Shown piece after piece: positions 1-64,000 of a stretch of DNA of 64,000 nt. Each line of letters begins with the position of its first letter. The stretch's first letter is position 1. Source of the stretch: Selaginella tamariscina (Eukaryota; Streptophyta; Lycopodiopsida; Selaginellales; Selaginellaceae); assembly GCA_003024785.1 (NCBI GenBank), contig PUQB01000090.1, positions 558,001 to 622,000 of the forward strand, in the 5' to 3' direction. A program made the translations under genes and the position numbers. The notes under the pieces were generated by a model. It ran no database searches. It was not told the DNA's origin and was given only the letters and a program-made list of their open reading frames with translations.

Positions 1-1260
1 AAATTAAACACATGTATAATTAATATGTACTTAGTTATGTGTATGTAACATATTGAATTTACACATGTAATATGTATGTATGTATGTGTGTATACATGTG
101 TATATGTATATATGTGTACTAATGTATGCAATGTGTGCAAAAATTAATTTCTCAACACTCACACCATGTACGATCCATATATACTGACGTGAGACATTCA
201 CATATATTATGTACTATGTATGTATGTTTATGTGTATATTATATGTGTGTATGTATGTATTGTTGCACGTGAAAACTTAACACTCTCATAGACACACACA
301 TGTTAAACCCCTGCATGATCTATATTTTTGGGGTGTATGTGATACACTCACACATGTACACAAATTATGATAATATAATGAAAGAATATTTGTTTAAGGT
401 TAATATATATTTTATTCCTTTTAAGAATTTAAGGTATATTCTTAGGGTTTCAATGAGGCAAAGAAAAAGGCGGAGGAGAAAGATGCGGTGGTGGTGGAAT
501 ATGAGAGCGACCGTGTAATAGATCGATAAATCCACCCTTCTCACAAGGGGTCGCGGTGCAAAAAGGTGCAGTGGTGCAATAGGGTTTGAAGGCGCATTCA
601 CACATGTGAAATCTCTCTCACACGCACACTTGTGTATACATATACATATTATATATATAGAATATATATAAACGTTGTAACTAAAATGGGAATATAAAAA
701 AAATTAATTAATACTTATGTATTGATTATTAATATTTTAAATATATATTTTAAAGAATATTCTTTTTAAAATATATATTATTTTAAAAATTATTTCTTTA
801 TATAAAAATGCTATTTAAATAATTAAAATTGCTAATTATTAAGAAAATGAGACTATATACATTCCCATTTTAATTATAATGTTTATTATTATATGTGTGT
901 ATATCTGTATAATTTAATTTTTTTATCTATCTCTCACACCACACGCACACTCCTGTATATACATATACATATATATGTGTGTGCATTTGTATAATTTAAT
1001 TTATTTAGCACACACATGATATACATATACATATTTATATACATATATATGTGTGTGTATGTATATAATTTTATTTATTTATCTATCTCTGGCACACACA
1101 TGCACACATATAATTTTATTTATTTATCTCTCTCTCAGAAATCACTTTATATCTCTCTCAGATACACATTTTTGAATGTATGTGTATTTGTATATGTAAT
1201 TTCTTTATCTCTCTTTGTCCCACACACACAACTATATGTATATGTATATGTGTATTTGTA
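1..1260. repeat. Microsatellite-rich, AT-rich tract without a gene
   Basis: The stretch is dominated by imperfect GTAT/TGTA, TATG and CACA runs such as those near 60-120 and 210-270. Open frames here are short and made of low-complexity codons (Tyr/Ile/Val/His runs), so I call no gene. Similar CA/TG and CTCT runs recur throughout the window. Confidence 0.7.
671..886. mobile_element. Candidate AT-rich MITE or foldback element
   Basis: The ends form an imperfect inverted repeat of about 26 bases. The left arm near 672-698 reads TTGTAACTAAAATGGGAATA and the right arm near 858-884 reads, on the other strand, TTATAATTAAAATGGGAATG. The interior is almost pure A+T with a further palindrome around 735-790 centred on GAATATTC. 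A related arm (TTGTAATTCAAAATGGGAA) occurs alone near 22329. No coding capacity and no clear target duplication were found. Confidence 0.4.
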
Positions 1261-1275
1261 TTCCATTCCCTGCTT

Positions 1276-2065
1276 GGTGGGTGGGATTAAGACAGAGAAA
1301 GGGGTGGCGGGATTAATCTCGCCACCACATCCATGCTTGGTGCATGGGATTCACCCCGTCACCCCTTACATGGCGGGTGGGTGAGATTAATCTTGCCACC
1401 TATACCATGCTTGGCTGGTGGGATTAATCTCGTCCACACTTTTTGAGACATAAACAGTGGCATGATTAATCCCACCACCCCTTCCATTCCTGGTGGCCGG
1501 GATTAATCCCACCCACAACTCTCTCATATGGATAAGAGTGGCGAGTGGGATTAATCATGCCTCCCATTCTCTGAGACATAAAGGGTTTCCATGCTTGGTG
1601 GGCAGGATTAATCCCACCGACCATTCAAGGAGGTGGGGAGGTGGTGGGAGGATTAATCCCGCCACTCTTTATGTCTCAAAAGTGGGGGTCGGGATTAATC
1701 TCAATTGCTAGGCATGGCATGGGTGGAGGGATTAATCTCGTCACCCTTATCCATATGAGAGAGTTGTTGTTGGGATTAATCCGGTCCACCGGGCATGGAA
1801 GAGGTGGCGTGATTAATCTTGCCCACCTTCTTTACCTATATCTCCCACACACACATGTATTTATATGTACATATCTATTTAGATATTATAATTTCTATAT
1901 ATCTCTCTCTCAAAAACACAAATTCACAAATTCTAGGAGGTAAGGAAGTGGTGGTGGGATTAATCTCGCCACCACTTTCCTACTTCTTAAAATAGTGGGC
2001 GAGATTAATCACGTCCACTTCTCTCTAAGAAGGAAAAGGGTGGCAGGATTAATCCCACCACCCTA
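1276..2065. repeat. Array of degenerate palindromes centred on GATTAATC
   Basis: About 17 copies of an imperfect palindrome occur here, with one more near 2246. Each half approximates GTGGCGGGATT followed by its reverse complement, with the invariant core ATTAATC or GATTAAT. Centres lie near 1314, 1389, 1428, 1470, 1505, 1552, 1609, 1653, 1697, 1732, 1777, 1812, 1962, 2002 and 2050. Spacing is irregular, mostly 35-50 bases. Spacers are partly mirrored too: 'ttttgagacataaac' near 1440 pairs with 'tttatgtctcaaaa' near 1668, and 'ctctcatatggataagag' near 1522 with 'cttatccatatgagag' near 1747. GC content is higher than in the flanks. No protein is evident. Confidence 0.85.
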
Positions 2066-2540
2066 TATGTGAATGTACATGTGTATTAATATATATATGT
2101 TCTTTATCTCCTTTTATTTACTTCTATAATCTTATCATAATATTTTGAGTAATAGCATGTAATATTGTCTAAAATTCACATTTGTGGTGGTTCTAAAACC
2201 GAATGATACTAATTTTTTGCACTATCACAAATGTAAGCTTTAAACAATTAATCCCACCCATTTCTCTCTAATAAGATAAGAAGGGGGTATGTGAATGTAC
2301 CAATGTATTAATATATTATAAGTACATGTTTGTTTGTATATTATAATTCCTTGCCATCTAATTAGTCTGACCACTTCAGTGAAAAATATTTATAAACCCT
2401 ATAAAGTTTTAATAGTGTATTTGCATATTTATGTTTATATAAGTGTGTGTGCATTTTTATATGAATTGTATTCATAGTGTAATATTGTGTAGACAAACGG
2501 TTTGATTAAACAAATTGATTCAGCCATTAGTATGGAGTCG
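2066..2540. other. Intergenic, nothing recognised
   Basis: This is AT-rich DNA between the palindrome array and the coding relic. I see one stray palindrome half near 2246 and no supported gene, RNA or element. Confidence 0.6.
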
Positions 2541-5440
2541 TCATCAAATTCTAGGTAAGAATTAAAACACTTGGATATGTGTTTGAAGAACTTATCATTT
2601 TTGTATTCAGATGTAGAATTAATGTGATATTAAAGATAAGACGAGGACATGAGATGGGTCGGGGATTCTAAAATCAACTTGGCCATATTTCAAAATAAAA
2701 GGAAAGCGCATTGGATCAACCATGATTGCTGTTAAACTAGCCTTTATCACATTTCATGGACAAGAAAAATAATGGAAATTATATTCACTAGTCAAGCACC
2801 CGAGGATAGGTTTAGAATCAAGATTAGATGATGCTTGAAATATATACCTTGTTCAATCCAATGTCAAGTTCTCGGATTCAACAGACGCCAGATACAATAA
2901 AAACCTCGGGTGGTTTTGTCGGCTTGTGGATTTAATTAATGATGTTGATCATGGAGTTCTTCTTCAACTAAATGAAAGCCCATTTATGGAGAAGATCTAA
3001 TTAGATGTTTACTTCGAGGATCTCAATACTCATCGAGTATGTGTATTTGCAACAGATATTACTTCACAATACAGAACATCCACAAGTGAAGCAATCTTCC
3101 CAACTCTTATTGAAGAAGAACACATCGACATTATTAGGGAGATTGAGAGGGTGGCTCGGTCCCATGTTCTTTACAGATCACGTTTAATTTGCTTAAGAAT
3201 TTTCAGAAGTTGGAAGAGTGTGCCAAGAATACTAGCATAGTTGCAGTCGGGGCTCACACATGTTGATTCTAATTGCAAAAGAAAGTCATTTGTCATTTTG
3301 TCAGTACACTAGTGGCATCCCATAATGTAATAAGCCACAAGAAAATGATGTTAAATGATAGGATTTACAAGTGTAGGGTTAAGTATTGCAGTATTAACCC
3401 CAACTTTAATTATAAGCCACTTAACCAAGAATGTGTAGTTGAGCTCATGGAGAAAATGAAGGACGACAATTCTTACACTGTTCCACATAATGTTGTTTTG
3501 TGCCCATACTATAAAAGAAAGAAAGGCATTGAGATAGTGTGGGTGACAACACCAGAATAAATCATGAAGATCCAAATAGAAAATAAAACACGATAATGGC
3601 AGCCCAACGACTTCTCGATGAACACAACAAAGGAACGATGGCAATGAAACTTTCCAAGCATACCCGTGAAAAGCTAACAAAAAAATTGGCATTTTTAGCT
3701 AAGTCGAATCCCACAATCAAGCAGTACTATAAACTATCAGCGGAATGGAACACTACTGACACCAACCACTATAGCAATAAAATATGGGAGAAGTTCAAAC
3801 ACGCAATTCATGTGGGAAACTCTTGGGCGGCCACAAAGAGCTATTGCAGGGAGAAAACAAAGTGCGGAATACCGAGTAAGGAAATTGTTTTGGTGGGATT
3901 TATCTTACCAGTATATTAATCTGTTACTTTTTTCATCTGTAAAGAGCCAAAGAAATTGCAGCAGTCAATTTTGCCCAGGTGGGTGGGAAGAAAATATCCT
4001 TCCTGATGATGCTGATTTCTTACCCCAAGGACAAGGTCTTCACCAAATGGGTGGGAATCATGGAATCGTTTGCAAAAGGAACACTAAAAAAGAAGTAAAC
4101 TAAGTAAAGGGAAGCCCTTGGAAAAGTCTGCAAAGAAACTCAATAAGACTCCCAAGGCTAAGTCTGTTCAAGCTGCAAAGAATATAGACAATGACTTCAA
4201 GCTCACATGGTCAAAGCCTTTGAATGGAACAACAGTGGAGGAGATGGATGTATTAGCTGATTTGATGGCTAATGGTAAACTACAGATTAACAACAATAGC
4301 CCCACTTCTCCTTTTCATCTGAAGGCAATGGAGCTGAAGATGATCAGACACTTTAAGGAGTGGTTAGGAATACACTGTCAGAAACTGGGTTGGACCTCAG
4401 CTTCAGCATACGAGGAGGTCAACAAATATTTACATGTGACAAACAATGATATGCTTGTCCAATGGGTGAGATCTAGGCAAGAATCTATTGCATGCTAACA
4501 CCAAAAATAAGAACATCACAATGACGTCTTCTCTTATGGCAGTCCTTTAGCAGCGAAGAACCAAGTTGAACCTTATAAGGAGGACGCTACAAATCATGAC
4601 AAGCCTTATAGATGTTTGTTGTCGGATTTAGAAAATTTATGTGGTAACATCACTGCCTGCAAAAAACCATTTCAAATATTTGTGATGGATTAACAGATGT
4701 CAAAAAATCCTTCTTTATATAAGGCACTAGAAGATTTGATGAAAAACTTAGCCGTGCAAGCATGTACAAAGAAGGTATTTATTATTTAATTTTTGCACAC
4801 TTAGTTGATACCTACATTTTTAAATATTTATTTCTTGACTTTTGCTTATGTCACTAATACCTTTGCCTTCATCTTTGCCATGAAGAACAAACATCGTTGG
4901 ATTGGATTTTATATGAACAATGCTGATTCCATGTGTATTGATACGGTTGTTCACTTAGTTGTTAAGAATGTGCCAAATAATTTCAAACTTCCAAATGATT
5001 GGCTAGGCATTTGTTTTCACTCCAACAGACTTGAACCTCCATCCAATACACCGATAGTTGAGAGGGACATATTCGGTAATGTACATTATCTAAACATTAC
5101 AAGTCAGGTTGCATAGAGCATCGTCAACTTAATTAGGGGTCCTCACAGTGATGCATGGGTTTTTGACTACTGCACTAGGAGATCCATCTTGAAGGAGTGT
5201 TACCTTTAGGATACATGTGTGTTTACCGTTGAAAAGGATAAGACTATGGTGGAGGACTTAAACAAGTGGATAGAGAGGTTCTCAACTGACTACCTTAACA
5301 AACCCATACAGGAGTATTTGGGAAAGTTCCCTCCTAAGAAGTGCGATAGCTCTGAGGAGAAATCTAGTTCAATGTCGGAGTCTGAGAACAATCTTGAACC
5401 AAATATTACATCGGAAGTTATTTTTTCAAGTGGCTAAAAC
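2540..5440 (+). pseudogene. Relic of a ParB-like / DNA amino-methyltransferase-like gene
   Basis: Several + strand open stretches read like one eroded protein although no single frame persists. Around 3380-3560 the peptide SINPNFNYKPLNQECVVELM, followed by a VPHNVVLCPYYK stretch, resembles the first box of ParB-like domains. The stretches at 3596-3870, 4118-4498 and 4805-5116 are open but unrecognised. Around 5150-5300 the peptides AWVFDYCTRRSILKECYL and VFTVEKDKTMVEDLNKW align by eye with the AdoMet-binding region of beta-class N6/N4 amino-methyltransferases; the better preserved gene at 61.2 kb has WDIGSGTGSS and VGTEKNPEL there. The glycine loop has been replaced by CTRRS. A Ser/Glu-rich tail ends near 5437. 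Stops and frame changes make it a relic or a badly diverged multi-exon gene. The ParB assignment is inference from short motifs. Confidence 0.45.
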
Positions 5441-5784
5441 CTTCTTTGCCTCACTCAGAAGGTAACAACGAAGAAGAATTGATAATGTGTTAATAAAGTG
5501 ATAAATAGTTATAAATGAGTGTAACATAAGGCATTTTTGGAAATTTTGTTTATATTTGTATAAAAAATAAATTCTCAAGGATTAAAGAAGCTTTTACTTC
5601 AAACATGGATCACACATTAACAAGGTAAGTAATATACCTTGGTAATTATAAAGCTAGCTAAGTATTGTTTTATAAATGTAATAAAAAATTGAGAACATGG
5701 ATTTTTAGTAATGGAATGAAGTAAGAGAGGGGTATGGAAAAATTTCTTGTGCCACATTTCAAAATGATAAAGTTTATGTAGGAA

Positions 5785-6170
5785 ATGGATAATAATGCAG
5801 CTCAAAACATCGTTACTATAGGGACAACTTTAATTTCTGCATCATCATTTTTATTGCCTTTAGTTCTTGAATCACTTTTTCCAGCGCCTGTAATATTTGA
5901 ATCTTGTAAGAATGATGTACAAGTAAATGATAAAGGGATTGGGACCAAACAAGTGACTTGCAAAGCATTCAAGAGGCAATGTTGCCCCTTGTTACCCATG
6001 GCCATATTGTTTTATTGGATGTCAATGATGTTTTGCTTCATCAACAAAGGCCTAAGGACAAAGAAAAAGAAATCAAACAAGGAGATTTCATTTGTTCTCG
6101 TGATAAATTTTGACATGAATTATTTTTTGTCCAAAGTTGAATCGTCTCTTTCAAAAGCTTAAAGAGATGG
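5785..6170 (+). pseudogene. Coding relic downstream of the methyltransferase-like relic
   Basis: One frame is open for 125 codons (5785-6162), but the residues reading most like protein switch frame near 5985, where a second frame gives HGHIVLLDVNDVLLHQQRP and then a Lys/Glu-rich stretch. It lies on the same strand as, and about 350 bases after, the relic at 2540-5440 and could be its last exon or a separate gene fragment. I do not recognise the family. Confidence 0.25.
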
Positions 6171-6829
6171 GTGCACTTGTGAGGATTTGGTCATGCATGT
6201 AATTTCACAACTTGACACCGCTGTTGAATTTGTTTTAAAAACATTGTAGTTGTCATAGTTTTTACCATGACTCCTTTTTACTTTAGATGTTGACTATTGT
6301 TACCTACCAAATTATGTTGATAAGCAATAGATGTAGTGAGAAACAACCATGCTTAGTGCACTTAAGTGTTTAGGGGTAGTCTAGCTGGTTATTCTTAGAT
6401 ATTGCGAGAAACTTTAAGTGAAGGTAGCACTTACCTTTAAAAAACTCTTACCCTAGTTTTCGTGTCCCGCTTGGGTTAATGGCTAGTTCTGGTGAGTTCG
6501 GCATGTTGGATATATTTAAAATACCCTTGGATTTTGACAGGTTAGGGTTTAGGGGTCAATGAATCATTAATTAACTCACCAAGTATAACCCTCTGTGAAT
6601 GAGATTTTGTGCCAACCCACTTATATAAACAGGAAAACAAGGGGGGCTCTGTCACATATATTAAGTAGTACATGTGGAAAGCTCTTGGGTTCATGACTGA
6701 GTTCGTTGCTCTTTTGTTGGTGCAAGCTTCATCTTGTGTCGTTAAGGTACAACCCTATGTTGTGCCACCCTAACTTCTAGATGACATGGGTATGTCCCAC
6801 CTTCGGGGTAGCTCACCCTTAATGGTGGC
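6171..6829. other. Intergenic or left shoulder of repeat R1
   Basis: No coding signal was seen. The DNA from about 6460 is less AT-rich and joins the R1 repeat without an obvious border. A TATATAAA sequence lies near 6622, but nothing else supports a promoter. Confidence 0.4.
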
Positions 6830-7850
6830 AATCCATGCCTGGAAGGTCTTGTTGAAATGCATGTTCCAAGAAGTAAAGGTTGAGGCTTGTCTCTAGCCTC
6901 CTCCTTCACATCAAGCTAGGTGTAGCACTCATGGTCAAGCAAGGCACATTCATGTCCTTGTCGAATTGTGGGTGTGGGATCTTATTTAACAGGTTCACAT
7001 TACCCAGTTCTTGAGGGTTCACTAAAGGGTTTTAGAGTTGGCATTTAGGAGCCATGTTTGTGGCACTTGGTGCAACGCTTGTGTTTAAGGGCTATGGCAT
7101 GATAGCCCTCATCGTGTAAGGCAATGTCACATGGAAATGTGACATTGGGCTAGACGTCACAAGATACAATGTCCGAGGCACATCCTTTGGGGTTGTGTCA
7201 TGGGTTTGTTGCTAAGGGGTTGGATACTCTAGTAAACAAGCATGCCTGTACTCACACTATAGTGTTAAACCTTAAGCATCCACTCAAGGGAGGTTAGGTC
7301 TCGTAACTAGGTGTGCTTTAGCACACTTGGCTAGGGGGTGTTCTCCTTAAGGACTAAGTTGAACAACCTAAGCTCATTAGCAGAAGCCCTATCATGAGAC
7401 ACTCGCAAGGTCATGTACTTAGGGTTATCTAAACCTAGCCTTAAAGAATTTGCTTATTAGAATATTCATGTTCGCCTACGGCACACACTCATGTCCTCAC
7501 TAAGTACTAACCCTAGGTCTAGGGTATGACTTGACCACTCCAACCCTTAAGGGTTAGTCGTGGTTCAGGGTACCCTTTGTCGCCCTAAAGGGGTATACTC
7601 CCAGATAAAGGTGATTCCTCAAGGGGTAAGTGACAATGCCTTAGCTCTATCACAGGGGCATGTGTGAAACACATCTCCTTAGTGAGGTTAGGGCATGAGC
7701 CTGTCTAGGTCTACTGGGATAGGATCCTAAATTCTACTCGGGATATCCTCTAGGGTTCGAGGGATAGGACTCTAAGTCTTCAGTTTAACTAGGCATCTGA
7801 GTCAGACTCTTAGGGTCTTCTTGGAAGACTTAGCGTTGATCATACATGGA
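6830..7850 (+). repeat. Dispersed repeat R1, copy 1
   Basis: This non-coding block of about 1 kb is matched in reverse orientation by 37125-37490 joined to 30280-30904. For example 'ccctaggtctagggtatgac' near 7510 matches the complement of 'gtcataccctagacctaggg' near 30593. Near 7150-7210 'ttggggttgtgtcatgggtt' matches the complement of 37125-37160. Identity looks like 70-80 percent by eye. The family is unknown; an LTR or other non-autonomous element is possible. Confidence 0.75.
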
Positions 7851-7919
7851 ATTGATGTTGAAAGGCCACTTGGCAACCACGTGTTAGCCCTTTGGGTTAA
7901 AACTCTAACAGTAATGTTT

Positions 7920-8880
7920 TAAAAAAAATGATTCATAAAAATTGGATTTTTGACAGGTGAATATGTTATAAACCTCTCAAATGCTATGATGTAAAAAGGA
8001 AAGCAAGCCATACTTTTTTAAGAATGAAAGATTAATTAAGCTTCATTAAAAGATTAATTAGTTAAGAAATGAAGAATGCACATATTTTAATGGTAGACAA
8101 CTCTCCTTAAAAGGCTCAACTCAACCAAAACATTGCTTGTATCCATTCAATCGCTTTCGACCCATATTCTAATATTAATACCATGGATAAACTAGTGAAC
8201 TACTTGGATACGTGCCTCAGAAAAAAGAATCTTGAAAACTTTTGTGAGTAATATCCACTATGTAAAACATACCCTAACACTTTTCTTTTTCATAATTTTG
8301 AATTTTATATATTAAAGAAGAGCAACCGGGTGCTCTATAATATTATTATTAAGGAATTTCATTTTTTAGATAAGCCTCTATGCACTCTTATTCTTATTAC
8401 AAATTACAAAGGATAACAACTCCAATTGCATTCATGAAAGTGTTAAGTGGTGGCAACAATATAAAGATATTGACTAAAATGATTCAATTAATTCGAAGAG
8501 TGATAACTTAAATAAAATGAGGAGATTTCTCTATATAGTTAAAGAGAAAATAATTATAAATAGATTAACAAATTAATTAGGAAATGATTTCATTTGTAAT
8601 TATGTTTGATAATAGTTTTTAATTATTGTAAAATATTTTTACAATGAAGAATAATACGAATATTCTAATACATTTTGGGAATATTCTTTACTAAGTAAGG
8701 TTAATGAAGGATTAATTTGTTAATTAATTAATAATTATGGCTTAATTATATATTTATTAAATAATTATATAAAAATTAAAACTTAAGTGTTAGTTAGTAA
8801 TTTATTTTATATTCCCATTTTCATGTATCAATTTTAAATTACAATGTGCATATAAGTAATTATTTCAATAAGGTAGTCAT
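7920..8880. other. AT-rich intergenic DNA
   Basis: I see no gene. From about 8560 the tract is almost only A and T. A segment near 8815 (TATTCCCATTTTCATGTATC) resembles the end of the small element at 671-886. Confidence 0.5.
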
Positions 8881-9840
8881 GGTTATTATGCTCTTACATG
8901 GACAAACAAGAGGACACATAGTGAGGAAGTCATCTACAACATCGCCAAAACCAAACATACTTATAACTAGAAAGCTCCCATTTAAACAACTAAAAGACTA
9001 GTTGTTTACCAACATGAAAAAAGTTGATGCAAAAATGGATAAATACTTAGCTATTTGTGTCTATTATTAGTAAACTCTTGAAGGTAAAGAAGATTCTTTA
9101 TACATGGATTGACCAGACAAGCTTGCCTACAAAGATCCAAAAGGCGTCACTTTCGAATCTTACATATTGGAATGCTTAGAAAGAATTGGTGACAGAGCCA
9201 TTCCTTAAAAAAGCTCCAGCTCCTTACCCTTCAACAAACAACCTGGCCAACCAAACTTCATGTGCAAATGTGTTTACAAGTTTTTTTTCATGCACAAGTA
9301 CAAAAAATTATTACTAAATTTGAGGCACTTGCAGATATGTCATTGCAAACACAATTCAATTGGCACAATACTTTATGGATATTAAGAACAATATATTGAG
9401 GATGCTCTTCTCAAAATGAAATACTTATAGAATGTATCCTCAAGGATTTAAGGCACACTCTTTAAAAAATTAATCCATTATTCTTGGTAGTTGGAACTAC
9501 AAAGTAAGGCACCAGTTGGTATTTATCAAAAGTACTAGAACATAGTATTGAGCACAAACATCTTAATCACATGCCACAATAGCTTGGAACATCTCTAGTC
9601 AACCCACCAGCTTCACCTACAAAAAGTTCAAGCGCACATAAACAACAACAAAATTCTTTGCCAACGGTACATTTTGAGGTACATGGTCTAATTGGGCAAC
9701 ATGTACAAGATATTACAGATAAAGAGTTGTGGCAACTACAAATTTTTACAATTTTGTCCAAGAAGAAAGGCAAAGAAAAGGCTTCTCAAATCTCAAATGA
9801 GTATCCTTACATCATTTGGTGGACAATAATGTGGTAGGTA
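8880..9840 (+). pseudogene. Unrecognised coding relic
   Basis: Short open pieces on the + strand look protein-like, for example DPKGVTFESYILECLERIGD near 9135-9200 and ANTIQLAQYFMDIKNNI near 9345-9400, but stops break every frame within about 60 codons. I cannot assign a family. It may be the upstream part of the relic at 10226-10885, which is on the same strand. Confidence 0.25.
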
Positions 9841-10225
9841 ATTTTTTTTACAGAGGACAGTGAGGACTCAGACAATGCAACCTCAATATTCATATGGCTT
9901 TTGCCAAACATTACAAAGGTGCAAAAGAGATGATTTAGCAATGTGAACTCCACATGAAGATAATTCTATATAACTATCTTGCATTCTTAGATTCTTAAAT
10001 ATTATTTTTCTTGGCGTATGGGGTTCATTAGTGAACCCCACACCAAATAAATTAATTCATGCATCTTCCTTTCATGGGCTTTATTAGTGATCACCATGAA
10101 TGCAATCCTACCTTGCCATTCATTTGCAAACTGCACGTACATTAAATTTTTCTTATTGTTAAATACACATCCATACACTATCCATGAGATCGACATCATT
10201 CATGACAATTACATTGAAATGATTA

Positions 10226-10885
10226 ATGTGTACCATTGTTAAAAAGATTTTGAATGCTTACCGAAGGCTTGGTACATGGGTTGAAAAAGTGTGTAGTAAA
10301 ATAGGCAGATGTGTAAAGTTTATGATGTTTGACTTGTTGGATGGCTTTCCTCTCCTTAATGGAACTTTGCCCAAGTGGAATGAACTCATGAAGAAACATG
10401 TCACCCATGCACTAAAGGTTATTTTAGTCTTGTTGGTGTGCTCATCTTCATTCTTCTAGTGTCTTCGTATTAGGTTATGGTCCTCACAAACGCTTTACAA
10501 CAAGTACACTTTAAAGCATATGAATTAGGTTCTTTAGTATGTAATATAGGTGTTGAAGCTCAAGTCAATAACAAGTTATGGAAGGTACATTGCATTCTTT
10601 TTTCAATCCATTTTTTAAGCTTACACTCGTGTTGAAAGTGTTGTTTTGGAAGTAGCATGTCATTTGCCAAAGAGATCATGAGCATGTCAGGAATGATGGT
10701 GCTGCTAGACTTGTACTTTTGGATTCCAAATGTCATGAATGATGGAATGCTTGTGACTGTACCTCTTGAAGCAAAGTACAAAAATTATAGGGAGCACTCG
10801 CCAAGGTCGATGCAGCTCATGCTTGAGTTATATGCCCCACCTCATGCTATGGTATCAATTTTACTATTGGTACATGACGTATGAT
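10226..10885 (+). pseudogene. Unrecognised coding relic, two open stretches
   Basis: Two + strand stretches are open: 10226-10459 (77 codons) and 10657-10884 (75 codons). The first contains RRLGTWVEKVCSKIGRCVKF and then MMFDLLDGFPLLNGTLPKWN, which has the mixed composition of a real globular protein. The second is rich in Met and Leu. Between them no frame stays open. I do not recognise the family and call it a decayed gene or exons of a diverged one. Confidence 0.3.
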
Positions 10886-10899
10886 TGCAGCTTATGTGA

Positions 10900-13120
10900 C
10901 CCATGATGATCAATATGCAGTATCAAAAGGGTATATTTATTCCTTAGAAACATAAAGCAAAGACTCATCATTGATAATTGAAATCAGTGATTAAATTTGT
11001 ACTATGTCATTGTATAGATTTGTTAAGAAATTTTCTTTTTATGAATAATGATTAAATTTGTAAATTTAATTCGATGTCATTGTATAAATTTGTTGAGCAA
11101 TTTTGATTTTCATAAAAGAATTTAGCAGACATTATCATCATTTTTAATGACAAGTTATATGGAAGTTTCTTAAACAAACATTTAAAGTTGTTAGAATATG
11201 CTGAGGAAAAAGCAAGAAGACAAGTTAAGCTACTTGATGTACTTGTTTACGATACATTATCATCAAAGCCCACTTATTGATTATGAAGTTGAAGCTTCTA
11301 AATGAGTTATGATTATAACTTCTTTCTATATTTTAATGCCATTTGCCTCAAACTTTAAATATAACAATGTGGTTTTTTGTTGGACTACTAGTTTTTATCA
11401 ATTTTATAATTACAAATTTTTATTTTACTTTTCATTTTTCAAATTCATCATGAACCATAACTACATTATTTTTCTAAAAAACTCAAACTCAAACTCATGA
11501 ACTCAAAATGTAAACACAAAACATGTTCAACCTTGAGAAGGTACATTGGAACATGCTTAACCATTGAAAAATTGAGAAATTGAGAGAGAGGATGTCCATG
11601 TGAATTGGGTTTAGTGTGATGATTGCTACAATGTGTGAGGTTGTCACTAGCACATCAATGGAGTAGAAATGCCCATTTTGGAGATGATAAAACAACACAA
11701 TCTAAATAATGCTGTGAGTTTGATGGAGTTACAACTAAGAATAACGTTTAAAGCCAAAATTTAATTTTTGAACATCACCAAAATGTAAATGATCAATGTT
11801 AACATGACTAACAATGCTTATGAATGCTATGTAAGTGGAAGTGTTTCATCAATAGAATTGAAAAGAGAGGATGGGCTAGTGCCAACCAATGAAGCTAATC
11901 ACAATGGTTATGGAGTAGAAAGTATAATGAAACTAGAGGTTTATTTGGAGACCTAGTCTTAAGACTAATGTAAAATGTGTTAGTAAAGATATAAGTCATG
12001 GTTTATATAAAGTTTTTGTTTAATCAAGCCAGTTCGTTCACTCACCACTTGTTCCAAGCTTTTATAGGGATTGTCGATCGTTATATGGCATGTGAACGAA
12101 GGGACTCGCTTTACAAGGATGGGACTTATAGTAACAGGTTTTTAAATGGGTGTTGACTACGTTACTCAACAACATCAAAAAAAAACTATTATGTGCTTGA
12201 ACACACGTTAACAACAAAATAATAAGTCTAATAAAGATCCAATGTCTTTAAAGTAGTTAAATAATGAATAACTAAGGCAAAAAAACTGTGACCAATGTTG
12301 AAATACTACAAAAGTGAGTGGCATATCCCGGATGTACAAGGTACACAATAAACATTGGACCGAAAAGAAAAACTAAAACATGTGCTACGTGGCATGCAAT
12401 CGTATTTATGTACTTGATTAATTTATCTCACAAAGACTCTCACGTCCATCAAGCAACTTTAACACCTATAAAAGTTGCTAATGTCTAAGGATTTCTATTT
12501 TTGCAAGTCATGAGAATCTTTAAAATAAATGTTCATGATCTTCTTGTAAGATTTATAACGTTCAGTAACCCTAAACCTCCTAAATACGTGAATGACATTT
12601 AATTAAATTCATATAATATGTATTAAACAAACATTAACCACAAGTTTGACTCGTACACAAAAAGCAACCAGCCCTACAATTACGATGGCTAAACTTGGTT
12701 TAGTTCCGACCACTGGTTTCTTCAGCTGAAGGTCCTTTGCACACACGATCTTGTGTTTGCATAGTTTTACTTATGTCTAACTTTTAAGTTTTGTTTGAAA
12801 ATGCTCACTCTTCATGATAGCTAACTAATTAAGTTTTTAATAATGTAAAATGCATTCGGAAGTTCTCCTTACCAACCAGAAATGTATAATTATCTATTTA
12901 TTTATTTATTATTTCATGTATGCATGCATTCTGTTTTACATATCCAGTAGTGCCCCCCCTCCCCATACATTGAGGATTAAATAAGTTAAAGGGAGTTTTC
13001 AATACTTATAAGATAACGAAATTTGGGTTATAGCTACTTAGATATCATATACTAGTTAATGTGCTCTAAATATGTACCATATAAATAGCATTTCTGGGTA
13101 AAGTTCTCATTTATAATAAT
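10900..13120. other. Gene-free AT-rich DNA
   Basis: The open frames here are short, AT-driven and do not look like protein. I found no repeats with partners elsewhere in the window and no RNA gene. Confidence 0.5.
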
Positions 13121-13249
13121 GATTCATTGCATACTTACATTACAAACAGCATGGCATTTTATATATTTATATACCTTCAAAGTTTTTCTGTATGTTTACT
13201 TTCAATATCCTCCTTTATATGTGTGTGTGCGTGTGCATATTTGTTTCCT

Positions 13250-13690
13250 TGGATTAAGTTGGAATTAGCAATCTCTAAACTACACACATTTTGTATTTTC
13301 TCTGTTGATACAGTTCTAAGGTGCATATATTTAGAACGGAATGATTTTTTAAATGCAAATGAATATAGATTCTTTATAATAAAACTTTTAAGATATGCTT
13401 CTTGTTTATGAAATCATTCATAAGCTGTTGCATGCATATATATACATACACTCAGACGTGTGTGAGTCGTGCGTATTTATATGTAATACTCACAACGCAC
13501 CAAAGAACTAAGAATACCTGAATGAAGGTCAAGTGAGTGTAACTTGCGGGAGTATTCCAAACAACCTCCTTTTACTGTTAAAAATTTCAATGAAGTTAGA
13601 ATATATTTGATGAAATCTGTGTGTATGTAAAGCTATACATTTTATATTACATATTATTACGAAAACATACATTATGATATTTAAGTTTCA
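13250..13690 (+). repeat. Diverged direct duplication, copy 1
   Basis: The segment is repeated in the same orientation at about 14590-15110. Shared landmarks include 'ctgttgcatgcatat' (13423 and 14791), 'acatacactcagac' (13445 and 14808), 'gaatacctgaatg' (13512 and 14962), 'atattccaaacaa' (13553 and 14993) and 'tatacattttatattacata' (13632 and 15064). It is non-coding and probably a local segmental duplication about 1.37-1.45 kb apart. Confidence 0.8.
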
Positions 13691-14589
13691 TGAAGAATAT
13701 GGAAGATATTCACCAGTGTTATTAATATGTCACAGTTGCAGTTCTCTTTATGCTTAAAAACAAGTTCGATGTGAATCATTAAATTTCATTTATATTACTC
13801 ATAACTCTTCTCATCATGTATTTCATCTGAAAAATTAAATAAATCTACAAATAATTATTAAGTACAAGGTAAATGTGAAGAAAAGTTCTTCTTACGTAAT
13901 TCTAAATCTAACAGTCTTCTTAATGTTTCTCTGTGTGTAAACGTGGTTAACTGTATTTGTACGTATACGTTTAGGATTTTCTTAACTATTACAGTACTGA
14001 AAGAGTATTATCTATGTATATGTTCATATATAAACGTTAGGCTTTTTATGTGCGCAAGTGTGTGTATTTGCGTGTCTGAGTGTGTGCTACAAACACAAAT
14101 GCACACATAACCGTGATTCTTCTAGTGTCACCTTCTTTAAACATGATCTTGATATATGTATATAACAAGAAGTAATGTATATACATGTGCGTTTGTGCAT
14201 AGACGAGTATACTCACATGTTTGTGGCTTATATGAAGTACCCTGTTGTAAGGGATAAAGAGAGACGCACACACACAATTATTATCCTGCAAAACAAGGAG
14301 TGAGGTATGAAATAGCTATTGTGTATGTCTGCATGCACTTCAACCGCTGAGAAAAAGATACTGTGAAGATTTGCATGGACGCACCTGTGTATAAATCTTA
14401 TTAAATCATGAAATTTAAATTTCATATAGAATGAATTCAAATATATAATTATGTTTGAAGTTTATATAACTGTTGATTGAAAATATATCATGCCATGTCA
14501 CGTTTTACAAAGCTCTTATGAAAAATGGATTTAAAGTGTATCCTCATTTATTTTCTTGGAAAACATTTAAGTTTTAAGTTAAAATGAAT

Positions 14590-14827
14590 AATTTTATAAA
14601 CTAAACACATTTTGCATTTTCTATCTTAACACTGTTTATGAGGTACTTATATTTAGGACGTTTATGTACTAGTTTTCTTATCTTGAATGACTTCTTAAAT
14701 GCTCTTTGTGATGAAGTTTCTAAGGTAATTAGTATGCATTGTGTCTTCTATGTTTCATGTTGCAGCCTTCTCATAAAATCATTCATAATCTGTTGCATGC
14801 ATATACGTACATACACTCAGACATGTG

Positions 14828-14910
<83 letters not shown>

Positions 14911-15110
14911 ACTGACTGACTGACTGATGTATTTATATGTAATACGCTCGACAGAGCATTCGAATACCTGAATGCAGGTAAGGTGAGAGGGAATATTCCA
15001 AACAAGCTCATTTTACGTTCAAATTCAATAAAGTTAGAACATATTTGATGAAATCTATCAAGTTATACATTTTATATTACATATTATTATGAAAAATAAA
15101 AACTTATATG
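14590..15110 (+). repeat. Diverged direct duplication, copy 2, with microsatellite expansion
   Basis: This is the partner of 13250-13690. Where copy 1 has a short 'gtgtgtgagtcgtgcg', copy 2 has expanded to (TG)n, then a long (GA)n and a short (CTGA)n run between about 14824 and 14928. The expansion therefore followed the duplication or was lost from copy 1. Confidence 0.8.
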
Positions 15111-15126
15111 CACTCAGTTATTAAAT

Positions 15127-15232
15127 CCGTAGTCAAAAAATGCTACGGAAATGTTTAATTATTAATTTAATTATTAGTTTATTAATTATTAATCTAATTT
15201 AATTACTAATCCGTAACATTTTTCTACTACGG
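15127..15232. mobile_element. 106-bp foldback element (MITE-like)
   Basis: The inverted ends are about 24 bases long. The left end starts CCGTAGTCAAAAAATGCTAC; the right end, read on the other strand, starts CCGTAGTAGAAAAATGTTAC. The core is a run of TTAATTATTAA motifs. It can fold almost completely on itself and codes for nothing. I see no convincing target-site duplication, so the superfamily is open. Confidence 0.65.
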
Positions 15233-15239
15233 CATATAT

Positions 15240-16230
15240 CACTGTATGCACTTATATGCTGCAGGTATTTAGTAAAACTTGAAATATGCGAGATGCCTGT
15301 CTGAATCGTTGGGATGATCGAAGAGCAACGGACGTGTTCAGGAAGTTTAGTATATAACTCGCGTCATTGGCATTACATTCAAACAACCAGCAGAAGAGCC
15401 AAAAGAAGATATACGTCCTTTCTCTCTAGGTGAGTTGTGAGAACCATATGCACGGCGTCAGTGGCACTTCGACCACGGGTACATAAAGCACGCCACAGGG
15501 AATAAAACGAGTAGAAGTCCTCTTTATCCTCTATCTTCGTCCTACTATGTCTTCGACGAAATGCATCTGTAGAGTTTCTCATATATATCAATACAACATA
15601 TGCACTCATATGCACACTCACCATTGGGCCGAAACTTTTACATTTTGATCCAGTCGTCTTCTCGAAAAGTCCCTCCTTGCCTCGTCTAAAATATATTTAT
15701 AAATGGATATATGTGTTGTGTGTGTACAGTCTCATCTCTCACGCACACACACAACCTCGAAGCTGCTTAACGATCTTGGATTCCTTGGTGATGGTGGAAA
15801 AGCCATGTTTCTTCTCTTGTGTAGGGGCCTTGACTTTGAGTTTTTGTTTTCCGAAGTGCTCACTTTCTGGCCATTGATGTACATTTCATACAGCTTGTAA
15901 TAATGTGCATATTACTCCAGTGAAAACGTAAAATGGACTTGAGTCGCGTGGCCATGAGAGCACATCTGCAAAGATTATGACATACTATGGCATACACGCA
16001 CGCACGCTCGCACGGTGGGGCAAAAGAAATGATTTTCAATGACATTTAAAGCAAAAACGATAACTTGTGTATGTGAGTATAGATTTCGTACGAAAAAATG
16101 TGTATTTTATGTAAAAATTGCCGGATTTTATTAAAAAAAAAAGAGGTGCGGATCGTGATGTTCTACAGAAAAACCAGTGAATTGTATGTAAAGTTGCTGA
16201 TTTAATATGAAAATGCATAAAAACTTGCCG
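15240..16230 (-). other. Mostly gene-free; one possible minus-strand exon at about 15755-15900
   Basis: On the minus strand between about 15900 and 15755 one frame reads LYEMYINGQKVSTSENKNSK and then a Pro/Arg/Ser-rich stretch, which is more protein-like than the surroundings. No start, partner exon or family was found. A minus-strand frame at 15379-15624 is open for 81 codons but has no recognisable features. Confidence 0.25.
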
Positions 16231-17170
16231 TTTTCTCATGAAAATGTTAAAGAAATGCAGATTTTTTTAGAGAGAGCGAACGAACCACGATTTAGCATCA
16301 GAATATAAGCTTTCAGGTTCGTTGGCTCTCTTTAGAAAATCTGTGCTTCTTCAATATTTTCATGAAAAAACTGCAGGTTTGGTCGTCGGAAAGGACGGAT
16401 ACGGAGAAGTGCAAGTTCTCGACGATCTCCACATTATCATTGGAACAAGACGACGTTGGGTTCGATCACGATATAGCATCAGAATATAAGCTTTCAGGCT
16501 GAATCTGACATCGTCTTGTTTCGATGATAATGTGGAAATTGGCTAGAACCTTACTTGCATGTGTCTCCACTGACTTAGGTTGCTCATCTTGTTGCTCCCC
16601 TCTAGCTCTCTTAAGTTCTAAGAGAACCTGCACTTCTTCATATCCGTCCTTTCGAGTCCGTCCTTTCGAAAGATAGACCAAACCTATAGTATTTCGCATG
16701 AAAATGTTGAAGAAATGCTGATTTTTCGAGAAAGAACGAACACAAACCTAAAAGCTTATATTCCGATGCTAAATCGTGCCGAACCTAACGTCATCTTGTT
16801 CATGTGATAATGTGGAGATCGTCGACTTCTCCATATCCGTCCTTTCCGATCGAGAGACATACCAAACCTATAGTTTTCGCATGAAAATGTTGAAGAAATA
16901 ATGATTTTTTGAGAGAGTGTGAACAAACCTGAGAACTTATATTCCGATGTTAAATCATTCCGAACCTAACATCGTTTTTGTTCAGATGATAATGTGGAGA
17001 TCGTCGACTTCTCCATATCCATCCTTTCCGATCGAGAGACAAACCAAACCTACAGTTTTCGCATGAAAATGTTGAAGAAATACTGATTTTTTGAGAGAGA
17101 GCAAACAAACCTGAGAGCTTATATTCCGATGCTAAATCGTGGCTGAACCTGACGTCGTCTTGTTCACGCC
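16230..17170 (+). repeat. Tandem repeat of about 182 bp with inverted copies
   Basis: The landmark 'gcatgaaaatgttgaagaaa' recurs at 16696, 16879 and 17061, giving periods of 183 and 182 bases. Each unit holds 'gcttatattccgatgctaaa' and 'gataatgtggagatcgtcga' or close variants. Upstream, 16240-16520 carries the complement of the first motif ('catcagaatataagcttt' at 16290 and 16479), so units lie in both orientations. A minus-strand frame at 16466-16699 looks coding (EEVQVLLELKRARGEQQDEQ) and may be an exon caught up in the repeat. Confidence 0.75.
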
Positions 17171-17499
17171 GAGAACCTGCACTTCTTCCTTATCCGTCTA
17201 GAGACAGATCAACCCTTCAGGCGATTCTCGTCTCCGTCCACTGGTTAAACCCTGACCCCCAATGTGATAGTAAGTTCAGCTCGTCCTTGGAAAGCATCCT
17301 GTGAATCCACGTGGACGCAGATCTCGCCATATATTTGAAATGGGCGGCAAATTCGAAATTAACTCCATCCTGCGAAAGAATATTCTTTCCTAATTTAAAT
17401 ATGAATAATACATATAGTATATTATATATTTATTGATTATATCAGATTTTAATAAAAATAATTATTAAACATTAATATATATATATAGAGAGAGAGACA

Positions 17500-18425
<926 letters not shown>

Positions 18426-18429
18426 TACA

Positions 18430-19340
18430 TACATATATGTGTATGTGTGTGTGTAAAAGAATAAACTCTATTTGTATGTTTTTTTACTTTGTCATGTAAA
18501 ACTCAGAACACACGCCTTTATCTCTAGATAATGCAAAGGTACATTTGTATACAAATATGAAAAGCACTACAATCTCATGTACAATACGAAGGACCACAGT
18601 TTGATGAGACATATATATACATAGATCTAAACATTAGAGGTTAAAGTAAATAGATAAACAATGACAATGAGGAGAACTAGAATTTGTAAACAAGAACCAT
18701 ATGCAACTTTACCCGTAGTGAACACTTGAATACACAATGTGTGTATACACAACTATTATGGAATGGACATAACGGAGTGAGTCCATGACCGAAGAGGTGA
18801 AGGAGGTGCATGTAAATGCTCTGTTCAGAGGCCATTAAAATGTATAGAGAATGTACTCTTCTGCACAACCAATGATTATACACTGTCTTATAATGTAAAT
18901 ATGTAATAAATTTTTATATTCTTCGATAATCATTATATTTTAATCATTATAGATTTATAGTTTAAAATAGTTGAGTACATACTCTTAACCTGTTTAATAT
19001 TAATATAATTTTGATGCATTAACTCTAAGAACTTATATTTATTTGTTTATACGATTTCATAGATAAAATACTAATTTATTGTTAAAACTGTTAGTTTAAA
19101 ATGTTCATTCTTTGGAATTAGGGTTCTTTACCTCCGGGATTGTAAGTATGCGATCGATTCAGGTCAGTCTGTGCATGTTCCTACATGAATCTGTAGAAAT
19201 TCCGGATTCGCAAGCAGAGCATGTAATCTAGGAAGGCCTGTGTTTTACAGGATTTATGAAGAATTTTGAGGTAGAGGGAAATCGAAGAAATTTGTGAGAA
19301 TCGCCGAGATTTCGGAAGTTTCGAGATCAATTGCACATGA
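18430..19340. other. Intergenic region between divergent genes
   Basis: The DNA lies between the hexokinase pseudogene (-) and the probable gene at 19351 (+). From about 19110 it becomes less AT-rich and may hold the 5' untranslated region of the + gene. Nothing else was recognised. Confidence 0.4.
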
Positions 19341-19350
19341 TTCTGTAAGA

Positions 19351-20322
19351 ATGGGTAGATTTGGAGGGTTTAGGACTCCGTTTCTGACAATGAGGGTAAA
19401 TAATGTGAAATGTCAATTTCGATGATGGAGATGAGATGGTCGAGTGTGATGCAATGTGTTCACACATCCTGCTTCCAGGTCTCGAAGTCTGTTACGTGTA
19501 TATGTGACATATATAGGAACAAGAATCGGATGCTCGTAGGACACACGGTATGTAGTGTTATTTTGGCTTGGTAAAATAGCTTTTCTGTTTTGATGTACTT
19601 TTGGTAAGTTCTTATCCAAATCCACATGTTGCGTACATATAGAAATATACATAAACATGCATGACTAACTATTGTTAACAGAGTCTAGTGCAGATGCAGT
19701 GGAGCAAAAAGTACTTAAAAGGCTGTTAACTTAGTATCAAGACGAGCACAGTCACTAAATCGGATATTCCGTCACCCGCTTCGATCAATTCGGGCGGTCG
19801 GAGAAACTTTACCGCCACCATCGTCAACCGGGAAGCCAATCAATGGTAAACCGGCAGTCGGAAACTTGCGCAGTGCTTCTAAGTCGAGCGTCCCTGCGTT
19901 TAAGAAGGCGATGGTACTAAAACAACGCATTCTACCGGGAAAACTCTGAGCTCTCAACCAGGTTATATAAAAAAAACGTAAAAATGCATGTACATGTGAT
20001 TTTGAACTGACATATATATAGTCTGTATATGAAAATATGCACACGTTTGATGTGTATGTATGTATGTCACATGTGTAGGTAGCTTTAATAATTTTTGTAA
20101 CACTTTTAGGAACTGCGAAGCAACAGGCACCAGGCAAGAATTCGTTTCATCAAAGTCCAGTAGCAACCCCACAAAGAAACCGGTGCCATCATCGAGTTGT
20201 CTGAAGCATTCCAAGGACATTATTGTGGAAGAATCGGCGGTGCAAAAGTCGTCTCATTTAGTTTTAAACGACGAATATAAGGTCCTGCCTGCACATACAC
20301 ATTATATATATATATATATATA

Positions 20323-20373
<51 letters not shown>

Positions 20374-20945
20374 GTTTTTCTAACTGCGAATTGAATTGCA
20401 AGTATGCTTTGCTATTTCTCAATAATCTTTTTAATTCTTTTAAATACACTGGTGACTGTAGATTTAGGATAACCTTAACTTTATCTTATACAATAATAAT
20501 TACAATTATTAAAGAAATTTTGGTGAAACAAAACTTATATTGAATATGACTAAGACTTTTGCTACTGCGTCAGGCATTAAAAGCTCGCCGAGGGTTCCAC
20601 GTGTACCCAGGGCAGGTCTCTCAGCCGTCCAATCTTCTCTCAAAAGAACGTCTGTAATATTTCTCGATTAATATAACATATATAGTTCTATTACTATATA
20701 AGTTTTAGATTTTGTGTGGATACTTGTGTCGTGTGTGAATGTGTGTGTTAACTTACTAATTTTTGAAACAGATGTGGCAGAGAGATGACTTGAGAGAGAC
20801 GTATTATGGGTAATTACGGGAGGAACTAAGACAGATGATGAGGCGGCTTGCAGTAAGCAGATTCTGCTGATGTTTCCGAAGGGGCCAATGACAACGCTGT
20901 TTCATCGAAAAAACATAGTTCTGCCGATGACACGCCAACTACAGG
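19351..20945 (+). CDS. Probable spliced gene for a Ser/Lys-rich protein, family unknown
   Basis: A candidate first exon at 19351-19395 reads MGRFGGFRTPFLTMR and ends at AGG/GTAAAT. About 19745-19930 reads GETLPPPSSTGKPINGKPAV and then SASKSSVPAFKKAM before a possible donor ATG/GTACTA. About 20111-20280, after a TTTTAG acceptor, reads VSSKSSSNPTKKPVPSSSCL and KDIIVEESAVQKSSHLVLND. About 20577-20640 reads LKSSPRVPRVPRAGLSAVQS. About 20845-20943 reads ADSADVSEGANDNAVSSKKH and ends CAG/GTATAT. All blocks share a basic, Ser/Pro/Lys-rich, probably disordered composition and typical plant splice signals. The phases do not all agree in my reading, so the exon borders are tentative and one frame slip may exist near 20150. 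I recognise no domain. Confidence 0.35.
20304..20372. repeat. (TA)n microsatellite
   Basis: About 70 bases of nearly pure TA lie in the putative intron of the preceding gene. Similar TA runs occur at about 44080-44108, 44427-44456, 49698-49732 and 50031-50060. Confidence 0.9.
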
Positions 20946-21089
20946 TATATATGTATAACATATATATGTGCATTGACGACATATATACATATACTTACAG
21001 CATATATACGTCAGTGTATATTGCGCATTTGGAACTACACAAACACACACACCACATTTTAACGATCGTATAGGCAGCACTTATACACG

Positions 21090-23020
21090 TGTCTCTCTCT
21101 CATTCTCATGTGAGCATATGTCTTTCATATGTCATATACTTCACACACACACACACACATTATGCATCATATTTACATTGTGCTAACTTAGTGAGTTTCT
21201 TAGTTTTAATAGGATGGCAATTAACATGAGGGATTTTTATGTTCAATTAATCTGAAATTTTGATTTTGCAATCAGTTTTACTGACGAATTTGTGTTTTCG
21301 GGTGTGTATACAAAATGAACTTGGAATAGAAGAATTTACATATATTTTTAAAACGTGGTGTGTGTGTGTGTGTGCATGCGTGTGTGTGAAGAGTGACAAA
21401 CACTAGCATAGTTTATTGTTAATTATGCAAATTTCGAACACGAAGTTTGTTTTTATTTTTTGGAAACAAGATGCGAGGATATAATGTTTTAAAGAAATTA
21501 AATTCAGTACATAATAATTCTCATTAATTAATTTTGAAAACTATATATATATATAGAATACAATATGTGTGTCTGTCACGTTAATAATATAAATCTGTAT
21601 AAAATTATACACAAGATATTTCTTTGACTAGTACTCAAAAGTCTTCGAGTCTATGACTATATTTATTATCCACACACAAATTGTATGCTGTTAAATATTA
21701 ATGTTAATATAAATTAATGTTTATGTTGCACATATTAATATGTGGGCATGTCAGTACGAAAATTTTAAGGTTATTAAAAGTGTATACCTTTTAAACATTT
21801 CGAAGTTATAAATTTTAAAGGTTAAAGGGTATTTTCCATTGCAAAGGGTTAAATAATTTAATTTAACTCGTTTTGTTTCACATTAATTTAACAACTTATA
21901 TGTTTAAATATTAAATCTATAAGCATAACAAGTGTTAAGTTTTAAATAAACCTTATTTATACGTACACAAAGTTAAATAATTAAACTGTTAAGTTTAAGA
22001 AATTAAATTCAAATATAACACTCACTCTACACAAGTCAAGATCAGCATTTTAAAGAGAAGAATTATTAGCTTTATATTTGTATTTGACGGGAAGACAAGA
22101 CCATGCAAATTGATATTATGATTATGTATCATATATACACAATGATTATTAATTAAGAAATTAGAACTTTATATACACCTATTCATTATAATGTGAGTTT
22201 TGACTTTTTCTTTTTATGGATTTAAGATAATTTTATAAGATTTATAAATAAGTTAATATATTCTTTAGTATCTTTTATATTTACAATTTAAATATGCCTC
22301 ACAATTGATAAATAAGTACAATATATATTGTAATTCAAAATGGGAAAAGATTAAATAAAACCGTTAATAAATTTATGATGAGAAGAGATTTAATAAAATC
22401 ATCGATAGTAAATTCATCACAATATTAATGATATTTTCTTTTTTAATTTAAATAAAAATATAAGTTTTCAACTTTAATATTTTGAATGTTAATACAGGTA
22501 TTTATATTTGAAAAAATTATAATTTAAAATAGCAATATGATTTTAATTTTTTAATATTTAATATAATTTAAATGAAATATACTGTAGGTCTAGTGTGTGT
22601 TTATGCATATATAATGTATTATATATTATATAATTAATATAATATAAAATTTTAAACATAAAAGTAAACCATACAGTATATAGTTTATGAAAAAAAATAT
22701 CTCTAAATGAAAATTAATATTAATATATTTATGGCATATCCCAATATAACAATGACGTTGCTAAACTAAAGTGATTTTCCAAAAGTACATTTGATTCTAA
22801 TACGTCCTTATAATGTGTTTTATTGAAGGAGTACATTTCTTCCCCTTATAATACTATATTTTATAAGAACTATTAATTTTGATAAAGAAAATTACGTCTG
22901 ATGTTAATGAATTAGAAGTTTAAAGAGTTAATAACACAATTTGTATTTCTTACAACTTTACAATAATAAATTTACAGTTTCTCAAGTTAATAACGCAATT
23001 TTTATTCATAACTTAATTCA
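21090..23020. other. Gene-free AT-rich DNA
   Basis: Microsatellites (CA near 21144, TG near 21358) and long A+T tracts fill the region. Near 22329 there is a single TTGTAATTCAAAATGGGAA end-like motif resembling the element at 671-886. No gene or RNA was found. Confidence 0.6.
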
Positions 23021-23023
23021 CAC

Positions 23024-23182
23024 TGTGAGAGCTTGGAATATAGAAATGTGTATATTTATTAATTTAGAACTTAACTTATATACAAGAGCGAGTGGTCCAA
23101 ATTGAATCCAATCCGACGATTATCAAAATCCATTATGCTAATAATAGTATGTGCACATGCAGTCGTACACGTGGATCTTACA
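23024..23182 (-). repeat. 3' LTR of element B
   Basis: The 159-bp repeat begins TGTGAGAGCTTGGAATATAG and ends GTACACGTGGATCTTACA on the + strand. It pairs with 27637-27796 and has TG/CA ends in both readings. The coding orientation makes it the 3' LTR. Confidence 0.85.
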
Positions 23183-23188
23183 TCATCC

Positions 23189-23345
23189 CGGTGAACCTGA
23201 GTACGAAGTTGCAGCCATCCTTGATTCTCGTCTTCATCGCTGTCAACTTCAATACTTGGTGGATTGGAAAGGTTATTTGCCTACCGATCGCACTTGGGGA
23301 CCTGCATCCAACTTACTCCATGCTTCTTCCAAAGTTGCCCTTCTC
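23189..23345 (+). other. Chromodomain fragment in the opposite orientation inside element B
   Basis: On the + strand this reads GEPEYEVAAILDSRLHRCQL followed by VDWKGYLPTDRTWGPASNLL, a retroelement chromodomain. It is nearly identical to the minus-strand chromodomain of element A at 31330-31524, while all other coding remains of element B are on the minus strand. It therefore looks like an inverted or transferred fragment of an element A relative. Confidence 0.75.
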
Positions 23346-26300
23346 TCGAAAAGGTGTAAGTTGGTTAGGGTTCTCCCGTAGACGGGCCCGGATCTGGAGG
23401 AACATCAGGAGGAGGCACTGGTGGATCTGTACACGGCACAACTTTTCCCGTTGCACAAAATGTTCAACCGTTGTACATGTACAATCTTCGGAAGATCGGG
23501 TTGAATGTCGCTGAACCTCATAAACCTGTGGCCCTACTTGCCGTAGCACTCGATACGGTCCTTTCCACTAGGAAGGAGACTCTTAGCTAAACCACGTACC
23601 GTAAGCTTGGGAAAACGAACCAACACCAGTTCATTAACCTTGTACTCCGCAGGAGGACGATATGCGAGTTGTAGCATTGTTGTTGTCCTACTTGTACGCG
23701 GCCCAAGTGTTCTGACTCCGCACGAACTAATGGAATAATGCTCGTCAGATACCGATCCCACGACCTAGCATCAGTAGCTCGCGGTAACCGAGAAGGCAAA
23801 CCCAACTCCGTTGGAAATACGGGTCATGACCATACAAGAGCTTATATGGGGAAGTACCAATGGAACTTTGAACTCCAGTGACATAAGCATATCGAAGAGA
23901 CGGCAGATAACCATCCCAATCTGAATGTTGAAAGTTCACATACTTCACGATCATCCCCTTGAAGGTTCTGACGAGCCGTTCCACTAAACCATCTATCTGA
24001 GGATGATAAGCACTTGTGAAAGTGTGGCGTATCCCTAGTCGAATGTCAAAACATGAAATGCCTCAGCCATAAATGCAGGACCATTATCCGAGAGAATTTG
24101 CTCCGACAAGAATGCTGAAACACGACCCATTAAGGAGAAACTGACCAATAGCAGAAGCAGTCGCACTAGCAAGAGCACCAACTTCTACTAACGAGTTAGG
24201 TAATCCGAAGTAATAATAACGTACTCGTTGCCAGCAGTTGACCGCGAAAAGGTCCCATCAAATCAAATGCCACCAACTCAAACGGACGAGAAACTGCAAT
24301 TGACTCCAACCGTCCTTATGAAGCACATGGGGGAGTATTGCGAGCTTGGCACCACACACAGCTACGCACATACCGAATCACATCTCCTCGCAACTCCGGC
24401 CAATAAAAGATCTGTGCAGCTTTCTCATCGACGATGTCCCATGTGCCCACCAAGAATAGGAGAGTCATGGTAAGCATGGAGGAAGTGTGGAATGAAGATA
24501 AAGGCACCACCAACCCCCAAAGAATCATTTGGATAGTCCCCACAAAATAAAGAAGGTCATCCTGAAGGCGATACTGCGAATGTAAATGCCTGAAAGGCAA
24601 GTCATCATCAAGTGATGCAGGATTCTCAAACCCATCACGAAGCCTTCGAATCCACGGCTCAACCTTTTGGCTTCCCGAACCTTATCCAAAGACGGCAAAT
24701 CTAACTCTGCATTTGCAGACACTGAACGTCAAGCACAGCAACTGCTGATGGTACGGAATCTTCATCCAAAAAGTCCACGAAGCTGGAACAACTGTTCCTC
24801 TGGGGCAATAAAAGAGAGAGAAGGTGGAAGAGGAGCCCGAGAAAGAGCATTAGCATCAGCCATGGAAACTTCCTGGGATGAACAACTTCAAAGTCATAAA
24901 TTTAAAGTTTCAAGGCCCACCGAGCAGTACGACTAATCAAATTCTTCCGCTTCAACAACGAAGTGACTGCTGCATGATCGCCTTCCAACAATGTCTGTGA
25001 ACCATGTAAGTAGGCATGGAGCTTTCAAAACCCCAAATGCTGCTAGACACTCCTTTTTATGGAGTAATTCACTCTTTGCTGGTGCAATGTACGGCTGATG
25101 TACGCAATGGGATGTCGTTGGCCAGGAACACTCATGCTCTCCTGCATCAATACGCCCCCGAGGCCGATGTCAGAAGCATCTACACGCAAGATGAAAGGAC
25201 GGGTGTAATCCGTACGCCAAAACTGGAGGAGTCGTCAACAACTTTTGAGATCTGCAAATGCCTGCTTGCAATCCTTAGACCAAACAAAAGAAGTCATTGA
25301 CGATTTCAACAATGCGCGCAACGGTGCAGTACGATCTGAAAGATGATCCACAAAACCCAATATTGTACCTTGCCAAGAAAGCGTTGCACCATTCACACAC
25401 TTTGGCGTAGGGAACTTCAAAACTGCAACTAGTTTGTCAGGATCGACTTGCAAACCTTCACATGAAATGCGATAACCCAGATAAGTGGTGTCCTTTGATC
25501 AAACACACACTTAGATGGCTTCAGCTTCAAACCAACTTCCCGCAGCCGATCCAAAACCTTACGTACATCACGACATGCTCTCCCATGTTCCATCCGAATG
25601 GATCAAAACATCATCGATGAAATCAGCAGTCCCTTCGGCATGTCGCAAAGAACCTTGTCCATCATACCTGAAAGTTGCTGGAGCATTGTCAAACCGAAAG
25701 GCATCACCAAGAACTCGTACAGCCAAATGGTGTCCGAAAAGCAGTCTTGGGAATGTCCATGTCAACCATCGGAACTTGCCAATATCCAGATGCGAGATCT
25801 AACTTGGTGAACCAACGGCTCTGCCCCAGTCGATCCAAAAGATCTGCAGTATGAGGAAGTGGGTACACATCTAGACGGTTACCTCATTTAATGGGCGATA
25901 ATCAATGCAGAATCGAACGCTCCCATCAGGCTTCATCACAAGATGAGGTTTGCATGCCCAAGGACTTCGAGATTTCTGGATAACACCTTCTTCAACATCT
26001 CTTTGACATTCACTCATAAGATCTTGAGCTCCTTTGGTGACCGATGCTGAACAGGTACCTTGATTGGCCTAGCATCTCCAGTTGGAATAGGGTGGCGTGT
26101 CGCAATCTTGGCCCCAGATGATAAGTCGAAGTTGAAAAGATCAGCATTCTCCTTCTTGAGTTGATCAACAACTATAGCACAACGATCATCTGATAGATCC
26201 AGAGAAGGAAAGAAAGAGCATGAAGGGAAAATAGTTGGAAATAGGGGTGAGACAAAAGTAGTGGAAGCAGATGGATGAAGTGGAATATAAGTAAGAGGAA

Positions 26301-27636
26301 TGAAGAAAGACGAGGGAGAGTCAAATAAGGGGGAGACTTTCAAAGTCACACTTGGCATGATTGCAAGTCAACCAATCCATACCAAGAATAAGGTGAAAAG
26401 CTTGACTCACCACCCGTAAAGATTGAAGCTCGAGCTCACGATCATCCACACGAACAACAATGTCCACTTCATTCCACGAACAAGCATGAGTGTGTCCATT
26501 GCCGTATAGAATGAAGACTGGTTCTACCGCATGACACAAATGAAGGCTACAACGTGTAGCAACAGATTGAGAAATAAAAGACAAACTCGAACCTGTATCC
26601 ACCAACATTGAAAAGAAAATAGGACGTGGTGTGTGATTAAATCGAGCTTGAACAGCAGCACCAACCGGACGTTGTTGACGCCATCTTAGAAATGGGGGAC
26701 GCCAATCGGGAAAATGTTGACAGCGCCGATACGTGTGTCCAACCTCATCACATGCCCAACAACAAACTGCACGTCCACGGGCCCCCTTGTGCTGGTACAC
26801 GAGCAGCAACAGCCTCAACCTCCATCGGAGCAGGTCCATCCCCAACATGAAGTGGAATGAGAGCACGTGAAGGCGCAAGTGGGAGAGGTGACGACTCATT
26901 TGTTGTGCTAGCCTCAAAGCATCGTCAAGAGTCATTAGAGCTAGTGCATGCACAAGCCCCACAAGGTCTTAACGAAGTGCTGGCCACAACATACCTAACT
27001 TGATGCGTTCCGACATGCAGCAAAAGGCTTCGAAAACGCACACCAAACTACATCACCGACTCAAATCGCTTCTGACAAATACGATGCAACTACTGAAAAG
27101 CATCATCACAGTCGTCCACATGCCCAAATGCACGTTTGAAGATCTGGAAGAATATTCCAATCTCCATGAGTTGCAACGTCTAGACCATTGTAACCACTGC
27201 AACGCCGTCCTTGAAGACAAGTAGGAAACTCGCGCAAACACTGAGCACCGTCCCACGAATGATATGTGGCAACCACAGTGAAGTGGTCAATCCAATGGTA
27301 CATATCATCTCCAGGAATTCTGCGAAAGAAATCCAGTCGGACACGGGGGTGTTGCAACATGAGTAAGAGGAGTACCCTAGACTGTGAATGCTGCCATCAA
27401 CTGAGAATGATTGTTTAGTTGCATACACATGGCATCCAACAACGCATGAGTAACTACTCCACAGACAAGGGATTTGCCTGTTGTGAATCCATGGACAAAG
27501 AAAAAACAAAATTTACAAGAAAGGAATAGATCTAGACAATGGAAAAGCTAGACATAAGAGGACAAAGAAAATTAAAAAAAGACACAAATCTGAACACTCC
27601 GTAGGGACAATTAGAGGTGCCCCTCACTTCCACCAA

Positions 27637-27796
27637 TGTGAGAGTTCGGAATATAAAAATGTGTATATCCATTAGTTCAAAAACTCTAACTTATATACAA
27701 AAGTGAGTGGTCCAGATTGAATCCAATCCGATGGCTATCAAAATCCACTACACTAATAATAGTATGTGCACTGTAGCCGTACACGTGGATCTTACA
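27637..27796 (-). repeat. 5' LTR of element B
   Basis: The 160-bp partner of 23024-23182 begins TGTGAGAGTTCGGAATATAA and ends GTACACGTGGATCTTACA on the + strand. The internal sequence next to it, read on the minus strand, is TTGGTGGAAGTGAGG, the expected place of a primer-binding site. I could not match it to a tRNA with certainty. Confidence 0.85.
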
Positions 27797-27799
27797 AAC

Positions 27800-30280
27800 A
27801 CAAAGATTGACTATGGATTTAAACTCCAACAACCTTACAACATGGCAAAAGGCATGTTTAGGGAATTGACCTAAATAAATGAACTTATCAGTGTAAAATT
27901 AGACAAAACATAGTAAATTTAATATAAACATTAAAGAAAGACTGTATTTTTATATATATATACACAAAAATTATTGATAAATATAAATTGTAAGAAATTG
28001 AAAATGTTCATTGCACAAATTACTATAAAATATTAAAAGACGTGTTCATATTCTTAAATTCACACTTAATTGAAACTCTTTTTGAAAAATTAAATGTATA
28101 TTATGTATTACATATACATATATATTGATTATCTAATTACATTTTATTTCTCATAAATGATACCTTAAATTTTATGAATACATTCAATATTAACATTTAA
28201 ATAATTATAAATTTAAAACTATTTTTTAAATGTGAAACATAAATCAAGCTTAGTATAATAAAGATGGAAAGGCTTGATGAAATATATTTACCTAATTGAA
28301 TTAATTTAAATTTTATTTAAACATTATAATAAGAAAATTAAAATATCTTACTAACATTTTATTATTAATGTTAAATAACAACATTGAAGTATTTTTTAAA
28401 GATAGATCTTAGTTATTAATTATTTCAACATTTAAACTAAGAAATTTAAGGGGATTTAGATATGACTTATAATATAATTTAATTTTTTCATCTTAAACTT
28501 TATTTATAAATGTTAATCATTTTATATAATAAGTTTATTATGTGTCTTATGTCTATCATGAACTAAAATCTTATTGGATAGCCATCCTAAATTATTTCAT
28601 TAATAACCATTCTAAATCGCCTTAGTAACCGTCACATTAAATTCTATTCTCTAACAGTTGTCCTAAATCATTTAATCAATGATCATACTAAATCATTTAA
28701 TCAATGATCATCCTAAATTTTATTCAATAGCTATCTTAATTCACCTCATCAACAAAATTTTATTTAAACGACCATTCTAAATCTTAAATATGTTTATTAA
28801 TAATATTTTAAATCCTATTCAACAACCACCTTAAGTTATCTTAAACTTTTTAAGAGTATTACATAATAATAACTTGAGAGAGAACATACATAATAATTTA
28901 AGATAATTATTGAGAAAAGTTATTACATACACATAATATTTAAATATGAGAAATAAAGAAATTTTACGTGTTATTACGTACACATAATAACTTAAAAAGA
29001 AAAAAAAAGTTATCACATATATATATAAAACTTAGAGAGAGAAATTTATTTGTGTTACTTTATACTAACTTAATTCACTAAGGTAAGGTTAAGGGTCATT
29101 TAATACTTAAGTGTAAATTTAGGAAATTAAGAGTTTAACTTAGAAATAAATTCACCAAGTTAATAATAACAACTCAATTAAGAGTCATTAAATACTTAAG
29201 TATAAGCATAAGGATAAATTCATCAAATTAAAAAATAACAACTCAATTAAGGATTAAGATTAGGAATAAATTTGGATAATAACTTGGTTAAGAGTTCAAG
29301 TTCATTAATTATTAAATTATTATGAAATAATTAGGCTCAATGGTTATGTGGATTAGTAAGTAAATAAGAATAATTTTTGATCTATATTATAAGGGGATTG
29401 AACAATAATACAATATGTTAAGGTAATTAATTATATTTTAATATTAATTTTTTTTAAGGAATAATAATAATCTTACAAATAACAAATGTAGAGTAAATAA
29501 GACTATAAACATACACCTTAAAATTATTTGTTAAGATTAATCACCATAGATGTGTGTGTGATATTCTCAAACAAAAATATAACGTTAAAAGTATGAGTAT
29601 TTATATATATTCTTTATATTTATATATAATTTTTAAAAATAATATAGTATTATGAAATTTTAATATTTTATGTTAAACTAATATTTAAAGTTAGAATTAC
29701 TATGAAGTATGCTATTACAACATAAATACACATTAAAAATATATACATCTTATGTTTATTGTTAAATGATTAGATAAAACATGTTAATATATAAATTTTT
29801 TAAGGAAAATGCATGGATAAAAATATATTTAAAAAATTTATTATTATATATATTTGACACCTTATATTATCATAAAAATAAATATAAAATATTATTTAAC
29901 AATCCAATTAATACATAATTCTATATCCATAGTACATATTCATAAATTTGACACTTTCCATAGTCTCATATTTATTAAAATAAATTAAATAATGTCTAAT
30001 AAATACTGCAAACATATTCCAGTGATTTACATTAATTACATATATTTACATATAAGAAAAAATAAATTAACAATACATATTTTAATTTAAATAATACTAA
30101 ATAACTAATTAATAATATATCAAATTCATAAATTAGAATATGTACATCAATTTATGAGGTTTTCAAAATATCTTTAATATATTTTTAAATTAAGAATAAA
30201 GAATTGTAAAAATATTCTTAACTTAGTGTTTTGGTATATAAAAAAGTTTGACCCAAATTTTTACAAGAAAAGTCATCACC
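27800..30280. repeat. AT-rich DNA with degenerate minisatellites
   Basis: At about 28560-28830 a unit of roughly 24-40 bases built from 'catcctaaattatttcat', 'accattctaaatc' and 'atcatcctaaat' recurs about nine times with drift. At about 29085-29300 a second loose repeat uses 'attaaatacttaagtata' and 'aacaactcaattaag'. No gene is visible; open frames here only reflect the A+T content. Confidence 0.6.
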
Positions 30281-30904
30281 CTATTGTGAACAATGTTAAG
30301 TTTTCAAGATGATCCTAAGAATTCGACTTAAATGCTCAAAGTTCTATTCTAAGTCCTTTAAAATGATTATCCTATGATCTTAAAGGATAATCCAAATAAA
30401 CTTTAGGATTCTAAATAAGCTCATACCTTAACATCATTAAGGAAATGTGCTTTACACATACCCTCGTGAGATATAGTTAAGACATCGTCACTTACCCTTT
30501 GAAGAATCACCTTTATCCGGGAGTACAACCCCTTTAAAGCAACAAGAGGTACTTTAAGCCACGACTAACTCATAAGGGTTTTGAATGGCTAAGTCATACC
30601 CTAGACCTAGGGCTAGTAATTAATAAGGACACGAGTGTGCACCGTAAGCAAACACGAGTGTTTTACTAAGCAAACTTTTTAAGGATAACCCTAAGTATAT
30701 TACCTTGCGAGTGTTTCATGAAAAGGCTCCTACTAAAGAGCTTAGGTTGTTCAACGCTTAAATCCCAAATAGAACACCCCTTAACCAAGTGTGCCAAAGC
30801 ACATCTAGTTACAAGACTTAACCTACCTTGAGTTGATACATAAAGCTTAGCACTCTTGTGTGAGCACAAACATGCATGTTTGTTATAATATCCAACCCCT
30901 TAGG
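30280..30904 (-). repeat. Dispersed repeat R1, copy 2, left part
   Basis: The complement of this block matches about 7210-7850 of R1 copy 1. It stops at the border of element A. The missing remainder continues at 37125, so element A inserted into R1. Confidence 0.75.
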
Positions 30905-31291
30905 TAAAGGCTTGAACTCAAGAACAAGGCAAGAGCAAGAACAAGACAAGAACAAGGAACAAGACAAGAATGATCGTAGAATGACTGGTGTTGATAGTAA
31001 CTGATTGTACAAATTAGGTCGGAGCTTTTATACTCACAACTCCAAGCTAATCTGGTCATGAGTCTAATATGGTCATGAGCTAAAAATAGTGACCCTTATC
31101 CTTTAGGCATATCCTGTAGTATATCCTATAGGCATATCCTGTAGGATATCTGTAGGAATATCCTGTAGGCATATCCTGTAGGTATATCCTATAGGCATAT
31201 CCTGTAGGAATATCCTGCAGGCATATCCTGTAGGTATATCCTATAGGCATATCCTGTAACTCGTATCCTGTATCCTGTATCGGTCGTGACA
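30905..31291 (-). repeat. 3' LTR of element A with CCTGTA-based tandem array
   Basis: The minus-strand start is TGTCACGACCG at 31291. The part at about 31100-31280 consists of some 15 units of about 11-12 bases of the type TATCCTGTAGGC with A/G variants. The same array is present in the other LTR (36930-37100) with different unit counts. The outermost end near 30905 is less certain because it does not show a clear TG. Confidence 0.85.
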
Positions 31292-31329
31292 GCACCTCCT
31301 CCCTAAGGACGAGTTCCACGAGTCTTGGG

Positions 31330-34300
31330 ACCTGGTTTAGCAGGATAACGCCGATGGAAAGCAGCAACTTTGGAAGAAGCATGGAGTAAGTTGGATGCAG
31401 GTTCCCAAGTGCGATCGGTAGGCAAATAACCTTTCCAATCCACCAAGTATTGAAGTTGGCGGCGATGAAGACGAGAATCAAGGATGGCTGCAACTTCATA
31501 CTCAGGTTCACCGTCAATGACCACAGGAGGGGAGGAGAAGAAGCACGACCAAGAAGAGAAGAAGGATGATACGGCTCCAACAAAGAAGTGTGAAACACAG
31601 GATGAAGTTTCACCGTAGATGGTAACTCGAGTCGGAAAGCTACAGGATTGACCTCAGCCGCAATCCTGTAAGGGCCCAATCGTTGAAAATCCAACTTAGA
31701 AGAAGGCCTGTTGGTGCGAATATGCCGACGAAGAAGCCACACGAGATCACCAATCTTGTATGTAGGTGCCGGTTGACGATGAGCATCAGCATAATGCTTG
31801 TACCGTTCCTGTGCCTGCTGAAGATGAACCCGGAGATCCTCATGTACCTGACGAAGATGCTGGAGACGATCCTGTACTGCAGGAGCAGAAGAAGGAGAAG
31901 CAGGAGGAGCAAAGTCAAAACGTGGATGGTAGCCTGTAAGAGCAAAGAAAGGTGTCTGGCCTGTAGATGCGTGAACGGAGTTGTTGTAGGCAAACTCCGC
32001 CATTGGAAGAAGGTCCAACCAGTTGTCCTGTTGGTAACTGATGAAGCAGCGAAGATATTGCTCCAAGGTCTGAATCGTGCGTTCTGACTGCCCATCAGTT
32101 TGTGGATGGTATCCTGAAGAAAGGTCCGCTTTAACCTGTAGACTCCGGAGAAGTTCTCGCCAAAACTTGGACATGAATTGTGGGCCTCGATCAGAAACAA
32201 TGCTCTCAGGAAGACCATGATGTCGGAATACTTGCGGATCACCAACTCAGCAGTTGTCTGGCCTGTAGCAGTCTTGTGACATGGTAGGAAATGAGCTTGT
32301 TTGGTGAAACGGTCAACCACGACAAGAACTGCATCAAATCCACGAGAAGGAGGAAGATCTGTGAGGAAATCCATAGAAATGGATCTCCAAGGAGCAGAAG
32401 GAACAGGAAGAGGACGAAGAAGACCAGAGGGCGCGTGACGAGGCATCTTCGACCTATTGCAGGTGTCACAACTCCGTACAAACTTGTCCACAAAACCTCG
32501 CAACCCAGGCCACCAATAGTTGCGAGTCACCAACTCAACTGTCTTGGCCACACCAAAATGTCCTGTAGCCGGGGTATCATGACAATCCTGTACCACACGA
32601 GTCCTGCAAACACCAACAGGAACATACAGGAGACCTTCCCGATACAGGAGTCCGTCCTGTATGGTAAACAACTTGTAGTCTGTACGGGAACTGGAGGAAG
32701 AGGAACTTGCGATGTCAGGACTAATGTGTGAAAACACATTCCTTGCCAAGTCGTCTGTAGCCAACTGCAAACGGATGTCCTGTAGGAGTGTGGAATCTGC
32801 TGGAGCCTGATGAACTTGTAGTGCTGCAAGCCGAAGTCGATCAGGACCCAACAACACTTGCTTTTGACAGTCATATGCAGGATCGCCCGGGGTCGGTGCA
32901 AGGTAAGAGCGCCTAGACAATGCATCCGCCTTGCCATTTCGAAAACCAGGCCTGTAGATGATGACGAAATCAAAACGTGATAGGAACTCCGCCCACCTAG
33001 CCTGTCGCCGACTGAGAACTCGAGCCGTTTGAAAATACTCCAGGTTCTTGTGATCCGTAAGAACTTGTACAGGATGCGCAGCACCTTCCAGGAAATGCCG
33101 CCACTCCTCGAACGAATCCACAATGGCCTTGAGTTCCTTGTCATGAATCTCGTAATTGATCTCCGCCGAAAGGAACTTACGAGAGTGAAAAAGCTACAGG
33201 ATGAAGCAACTTATCTTCTCCAACTTGTGATAGAACAGATCCTACTGCAAAATCCGAGGCATCTGCTTCAACGAAGAAGGGACGAGAAGGATCAGGATGT
33301 GCTAAAATCGGAGCTGTCGTGAAGATGTTCTTGAGTGTTGTGAATGCATGTTCTGCCTTGTCGGACCAAGAGAACACTCCTGTGCGCTTGGTGAGTTCCG
33401 TGAGTGGAAGTACACGCTTGGAGAAGTCCTGTATGAAACGCCTGTAGAAGTTTGCAAAGCCAAGGAAACATTGTACATCTCGTACAGACTTGGGCCTCTC
33501 CCACTCCGCGATAGTCTTCACCTTGTGCATGTCCATGGAAACGCCAGCAGGAGAACGATGTAGCCCAAGAACTCTACAGTATCCCTGTCGAAGAAACACT
33601 TCTCCAACTTCGCATACAGGCCATGCTCGCGAAGCCTCTGTAAGACTAGTCGTACATGCTTGTCATGAGCCGCCTGGTCCTTGGAGAAAATCAAAATGTC
33701 ATCGAGGTAGATTACCACAAACTGGTCCAAGAAGTCACGAAAGATGTCGTTCACCATGTGTTGGAACACGGCTGGGGCATTGGTAAGTCCGAAAGGCATC
33801 ACCGTATACTCGAAGTGTCCATACCTTGTACGAAAGGCAGTCTTCCACTCATCGCCTGGACGAATCCGTACAAGATTGTAAGCCCCTCGTAAGTCAATCT
33901 TCGTGAACACTTTTGCTCCTTGCAGCCGATCGAGAAGTTCCGGGATCAATGGCAACGGGTACCGGTTCCGAATGGTGACTTGATTCAAACCTCTGTAGTC
34001 CACAACCAAACGTAAACTCCCATCTTTCTTCTTGACAAAGAAGATAGGTGCTCCTGCAGGGGACTTTGAGTGACGAATGAAGCCGGATGCCAAGTTTTCC
34101 TCGATGTACTGACGAAGAACCTCCAATTCTGTAGGTGACAGTGCATAAATCGGTCCGAACGGTGGAGTCTTTCCTTCCACAAGATCGATAGGACAGTCGT
34201 AGGACCTGTGAACAGGAAGAACTGCAGCCTTGTGCTTGTCAAAAACGTTCTGAAAGGAGTGATACTTGGATGGCAGGGAAGAAGGAGGAGAAGAAGAAGA

Positions 34301-35168
34301 ACAGGAGAAGGAGATTGAAAAACAGGGGAATCAGATACAGGAAAGGTAGAAGAGGACGTAGGAGTTACTTGGAAGGCAAAAAGATGAAAAGGAGCAGGAT
34401 CAGTGGCAAGTTCATGCATGGTAGTGGTAAGAACTCGAAGAGGAGAAGGAGGGAGCTGTGATTGAAAAAGAGGAAGGATCTTGGGGGGTGGAACAAAGAA
34501 AGTAATGAAAAGGCAGGATTGGGAGAAACATGTGTGGATGTTGACAAGTGTACAGGATTGGAAGAATCCTGTACAGAAGTCCGTGGATGCACAGGAGTGA
34601 GGAGAACTTGTGAGTGTGCTGACGAACCAATAGGAGGTGGATCCTGTCGAGGAGGAGTCTTCAACACTGATACAGGAACAGGCACGGTCAATCCTGTAGC
34701 TTGTACTGCCTCAGACACTAAGGATGTATTCTGCACACAGGAAGGTACAGGATTGGTCCTGGTTGCCGGAGAGGAAAACGTGAACGTCCTAGACCTCCAG
34801 TTGATCTGAGGATTTGCAACAACGAACCATGGCATGCCCAAAATGATGGGAGTCGACCGAGTCTTGATCAAGTTGAAGGAAATTGAACAGTTGAATGCGC
34901 CATGACTGCAAGAGAGAGGTTTGGTAGCATGGGTAACTGCGCCAGAAGCAATCAGACGACCATCGGCCACCTCTACAGGAACTGCACGCTTCAACTTCAC
35001 CATCGGAATGCCATGTTGAGTTGCAAAAGTGTCATCCATGAAGCATGCATTTGCACCAGTGTCTAACAGGGCAAACTCCTTGAGCTCTCGATTATTGAGA
35101 TGAATGTGTGGAAACTTGAGTGATGGAATGGTATGAGCAGCACCAATGGAGCCTGCACCTACGTCCAA
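31330..35168 (-). pseudogene. Protease-polymerase region of element A (PR, RT, RNase H, INT, chromodomain)
   Basis: In order on the minus strand there is an aspartic protease (FALLDTGANACFMDD near 35060) and reverse transcriptase ([19 protein letters not shown] near 33970 and YLDDILIFS near 33690). RNase H follows (FVEADASDFAVGSVLSQVG near 33240). Integrase carries an HHCC zinc finger ([15 protein letters not shown]...CDTCNRSK near 32480-32560) and core motifs ([20 protein letters not shown] near 32350, [20 protein letters not shown] near 32100). A C-terminal chromodomain lies at 31330-31524. The order PR-RT-RH-INT is that of Ty3/gypsy. A few interruptions divide the region. The final frame runs on through the polypurine tract into the LTR repeats, giving a short repetitive peptide tail. 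Confidence 0.9.
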
Positions 35169-35179
35169 CTTCGTGGCTC

Positions 35180-36157
35180 CTAAACGAAGTGAACATTGAA
35201 GTTTTCCGACTGAACTTCAGCTTCAACTTCACGCGTCTTGAACTTCCTGGCTTTAATAGGACATTCCGCCGCCTTGTGTCCTGCTTCACCACAATACAAA
35301 CATAGATTCTCACTGCGGCGACGTTGCTTCTCAGCAGCGGAAAGTGGGCCACGCTTGTATTTCTCAACCTCCATAGGAACTACTCCAGAAGGTGTCGCAG
35401 AAGTATGTACCACAGCTGCAGGATTGGTTTGCAGGAACTGCTGACGGGATTTTTCCTGACGACGCTCGAACAAGCGGTTGTCGCAGCGAACGGCCTGTTG
35501 CATGATCTCCGCTAATGTTTGGGCATCCGGTAACGAAAGGAGAAGGTCCTTCACATCATCCCTCAACCCAAAACGGAAGTGTTCAATCAATGCAGTCTCG
35601 TCCCATGGAATGTTCGTGCAAAGTTGCTGAAATTCGGATGCATAAACGGAAGCTGGTCGAGATCCTTGTGTGAGCTTTCGTAACTTCGTGCATGCGGAAC
35701 GGTACTTATCGGGATCTCCAAAGCAAGCTTCAAAGGCAGCCACGAAACCTTCAAAGTCTTCCATCAATGGGTCGTCACGTTCCAGCAAAGGGGCAACCCA
35801 AGCCCGTGGAGATCCAACTAGTAGGGATGCCAAAAGGCCAACCTTTTGTGCATCAGTCGAGTAGCGGCGTGGTTGCATGCGGATCAAAAGCCTAATCTGA
35901 TTCAGGAACCCTTGGAAATCGGCACGATTGCCATTGAACTTTTCTGGCATGCTAATCTTCGGCTCCGAAGAAGTGTTCGATGTAGAGGAAATCACGGATG
36001 CTTGAGAGAGAGCCTGTGCAGCAGCCTTGGAGGATGCATCAGCAGCTGCATGCGCCGCGTTGGTGGAACCTTGCAGATCTGTGACCACTTGGCGCAAAGT
36101 GGCTAGCTCATGAAGCAATATTTGGTGCTCGCGTTGAAATTGCTCAAAATCGGCCAT
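35180..36157 (-). CDS. gag region of element A
   Basis: A 325-codon frame starts MADFEQFQREHQILLHELAT. It contains a retrotransposon gag core (FQGFLNQIRLLIRMQP... through DVKDLLLSLPDAQTLAEIMQ, roughly residues 85-225) and a CCHC zinc knuckle (CLYCGEAGHKAAEC, about residues 285-300). It forms the capsid and nucleocapsid part of the element and lies just downstream of the 5' LTR and leader. Confidence 0.9.
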   Translation of the reverse strand: MADFEQFQREHQILLHELATLRQVVTDLQGSTNAAHAAADASSKAAAQALSQASVISSTSNTSSEPKISMPEKFNGNRADFQGFLNQIRLLIRMQPRRYSTDAQKVGLLASLLVGSPRAWVAPLLERDDPLMEDFEGFVAAFEACFGDPDKYRSACTKLRKLTQGSRPASVYASEFQQLCTNIPWDETALIEHFRFGLRDDVKDLLLSLPDAQTLAEIMQQAVRCDNRLFERRQEKSRQQFLQTNPAAVVHTSATPSGVVPMEVEKYKRGPLSAAEKQRRRSENLCLYCGEAGHKAAECPIKARKFKTREVEAEVQSENFNVHFV

Positions 36158-36295
36158 GATCTATGAAAGAAAAAAAAAAAGGAGAAAAACGAAGGAGAAG
36201 AATCAAGGAAAAAAAAGTAGCTGAAAATCGAAAAGCTATGAAAGAGTTACTATCAAACTGTCAAGCCACGACCAAGAGCAAGATAACAACAAGAA

Positions 36296-37119
36296 GGCTT
36301 GACTCAAGAACAAGGCAAGAGCAAGGAACAAGACAAGAATGATCGTAGAATGACTGGTGTTGATAGTAACTGATTGTACAACAATTAGGTCGGAGCTTTT
36401 ATACTCACAACTCCAAGCCATACTTGCATTCGAACGGGTACGATTAATAAAAGACGCTGTTTAAAACGCGCGTATAATACGGCGTTTAAAACGGCGTTTA
36501 AACACCAAGAATATTTAAAAAAAACCTAAAGAATATGCTTTCTTTTACTTAGGATTAGGGTTCATGTAAAATCAGGGTTCACGGGATCTGGAAGCGCTGA
36601 GGTAAGTCCGGGAAGGCAGCCATGCTGGAGTCTCATGTTATGAAACTGAGGCCGACATGGCGTGAGTCCATGGAAGTATGATATTATGTTACATGTTTGG
36701 ATGCAAGTATGATATTATGTTAAATTTTGTTTAGTAACAGTTAATTTTTTTTAATTATATTAAAATTGAAAATCATTATACCGGTTCGAAAAAAAGCTAA
36801 ACGGGTATTAAACATTCGATACCCGTTTGAATCCGGTTGCGTTGGAACATTCGGATGCAAGTATGCTCCAAGCTAATCTGGTCATGAGTCTAATATGGTC
36901 ATGAGCTAAAAATAGTGACCCTTATCCTTTAGGCATATCCTGTAGTATATCCTATAAGCATATCCTGTAGGAATATCCTGTAAGTATATTCTATAGGAAT
37001 ATCCTGTAGGTATATCCTGTAGGTATATCCTATAAGCATATCCTGTAGGAATATCCTACAGGCATATCCTGTAGGTATATTCTATAGGCATATCCTGTAT
37101 CTTGTATCGGGTCGTGACA
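36296..37119 (-). repeat. 5' LTR of element A, interrupted by a MITE
   Basis: The minus-strand start is TGTCACGACCC at 37119. Without the insertion at 36419-36865 and its extra 8-bp duplication it is about 370 bases, matching 30905-31291. Confidence 0.85.
36419..36865. mobile_element. hAT-type MITE inside the 5' LTR of element A
   Basis: The 447-bp insertion has inverted ends CATACTTGCATTCGAACG and, from the other side, CATACTTGCATCCGAATG. It is flanked by a perfect 8-bp duplication CTCCAAGC at 36411-36418 and 36866-36873, and the other LTR shows the uninterrupted site at about 31048-31055. An 8-bp duplication with short inverted ends fits hAT. It has no coding capacity. An internal direct repeat (AAGTATGATATTATGTTA near 36677 and 36708) is present. 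Confidence 0.9.
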
Positions 37120-37124
37120 TTAGG

Positions 37125-37490
37125 GACAAACTTATGACACAATCCCAAAGGGCGCACCTCAAGCGTTATATTATGTGTCGTCTAGCATAGTGTCACATTT
37201 TCATGTGGCATTTAGGACCCACGTTCATGGCACTTGGTGTAACTCTTGAATCAAAGGGGTTATGACATGGTAGCCCACATCGTGGGTGCCAACTCTAAAA
37301 CCTCTTTGGAATCTGGTAATAAAAACCCGTCAATTAAGATCTCACACTCACAGTTGAACAAAAGCATGAATGTGCCTTGCTTAGTTATGAGTTTACACCT
37401 AGATTGACGTGGAGGAAAAGGCTAGAAACATGCATTAACCTCTAACCTTGGAACGTGCATTGCAACAAGACTTTTCAGTCATGAATTCGC
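37125..37490 (-). repeat. Dispersed repeat R1, copy 2, right part
   Basis: The complement matches about 6850-7210 of copy 1. Examples are 'gccaactctaaaacctcttt' near 37289 and 'gaatgtgccttgcttagtta' near 37368 against 7030 and 6935. It resumes exactly where element A and its TTAGG target duplication end. Confidence 0.75.
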
Positions 37491-37499
37491 CATTTCAAA

Positions 37500-38720
37500 T
37501 ATGTATATCTTATACACATTCACATTTAGATATATATAATGTATATTATATAATATACATGTGTTTATATGTTTTTACATATCTTTTTTAAATATTTGAC
37601 GTAAGGTAATTATCATATATTTTTAAATTTTTAATAATTTCAATGAAATGAAGTATATTACATCATGTAATAATCCATTTATATTATAATATTTAAATTC
37701 TGTTTATATAATATTTTAGGTTGTAAGTTACCATTCCATCCCATCGTAAACCCGCAAAGGCTTGAAAAACTATATATTTTAACACGGTTATAATAAATTC
37801 TTATTACTATTACAACATCAAGAGATAATTAAGGTAATATTTATATTTTAAAAATAATTTTCAATCTTTTTTTTTTTTTAAAGTTGAATGTGACACAAAC
37901 ACACATTGCTATTGCTATTGCACACGAATTGAAAGTCTTAAATAAATTATTCTTTTAATATATTATAACGTTTAATATATAAATGTTTAATTAAAATTAA
38001 AACTAATTTATTTTATATTAAAAATAGTTAATATTAAATTATATTATAATATTAAATTTATTATATGCTAGTTATAAATTTTGCTCAATAAATTATTTTA
38101 TGAAATAAATCAAGAGATAAGATTTTGCTTTTGATTTTAAGTAGTATTAATTATATATTAAATTTAAAAAAAAAAACTTGTCAAAGTTTATTTAACAAAA
38201 ATTATCTCTTTAAAAGTTAATAGACTCACATATTAAACTTATAAAGTGTGCAAATCAAGGCCTTATTTATACTCCTCTCCTTTTGTGTTCCTGTTGGTTG
38301 CACTCAACAAAACCCCAAGACCAAACCCCAATATTTAAGAGTGTACACCATTTGGTATATGTCTATGTGCATTATAGCATGGTTGTTATATTGTATTTCT
38401 TCTTCAAGTGAGATGATTATAATATTAATATGTGAGATTTATATACGTTTTTTTTGGCTTAAGTATATGCAAATTTTTATACATCTTAGGTATATATAAG
38501 TATAATTGAAAGCATAAAATACATACTTTACATAATGATAATGATAATATGACAGGAAAGAATACGTTGATTTTAACCTTTCTTTTAATAGATTATGAAA
38601 ATTACAGGAATTTAATAGCGTGTATGCGATCCCCAGCACCAGACACTCTCTCTCACACACGTATTTATAATAAATTTGTATATTCATATACATAATATCA
38701 TGCATGATCCTTTAAATCGT
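37500..38720. other. Gene-free AT-rich DNA
   Basis: Only A+T-rich sequence and short low-complexity runs are seen. A 83-codon + frame at 38248-38499 has a hydrophobic start but otherwise AT-driven composition, so it is not called as a gene. Confidence 0.5.
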
Positions 38721-38728
38721 GTGTGTAT

Positions 38729-38817
38729 ATGATCGTAGACATACGGAATTGGAAGTGAGAGAAATTAGAGTTTTGACTCTAATTTCTCTCACTTCCAATC
38801 CGTATGTCTACGATCAT
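38729..38817. ncRNA. Near-perfect 42-bp hairpin, candidate small-RNA precursor or young foldback
   Basis: The left arm 38729-38771 and right arm 38776-38817 are complementary except for one bulged A. They are joined by a 4-base loop TTTG. Each arm contains GTAGACATACGG and TGGAAGTGAGAGAAATTAGAG. The structure is much more perfect than other inverted repeats in the window. It might give a dicer substrate if transcribed. I know of no miRNA family with this sequence, and a very young non-autonomous element or an inverted duplication are alternatives. Confidence 0.5.
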
Positions 38818-39599
38818 TTAATCACAGGAGCAACTGGAGCATATGTACATAAAGTAATAATAAGAACGTTAGTCAAAATTTTATCTAATAAATAATATAA
38901 ATTAATGGTTTTAAAATTAAAACAATATTAGGTTTTTAAAGGATGGCATTATGAAAGAAATAACATTAGACATAACTGAGTTTCATAAGTTATTGAAAAC
39001 TTTGCGGCTGACATACCTTACTAATATCTTACGGTCATCCATATCAGTCCTACATCAATAAATGAATTATAATTATATTACTTATTCATCCAGAGGGAAT
39101 AATGGAAGTATATGAGATCCTGCAAAGCCAAAACAAGAAACTAAAACGCAGTTGTAGGCAGAAAGAGAGTATTACAAATAGTTATAAATACAACTATAAT
39201 CCGAAACAAAATGCAACGGTATTGTCTAACCACCTATACAGCCCATTGCACACACTCAACACACATAAAGATACAACACTCACACACATTAAAACAAGTC
39301 CTCATATCTGTAAATTTGAGAGAGATTATAAGAACAACAACTGAACGATCGTGTATAAAGACATTAAAGGAACATAATTTACATATATAAACAATAACAA
39401 AACAATATAAATATAGCGGCATTTAGAAAATAGACCATAGACACACAGAGTCGAGAACATCCATAAGTATTCATACACACAAAAGTAACAAATGCACATA
39501 AGAAAATTATTTAAACATTGTATGTAGATGAAACAAAAAAAGCAAATTGTCAATATGTGGCCAGCCAGCACAGAAAACTCTCCAAACCCACTAACCTTT

Positions 39600-40184
<585 letters not shown>

Positions 40185-40240
40185 TCAACGGGGCATGCGA
40201 CCACCATGCAGCCCCTATTTTTAAACCAACCATCTTGAGC

Positions 40241-40357
40241 CACGTGCCTATTTATGTAACCTCTTTACCTCTGTTTAGTGCGGCAAATTAATGTAGAACG
40301 TATATGTCATACAGATATGTTTGTACGCTGACGTGCGCATTTTATATCTGACACGTG
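40241..40357 (-). promoter_or_regulatory. Two G-box motifs upstream of ferredoxin
   Basis: CACGTG occurs at 40241-40246 (GCCACGTGCC) and 40352-40357 (ACACGTGCA), 85 and 196 bases upstream of the chosen start codon. G-boxes are bound by bZIP and bHLH factors and are common in light-regulated plant promoters. A regulatory role here is inferred from position only. Confidence 0.5.
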
Positions 40358-40641
40358 CATATTGCGTGTAACTTTGTTATCCAGCTAAACACGTAATAAT
40401 TAACAATTATACTTTGAGATCTTCGTTTGTTTAGAAATTTAGGGCCGATTCACACCACACATTAACTTGTGAATATTAGTTAAATTTAATGTAATTACCT
40501 TCACACCGGCCTGAACATTAACTTAATGCTAAGGCATTAGGATTTACGTTATGAACGGTTGCTTTTGGGTTGTTTTGGATCGACTCCGAGACCGATCATC
40601 GATGCTTTTTTGCCAGTGATCTGGTCCATTCGCCCTCACTA

Positions 40642-40764
<123 letters not shown>

Positions 40765-40967
40765 TCAAGGACAAGATTAGGCCGTGGAAATGGCGAGAGC
40801 TCCAAACAAGTGACTACAAGGTAAGCTCCTCCTACATTGTAGATAGATGAGCATATAGATGCATTCCCTTTCAGAGGAACAGCGGGGGGAACTACTGCCA
40901 GTAGACGAGCTTGCAATCACCACTGTAGAGGAGTGCATTTGCTCTTCAACTTCTCAATTCGGCCTGA

Positions 40968-41899
40968 ATGTCAACTCTTTCGGCTTCTCATTTGAGTCTT
41001 AGAGTAGCTGGCAAAAACGCTCGAGATAGGCAAGCCAATTGGAGCCATGACGAGGTTATGACTTTGATCAGAGCGAAAACTACAAAGTTTGGCTACTACG
41101 ATGGCTGTGTTGATTGTGCGAAGATGGTTTCAGCTAAGGAGAAATGGGATAGGATCTCGGCTTCTCTACGTCAGCTCGGGTTTGAACGTGATGGTGACAA
41201 GTGCAAGACAAAGTGGGTGAACTTGACAACAACTTACAAAGCTGTCAAGGCTTATGATGCAACAACCAGATGCTCAAACTACTTCCTCATGACTCCCAAA
41301 GAGAGAACAGCTCAACATCTTGGCTTCATAGAGAAGGAGGCATTTGACGAACTCGATGACTTGCTCTCGGAGAAACCAAACATCACGCTAGCCAAGCTTC
41401 GAGATAGTAGTGTTGCAAGTGGTTCCAGTGGACAAGCTGCTAGTTCCGGTGGTGCATCTACGAGTGCAGCTACGGCATGGGTGGAGCAGCTACGGGTGCA
41501 GCTACAGCTGCGGGCGGTGCAACTACAGATGCAGCTATGTCTCCGAGCTCAGACCTAAGTGAAATAGTAGCTGAAGATCGGGTCCCTGGAGATCGTGTGC
41601 CTGGTTCTACAGGTCGGCTCAAGAGGAAGGCGAGAAAGAGCGATTCTTCATCTCAAACTGGTTTGGCTAAAGCTTTCAAGGAAGGGAACGTTTCATACTT
41701 GAAGATGTTGCAAGCAGCTGAGGAGAATAGGAGCAAACGCCATGCAGACTTGTTGGAGATGGAACGAACTCGACATGTCGAGTTCATCAGACTTGAAGCC
41801 GAACGGCTTGAGATGGAGCGAGCCTCTAACAGCCAGATGAACAACACTCTAGCTGCATTAGTAGCTGCAATTGCAAAGCAGGCATCTCATGAAAACTAG
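40968..41899 (+). pseudogene. Harbinger ORF1, Myb/SANT-like DNA-binding protein
   Basis: The first part (40968 to about 41475) contains a trihelix/Myb-SANT-like domain: WSHDEVMTLIRAKTTKFGYY, then KEKWDRISASLRQLGFERDG and CKTKWVNLTTTYKAV. In PIF/Harbinger elements this protein helps the transposase enter the nucleus and bind the ends. An Ala/Gly/Ser/Thr repeat tract follows, in which the frame shifts by one base near 41475. The second part (about 41477-41899) continues in the other frame with a basic patch (GRLKRKARK) and a long charged helix (EERNRSK-type, RHVEFIRLEAERLEMERA) likely to form a coiled coil. The slip lies in a simple-repeat tract and could be recent. Confidence 0.8.
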
Positions 41900-42232
41900 C
41901 TTGTAATGCTGTTATTAATAAGATCTTGTTTTGTTTCCAAGGTTCTTGAGTTAAACAATGGACATGCTCCAAGTGTTGCTTGTTATCCTTTTACTACGAC
42001 AATGGATCAACTTGCATAAACAGAAGCTTGAGTTTAGAAGAAGAATACAGAACGAGAGTAGGAAAAGGAAGCGTTTCCTACGAGAGATCACTGAAGTTGA
42101 TGAGACAACACAGGAACAAGTACTTCAATGATTTCACTCGAATGCTTTAGTTGTTTTAGCGGCTATGCCAGAGGTTCATCGGGTTTGGTGGGTTAAACCA
42201 CGGTCGACTGTTGGTTTGACAAGTTTGTCAAG

Positions 42233-43261
42233 ATGATTTACGACGATCATAGGTGGAAGAAGAACTTTGGCCTCAAGAAACAAACGTTCGACAACCTGGT
42301 ACTTCGTCTCAACAATGTTGTTGTGAAGCAAGATACACATTATAGCAGCGCTATTCCAGTTCGCATTCGACTTGCATGCACATTGTACAAGCTGAGACAT
42401 GGATCAAAGTACCTTTCCATCTCTGAGAGGTTCAGGATAGGTGAGAGTACAGCAATAGAGATTGTCAACGAGACGTGCAATGCTATCATCAACATTCTTG
42501 GTGAAGTTATCAAGTTTCCAGCTTCTGCTCAAGAGTTGAGAGTGATCATACAAGGTTTTCAAGACCTTACACAACTACGAAATGTAATGGAACTCAAATT
42601 GAAGTTGAAAAGCCTCGAGATCATGGTGAAGTTTACTACAAGCATCATCGTTATAGCGTTGCACTTCAGGCTGTCGTAGATAGTAAGAAAAGGTTTTTGG
42701 ACATCTGTTGTGGCTGGCCAGGATCCGTTCATGACGCTCGAGTTTGGAGGAACTCGAGTTTTTACCAGCTTCAAAGACCTGTTTTTGAGCTTCTCGGATA
42801 CAGCTTGAAGCCATATCTTCTCGGAGACAAAGGCTACCCTTGCAGCCTAGCGATTATGGTGCCTTTTCGACGGTCAACAAACCTTTCAGTCCTCAAGAAG
42901 TTCTTCAACAACGAGCTTTCAAAAGCTCGTCAGATCGTGGAGTGTAGTTTTGGACTTCTAAAAGGTATGAAAAAGCATTCAAACGTGAATTCTAACTGGT
43001 TTTTGTGCAGGAAAGTTCCAAATACTTGGCTCAAAGATCCGAATGCAACCTGACATTGTTCCTGATATTGTCTATGCTTGTTGTGTGCTACATAACTATC
43101 TCATTGATATTGGCGATGCAGATGTTGATGAAGAACTGCGCGAGTTAGATTTGCCGGAAGCTGAACCCATTGAAGAAGACGAGGATAGAGTACAACAGAA
43201 TGAACAAGGAGGAGATATTGTACGTGAAAAACTCCTCGAATACCTTGTAACTGCAGTGTGA
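42233..43261 (+). pseudogene. Harbinger DDE transposase, catalytically broken
   Basis: The N-terminal part (42233 to about 42555) holds the helix-turn-helix-like region with RLACTLYKLRHGSKYLSISE and RFRIGESTAIEIVNETC. From about 42565 another frame is used: NGTQIEVEKPRDHGEVYYKH, then DSKKRFLDICCGWPGSVHDA with the second catalytic Asp, then LLGDKGYPC and LSKARQIVECSFGLLKG with the catalytic Glu. The first catalytic Asp, normally in a G-A-I-D-G-T-H motif, is missing because a small deletion near 42580 removed it and changed frame. A further change of frame follows near 43020, after which 43043-43261 reads DIVYACCVLHNYLIDIGDAD and an acidic C-terminus normal for the family. Confidence 0.85.
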
Positions 43262-43639
43262 ACTAATACAAAATTTGAGCTTTTAATATAAAGTTAATGT
43301 AAAACATATGTGAAGACACATATATGTTAATAACTTTAATATAATACAGTGTGAAGTCATTTACATTACATTAAATTAAGTTAGGTTACATTAACTAAAA
43401 TTCTCTAATGTTGTGATTAACTAATGCTGGTGTGAACATCAATGACATTAACTAATAACATTAAGCTAATAACATCTAATGTAATGTTCACAACTTAATG
43501 TGTGGTGTGAATCGGCCCTTAAACTGTTAAAAGACGTTATTTGAAATAAGCAAGTGTTTTTATTTTTATAATATGCTATATTGGAATAGATATCAGGAAT
43601 TTATATATGTTTAATAATATAAATGTATGTAAATATATA

Positions 43640-43800
43640 CATATACGGTAGAACCTGTTTAAATTAATATTCTTGGGACCAAAGAATTATATTAATTTAA
43701 ACAAATTATTAATTTGAGACAGGTTAATTAAATAAAAGTTGGGACCAAACAATTATATTAATTTAAATAAATTATTAATTTAAACAGTTTATGTATAAAA
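43640..43800. repeat. AT-rich repeat with GGGACCAAA motifs
   Basis: Two direct units about 65 bases apart (43676 and 43741) share GGGACCAAA followed by AATTATATTAATTTAAA. The whole block is partly self-complementary (TTTAAATTAAT against ATTAATTTAAA) and may be a small AT-rich element. I cannot name the family. Confidence 0.45.
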
Positions 43801-43929
43801 TCGTTAATCACTACTATTTTATAAAAATATATATTTAAAGTTTTGATAAGAAATTTGTCTATTTACTGCTACATAAAGTAAATTTCTGTATGTACTCGTG
43901 AAGTATTCTATACCATCATATATACTTTT

Positions 43930-43936
43930 GAGGATG

Positions 43937-43967
<31 letters not shown>

Positions 43968-44077
43968 CACCACACACACACACACACACACAACACAACA
44001 TACATTACGTGTAAGCTAATAAAAGCATGCGTGTACACACAGATATATTCTAAGGTGTACAGATGTACTACATGTAC

Positions 44078-44120
<43 letters not shown>

Positions 44121-44423
44121 GTATGTATTGTGCTCTCATTATCTTCAACCTGCTTAAGAGATTACATGGCATCTAGTCAAAAAGGAAGTTGTGTGTGTGT
44201 GCGCGCGCGCGCGTGAGAGAGAGAGAGAGTACATCAAAAGTATATATGATAGTATAAAATACGTTCACTAGTACATACAAAAATGTACTTAAAACAACAT
44301 TAATAATACAACCAAGTATGCATATACATTGTTTATATTGATACGTTAATGGTGTATTTTATATGTAATTTTATCATTATAAATATGAATATTATAATGT
44401 AATCTACACACACACACAGATAC

Positions 44424-44457
<34 letters not shown>

Positions 44458-44460
44458 CCT
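43930..44460. repeat. Cluster of microsatellites
   Basis: There are (CT)n near 43939, (CA)n near 43970, (TA)n near 44082, (GTAT)n near 44108, (TG)n and (CG)n followed by (GA)n near 44192-44230, and (TA)n near 44427. At about 44140-44175 the minus strand repeats the SLKQV segment of the exon at 45270-45367 with a stop, so a partial exon duplication lies here. Confidence 0.8.
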
Positions 44461-44599
44461 GGTGTGTATAACTTTAAATGTTAAAAAAGCAACATGTGAA
44501 TTATGAAGTAAGCAACCTTGTGCTTTACATTAAACTTATTTTATTCTTAAGTAAGGTCTTCAATAGAAAGCATATAAACTGACTGGAAAATAATGATAA

Positions 44600-45258
44600 T
44601 CTTGTCGATAATAATATATATGTTTGTTCCACCCGGAAGAACAACGAGTAACCCTTGGAGCTGATTAATGCAAAACTGCAGAGCCTGACTTGCATAGGGA
44701 CATGAAATAATCGGCTTCACGGACCACCTTGGGAACTTTATATAGAAGTACTTGATTATGATGATGATTATTGTTGGGCATCTACCATATCCAAGGAACA
44801 CTATGATTATCCGTATTATGATTATCACCGGGATTATCACCTGACAATATTCCACATTTCTCATTATATATATAATTTATGTACATTGTACAACTTAGAA
44901 TACATCGAGCTTCTATATGCTTACATATAGCGTGTGTGTGTAGAGAGAGAGAGAGAGAGAGCTGCAGTTAGAAGTACAGAAATGTGTGTTAATGTGCATA
45001 TATACCGATAAGTGTGTGTGTGTGTTTTTGATTTGTTATATAATTCTTTCACACATAAACGTTAATTTGGTTACGAGCTCTCTCTCGCACACACACCACA
45101 CACACGCACACACACCACACACACGCACACACCCACACACACACACACACGTACAAGGATGTAAACATATGCATGCACGTAATGTCTTATGCATATATAT
45201 ACGAAGCATACACTTACCGGGCATACTATTGGGCATCTATCACAGAGTTCATCCAATG
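44600..45258 (-). other. Possible exons or exon relics downstream of the IQ gene
   Basis: On the minus strand 45258-45213 reads EVSRALDELCDRCPIVCP before CCG/GTAAGT, and about 44735-44630 reads RWSVKPIISCPYASQALQFC and then NQLQGLLVVLPGGTN. Both look coding and could be alternative 3' exons or leftovers of an exon duplication. No family is recognised. (CA)n and (CT)n runs separate them. Confidence 0.3.
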
Positions 45259-45269
45259 CCCTTGAAACT

Positions 45270-46080
45270 TCAGTAAGAGTGTTTTACTTTTGGAACAAGT
45301 TCCATTGGGACGCCAAGATCAGCTGTTGTGTCATTATCTGAAACCTGCTTAAGAGATCGCATGGCACCTAATCACACAAAGTGACAAGGTTAGAGAGAGA
45401 GAGAGAAGAGAGGGAGGGAGAGGGAGAGAGAGATGTATATATATAAATACCAGTAAATAGGTTTTTCATCTCATCAAGCGCAGGCACAACATTGTTAACA
45501 TCATCCTGTGTATACACAAAGCCAAGACAAAGCAACCATGCGAAAACATAAATTACTAAGTGCTTTGACATACTTAAGTAAAAGAAGTAAAACTTGGGTA
45601 AAATTTGCACGAGATAATTCGCTTAAAGAAAACGTCTTTTTATATAACAAAATAAAGTTAATATCAAATCAATATAGGTGACCAATTTGATGTGAATTCA
45701 AATCTTATCCATAGCGTTTGTTACACCTATGCATGTGATAATAATCTAAAGAGCAAGATAAAATTCTTTTTAAAACATTATATATATATAAATATATTAT
45801 AATATATTAATATAAACATAATTAAGTTTATTGATATTAAACATGAATGTTGGTACACATATACATATACACTACCTGCCATGATGCCAGTGTATACATG
45901 TATAGTTAGTATTCCAATTTTTATATTATTAAATACATTGACTGTATACTAATACATCGCCAATGTAATTATAATTAATAAAATACAACGTTTTAAAGTC
46001 CTTGAGAGTATATTATGAAAACTTATATTATGTTGAACAAATTTTATGCTTTACCTTAAACTCATCTTGATTACTGAGGT
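45270..46080 (-). CDS. Probable 3' exons of the IQ-motif gene
   Basis: Three exons join cleanly in phase with GT-AG borders. 46055-46080 reads LSNQDEFK; 45451-45505 reads DDVNNVVPALDEMKNLFT; 45270-45367 reads GAMRSLKQVSDNDTTADLGV and then PMELVPKVKHSY with a stop. They lie on the same strand downstream of the IQ exons, but the phase between 46954 and 46080 requires at least one more exon that I have not placed (a candidate lies near 46580). They might also belong to a separate gene. Confidence 0.5.
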
Positions 46081-46953
46081 CTTTAATATAAAAGGTTGGA
46101 TGTGTGTTTGTGAGTGTAGTATATATATTAAATTTCCTATACATCAGCATATTATTTTATACATTTATTCAGGCAAAGTATGCAGAAGAAAATGCTGCTT
46201 TGGAAAAAAATAGATATGCAAGCTTTTCATCCAAAAAGTCTGATGTTCTACAGTTTATACATACATACGTACATACATGTGTGCGTGTGTAGAATTCATC
46301 TCTTAAAACGTTCTAAGAAATTTATTAATATACTTGTACTTGTACTGATAAGAGTATTATATAGTACATTAATATAAATATATATAAGCTGTTTCAAAAC
46401 ATGAAAGTTTTAAGTTTCTATAATGAATAAACTTTTAAGAATTTAATTTCCATCACTGCACCCTCTCTCGCATACAAACATCAAATATGTATATACTGTC
46501 ACATTGTGTGTGCGTGCGTGTGTGTATACACTGTTTACTTGTCGTGGATGTATATTATTATCCACGAGAGTATTATGCTTTTCCTGATTAAAGACCTCAA
46601 TGAATAACATGCACAAAGTTGTTTAATACATATTTAAAACGTTACTTAAATCGTTAAAGATTTTAAGTAAAACTTAGTTTTGAAGTTTTAAAATAAATTA
46701 GTTGTATTTATATTTACTCTGTTAATAGTAAAAGATTGTGTATTCTTATTTATCGTCTTTATGTATAAATATAATATGTTAAACAAAAACTATATATTTT
46801 CAAAAGCTGCTGTATGATATTGATAGTTTACAATTGTTGTTGTTGATTTGTATACTACTTCCCTGTAGACTGTTTAGCCCAGAAAAATATACCCCGGCAT
46901 ATACTCTTTGTGTATATAACCACAGCAACAAATATCACCAACAAGGCATTTAC

Positions 46954-47326
46954 CTGTTTGATACTAACCTGTTGATTAGAATATTTTGCCGCCATGGTAT
47001 ATTCGAGATCAATGTCGGAATCATATTCCCCTACCCTTCGTGCTTCCTCCAGCAGGTACCGTACATCCAAAATGATATCCCCTCTGGGTATATCCTCCCC
47101 GCTTGCTGGTATATTCTTGTTAGTATATTTTATGCGTTGTATCCTGTCTTGTTGCTGTGTAGGTGGAAAAGGTGGTGCATTCTTTGCATGCTGTTGTTGA
47201 AGTGCAATGTGGTGTTGTAATAGAAATACTCTTCCCACTTGCTGCAATCTTTTCTCCTTAAGGCTCTGTTTGTAGCTCAAACCTCCATCCTAAACATAAA
47301 GCCCATAAGTAAATGCGTATGTGTGT

Positions 47327-47374
<48 letters not shown>

Positions 47375-49060
47375 TAGCAGTTACCGTCAGAATGTCGTGA
47401 ATGTGGCCAGAATTTGGAATATCTAAATCAGGCAATCGGGATGAAGAAACTCCGGGATGAAGTGTAGCAAGGCATGTGTCAAGGCACTCATCCAGATGCT
47501 CCACATCCACTGTATTCCAGTCTTCTATACGAACTTCAACCATATTCTCCACCATATGCTGTTCATCATCTCTATCTGTTGTATCTTCTCTATATAGTTC
47601 TCCTGTATATGATTCGTCTTCTACCTGTATTTCAACCGTATTCACCTCGTCCTCTCTAATATGTACTACCGTATCCAGACTATCTTCTGCATGTTCATCG
47701 ACTGCATGTACTTCATCAATATCTTGACTGTCTACTTCACATACGACTGTGACTGAGTAGTCTTCCTCTGGACGTAACTCAATTGTATGCAGATTGTCTT
47801 CTTCAACCATATTCCGTATTTGAACTGTGTATCCATCAGCTATAACCGTCTCCCCTTGTCCGCGGACCTCAGCTGTACCTGAGTAGAATACCCCCTGTAC
47901 TTCAGCACTATTAGAGTGATCTCCTGTATGCGTTACCATACTCAGTCCACCTTCCAAGTCATGATGTAACTCACTAGTATTCAAATTGTATTCTCTATGT
48001 ATTTCAACCGTATCCAGCTCCTCTATATGTACTTCAACCGTATTTGAGCTCTGCTCTTGATGTATTTCAATAGCTTCCTGCCCTTCAACGACATTAGAGT
48101 CATCTTCTCTATGCTCTTGAATCACATCATACTCCGTACTTGTACTTACGTGCACAGTGTCTGAGACTGGTACAAGAAAGTAAGGAATATATAATTGAAT
48201 CAATATACAGAAATCTTTGTACCTGTGTTTAACGCGTCTTCTTCAATAGTATGCGAATTGTATACTCTTTCTAACTCCCTTCTTGACTTAATATATATTC
48301 TCCAGCGACTCTGGATAAAGAAAGCTTCATCGTGAATAATCGACACACACACACACATTTATACCTGAATTACTTTAGCATATAAGTTCATTTTCCATTT
48401 CCGATAAGCTCTTTGGATCTTAATTGCACTTTGTTTTGTTAAAACATACCATCTTCTTGCTCTTAATCTCCTGTAAACTGCCTGAATCCTCGTGGCTGCA
48501 CATTCCATTCGCCTCCTTTGAACTCTCCACTTTCTGCAAGTTATCATTATGAGCTCTCTCTCTATCTATGTGTGTGTGCTGTAGTTCTATATGTATATAT
48601 TAGAAACCTCAGTTCTACAATATATTAGACTTAAAACTAAAAGTTAGAGATCAATATCTAACGTAATTGCTAGTGCACTCTTCACGCACAGGCACACACT
48701 CTCTCTATGTATATAACACACATAGCAAATACATACCTTCTAGCAATGAAGGTCCTGAAGCATGCCTGGACTCTGATGGCTGCTCGCATCCATCGCTGTG
48801 TGTCATATGACGAGCTGGCAGAAGACTGTGCAAACGAGCTGTTTCTGGAGGTGGAAGTTCTGGAAATGTATGCAAGTGTAGATTGACGGAAATTACGAGC
48901 TGCCCATGACGTGGAATGAAGAGTGTGTTGATCGCCGTGTGCAGAAAGAAGGTGCAATCCACAATCTGCCCCATGTGATGCAGCCCTTCTCATCTGTATA
49001 TGTCCCACAAATTCCCAGAATCTGTAGAAATTCAGATTCCCATCTTAATGTGAGATTACC
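46954..49060 (-). CDS. IQ-motif (calmodulin-binding) protein with a long acidic repeat exon
   Basis: Six exons join in phase with GT-AG introns: one ending at 49060 (APHRSASEIAF), 48737-49021, 48365-48533, 48223-48310, 47385-48166 and 46954-47289. IQ motifs, which bind calmodulin or myosin-light-chain-like proteins, are visible as AAIRVQACFRTFIARR (end of exon 2), AATRIQAVYRRLRARR and SAIKIQRAYRKWKMN (exon 3). Exon 5 encodes about 260 very acidic residues built from repeats of the type NTVEVHIEE, LDTVEIHREY, VNTVEIQVED. Exon 6 is Gln/Pro-rich and then acidic (ARRVGEYDSDIDLEY). Two donors 15 bases apart (46954, 46969) could give alternative ends. The start lies upstream of 49060 and is not defined; the frame remains open past 49150. 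The protein could be a plant-specific IQ protein; I cannot name the subfamily. Confidence 0.75.
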
Positions 49061-49119
49061 TGAATGCAATTTCAGATGCAGATCTATGTGGAGCCCTAAA
49101 CTTTGATTTCAAGATGTTG

Positions 49120-49692
49120 ATCTCAAACGATCCCAACCGTCCATTTGATACATAGAAATACGTGTCAACATTGGTGTAAACCTTACATATCGTATGGAAG
49201 GAGATGATTGAAACTTGAAAAATGTTAAATAAATATATGTATATATACGTTGGATAATCCAGCCATTGGAATTTAAAGATGTGATGGTTATATTTCAGTC
49301 TTTTTTTTTACCCGCTATATAATTACTAATATAGTTTAGTATTGTAACCAAATCTTGATAAACATTAAGTGAAGAATCTAAACATCCACGTGGACAATCT
49401 TGCTTTCTTCTAAATCATAAATGTAGTTAAGAGTTAAGTGTTTACAAGTATAATGAACATTTGAATTGAGTTAGATGCAACCGCATAAACAATTTGTGCA
49501 ATTCCTATACACGTCAATGGAGTTATTGTTCTTGAGTTGCATTCACATGACATGATCACACTTCAGACAAGATGCAGCATGAAGATCATTACAAGCTACG
49601 ATGAATAGTGTGTTATTTAGTTGTACGTAGCAACTGACTAGTGCTATTTATCTAGTTATTAGAAAGTTGTGTTTGTAGATGTAATTATTTTG

Positions 49693-49734
<42 letters not shown>

Positions 49735-50026
49735 TAATCTGGAGGTAATATGCACTTAATCTCATAAATTTATAGAAGTTTAAAGATGTTTTAATAAGGT
49801 TTTGAAAAAAAGAAAGTTACATATTCTTAATATTCTGTTGCTTGTAATTCTAATTACTATTAATAAATTGAAGATATTAAACATATTAACAACAATAAAT
49901 TGAAATTTCATAATAATTTTAAATTTTAAATGTAAATTTATAAAGTTTATATAAAAATGAAAAATCCCACAACAAAACATTACACTTTAATTTTAAAAGT
50001 TAGTAACGTGTTTTTAATATATACTG

Positions 50027-50064
<38 letters not shown>

Positions 50065-50780
50065 AACAATATAATATATTATGTATTGATTTTAAAATCT
50101 ATAAATAAAAATTAAATAGCATATAGTTTATAAATAAAAAAAATATAATCTCTTTTTAAAATTGAAATTAAAAATAAAATATAATTTACATGATAAAAAT
50201 ATACTGATATATTTATTAATGTTCCAAAGTTGCTCCACAATAGAAAGGATAGGATCACACTGAATTATTAGATATGAGTTTAATTACTTCACAAAAGAGA
50301 AGGTGGACGAAAGAAGATTACTAGACATGTACTTTTCATGAGCTAGCAAGATGAGTAATGGACAGAATAGAATACATATGGTAAGTGTGATAGTAATATA
50401 TTATTATTCAAAGGGTATTTGATATATAGAATGTCTTCGAGAAACAAGTTAAGACGATTAAAAATGTTGACAAAAAAGACCAAGTGGGAAAAACAGTACA
50501 AATTAATATTATGCGGAATATGCGGAGAACTCGTTCCCACGGTGTCATGATACATGTTTCAAGAGTTCTGTTCAATATAAATATGTTATATATCTGCGGC
50601 TACGATGGATACGTGGAATGCGGGGAAAACTCGATATGTCTTATATATAGACGTAAGATTACTGTTAAGTCACAAGTAGGTACGTATAGATAGTACAGTT
50701 CACTTCGCATTCACACTTGAGAAATGTATATAGGAAATCTTAATAAACTATATTAATCTTTGGGCATTTTCCGTAGCACA
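49120..50780. other. Gene-free AT-rich DNA
   Basis: (TA)n tracts lie at about 49698-49732 and 50031-50060. No coding signal was seen, and nothing repeats elsewhere in the window. The end of this stretch (about 50760-50960) is less AT-rich and probably contains the promoter and 5' leader of the following gene. Confidence 0.5.
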
Positions 50781-50957
50781 TACGGTCTCTACGCTACACA
50801 GATGCTATTCTCGTGCAGGAATATACTCTTCTTCTCTCTGGGGCCCTTGTTGCTCTTCCTTCTCCGGCGGCTCCTGGCTTGAATTCAATTAAGGTAGCTA
50901 CTTAGTTTCTGTATCCAGTTAGAATGATGTATAAGTAGATTACTGTGAAGGTTTTTC

Positions 50958-50978
50958 ATGTGGTGGGATGGATCCTAA
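50958..50978 (+). promoter_or_regulatory. Short upstream ORF overlapping the G-gamma start
   Basis: An ATG at 50958 opens a six-codon frame (MWWDGS, stop) that overlaps the main start at 50968 in another frame. If it is in the mature leader it could reduce translation of the main frame. The transcript start is not known. Confidence 0.35.
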
Positions 50979-52228
50979 GAATAAGAATGGTGCTAGCACA
51001 AGTAGAAGTCCAAATCCATATCCGTCCTTCAAAGATCTGATACGACCTCAGCGAGTACCTGTTCCTCTTCCTCCCCCTGAGCCACGAACGCCAAGAACAA
51101 ATAGGACCACTGAGAGAAAACGGCAACAGAAGATAAAGAAGCTCAAGCAGCAATCTGCAGGGCTGGAAGTAAGTGATTCTCTCCTGGTTCTCTTGTTTTT
51201 GCGGCATTTGCTGTAATTTCAGTGACTCCGATGTTCTAGCAGAAGTTTGTTGTGGGATTGAATGCCATAGACACAGTGATGCATTTGAATAGGAGAATTC
51301 TGGTTTAGTAATGGGTATTGCCTACATTTCAGATTGCGAGCTCCTTCTCTCTGGGTACTTGCTGAAATCTGCGTATTTCAGTGTAATTCGAGCTATTTGA
51401 GTTCTTTGCAGTGCCTTACAGAGAAGAATACTGTATAATTTAGTGTGATAGAGAGAGTGACTCACTTGGATAAGAGAATTAAGCTGTCTCTTATGGTGGG
51501 TTTTGCCTACATTTTCAAAGGTATGTTACTCCTTTGAGGGCATTTGCTCTACTCGCAGTAGTTCAATGTAATACGAGCTCTTCAGCTCTTTAGAGTGCAT
51601 TTTACACACAGGATATCATGGCCATGAATGTATTACAGGAAGTGCTGCATTTGGCTAGGAGAATTAATCTGTGTTTTTTGATATCTTTTGCCTACTTGTT
51701 TGTGAGTATATGTCCCCGCTTTGGGCATTTTTTTATTCTTAGGAGTTTTGCTGCTCAGATAGTAATTACATGTTTAATGAACTTAGAAGAGGTTCTACCT
51801 ACATTTTCTAAACGTGCATTTGCCAGTTCAGGGCATTTGCTGATGGTGATGCTTTCTATACAGGAGGAGATTAGAAGAGCTGAAGGAGCACCTAAGGCGT
51901 CTAATGCATGTCAAGAGTAAGCAATATATATATCTTAGATTTTGTACTCATTAAATTTACATTTTCGGCAGATTGGTAAACTTCATGCAAGAAACTGAGG
52001 ACCCGTTTATTGAAAAGTAAGTTCATAATTTTCCCTATTGTCTAATATATAAATTATGTTATATATATATTATATTATACTTATAATTAAGCTTACGATC
52101 ATACTTGATTAAGTTTAGTGTTATACATGTAATATTTAACATGCAGTAATGCACCTCCAAACCCGAGTTGGAATAGATGGTTTATAACTCCGGGCAGGCG
52201 AGGGTGGAATTGTTGTTTTCGTTTCTAG
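50968..52228 (+). CDS. AGG: Heterotrimeric G-protein gamma subunit, plant type
   Basis: Four exons (50968-51168, 51864-51916, 51972-52016, 52147-52228) join in phase with canonical GT-AG borders into a 126-residue protein. The N-terminus is Pro/Arg-rich and ends in a basic helix (ERKRQQKIKKLKQQSAGLEE) of the gamma coiled coil that wraps G-beta. The core carries the plant gamma signature: KASNACQELVNFMQETEDPF, matching the DPLL region, and NPSWNRWF, matching the invariant W-(D/N)-RWF. The C-terminus is GWNCCFRF, so Cys lies at position -4 as in a CaaX box, with a second Cys before it that could be palmitoylated. The third CaaX position is Arg, which is unusual. The protein would anchor G-beta-gamma at the plasma membrane. 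Length and exon count fit canonical (type A/B) rather than the long Cys-rich type C subunits. Confidence 0.9.
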
Positions 52229-52229
52229 T

Positions 52230-53975
52230 ATATATATCAGATTCAAAGAGATTTGTAAACTAGACAATTCACTGCTCGTGCATGAAAAGTCATGCGAAAG
52301 TGCACAGTTGACCCTTAAAAAACAAAGAATTTTATTTTTTTTTTTAAAAATCTTTTGCATTGATTCGGACAGTTTACATTCGGCATTCATTTTTACTTTT
52401 GTATAATTATAAAATATATCTGTAGTCAAGTGGTTAATTTATTTTTATTAACTAGTATAATATATTTGCATTTTTTCTCTGCTGCTGCGAAACATTATTG
52501 TCCGCAAGCTATTCACCACATCACCACATGACAAAGACACACAGTGTGTGTACGTGTCTATATATACAAATATAAGTTATATATACACTTAAATGATATT
52601 ATAATACTTGAATGATATATATACACAGGGTATAGACACAAACACACGCACCGTGTATATATTATGCAAATGGAATATTTATATAATCCATTAGTTGCTT
52701 ACGACATCGCCTGTCGGATTGTGCGTAATGTGATTGCATATAGGTAAACTGCAGAGATATGCAGATATGTTAACATAATATAATACTGTAAAGTGGTGCA
52801 TGTGTGTGTATGTATTAGATGCAGTACACACATGTATGCAAGGTAGGTTGAACCTGTTGTACGTGATTGTGTCGTCTCTTGTCTCTTGTTGGTGGTGTGA
52901 AATGTACATTCATTTTCTTTTCCATTTATTTACTTTCTTTTAGTTTTATCACGGTAATGGCAGATTTTTATGCCTTGGCAGCTATTATCTCACGCGCACA
53001 TATGAAGCTTTTAGAGGGACTGTTCCTTTAATCTTTGTTTTTATTTTTTTCTTTTTTTTTAACTACACAGCTCTATCTTTTTTTTAACTACACAGCTCTA
53101 AGAATTCATCTGCAAACTTTTTGAAGTAATGCAAAAATAAATGTTTACAATGATTTATATCATTTCTGTTTAATTATTTAATACTCTGGTGATTTTATGA
53201 ATGTGCACTTCAAAAGTTTACTACATATTTATAAAGGGTAGCTTTAAAGTGGTACAATCAACTAGCATTGTAGTCTATTTAATTATTTAAATACAACATT
53301 TGGTAATGTTGAAATTATATACAATGATTTTAATAACTATATGCAATCTAACAATAACATAGTGAATATGTCATGTAATTACTCAACAAACATATCTTAA
53401 CATGCAATAACTAATCAAACATAGAAAAATAAAATTCTAAGTGTGGTGCAAAACACAGTATATATTATCATAGTAACACATCTTTTTAACATGGGACTTC
53501 TAAAAAAGTACATTAAAGAAAATGATGATCCTTATATTTGATCTCATCTTTCCTATTACATGGAGTGATCTTCACTTTTATTATTTGCTTTTAAAAGTAT
53601 GCATTTTAATAATGTTATTTTGTTCATATTTCTTCAGTAAAAAATGAAAAGATAATATGATTTTTCTTGTTTCTTTTTTTCGCTTTTAGAAGTAGGCATT
53701 CTGACAATATTTATTTTGTACATATTCTTTAGCAAAAATGGAAGGATAATATAATTTTCAACATAATCATCATAACATTGATCTTTTGGATGCAATTTTT
53801 CTTGTTTATTATTTATGTGTTATATGATGAATCTTTACTTTATATCTACTATTTGTAGAGACATCTATTAATAAGTTTATTTACAATTGTTCATTCCGAA
53901 TGAATTATTTATAAATAATTCAAAATTAAAAATATCTCGTGGGAAATTTAGTGGTTGTCACAAGCATTGTAATTT
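52230..53975. other. Gene-free AT-rich DNA
   Basis: A recent tandem duplication lies near 53055-53102 (two copies of TTTTTTTAACTACACAGCTC). Otherwise only AT-rich sequence was seen, and no gene or RNA is supported. Confidence 0.5.
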
Positions 53976-54284
53976 TTCCCCCGAGGACTTCACTTTCCAT
54001 ATATGTATATACCATGTGCAAACACGAGATAATTATTTGCCTCCTTATATGCAAAATCCCACTTGAAAGCTCCCCCAACTACTTACAAATACACATTTTT
54101 TAATATTTTATATTAACCCCTTAGATATACATTTATTTCATTTCCATGTAAAAATTGGATGCTTAAACTTACATTTAAGTCAATATTTACAATTTTTATT
54201 TACCGATGCTGAAGAATTGGTTCCCGAGTTGTTGATTACAAATTCATTAAACATTTAACAATCGATGTCTTCAAGTGCATATAG

Positions 54285-56780
54285 CTATTTCTCAGTGTTA
54301 TATGTAAATGATGCAAGCCCAATGACACTCGCAATTCCAACCCTCATGTTTTCATCATGGTAATAAAAGGAATACCAAGTAGTTCCCCCTTCCTCACACA
54401 TCTTCTTGTAGTAGGCAAGGATGAACTCCAAATGTCCTTCTGTGGCAAATGCTGGAAGATCATGTATATCTATGGTATCCCTAGAATTTCTCCATGCATT
54501 GCCCACTTTCTTCCTGATGCTCAAAACACGACTGATATACCAAACACACTGGTAAGAATTTGCCTCTTCCTATTCGACCAAATGCCTGTTCTTTAGGAAT
54601 AATCTCTTCGAACCAGAGACCACACTTAGAGCCAACATAAATTGTTGTTGATGTGCTTCAAGTCTTTGTAGGAGTAGCATACACAACATTGTTCTTGACA
54701 CGAGTCAACCTATCCTTAGAAAGCCAAGGGTTGCCATTGAGATGGCTCACCAATGTGCTCTTGCAAACATCTTTCCCATCGACCTTGACCAGAGATTTTA
54801 CCAACACTGACTCAATTCCATCAGCCCTCGTCAAACACATGTCTTATTCAAACCTGTCTATCAATAGTTCGTCTTCTTCTATGTCAGCTTCCTCAAGATG
54901 GTCCTCAGAAACACCAATATCCACAGGCTCAAAGATTATCTAATTTGTCTGACCTATGGATGCAACGTCAACTCTATCTTTGTGGAAGTCTTCAAAAAGC
55001 TATGGTGTTTGAAACCAAGAGGGACCATCAACCTCTTGTGTTGCTTTGCAAGTCATGCCAAGCTCATGACACAATGATTGTGTAGAGTCTAGTCCTTCTT
55101 GTAAAACTGAAACAATTTCAGCATCTGTTGCTACTCTAGAAAAGTCTAAAAGATTAGCTTCCTCTGTGGTTCTGGTTCGTTGTTGCTCAAGTTGACCCAT
55201 ATGCTTTCTTGTTTATGATGCTTCTTCTTGAACTTCAAGTCACCTGCTGCTTCAAACATTGCTACTTGATTGATGGCCCTAGCACTATCCATGACGTCCT
55301 TCCCATCATAAACGTGTTCATTTTGGACCATGCTCCAAGCTTGGAGAAAAAGTTTTCACAAGTGTCTGATCTAGTACGTGCAAATGGAACTTGGTAACCT
55401 GGGTGAAAATCTTGAAAGCACATGATCAAATGAACCGTAAAGTGGCATGATAGTTGGATGTCAAGAAATGTTTCGCTGCTAAGAAAGTTCTGTTTCAAAG
55501 TCTCGTTTCCATCTTTTGTGATCCAGAGCCTCCACAATCTGCAAAACAAAGTAATACGAATATATTTATTATAGTATACTATTAACAATACAATGCAGTA
55601 TAATACCATACATACAAGCTATAAATGCTCTGCAAACTAGTCTGATGTAAATAGTATATTCCAAGCATGTAGAGTCTAGAGAGTTTCTCTTTGCTTTCAT
55701 ACCAAAGTTCAAGTAAAATCTACATACCGATAAAAGAAGGAAACTTTTGCTGCAGATTTAACGCAAACTCATGTGGGGGGATAAATATATATCAATATAT
55801 GAGGCAACTATGTCCAAATATGCTTCTGTTCCTTGTGTTCTAGCAGGTTTAGAACTCACTGGATCTCCTAATGGCGTAGAAGTTTCTGAATACTTTGTGA
55901 GGCAAGTTTTTGTGCTGTTGTCCAGTTCTGGCAATCAAGACGTTTGATATCGCCAAGTTGTAAACCATGCATACCTTGAAACATTTAAAAAACGAGTCAA
56001 ACATCATTCAAATGGGCAAGATATTCTCCCAAGAACAAAGACTTAGAGCCGCTATCAAGAGGATTAATGAGTTTCTTGCCATTGTGAATGAAATCTTGGT
56101 CATGTAGATTGCATACTAACTGATTTGTTTTGGAGCAGGAGAAAATCCAGCCTTGCCATGGAAGGCTATAGTCATTCCTTGAGAATGTCATGTCCTGTAG
56201 CATCAACTTCCTCCTTCGTGCATCTCCATCATATGAGTGTCCTATCATGGGCCCAAGCATAGATCGCAAATGAATGTTCCATAGTCGTTCTATTTTCCTC
56301 CACTGCTCACGAATATGCATTGACTTGAACTTGTTACAAGCAGCGAATATCGCTGTAGTGGAATCGTGCTACGAATGTATTAGCGTAATGAAGTTTAAAT
56401 TAACTAATTACAGTAATTATGGAGTAAAAATCAGACTATTATTACAGTAATTATGGAATAAAAAATGACTACAAAATACTGTAGGTAGTGAATTGCTACC
56501 ACCAAAAAATTCGCTGGTTACAAGTATGAATGATTCCTAGAAGCAAACTTATTAATAACAAATTTGTAGAAGCAAAAGATCTTACCAATAACAAAGGTTA
56601 GGGAGTTGAGCATGCAGTGGGTTCACAATAAAAACTCAGCCCATGTTTGCAATAACACTATTCTGGAATGCATCCACTATAATGTTGTAACCTGCTTCGT
56701 TCTCGCCAACTGAAGGTGTGAAGCTTTCAGAACAAACGTGATCTTCTTGTGTACAAAAGGAAAGCTACATAAGTAGCAAA

Positions 56781-56813
<33 letters not shown>

Positions 56814-59800
56814 GGGGGGGGGGGGGGCATAAATTTAGCCATATATATATAAGATATACTCGGTACACATACATAAATATATAAGATATATTCAAGCGTG
56901 TGTATATACATGTGTAAGCTCTGCTGCTTCCATGGCTTTGAGAATATCCAATTTGGTTTTAGAGAACACTCACAAGAGAGAGAGAGAGAGGAGAGGAGAG
57001 GAGAGGAGAGAGAGAGAAAGAGTGAGAGACAGGCATACACTTAGCCATATATATAAAATATACTTTGTACACATACACAGATATATAAGATATACTCATG
57101 CATGTGTGTATACATATGTGTAGGCTCCGCTGCTTCTATGGCTTCGAGAATATCTAATTTGATTTTAAAGAACACTCATAAGAGAGAGAGAGGAGAGTAG
57201 AGAGAGGAGAGAGAGAGAGAGAGTGAGAGACAGGCATACACTCAGCCATATATATAAAATATACTTTGTACACATACACATAGATATATAAGATATACTC
57301 ATGCATGTGTGTATACATGTGTAAGCTCCGCTGCTTCTATGGCTTCGAGAATATCTAATTTGATTTTAAAGAACACTCATAGAGAGAGAGAGAGAAGAGA
57401 AGAGAGAGAGTTCTATATGAAATTTTAAAATCCTTAGTCAAAACATGCATGTTGATAAGTCAATTTGTTATCAAAATTCAAACAATATATTAGTCAAGTG
57501 TTTAAAAAATAATGTGAATTGAAGTTATGTAATATATATATATAGGCATTTAATAAATACACAGATGTGTGCAAGTATTAACAACAATAGTCATTAATTA
57601 TATTATTTCTATGTGTAATTGTTAATCCATATGGAATTTACACGTCATTTCTTTATTTCTCACATAATAAGTACGTTTGATGCATGCTTATTACATGATA
57701 GCATATTAATTTGATTTATATATATAGAATTTAATACATGTGCTATCAAATTTGATACATGTATTAATAGTTTTGATATTTAAATTTAATTTTAAAATAT
57801 TTAAATACATTTTAATGTATACAAATACACTTAGTAGTACAAATTCAAATACACTTAGTAAGTACATCAAGAGAGAGAGAGAAAGAGATGCATACACTCA
57901 GCTATATATAAGATATACTCGGTACACATACACACTGATATATAAGATATACTTATGGATGTGTATATACATATGTGTAGGCTTCTGCTGCTTCCATGGC
58001 TTCCATGACGGAGAATGTTTATAATTACCTTTGTCCATAGAATCAGTATGTCACGACTTTGATCCCAATGAATCGCACATTTATTGCTGTCTCATTATTG
58101 TTGGCACTGTTCCAGCTTCAAGTTGCAAGGCACTCATCTTGGCTTTGTATGTATCTGCAGCAAAAGCACATCAGAAATTGCTCAATGAACATTACAGACT
58201 AGTTACCTGCAAGGTTCACAATTCTATCCTCATTGATGCCAACATGGCAAATGAAACTTTGTTCTCAATCCCTAGGCTGTACTTGATACACTTGGTCCTT
58301 TGACATTCATGCTGATGAAGTTATGTACGCGGCTTCCACCCTAGATTTTCAGAACTTGGAAAATCTGCTTTGTTGTTTCGTGGTACCGAATGCCTTGCTT
58401 CTTGTGTGTCAAATGCTGGACAATATCTAGCAACAACTGCCAAACAGTTTCGTTGCCTTCAAATTTCCTGATGCATGAGCATTGATGATATCTTTGCAAA
58501 CTTGCCGACGTCCTTGTGAACAACAGACTCTCGCAAATTGTCATGCAGTGATCTACATCTCGCAGAGAGAGCCACATTTCTCAAACGTAGCCAAATATTG
58601 TCTCATCGCAAGATATTGTTATCTCTTGAAACTTTTCGACTCTTGTCTAGACGTTCATTGCTCGTCATGTAATCATTCCGCATGCCACGTAAGTTGCCTC
58701 TTTCGCCTCTTTGTAGTGTAGCCTTCGACAGTCTTCTCGCTCTGGCATGAAAATCAGAGAGCAGAGGTATATGTGCACACTTTGAACATTGAGTTCCTGA
58801 AAACAACAACCTCCCAGCTCGGCTGCTACACTCATTATGCCTAAAAGTTCCATGAACCTCTACTTCCTGGCCTGTATCGAGTACAAGTTTGCCTATATAA
58901 TTTGGTTCACTAAACCACATGTTTCCTGGATGACTATCCTGCAGCATTCCCCTCAAGTCCACCTCTACTATTCCATACTTGTGTCTCATCTGCCAAAAGC
59001 CATGACAGACAGTTCTACCACTCACTACATAATGAAACCATCGTCACTCCAAATGAAAGAAAGTCTACATTCACTTACTTGATGAATTGCCCTCTCCAAC
59101 CTCTCCAGACCTTTTTCCCGGCCTATTCCCTACATCTGAAACTACAAAGTTTTACTCCTAATTATTAATTTGTTACTAAAAGAAAATTATAAAGTGGTGT
59201 TTACCTGTGCAGAAGAATCCATGCAAGTTAGATTGTTTGTCTTTGTCAGAAGTTAGCTTCATCTTCTTTGGAGGATGCCCTAGCTGTCTTGGTGCTTCTA
59301 CACCTCGTTTGTGGCCCTTCGATGCTAAGTGGAACTTTAGGTTGTTCTCAAGGCTGCTTGTTTCAAATACGCAGATCAATTTGCCACAAGCTTTGCATTC
59401 AACTGCAATCGTTTTTTTGTCGTGAAATTCTGGATGTTAGGCTAATAAAGAGGGAACTCCAATCTTGTTTCGCTAGCAAACTTGCCCACCACTTCAGTCA
59501 TCAGTTGCTCTACTGACAAACGAGTCTCCGAACCTGTTCGAATTCTTGTATTACTACTGTTGCTACCTCGTGTGCCTCATTATCGTCATCAGATAGTTCC
59601 ATTGCAGATGAACATTCATTTTTCTTTAGGTTCTCTTCATATTTCCTTCCGAAGCAGTGTTTGTTGAAGAAGTTATAACAAGTATCTTTGAGTCCCTTCC
59701 CATATACCAAATCACATTCATGGCAATACACTCCAAAGACTAGCTGATCACCTCTGTCATAGGATATAAACTCACATTTGTCTGTGCGTCCCTATGCCCG

Positions 59801-60132
59801 AAATCTCAACAAATTTTTCCTCCAGGATTTCTTCCATTCATGAACAAGATGAGGATGAGCCTTCTTCGAGTGTAATCCTAAACGAACAATAGCATCATTG
59901 CTTGCCTCATTATTGCATTATTGTGCTGAGGAATAGAGTCGTCTGTAGAAGCAGTAGCACCATTGCCTTCAAGCCTCACAAGGATCTCATCATCCCAAAA
60001 GACATGTCGCTCTTGATTTTTTTGTACAAAAACGCATTTTTGACCCTGTAATGCTGGAATTTCATCTAGAGCAATCTCGTCCCTGACCTTATCAAATGTG
60101 TAGTTGCCAAAAACATGAACAAAACCTAGCAT
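54285..60132 (-). pseudogene. Transposase-like gene, multi-exon, decayed
   Basis: Minus-strand blocks read as one protein. Block 60132-59890 reads FDKVRDEIALDEIPALQGQK. Block 59731-59510 reads YCHECDLVYGKGLKDTCYNF. Block 59405-59215 is a C2H2-like finger (VECKACGKLICVFE...LKFHLASKGHKRG). Block 59025-58603 contains FSGTQCSKCAHIPLLSDFHA. Block 58577-58341 reads WQLLLDIVQHLTHKKQGIRY, and about 58310-58100 holds NFISMNVKGPSVS and YKAKMSALQLEAGTVPTIM. Block 56320-55997 reads SYDGDARRRKLMLQDM and HDQDFIHNGKKLINPLDSGS. Block 55520-55146 holds LSCHFTVHLIMCFQDF and RTRSDTCENFFSKLGAW. Blocks 54840-54658 (STLVSHLNGNPWLSKDRLTR) and 54524-54285 form the C-terminus. The pattern recalls large uncharacterised transposase-like proteins of invertebrates and algae that share DGDxRRR and RxxSDxCExFFS motifs; this is from memory and unverified. 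Several stops and frame changes indicate decay. Confidence 0.55.
56770..57420 (-). repeat. Tandem repeat of about 205 bp, three units plus a detached fourth
   Basis: Units are marked by 'gctgcttc(c/t)atggctt(t/c)gag' near 56924, 57129 and 57331 and by 'agatatactc(g/a)' motifs. A fourth partial unit lies at about 57865-58005. Each has a (GA)n run, which explains the many GAGA tracts here; a G15 run is at 56813-56827. On the minus strand each unit carries a short open segment of the type LDILEAIEAAE, so a mini-exon may have been multiplied along with its intron. Confidence 0.7.
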
Positions 60133-60345
60133 TCATCGAGGATGAGATTCACAACTACATCGCACCCTGCATCTTGCTCCATCTCCAGCCTTTAATTTTC
60201 CAACCCTAAACCGTATATACGGATTTCCATTATAATTGCAAAAACCCCCATCCCCGTACGTATGCGTACGAAATGTAGTAAAAAAAAACCCCGTGCCACT
60301 TATGCACATAGTGTATACGGATTGTGAAGAGTGAAGTCCCCGGGG

Positions 60346-60983
60346 TTTTTTCCATTTCCTTTGCCATTTCTAAATGATTTTACATATACTTCTTTGAGTA
60401 TACTTGAGATTGATTGCATATCTTTTGGAGATAAAAATGTAATTTTTAACACCAAAAAATAAACTCCTATGCAAGCATATCTTTTGTGTCTATTAATGTC
60501 ATTATATTGATAATAGTCAACGGAGAAATAACCTGCATGTGACAAGTTGTGTTCATGAGCTGGCCTACCCAATCCATTCTACTTAGCTATGTGGTTTCAG
60601 AGTTTTTCATAAACAACACTCTTAACAAATGCCTTATTGTATTAGTCCTTGTGGACAAACATAACACTGGAATTCTAGATGATAACTTTATGAATTATGT
60701 GTGACAATCAACGGATCATTCTCAACTTATTGCTCACCTTATGAAACCACTCATAACAAAGTCCCTTCCTTAGCAAATAATACCATGTTTGCCTTCTAAC
60801 ATGCACCAAGGACCATGTGTGCATGGTATTAATGACAATATCCTTCATAAGATTCAAACCTTGCGTGTCACATAGGTCTAGTAAAATGGACTGCCCACAC
60901 AACCAAATGAACTTCTTACCACTTCTGCTTAAATGTGGAAGATGTTTTGATGTTATCAACCATACAATGTCGAGTCCCGACAA
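60346..60983 (-). pseudogene. Unrecognised coding relic abutting the transposon end
   Basis: Two minus-strand stretches look like protein: 60983-60708 (SGKKFIWLCGQSILLDLCDT, RRQTWYYLLRKGLCYEWFHK) and 60572 to about 60346 (PAHEHNLSHAGYFSVDYYQY, then KRYACIGVYFLVLKITFLSP). Stops and a frame change separate them. The relic ends where the putative transposon begins, so it may have been cut by it, although the frame stays open to 60300. It lies 200 bases downstream of the methyltransferase gene on the same strand. I do not know the family. Confidence 0.35.
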
Positions 60984-61188
60984 AAAGAGGGCTTCCGGGC
61001 TTCCGGGCTTGGACCCGGAATATTCTAAAGAATCTACCAGAATATTCTTAGAATATTCCTAAATATTCTTAGAATTTAGGATTTTGGCTCAGTCGGCAAT
61101 TAACAACAAAAAATATTTAATCATAGCCATGTTTATACTGTATTATTAAAGTTTTATTTCAACACCAAAGAGTACAATTCAACACTTG

Positions 61189-64000
61189 TCACTTCTTCTT
61201 ACGATTGAGCAATGCTGCAATTCGTGAACCACCAGTCCTACTTGACGTCGCTATTGGTTGGGTTGGGATTTCCTCTGGCTGGATGTTCTCTTTAATCCTG
61301 TTCATAGCAATTCTCCCGAGCTCAGGGTTCTTCTCAGTCCCAACAATGTTTCTCCCCAGCTCGATAGCTGCAAGCATTGAGGACCCCGTACCACTGCCTA
61401 TATCCCAGATAAGATCACCTGGCCGGGTGAGTCGTTCTATCACGAGCTGCATCAATCGAGTGCTCTTCGGTTGGTAGTCCATCCTGCATGTGAAGATAAT
61501 GGTAAATACTTAATTGTTGAAATGAAATGCCTACCATGTTCTTGGAACCGCTCAGGATTATCAACAAGAATTGTTGATGACAAACGCAGTGGATTATCGC
61601 GCAATCCTCTAGATGCATCTTGGAAGACAAGAAGGAGCAGGATGCTCTCCTGTTAAAACATCAAAATCATTAATGAACTTCATGAATAAAGAAAAAAGTA
61701 CCTTCATCTTGTTGCGGTAGCCCCAACCACGCCCTCTGTAGATGTAGTACGTTGCAGCAAGTTGAAGGTCCACCACACTTGCAGCTCGGACAACTTGATC
61801 CCAGGTGTTTGCTGCAGCAAACACAACCAACCAACCATTTGCAGCCATATGCATACCTGCAAACTGGAGTGCTTCATCGAACTTCACTGGATCAAGGTAG
61901 AGGTATGGCGTATCACTCGTTGTATTTCCTGGCAAGGTCCCATTTGGAAGGTCGAAGATCACCAAGTTGAAACCATATTCTCCCGCAATATGCTGGTAGC
62001 GAGTCTGGCTGTCAGCTGTATGGTACCTGGCCACCTGTGTCTGAACTTTTCTATAAGGAACCAGTCTAGCGTCAGGAACCTCCTCTTCCTTCTCATCCGT
62101 GAGCACGGCCTGTTGCATCTCCTCGATGTCATCAATCGCCAAGAAATTATCACCTCGAGTTGTAGCAAGTGAAGGGACGAATGTGACCAAGTCATCCTTG
62201 ATGTCCATGGTTCCCTGCGATGGTAGCACTTCAGATAAATTGAAGAAGGCAGCTGGATCGCGAGTAGTGGAGGTGCCAGCTACTGTATCTGAGGTCTTCT
62301 TTGACTGCTGCACAGGCTGACGCCGCTTTGCCTTGGCCTTTGTCTTCTTAATGAAGTCGACCTCTGCCGGATCCCATGAGATGCATGGGAGATCTTTTGA
62401 GTGTTCATTGTAGAGATCCTTCTCCCATGTTGGTGGTTGCCCAGGTGGATAATCAAGCCAGAACGGTACGTGTACACGCTCGAACTCTGTCAGGCCAGAT
62501 CTTGTCTTCGACCACATGTGTGGTGCTTCCATGTAATCTGACCAGAATACCATAGTCTGTGTGTGAGGCACCTTTCTCGCTGCGACATACCTGTAATGAA
62601 CATATAGTAGTGTCAGAATGTAACAATGTCAAGAAGATCATCCTTACCTCCAAATCATCCTTCTTGCTGTCTCTTCGTGTTCGAGGAACTCTTTCGGCTC
62701 TATGGAGTAAGTGAACTTCACACACTCATGGAATGGCTGGAACATCACGTTCTTGCATTTTACCCGCACTTCATCGCACCAAGTCGTGAAATCTGTAACC
62801 GGCCTGCTCCACTCGCCATCCTCGATGAGTCCCGTGAGAATCTGTACTGCCTCCTCTCTGATTGCCCGCCAATACAAATCGATAGTAAACCACCTTATCC
62901 ACTCCTTATCCTGAACACCCGGCAATCCAAGTGTCTCTTGCTCTCTCTTCAGATCGAGACGTACCATTTATTGAAGTACATGATTCTCGTCTCGTTTGGA
63001 ATTCTCGCCCTTGAAAGCGCGTACAGCTTTTCCAACCCCATCCATCTGCATTGTTTCCATGTGATTTGGGTCACCTTGTCGAACCACTCTTCACCCAATG
63101 CAGGATCGATGATGGCTAAGATCTTCATCATGCGCTTGTCATGCTTAATGTAGACCTGTTGTTGCTCCTGGTATTTGTTGCCTTTGGATGCCCTTGCAGC
63201 CTTCTCAAGATCATCCTCAATCTCACTCTGTAATTCACAGACGTAATCAACTAAGTGATATAAGTGTGAGACATGGTACCTCAAAAAAGATCTTTGCACA
63301 GATCAAATTCGGAAGTGGATGCCAAGCTTGTTGTCCAGTCGCGCTTTCCTTCCACTTTCTTATGTCATCTCGTTCCTTGTCACTGAGCCTGGCCAAGATC
63401 TTCGCTGTGCCCTCCTCACTGGTGCAACATGTCTTCACAGATAGCAGAAGATGTGGCAGTGTGGTTTGCACTGCCGTTGCGGAGGAACTGCATATTTGAA
63501 AAGCTCGAAGTTAGTTAATCCTATGATCTAGAGGTCACTATGTTTACCTATTAATTTGCTGAAACATTGTCACAAGCTGAAGATTATCCATGACCCCAGC
63601 ACGGATGAAGCCTGAACGCACTCTCACTGCCCACTGAATCTTATCTTCCGTGTCTTCTGTGTACAGCTTCTGAAGCACCTTTAGCCTGTGATTACCATCC
63701 CAACAGATGAACTTCTTCATCGAAAGCATTGGTGCCCATTGCCGGAACATGTCGGACTGAAGCTCCTCCTCAAAAGCCAAATGCTGAGCATACATCGCTT
63801 CATCGCTTCTCAATGCTGCCAGATCTGCATCTGTCATGGGGTCCCCAACTTGAAGGATGAACTGAGTGGTGTTGCGCAAATAACCAACTGCCTTCTTGAA
63901 ACTCCTAGTCAAAGATTCCAGATCCGCTGGATTGACTCTCCGCACCTGCTCATTTCCCAGAATTCGGCAAATAGGGACATCCGGTGCCTCTCCATATTCT
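61189..64000 (-). CDS. ParB-like domain fused to a beta-class DNA amino-methyltransferase-like domain (5' end off window)
   Basis: Six exons: beyond 64000 to 63548, 63487-63280, 63227-62648, 62590-61702, 61649-61535, 61483-61189. Exon 1 has VRRVNPADLESLTRSFKK and, further on, ICWDGNHRLKVLQKLY, matching the two conserved boxes of ParB-like domains (the second being GxHRxxx). A long helical middle part follows. Exon 4 has FNLVIFDLPNGTLPG, the position of the catalytic motif IV, then AANGWLVVFAAANTWDQVV and YIYRGRGWGYRNKMK. Exon 6 has PKSTRLMQLVIERLTRPGDL then IWDIGSGTGSS and NIVGTEKNPEL, the AdoMet site. Catalytic motif before AdoMet motif is the beta-class order of N6-adenine/N4-cytosine methyltransferases. 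Motif IV is DLPN instead of (D/S/N)PP(Y/F/W), so activity is doubtful. The protein ends in a basic LLNRKKK. Two places lose frame by one base, each in a GG that would fit as GGG (near 62957 and at the exon 5 donor, 61535). Confidence 0.7.

Follow-up and report, generated by a model that had tools for sequence, protein, structure and literature searches.

The right end of a 64-kb stretch of the Selaginella tamariscina genome (G000:C1282:558001-622000, here called the window) carries a spliced gene on the minus strand in which a ParB-like domain appears to be joined to a DNA amino-methyltransferase-like domain, and the locus raises the question of what such a gene does in a plant genome and to what kind of genetic unit it belongs. 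The original prediction had described a six-exon gene with GT-AG introns, and this structure was recovered: all motif strings quoted for it were found on the minus strand in exons 1, 4 and 6, with RRVNPADLESLTRSF and WDGNHRLKVLQ both in exon 1, which is read from position 63999 down to 63548, and the five GT-AG introns are 60, 52, 57, 52 and 51 bp long. The features of the gene are, in the order of transcription:

63548..64000, minus strand: exon 1, 3′ part; putative ParB-like core, with a profile-profile match to phage ParB when an insert is removed
63280..63487, minus strand: exon 2; splice model
62648..63227, minus strand: exon 3; conserved region without an assigned fold, carrying a private frame break near 62967
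61702..62590, minus strand: exon 4; predicted catalytic-motif half of the methylase with DLPN, which is present in family B too
61535..61649, minus strand: exon 5; splice model, identical in copy C571, private frame break at the exon end
61192..61483, minus strand: exon 6; predicted S-adenosylmethionine-binding half of the methylase with DIGSGTGSS, PF01555 at E 7.5e-10
61189-61191, minus strand: stop codon after exon 6

The ATG lies outside the window, about 0.5 kb past its right end (on L010), and the N-terminal region of exon 1 beyond the window is charged and lysine-rich by eye. The frame of the window copy is broken twice, once near 62967 in exon 3 and once where exons 5 and 6 meet. Frames were compared among 11 copies of the gene, of which C531 and C744 are partial only and the nine others full-length. 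At the site of the exon 3 break all eight other covering copies agree in sequence with the open copy C571, and at the end of exon 5 six of the ten other copies (C571 included) are C571-like, four differ otherwise and none is like the window copy. The two frame breaks are private to the window copy or to the assembly. Since they are absent from the other copies and C571 is open, the gene model is considered to be real. C571 is the one copy among the nine full-length copies that is open through all six exons, yielding 1015 residues; each of the remaining eight has at least one break, and some breaks are common to two copies (C330 with C1258, and C639 with C982). We read most of the indels among copies as assembly errors; true decay of some copies is possible. 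The long middle region of the protein of about 1015 residues is without a Pfam match. Elsewhere the window contains a ferredoxin ORF (Fer2, PF00111, E 4e-22), which is plastid-type by eye.

Profile searches had been expected to recover both domains, and this held for one of the two. The methylase family PF01555 (N6_N4_Mtase) matched the last exon at E 7.5e-10 and 39.6 bits against a curated cut-off of 26.7, in a match spanning profile positions 165-220 of 221 only; the ParB family PF02195 gave no match, and the ParB similarity was obtained later with hhalign. The best PHROG for the C-terminal part was phrog_67, DNA methyltransferase (E 1.6e-11). Motif IV (DLPN, exon 4) precedes motif I (DIGSGTGSS, exon 6), which corresponds to the permuted (beta) order, and both motifs are identical in the family of the window copy (family A) and in a second family (family B). 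The usual catalytic motif IV of amino-methylases is (D/N/S)PP(Y/F/W); in both families DLPN is found instead, and because the usual aromatic residue is missing from it, catalysis by the predicted methylase is not assured. The predicted cofactor half is strongly conserved between families A and B, with exon 6 identities of 69-78% and pN values of 0.18-0.21 (5 rows). A homologue search with residues 1-740 for the whole protein (7996 scored) returned none at E up to 1e-3, and a search with the methyltransferase alignment (8000 scored) returned three short bacterial-type matches with E values from 1.3e-5 to 8.7e-4. In viral contigs, one related locus was found among 78 pattern matches to the methyltransferase alignment, an ordinary-looking prophage methylase; phage records gave no match to the methyltransferase part at E 1e-5, and in the profile-profile comparison of the methyltransferase alignment with phage fusions the motif I stretch only was aligned (E 0.006).

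For the N-terminal part, PF02195 had no match in exon 1 of family A or B, nor in the related protein P0004; a first genome-wide look with this profile gave no candidates, and 11 of 14 control genomes match it. Pfam, NCBIfam, PHROGs and PADLOC gave no useful match to the N-terminal part. As Pfam returned no ParB match, the ParB assignment rests on a profile-profile test, for which six phage proteins, hand-picked among 30 of 289 records, were used as hhalign targets (three annotated methylases and three ParB-like proteins). The ParB-like exon was aligned as a divergent ParB core with an insert of about 43 residues between two boxes. With the 43-column insert removed, a score of 30.5 was obtained (E 1.3e-4, probability 54%), which none of 150 column shuffles reached, with Box I in register and GNHR placed on the phage GxxR (Box II). 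The cut was chosen after inspection of the sequence; all 16 cut borders tried gave scores of 25.0-32.7 versus a null maximum of 18.0 (60 shuffles, five cuts each). With the insert kept the comparison is weak (E 0.045 with two rows and 0.017 with three rows), and against the N-terminal 110 columns a score of 21.7 (E 0.008) was reached by none of 150 shuffles, by the small margin of 21.5 for the closest. These results support a ParB-like core in exon 1 and, along with the PF01555 match and the motif order, they uphold the prediction that a ParB-like domain is combined with an amino-methyltransferase domain of the beta class. A homologue search with the ParB alignment (4723 candidates) had P0004 as its sole match at E up to 10. 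P0004, with 178 aa on a 1841-bp contig, is 26% identical to the ParB-like exon (E 5e-9) and retains ...CR...N...R.V..., GY, FIL, FICWDGNHRL and IN; its frame ends soon after the position matching the end of exon 1, and this is taken as a sign of a eukaryotic exon. In viral contigs none of 114 pattern matches to the ParB alignment was related. AlphaFold2 models were weak (pLDDT 43 and 45), and a PDB search with them gave no match at E 0.001. In canonical ParB the sequence-specific DNA contact is made by a separate HTH, and ParB-fold domains bind nucleotides, as stated in the accessible part of PMC12704722; the HTH domain of canonical ParB had no match in this protein.

The second part of the question can be answered from the surroundings of the gene. 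The methylase gene is carried by a young DNA transposon (family A) that is about 8 kb long and present in many copies, and of which the window contains the following parts:

60972..64000, minus strand: left part of a family A element copy, the rest of which extends beyond the window as far as the contig end (G000:C1282:627028, L010)
60972..60997, no strand: terminal imperfect inverted repeat, GAGTCCCGACAAAAAGAGGGCTTC..., matching the other terminus GAGGATTGGCAAAAACCGGGCTTC at 17/26 positions
61019..61075, no strand: subterminal AGAATATTCT-type repeats from a tandem repeat scan, with similar boxes at the family B 3′ end
61088..61099, minus strand: subterminal motif TTGCCGACTGAG, with the half-site as in the central array

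The 3′ border lies at window position 60972, where the alignments to eight longer loci (L011-L018) stop within 7 bases of one another, at positions 8057-8063 of the reversed contig end; over these long alignments the loci are about 97-99% identical to the window copy. The exact element border, GACTC, was read from the termini, and the ends of the element are GAGGATTGGCAAAAAC... and ...GTCGGGACTC (GAG...CTC). About 40 bp are missing between the end of the window copy's contig and the other terminus, so that this copy's own target-site duplication cannot be read. The five copies in which both ends are present measure 7.87-8.15 kb, and their target-site duplications match at 9/9 (C993), 8/8 (C681), 8/8 (C982), 8/9 (C639) and 6/7 (C571) positions, which makes four of five complete copies with at least eight matching positions over 8-9 bp; random host pairs reach 8/9 matching positions at a frequency of 0.001 per copy. 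The 300.7-Mb genome holds at least 150 methylase exons, families A and B taken together, as 150 of 739 candidates were scored with PF01555 and all 150 pass the cut-off. Among six aligned copies, 32 private substitutions in gap-free context were counted versus 436 private indel columns, the latter distributed unevenly (between 6 and 163 in each copy); in the window copy there are no private substitutions and 60 private indel columns. The element is young and recently active, and its copies differ chiefly by indels. The CpG observed/expected ratio is 0.58-0.59 in five element copies versus 0.63-0.70 in the flanks, and 6 of 16 private C-to-T/G-to-A changes are located at CpG. As the ratio is not above that of the flanks and these changes do fall on CpG, the sequence shows no sign of escape from 5-methylcytosine; escape from CpG decay, considered as proof of anti-silencing, was rejected since it was not seen in the element copies.

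The element consists of two divergent genes, a transposase-like gene and the ParB-like/methylase gene, with an array between them. The pieces of the transposase-like gene show ...WVVLDHTYR... and ...MSDESGAIWLALRQVF...CLFH..., the latter pair being recognizable by eye in family B too, and a weak SWIM finger is located at its end (E 0.0013, 18.6 bits versus a cut-off of 19.6). A SWIM finger together with D...CX2H is the signature of Mutator-like transposases, and Mutator-like elements have target-site duplications of about 9 bp and terminal inverted repeats. Duplications of about this length and a terminal inverted repeat were found here, in four of five copies and at 17/26 positions, respectively. 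The MULE model PF10551 had no match in the transposase-like pieces; genome-wide it gave 113 rows among 150 candidates scored, with none in the element copies examined, and other loci in the genome match the model well. Because the Mutator superfamily is not confirmed by the sequence profiles, the classification as a Mutator-like DNA transposon is tentative. A duplication of 8 bp occurs in other superfamilies too, as in the Dileera element described in the accessible part of PMC12730594. The N-terminal part of the transposase-like protein is cysteine/histidine-rich by eye, and Pfam gives weak Fer4 matches only.

Tandem units of 40 bp, each with the 22-bp palindrome CCCAGTCGGCATGCCGACTGGG, make up the central array, which directly precedes the ATG of the methylase gene. 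In C571 this palindrome is unchanged in 11/11 units and the spacer varies; the units were picked by their 14-bp centre, and the unbiased count is that of the flanking 8 bases only. Exact 14-bp cores number 11 in C571, 11 in C681, 10 in the window copy, 9 in C993, 8 in C639, 5 in C982 and 5 in C330, and none occurs in the examined flanks of these seven copies. The 20-bp palindrome core has 1130 exact occurrences genome-wide versus 0 for the reversed control; the first 50 of these 1130 places are on 8 contigs, 6 of which have a methylase exon about 3.2-3.6 kb away. Over six copies, the half-site CAGTCGGC/GCCGACTG is found 15-27 times per element copy versus once in flanking sequence totalling about 65 kb. 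The 64-kb window has two matches to it, one of which is the element's own 3′ end (CAGTCGGC at 61090). In both families the subterminal motif TTGCCGACTGAG is separated from the 3′ end by about 115-125 bp; it is present in 4/4 family B copies, in a region that is otherwise diverged. The half-site GCCGACTG is placed near the 3′ terminus, and the degenerate forms GCCGACT and GCCGACC are placed near the 5′ terminus.

Family B was judged from six loci (L001-L005 and L008), and its alignments with family A show identities of 57% in the ParB-like exon and 60% in the methylase part. The transposase-like gene was found in three of the four family B stretches searched (C516, C1293 and C565) and not in the C885 stretch examined, with identities to family A of 63-85% for the middle and C-terminal pieces and 41-67% for the N-terminal pieces. 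C565 and C1293 show the divergent layout; in C516, which is rearranged, pieces of both the transposase and the methylase gene share a strand. Repeats of family B are longer (124-139 bp, in 3/3 stretches scanned); those of C565 and C1293 lie upstream of the methylase gene and bear the half-site, and L029 (C885) has two half-sites in the stretch examined. Synonymous sites between the families are saturated (pS 0.69-0.94), and pN is 0.18-0.34 in 18/20 exon comparisons, the two exceptions (0.44-0.45) being stretches read as frame-broken; the exon 3 region, too, shows purifying selection between the families. Judged by these values, the ParB-like and methylase exons have been under purifying selection for long, and families A and B are anciently separated, with the half-site conserved in both.

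This arrangement suggests that the element is a DNA parasite using a DNA-modifying enzyme of bacterial type to mark or protect itself. The ParB-like/methylase protein would be targeted to the arrayed and subterminal sites, where the exocyclic amino group (adenine N6 or cytosine N4) of element DNA would be methylated, and the mark would allow expression of the element despite plant 5-methylcytosine silencing or would mark the element for transposition. That the protein acts on the DNA of its own element, for self-marking or anti-silencing, may be the case, and our confidence in it is somewhat below even. The more inclusive proposal, in which a plant transposon with ParB-like recognition, a fused amino-methylase and a parS-like palindrome array would possess a self-contained tagging system (6mA or 4mC) against silencing, kept in at least two anciently separated families, is doubtful as a whole. 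The transposase might just as well be the protein that binds the array; subterminal and internal repeats are often bound by transposases.

A transposition regulator, in which methylated subterminal and array sites would time or restrict the transposase, is considered rather unlikely. Tn10 is regulated by Dam methylation in this manner of control, and the half-site near the 3′ end, the degenerate forms near the 5′ end and the array would be in agreement with it, as would the retention of the methylase gene next to the transposase-like one in family B; most sites, however, are in the central array and not at the ends. It is unlikely that the array and the subterminal motifs bind the transposase only while the methylase modifies element DNA at large or host DNA, since the array is positioned directly upstream of the methylase gene and its palindrome is kept perfect, which is not required for binding to ends, although subterminal repeats commonly bind transposases and the N-terminal part of the transposase-like protein is rich in cysteine and histidine. 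We regard as improbable that the methylase is catalytically dead or has another substrate and that the protein serves as a DNA- or nucleotide-binding scaffold: DLPN in both families would fit such a role, and nucleotide-binding ParB-fold fusions exist according to the accessible part of PMC12704722, but the strong conservation of the cofactor half would be superfluous in an inactive enzyme. Of the domesticated or mobile-element role that had been predicted, the mobile part stood, and a lone gene domesticated by the host and anciently derived from bacteria, in favour of which its splicing and resemblance to phage fusions might be cited, has practically no probability left and is ruled out for this copy by the element boundaries, the target-site duplications, the near-identical copies and the copy number of at least 150 exons, the gene being one of two genes of a high-copy transposon.

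Self-marking by the element, if true, would extend phage-type ParB-methylase fusions to eukaryotic transposons. With a young plant transposon that carries its own predicted N6/N4-type methylase and a target-like array that is private to it and can be counted, it becomes directly testable whether a selfish element writes 6mA or 4mC on itself and thereby beats 5-methylcytosine silencing. Amino-methylation of eukaryotic DNA is debated. In the literature, covered by titles and the starts of abstracts among the matches listed (mostly open papers), no plant transposon with such a gene was found, and a prior description may exist elsewhere, for instance in Repbase.

Among known systems, fusions of a ParB fold with an N6_N4 methylase are a phage and prophage architecture according to the accessible part of PMC12704722, which confirms what had been stated of phages in the original prediction; its tree includes eukaryotic ParB-like domains, for example sulfiredoxin, and its main text, as far as accessible, contains no word starting with ‘plant’ or ‘transpos’. 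The gene described here resembles these phage fusions in both domains, in carriage by a mobile element and in the GxxR Box II (here GNHR). Unlike them, it is a spliced nuclear gene of about 1015 residues with a ParB insert of about 43 residues, a long middle region matched by no Pfam family, DLPN as motif IV and no ParB profile match. N4CMT of bdelloid rotifers, as presented in the accessible part of PMC8885841, is likewise a permuted N6_N4_MTase of a eukaryote, with introns and a bacterial origin, and is stated there to have no eukaryotic homologues; it differs in being host-encoded, fused to a chromodomain and depositing 4mC at transposons for silencing, whereas here the transposon owns the enzyme. 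Gene capture in plants is treated in PMC13317346, the accessible main text of which contains neither methyltransferase nor ParB. Fungal transposons with TET/JBP dioxygenases (PMC12730594, accessible part) similarly carry a DNA-base-modifying gene thought to counter silencing, with a different enzyme class, different hosts and different transposase groups. In Arabidopsis, VANC binds tandem motifs of VANDAL (MuDR-type) elements and acts in anti-silencing (PMC5735166, accessible part). Common to VANC/VANDAL and the present element are a DNA transposon with an accessory protein gene and a short motif that is tandemly repeated in non-coding parts and evolves by repeat formation (PMC5735166 and PMC13317346, accessible parts); in the VANC system the accessory protein binds the arrayed motif and DNA methylation is lowered, and here the array is present and the binding is only predicted. 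VANC, compared by its description in the accessible part of PMC5735166, is not described as a methylase or as ParB-like. Transposon-borne anti-silencing is already known from VANC, and TET/JBP genes are carried by fungal transposons, as far as these sources are accessible; the nearest functional analogue of the ParB-like/methylase protein would be VANC of VANDAL elements, with bacterial-type base modification as the means employed here.

Besides the methylase element, the window was found to contain the following features, listed together with the terminal boxes of the element itself:

16666-17166 and 56826-57410, tandem arrays with units of about 182 bp and 201 bp (tandem repeat scan)
31080-36160, minus strand, Ty3/gypsy-type retrotransposon (gag match, ORFs by eye)
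39600-40184, ferredoxin ORF (PF00111, E 4e-22)
40968-43053, PIF/Harbinger-like element, a Myb/SANT-like ORF followed by a DDE_Tnp_4 ORF
58600-60130, minus strand, decayed-looking ORFs with cysteine/histidine-rich stretches
61019-61075 and, beyond the right end of the window, L010:4800-5028, repeated GAATATTC boxes near both element ends

The retrotransposon was assigned by a gag match (PF03732, E 6e-13), and reverse-transcriptase and integrase-like ORFs were recognised by eye. A 13-bp minisatellite, TATCCTGTAGGCA, was detected twice by the tandem repeat scan, at 31097 and 36923. The two ORFs of the PIF/Harbinger-like element matched PF13837 and PF13359 (E 3e-28), respectively. The ferredoxin ORF is apparently a single exon and its N-terminus appears leader-like. 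The decayed-looking ORFs, in which one weak zf-C2HC5 match below the cut-off was obtained, are perhaps a zinc-finger transposon.

Among the matches listed for the genome, the MULE transposase domain scored identically (E 8e-25) at 16 places, including contigs C447 and C102, with open frames of 433-673 aa; these places represent a further Mutator-like family, of conventional type and probably young.

In the methylase element, all introns of the ParB-like/methylase gene (61484-63547) measure 51-60 bp. GAATATTCTAGAATATTC boxes were found in one copy of the diverged family B (contig C565), and both box types resemble heat-shock elements, a likeness that would be in keeping with a transposon responding to stress or with a hairpin at the terminus.
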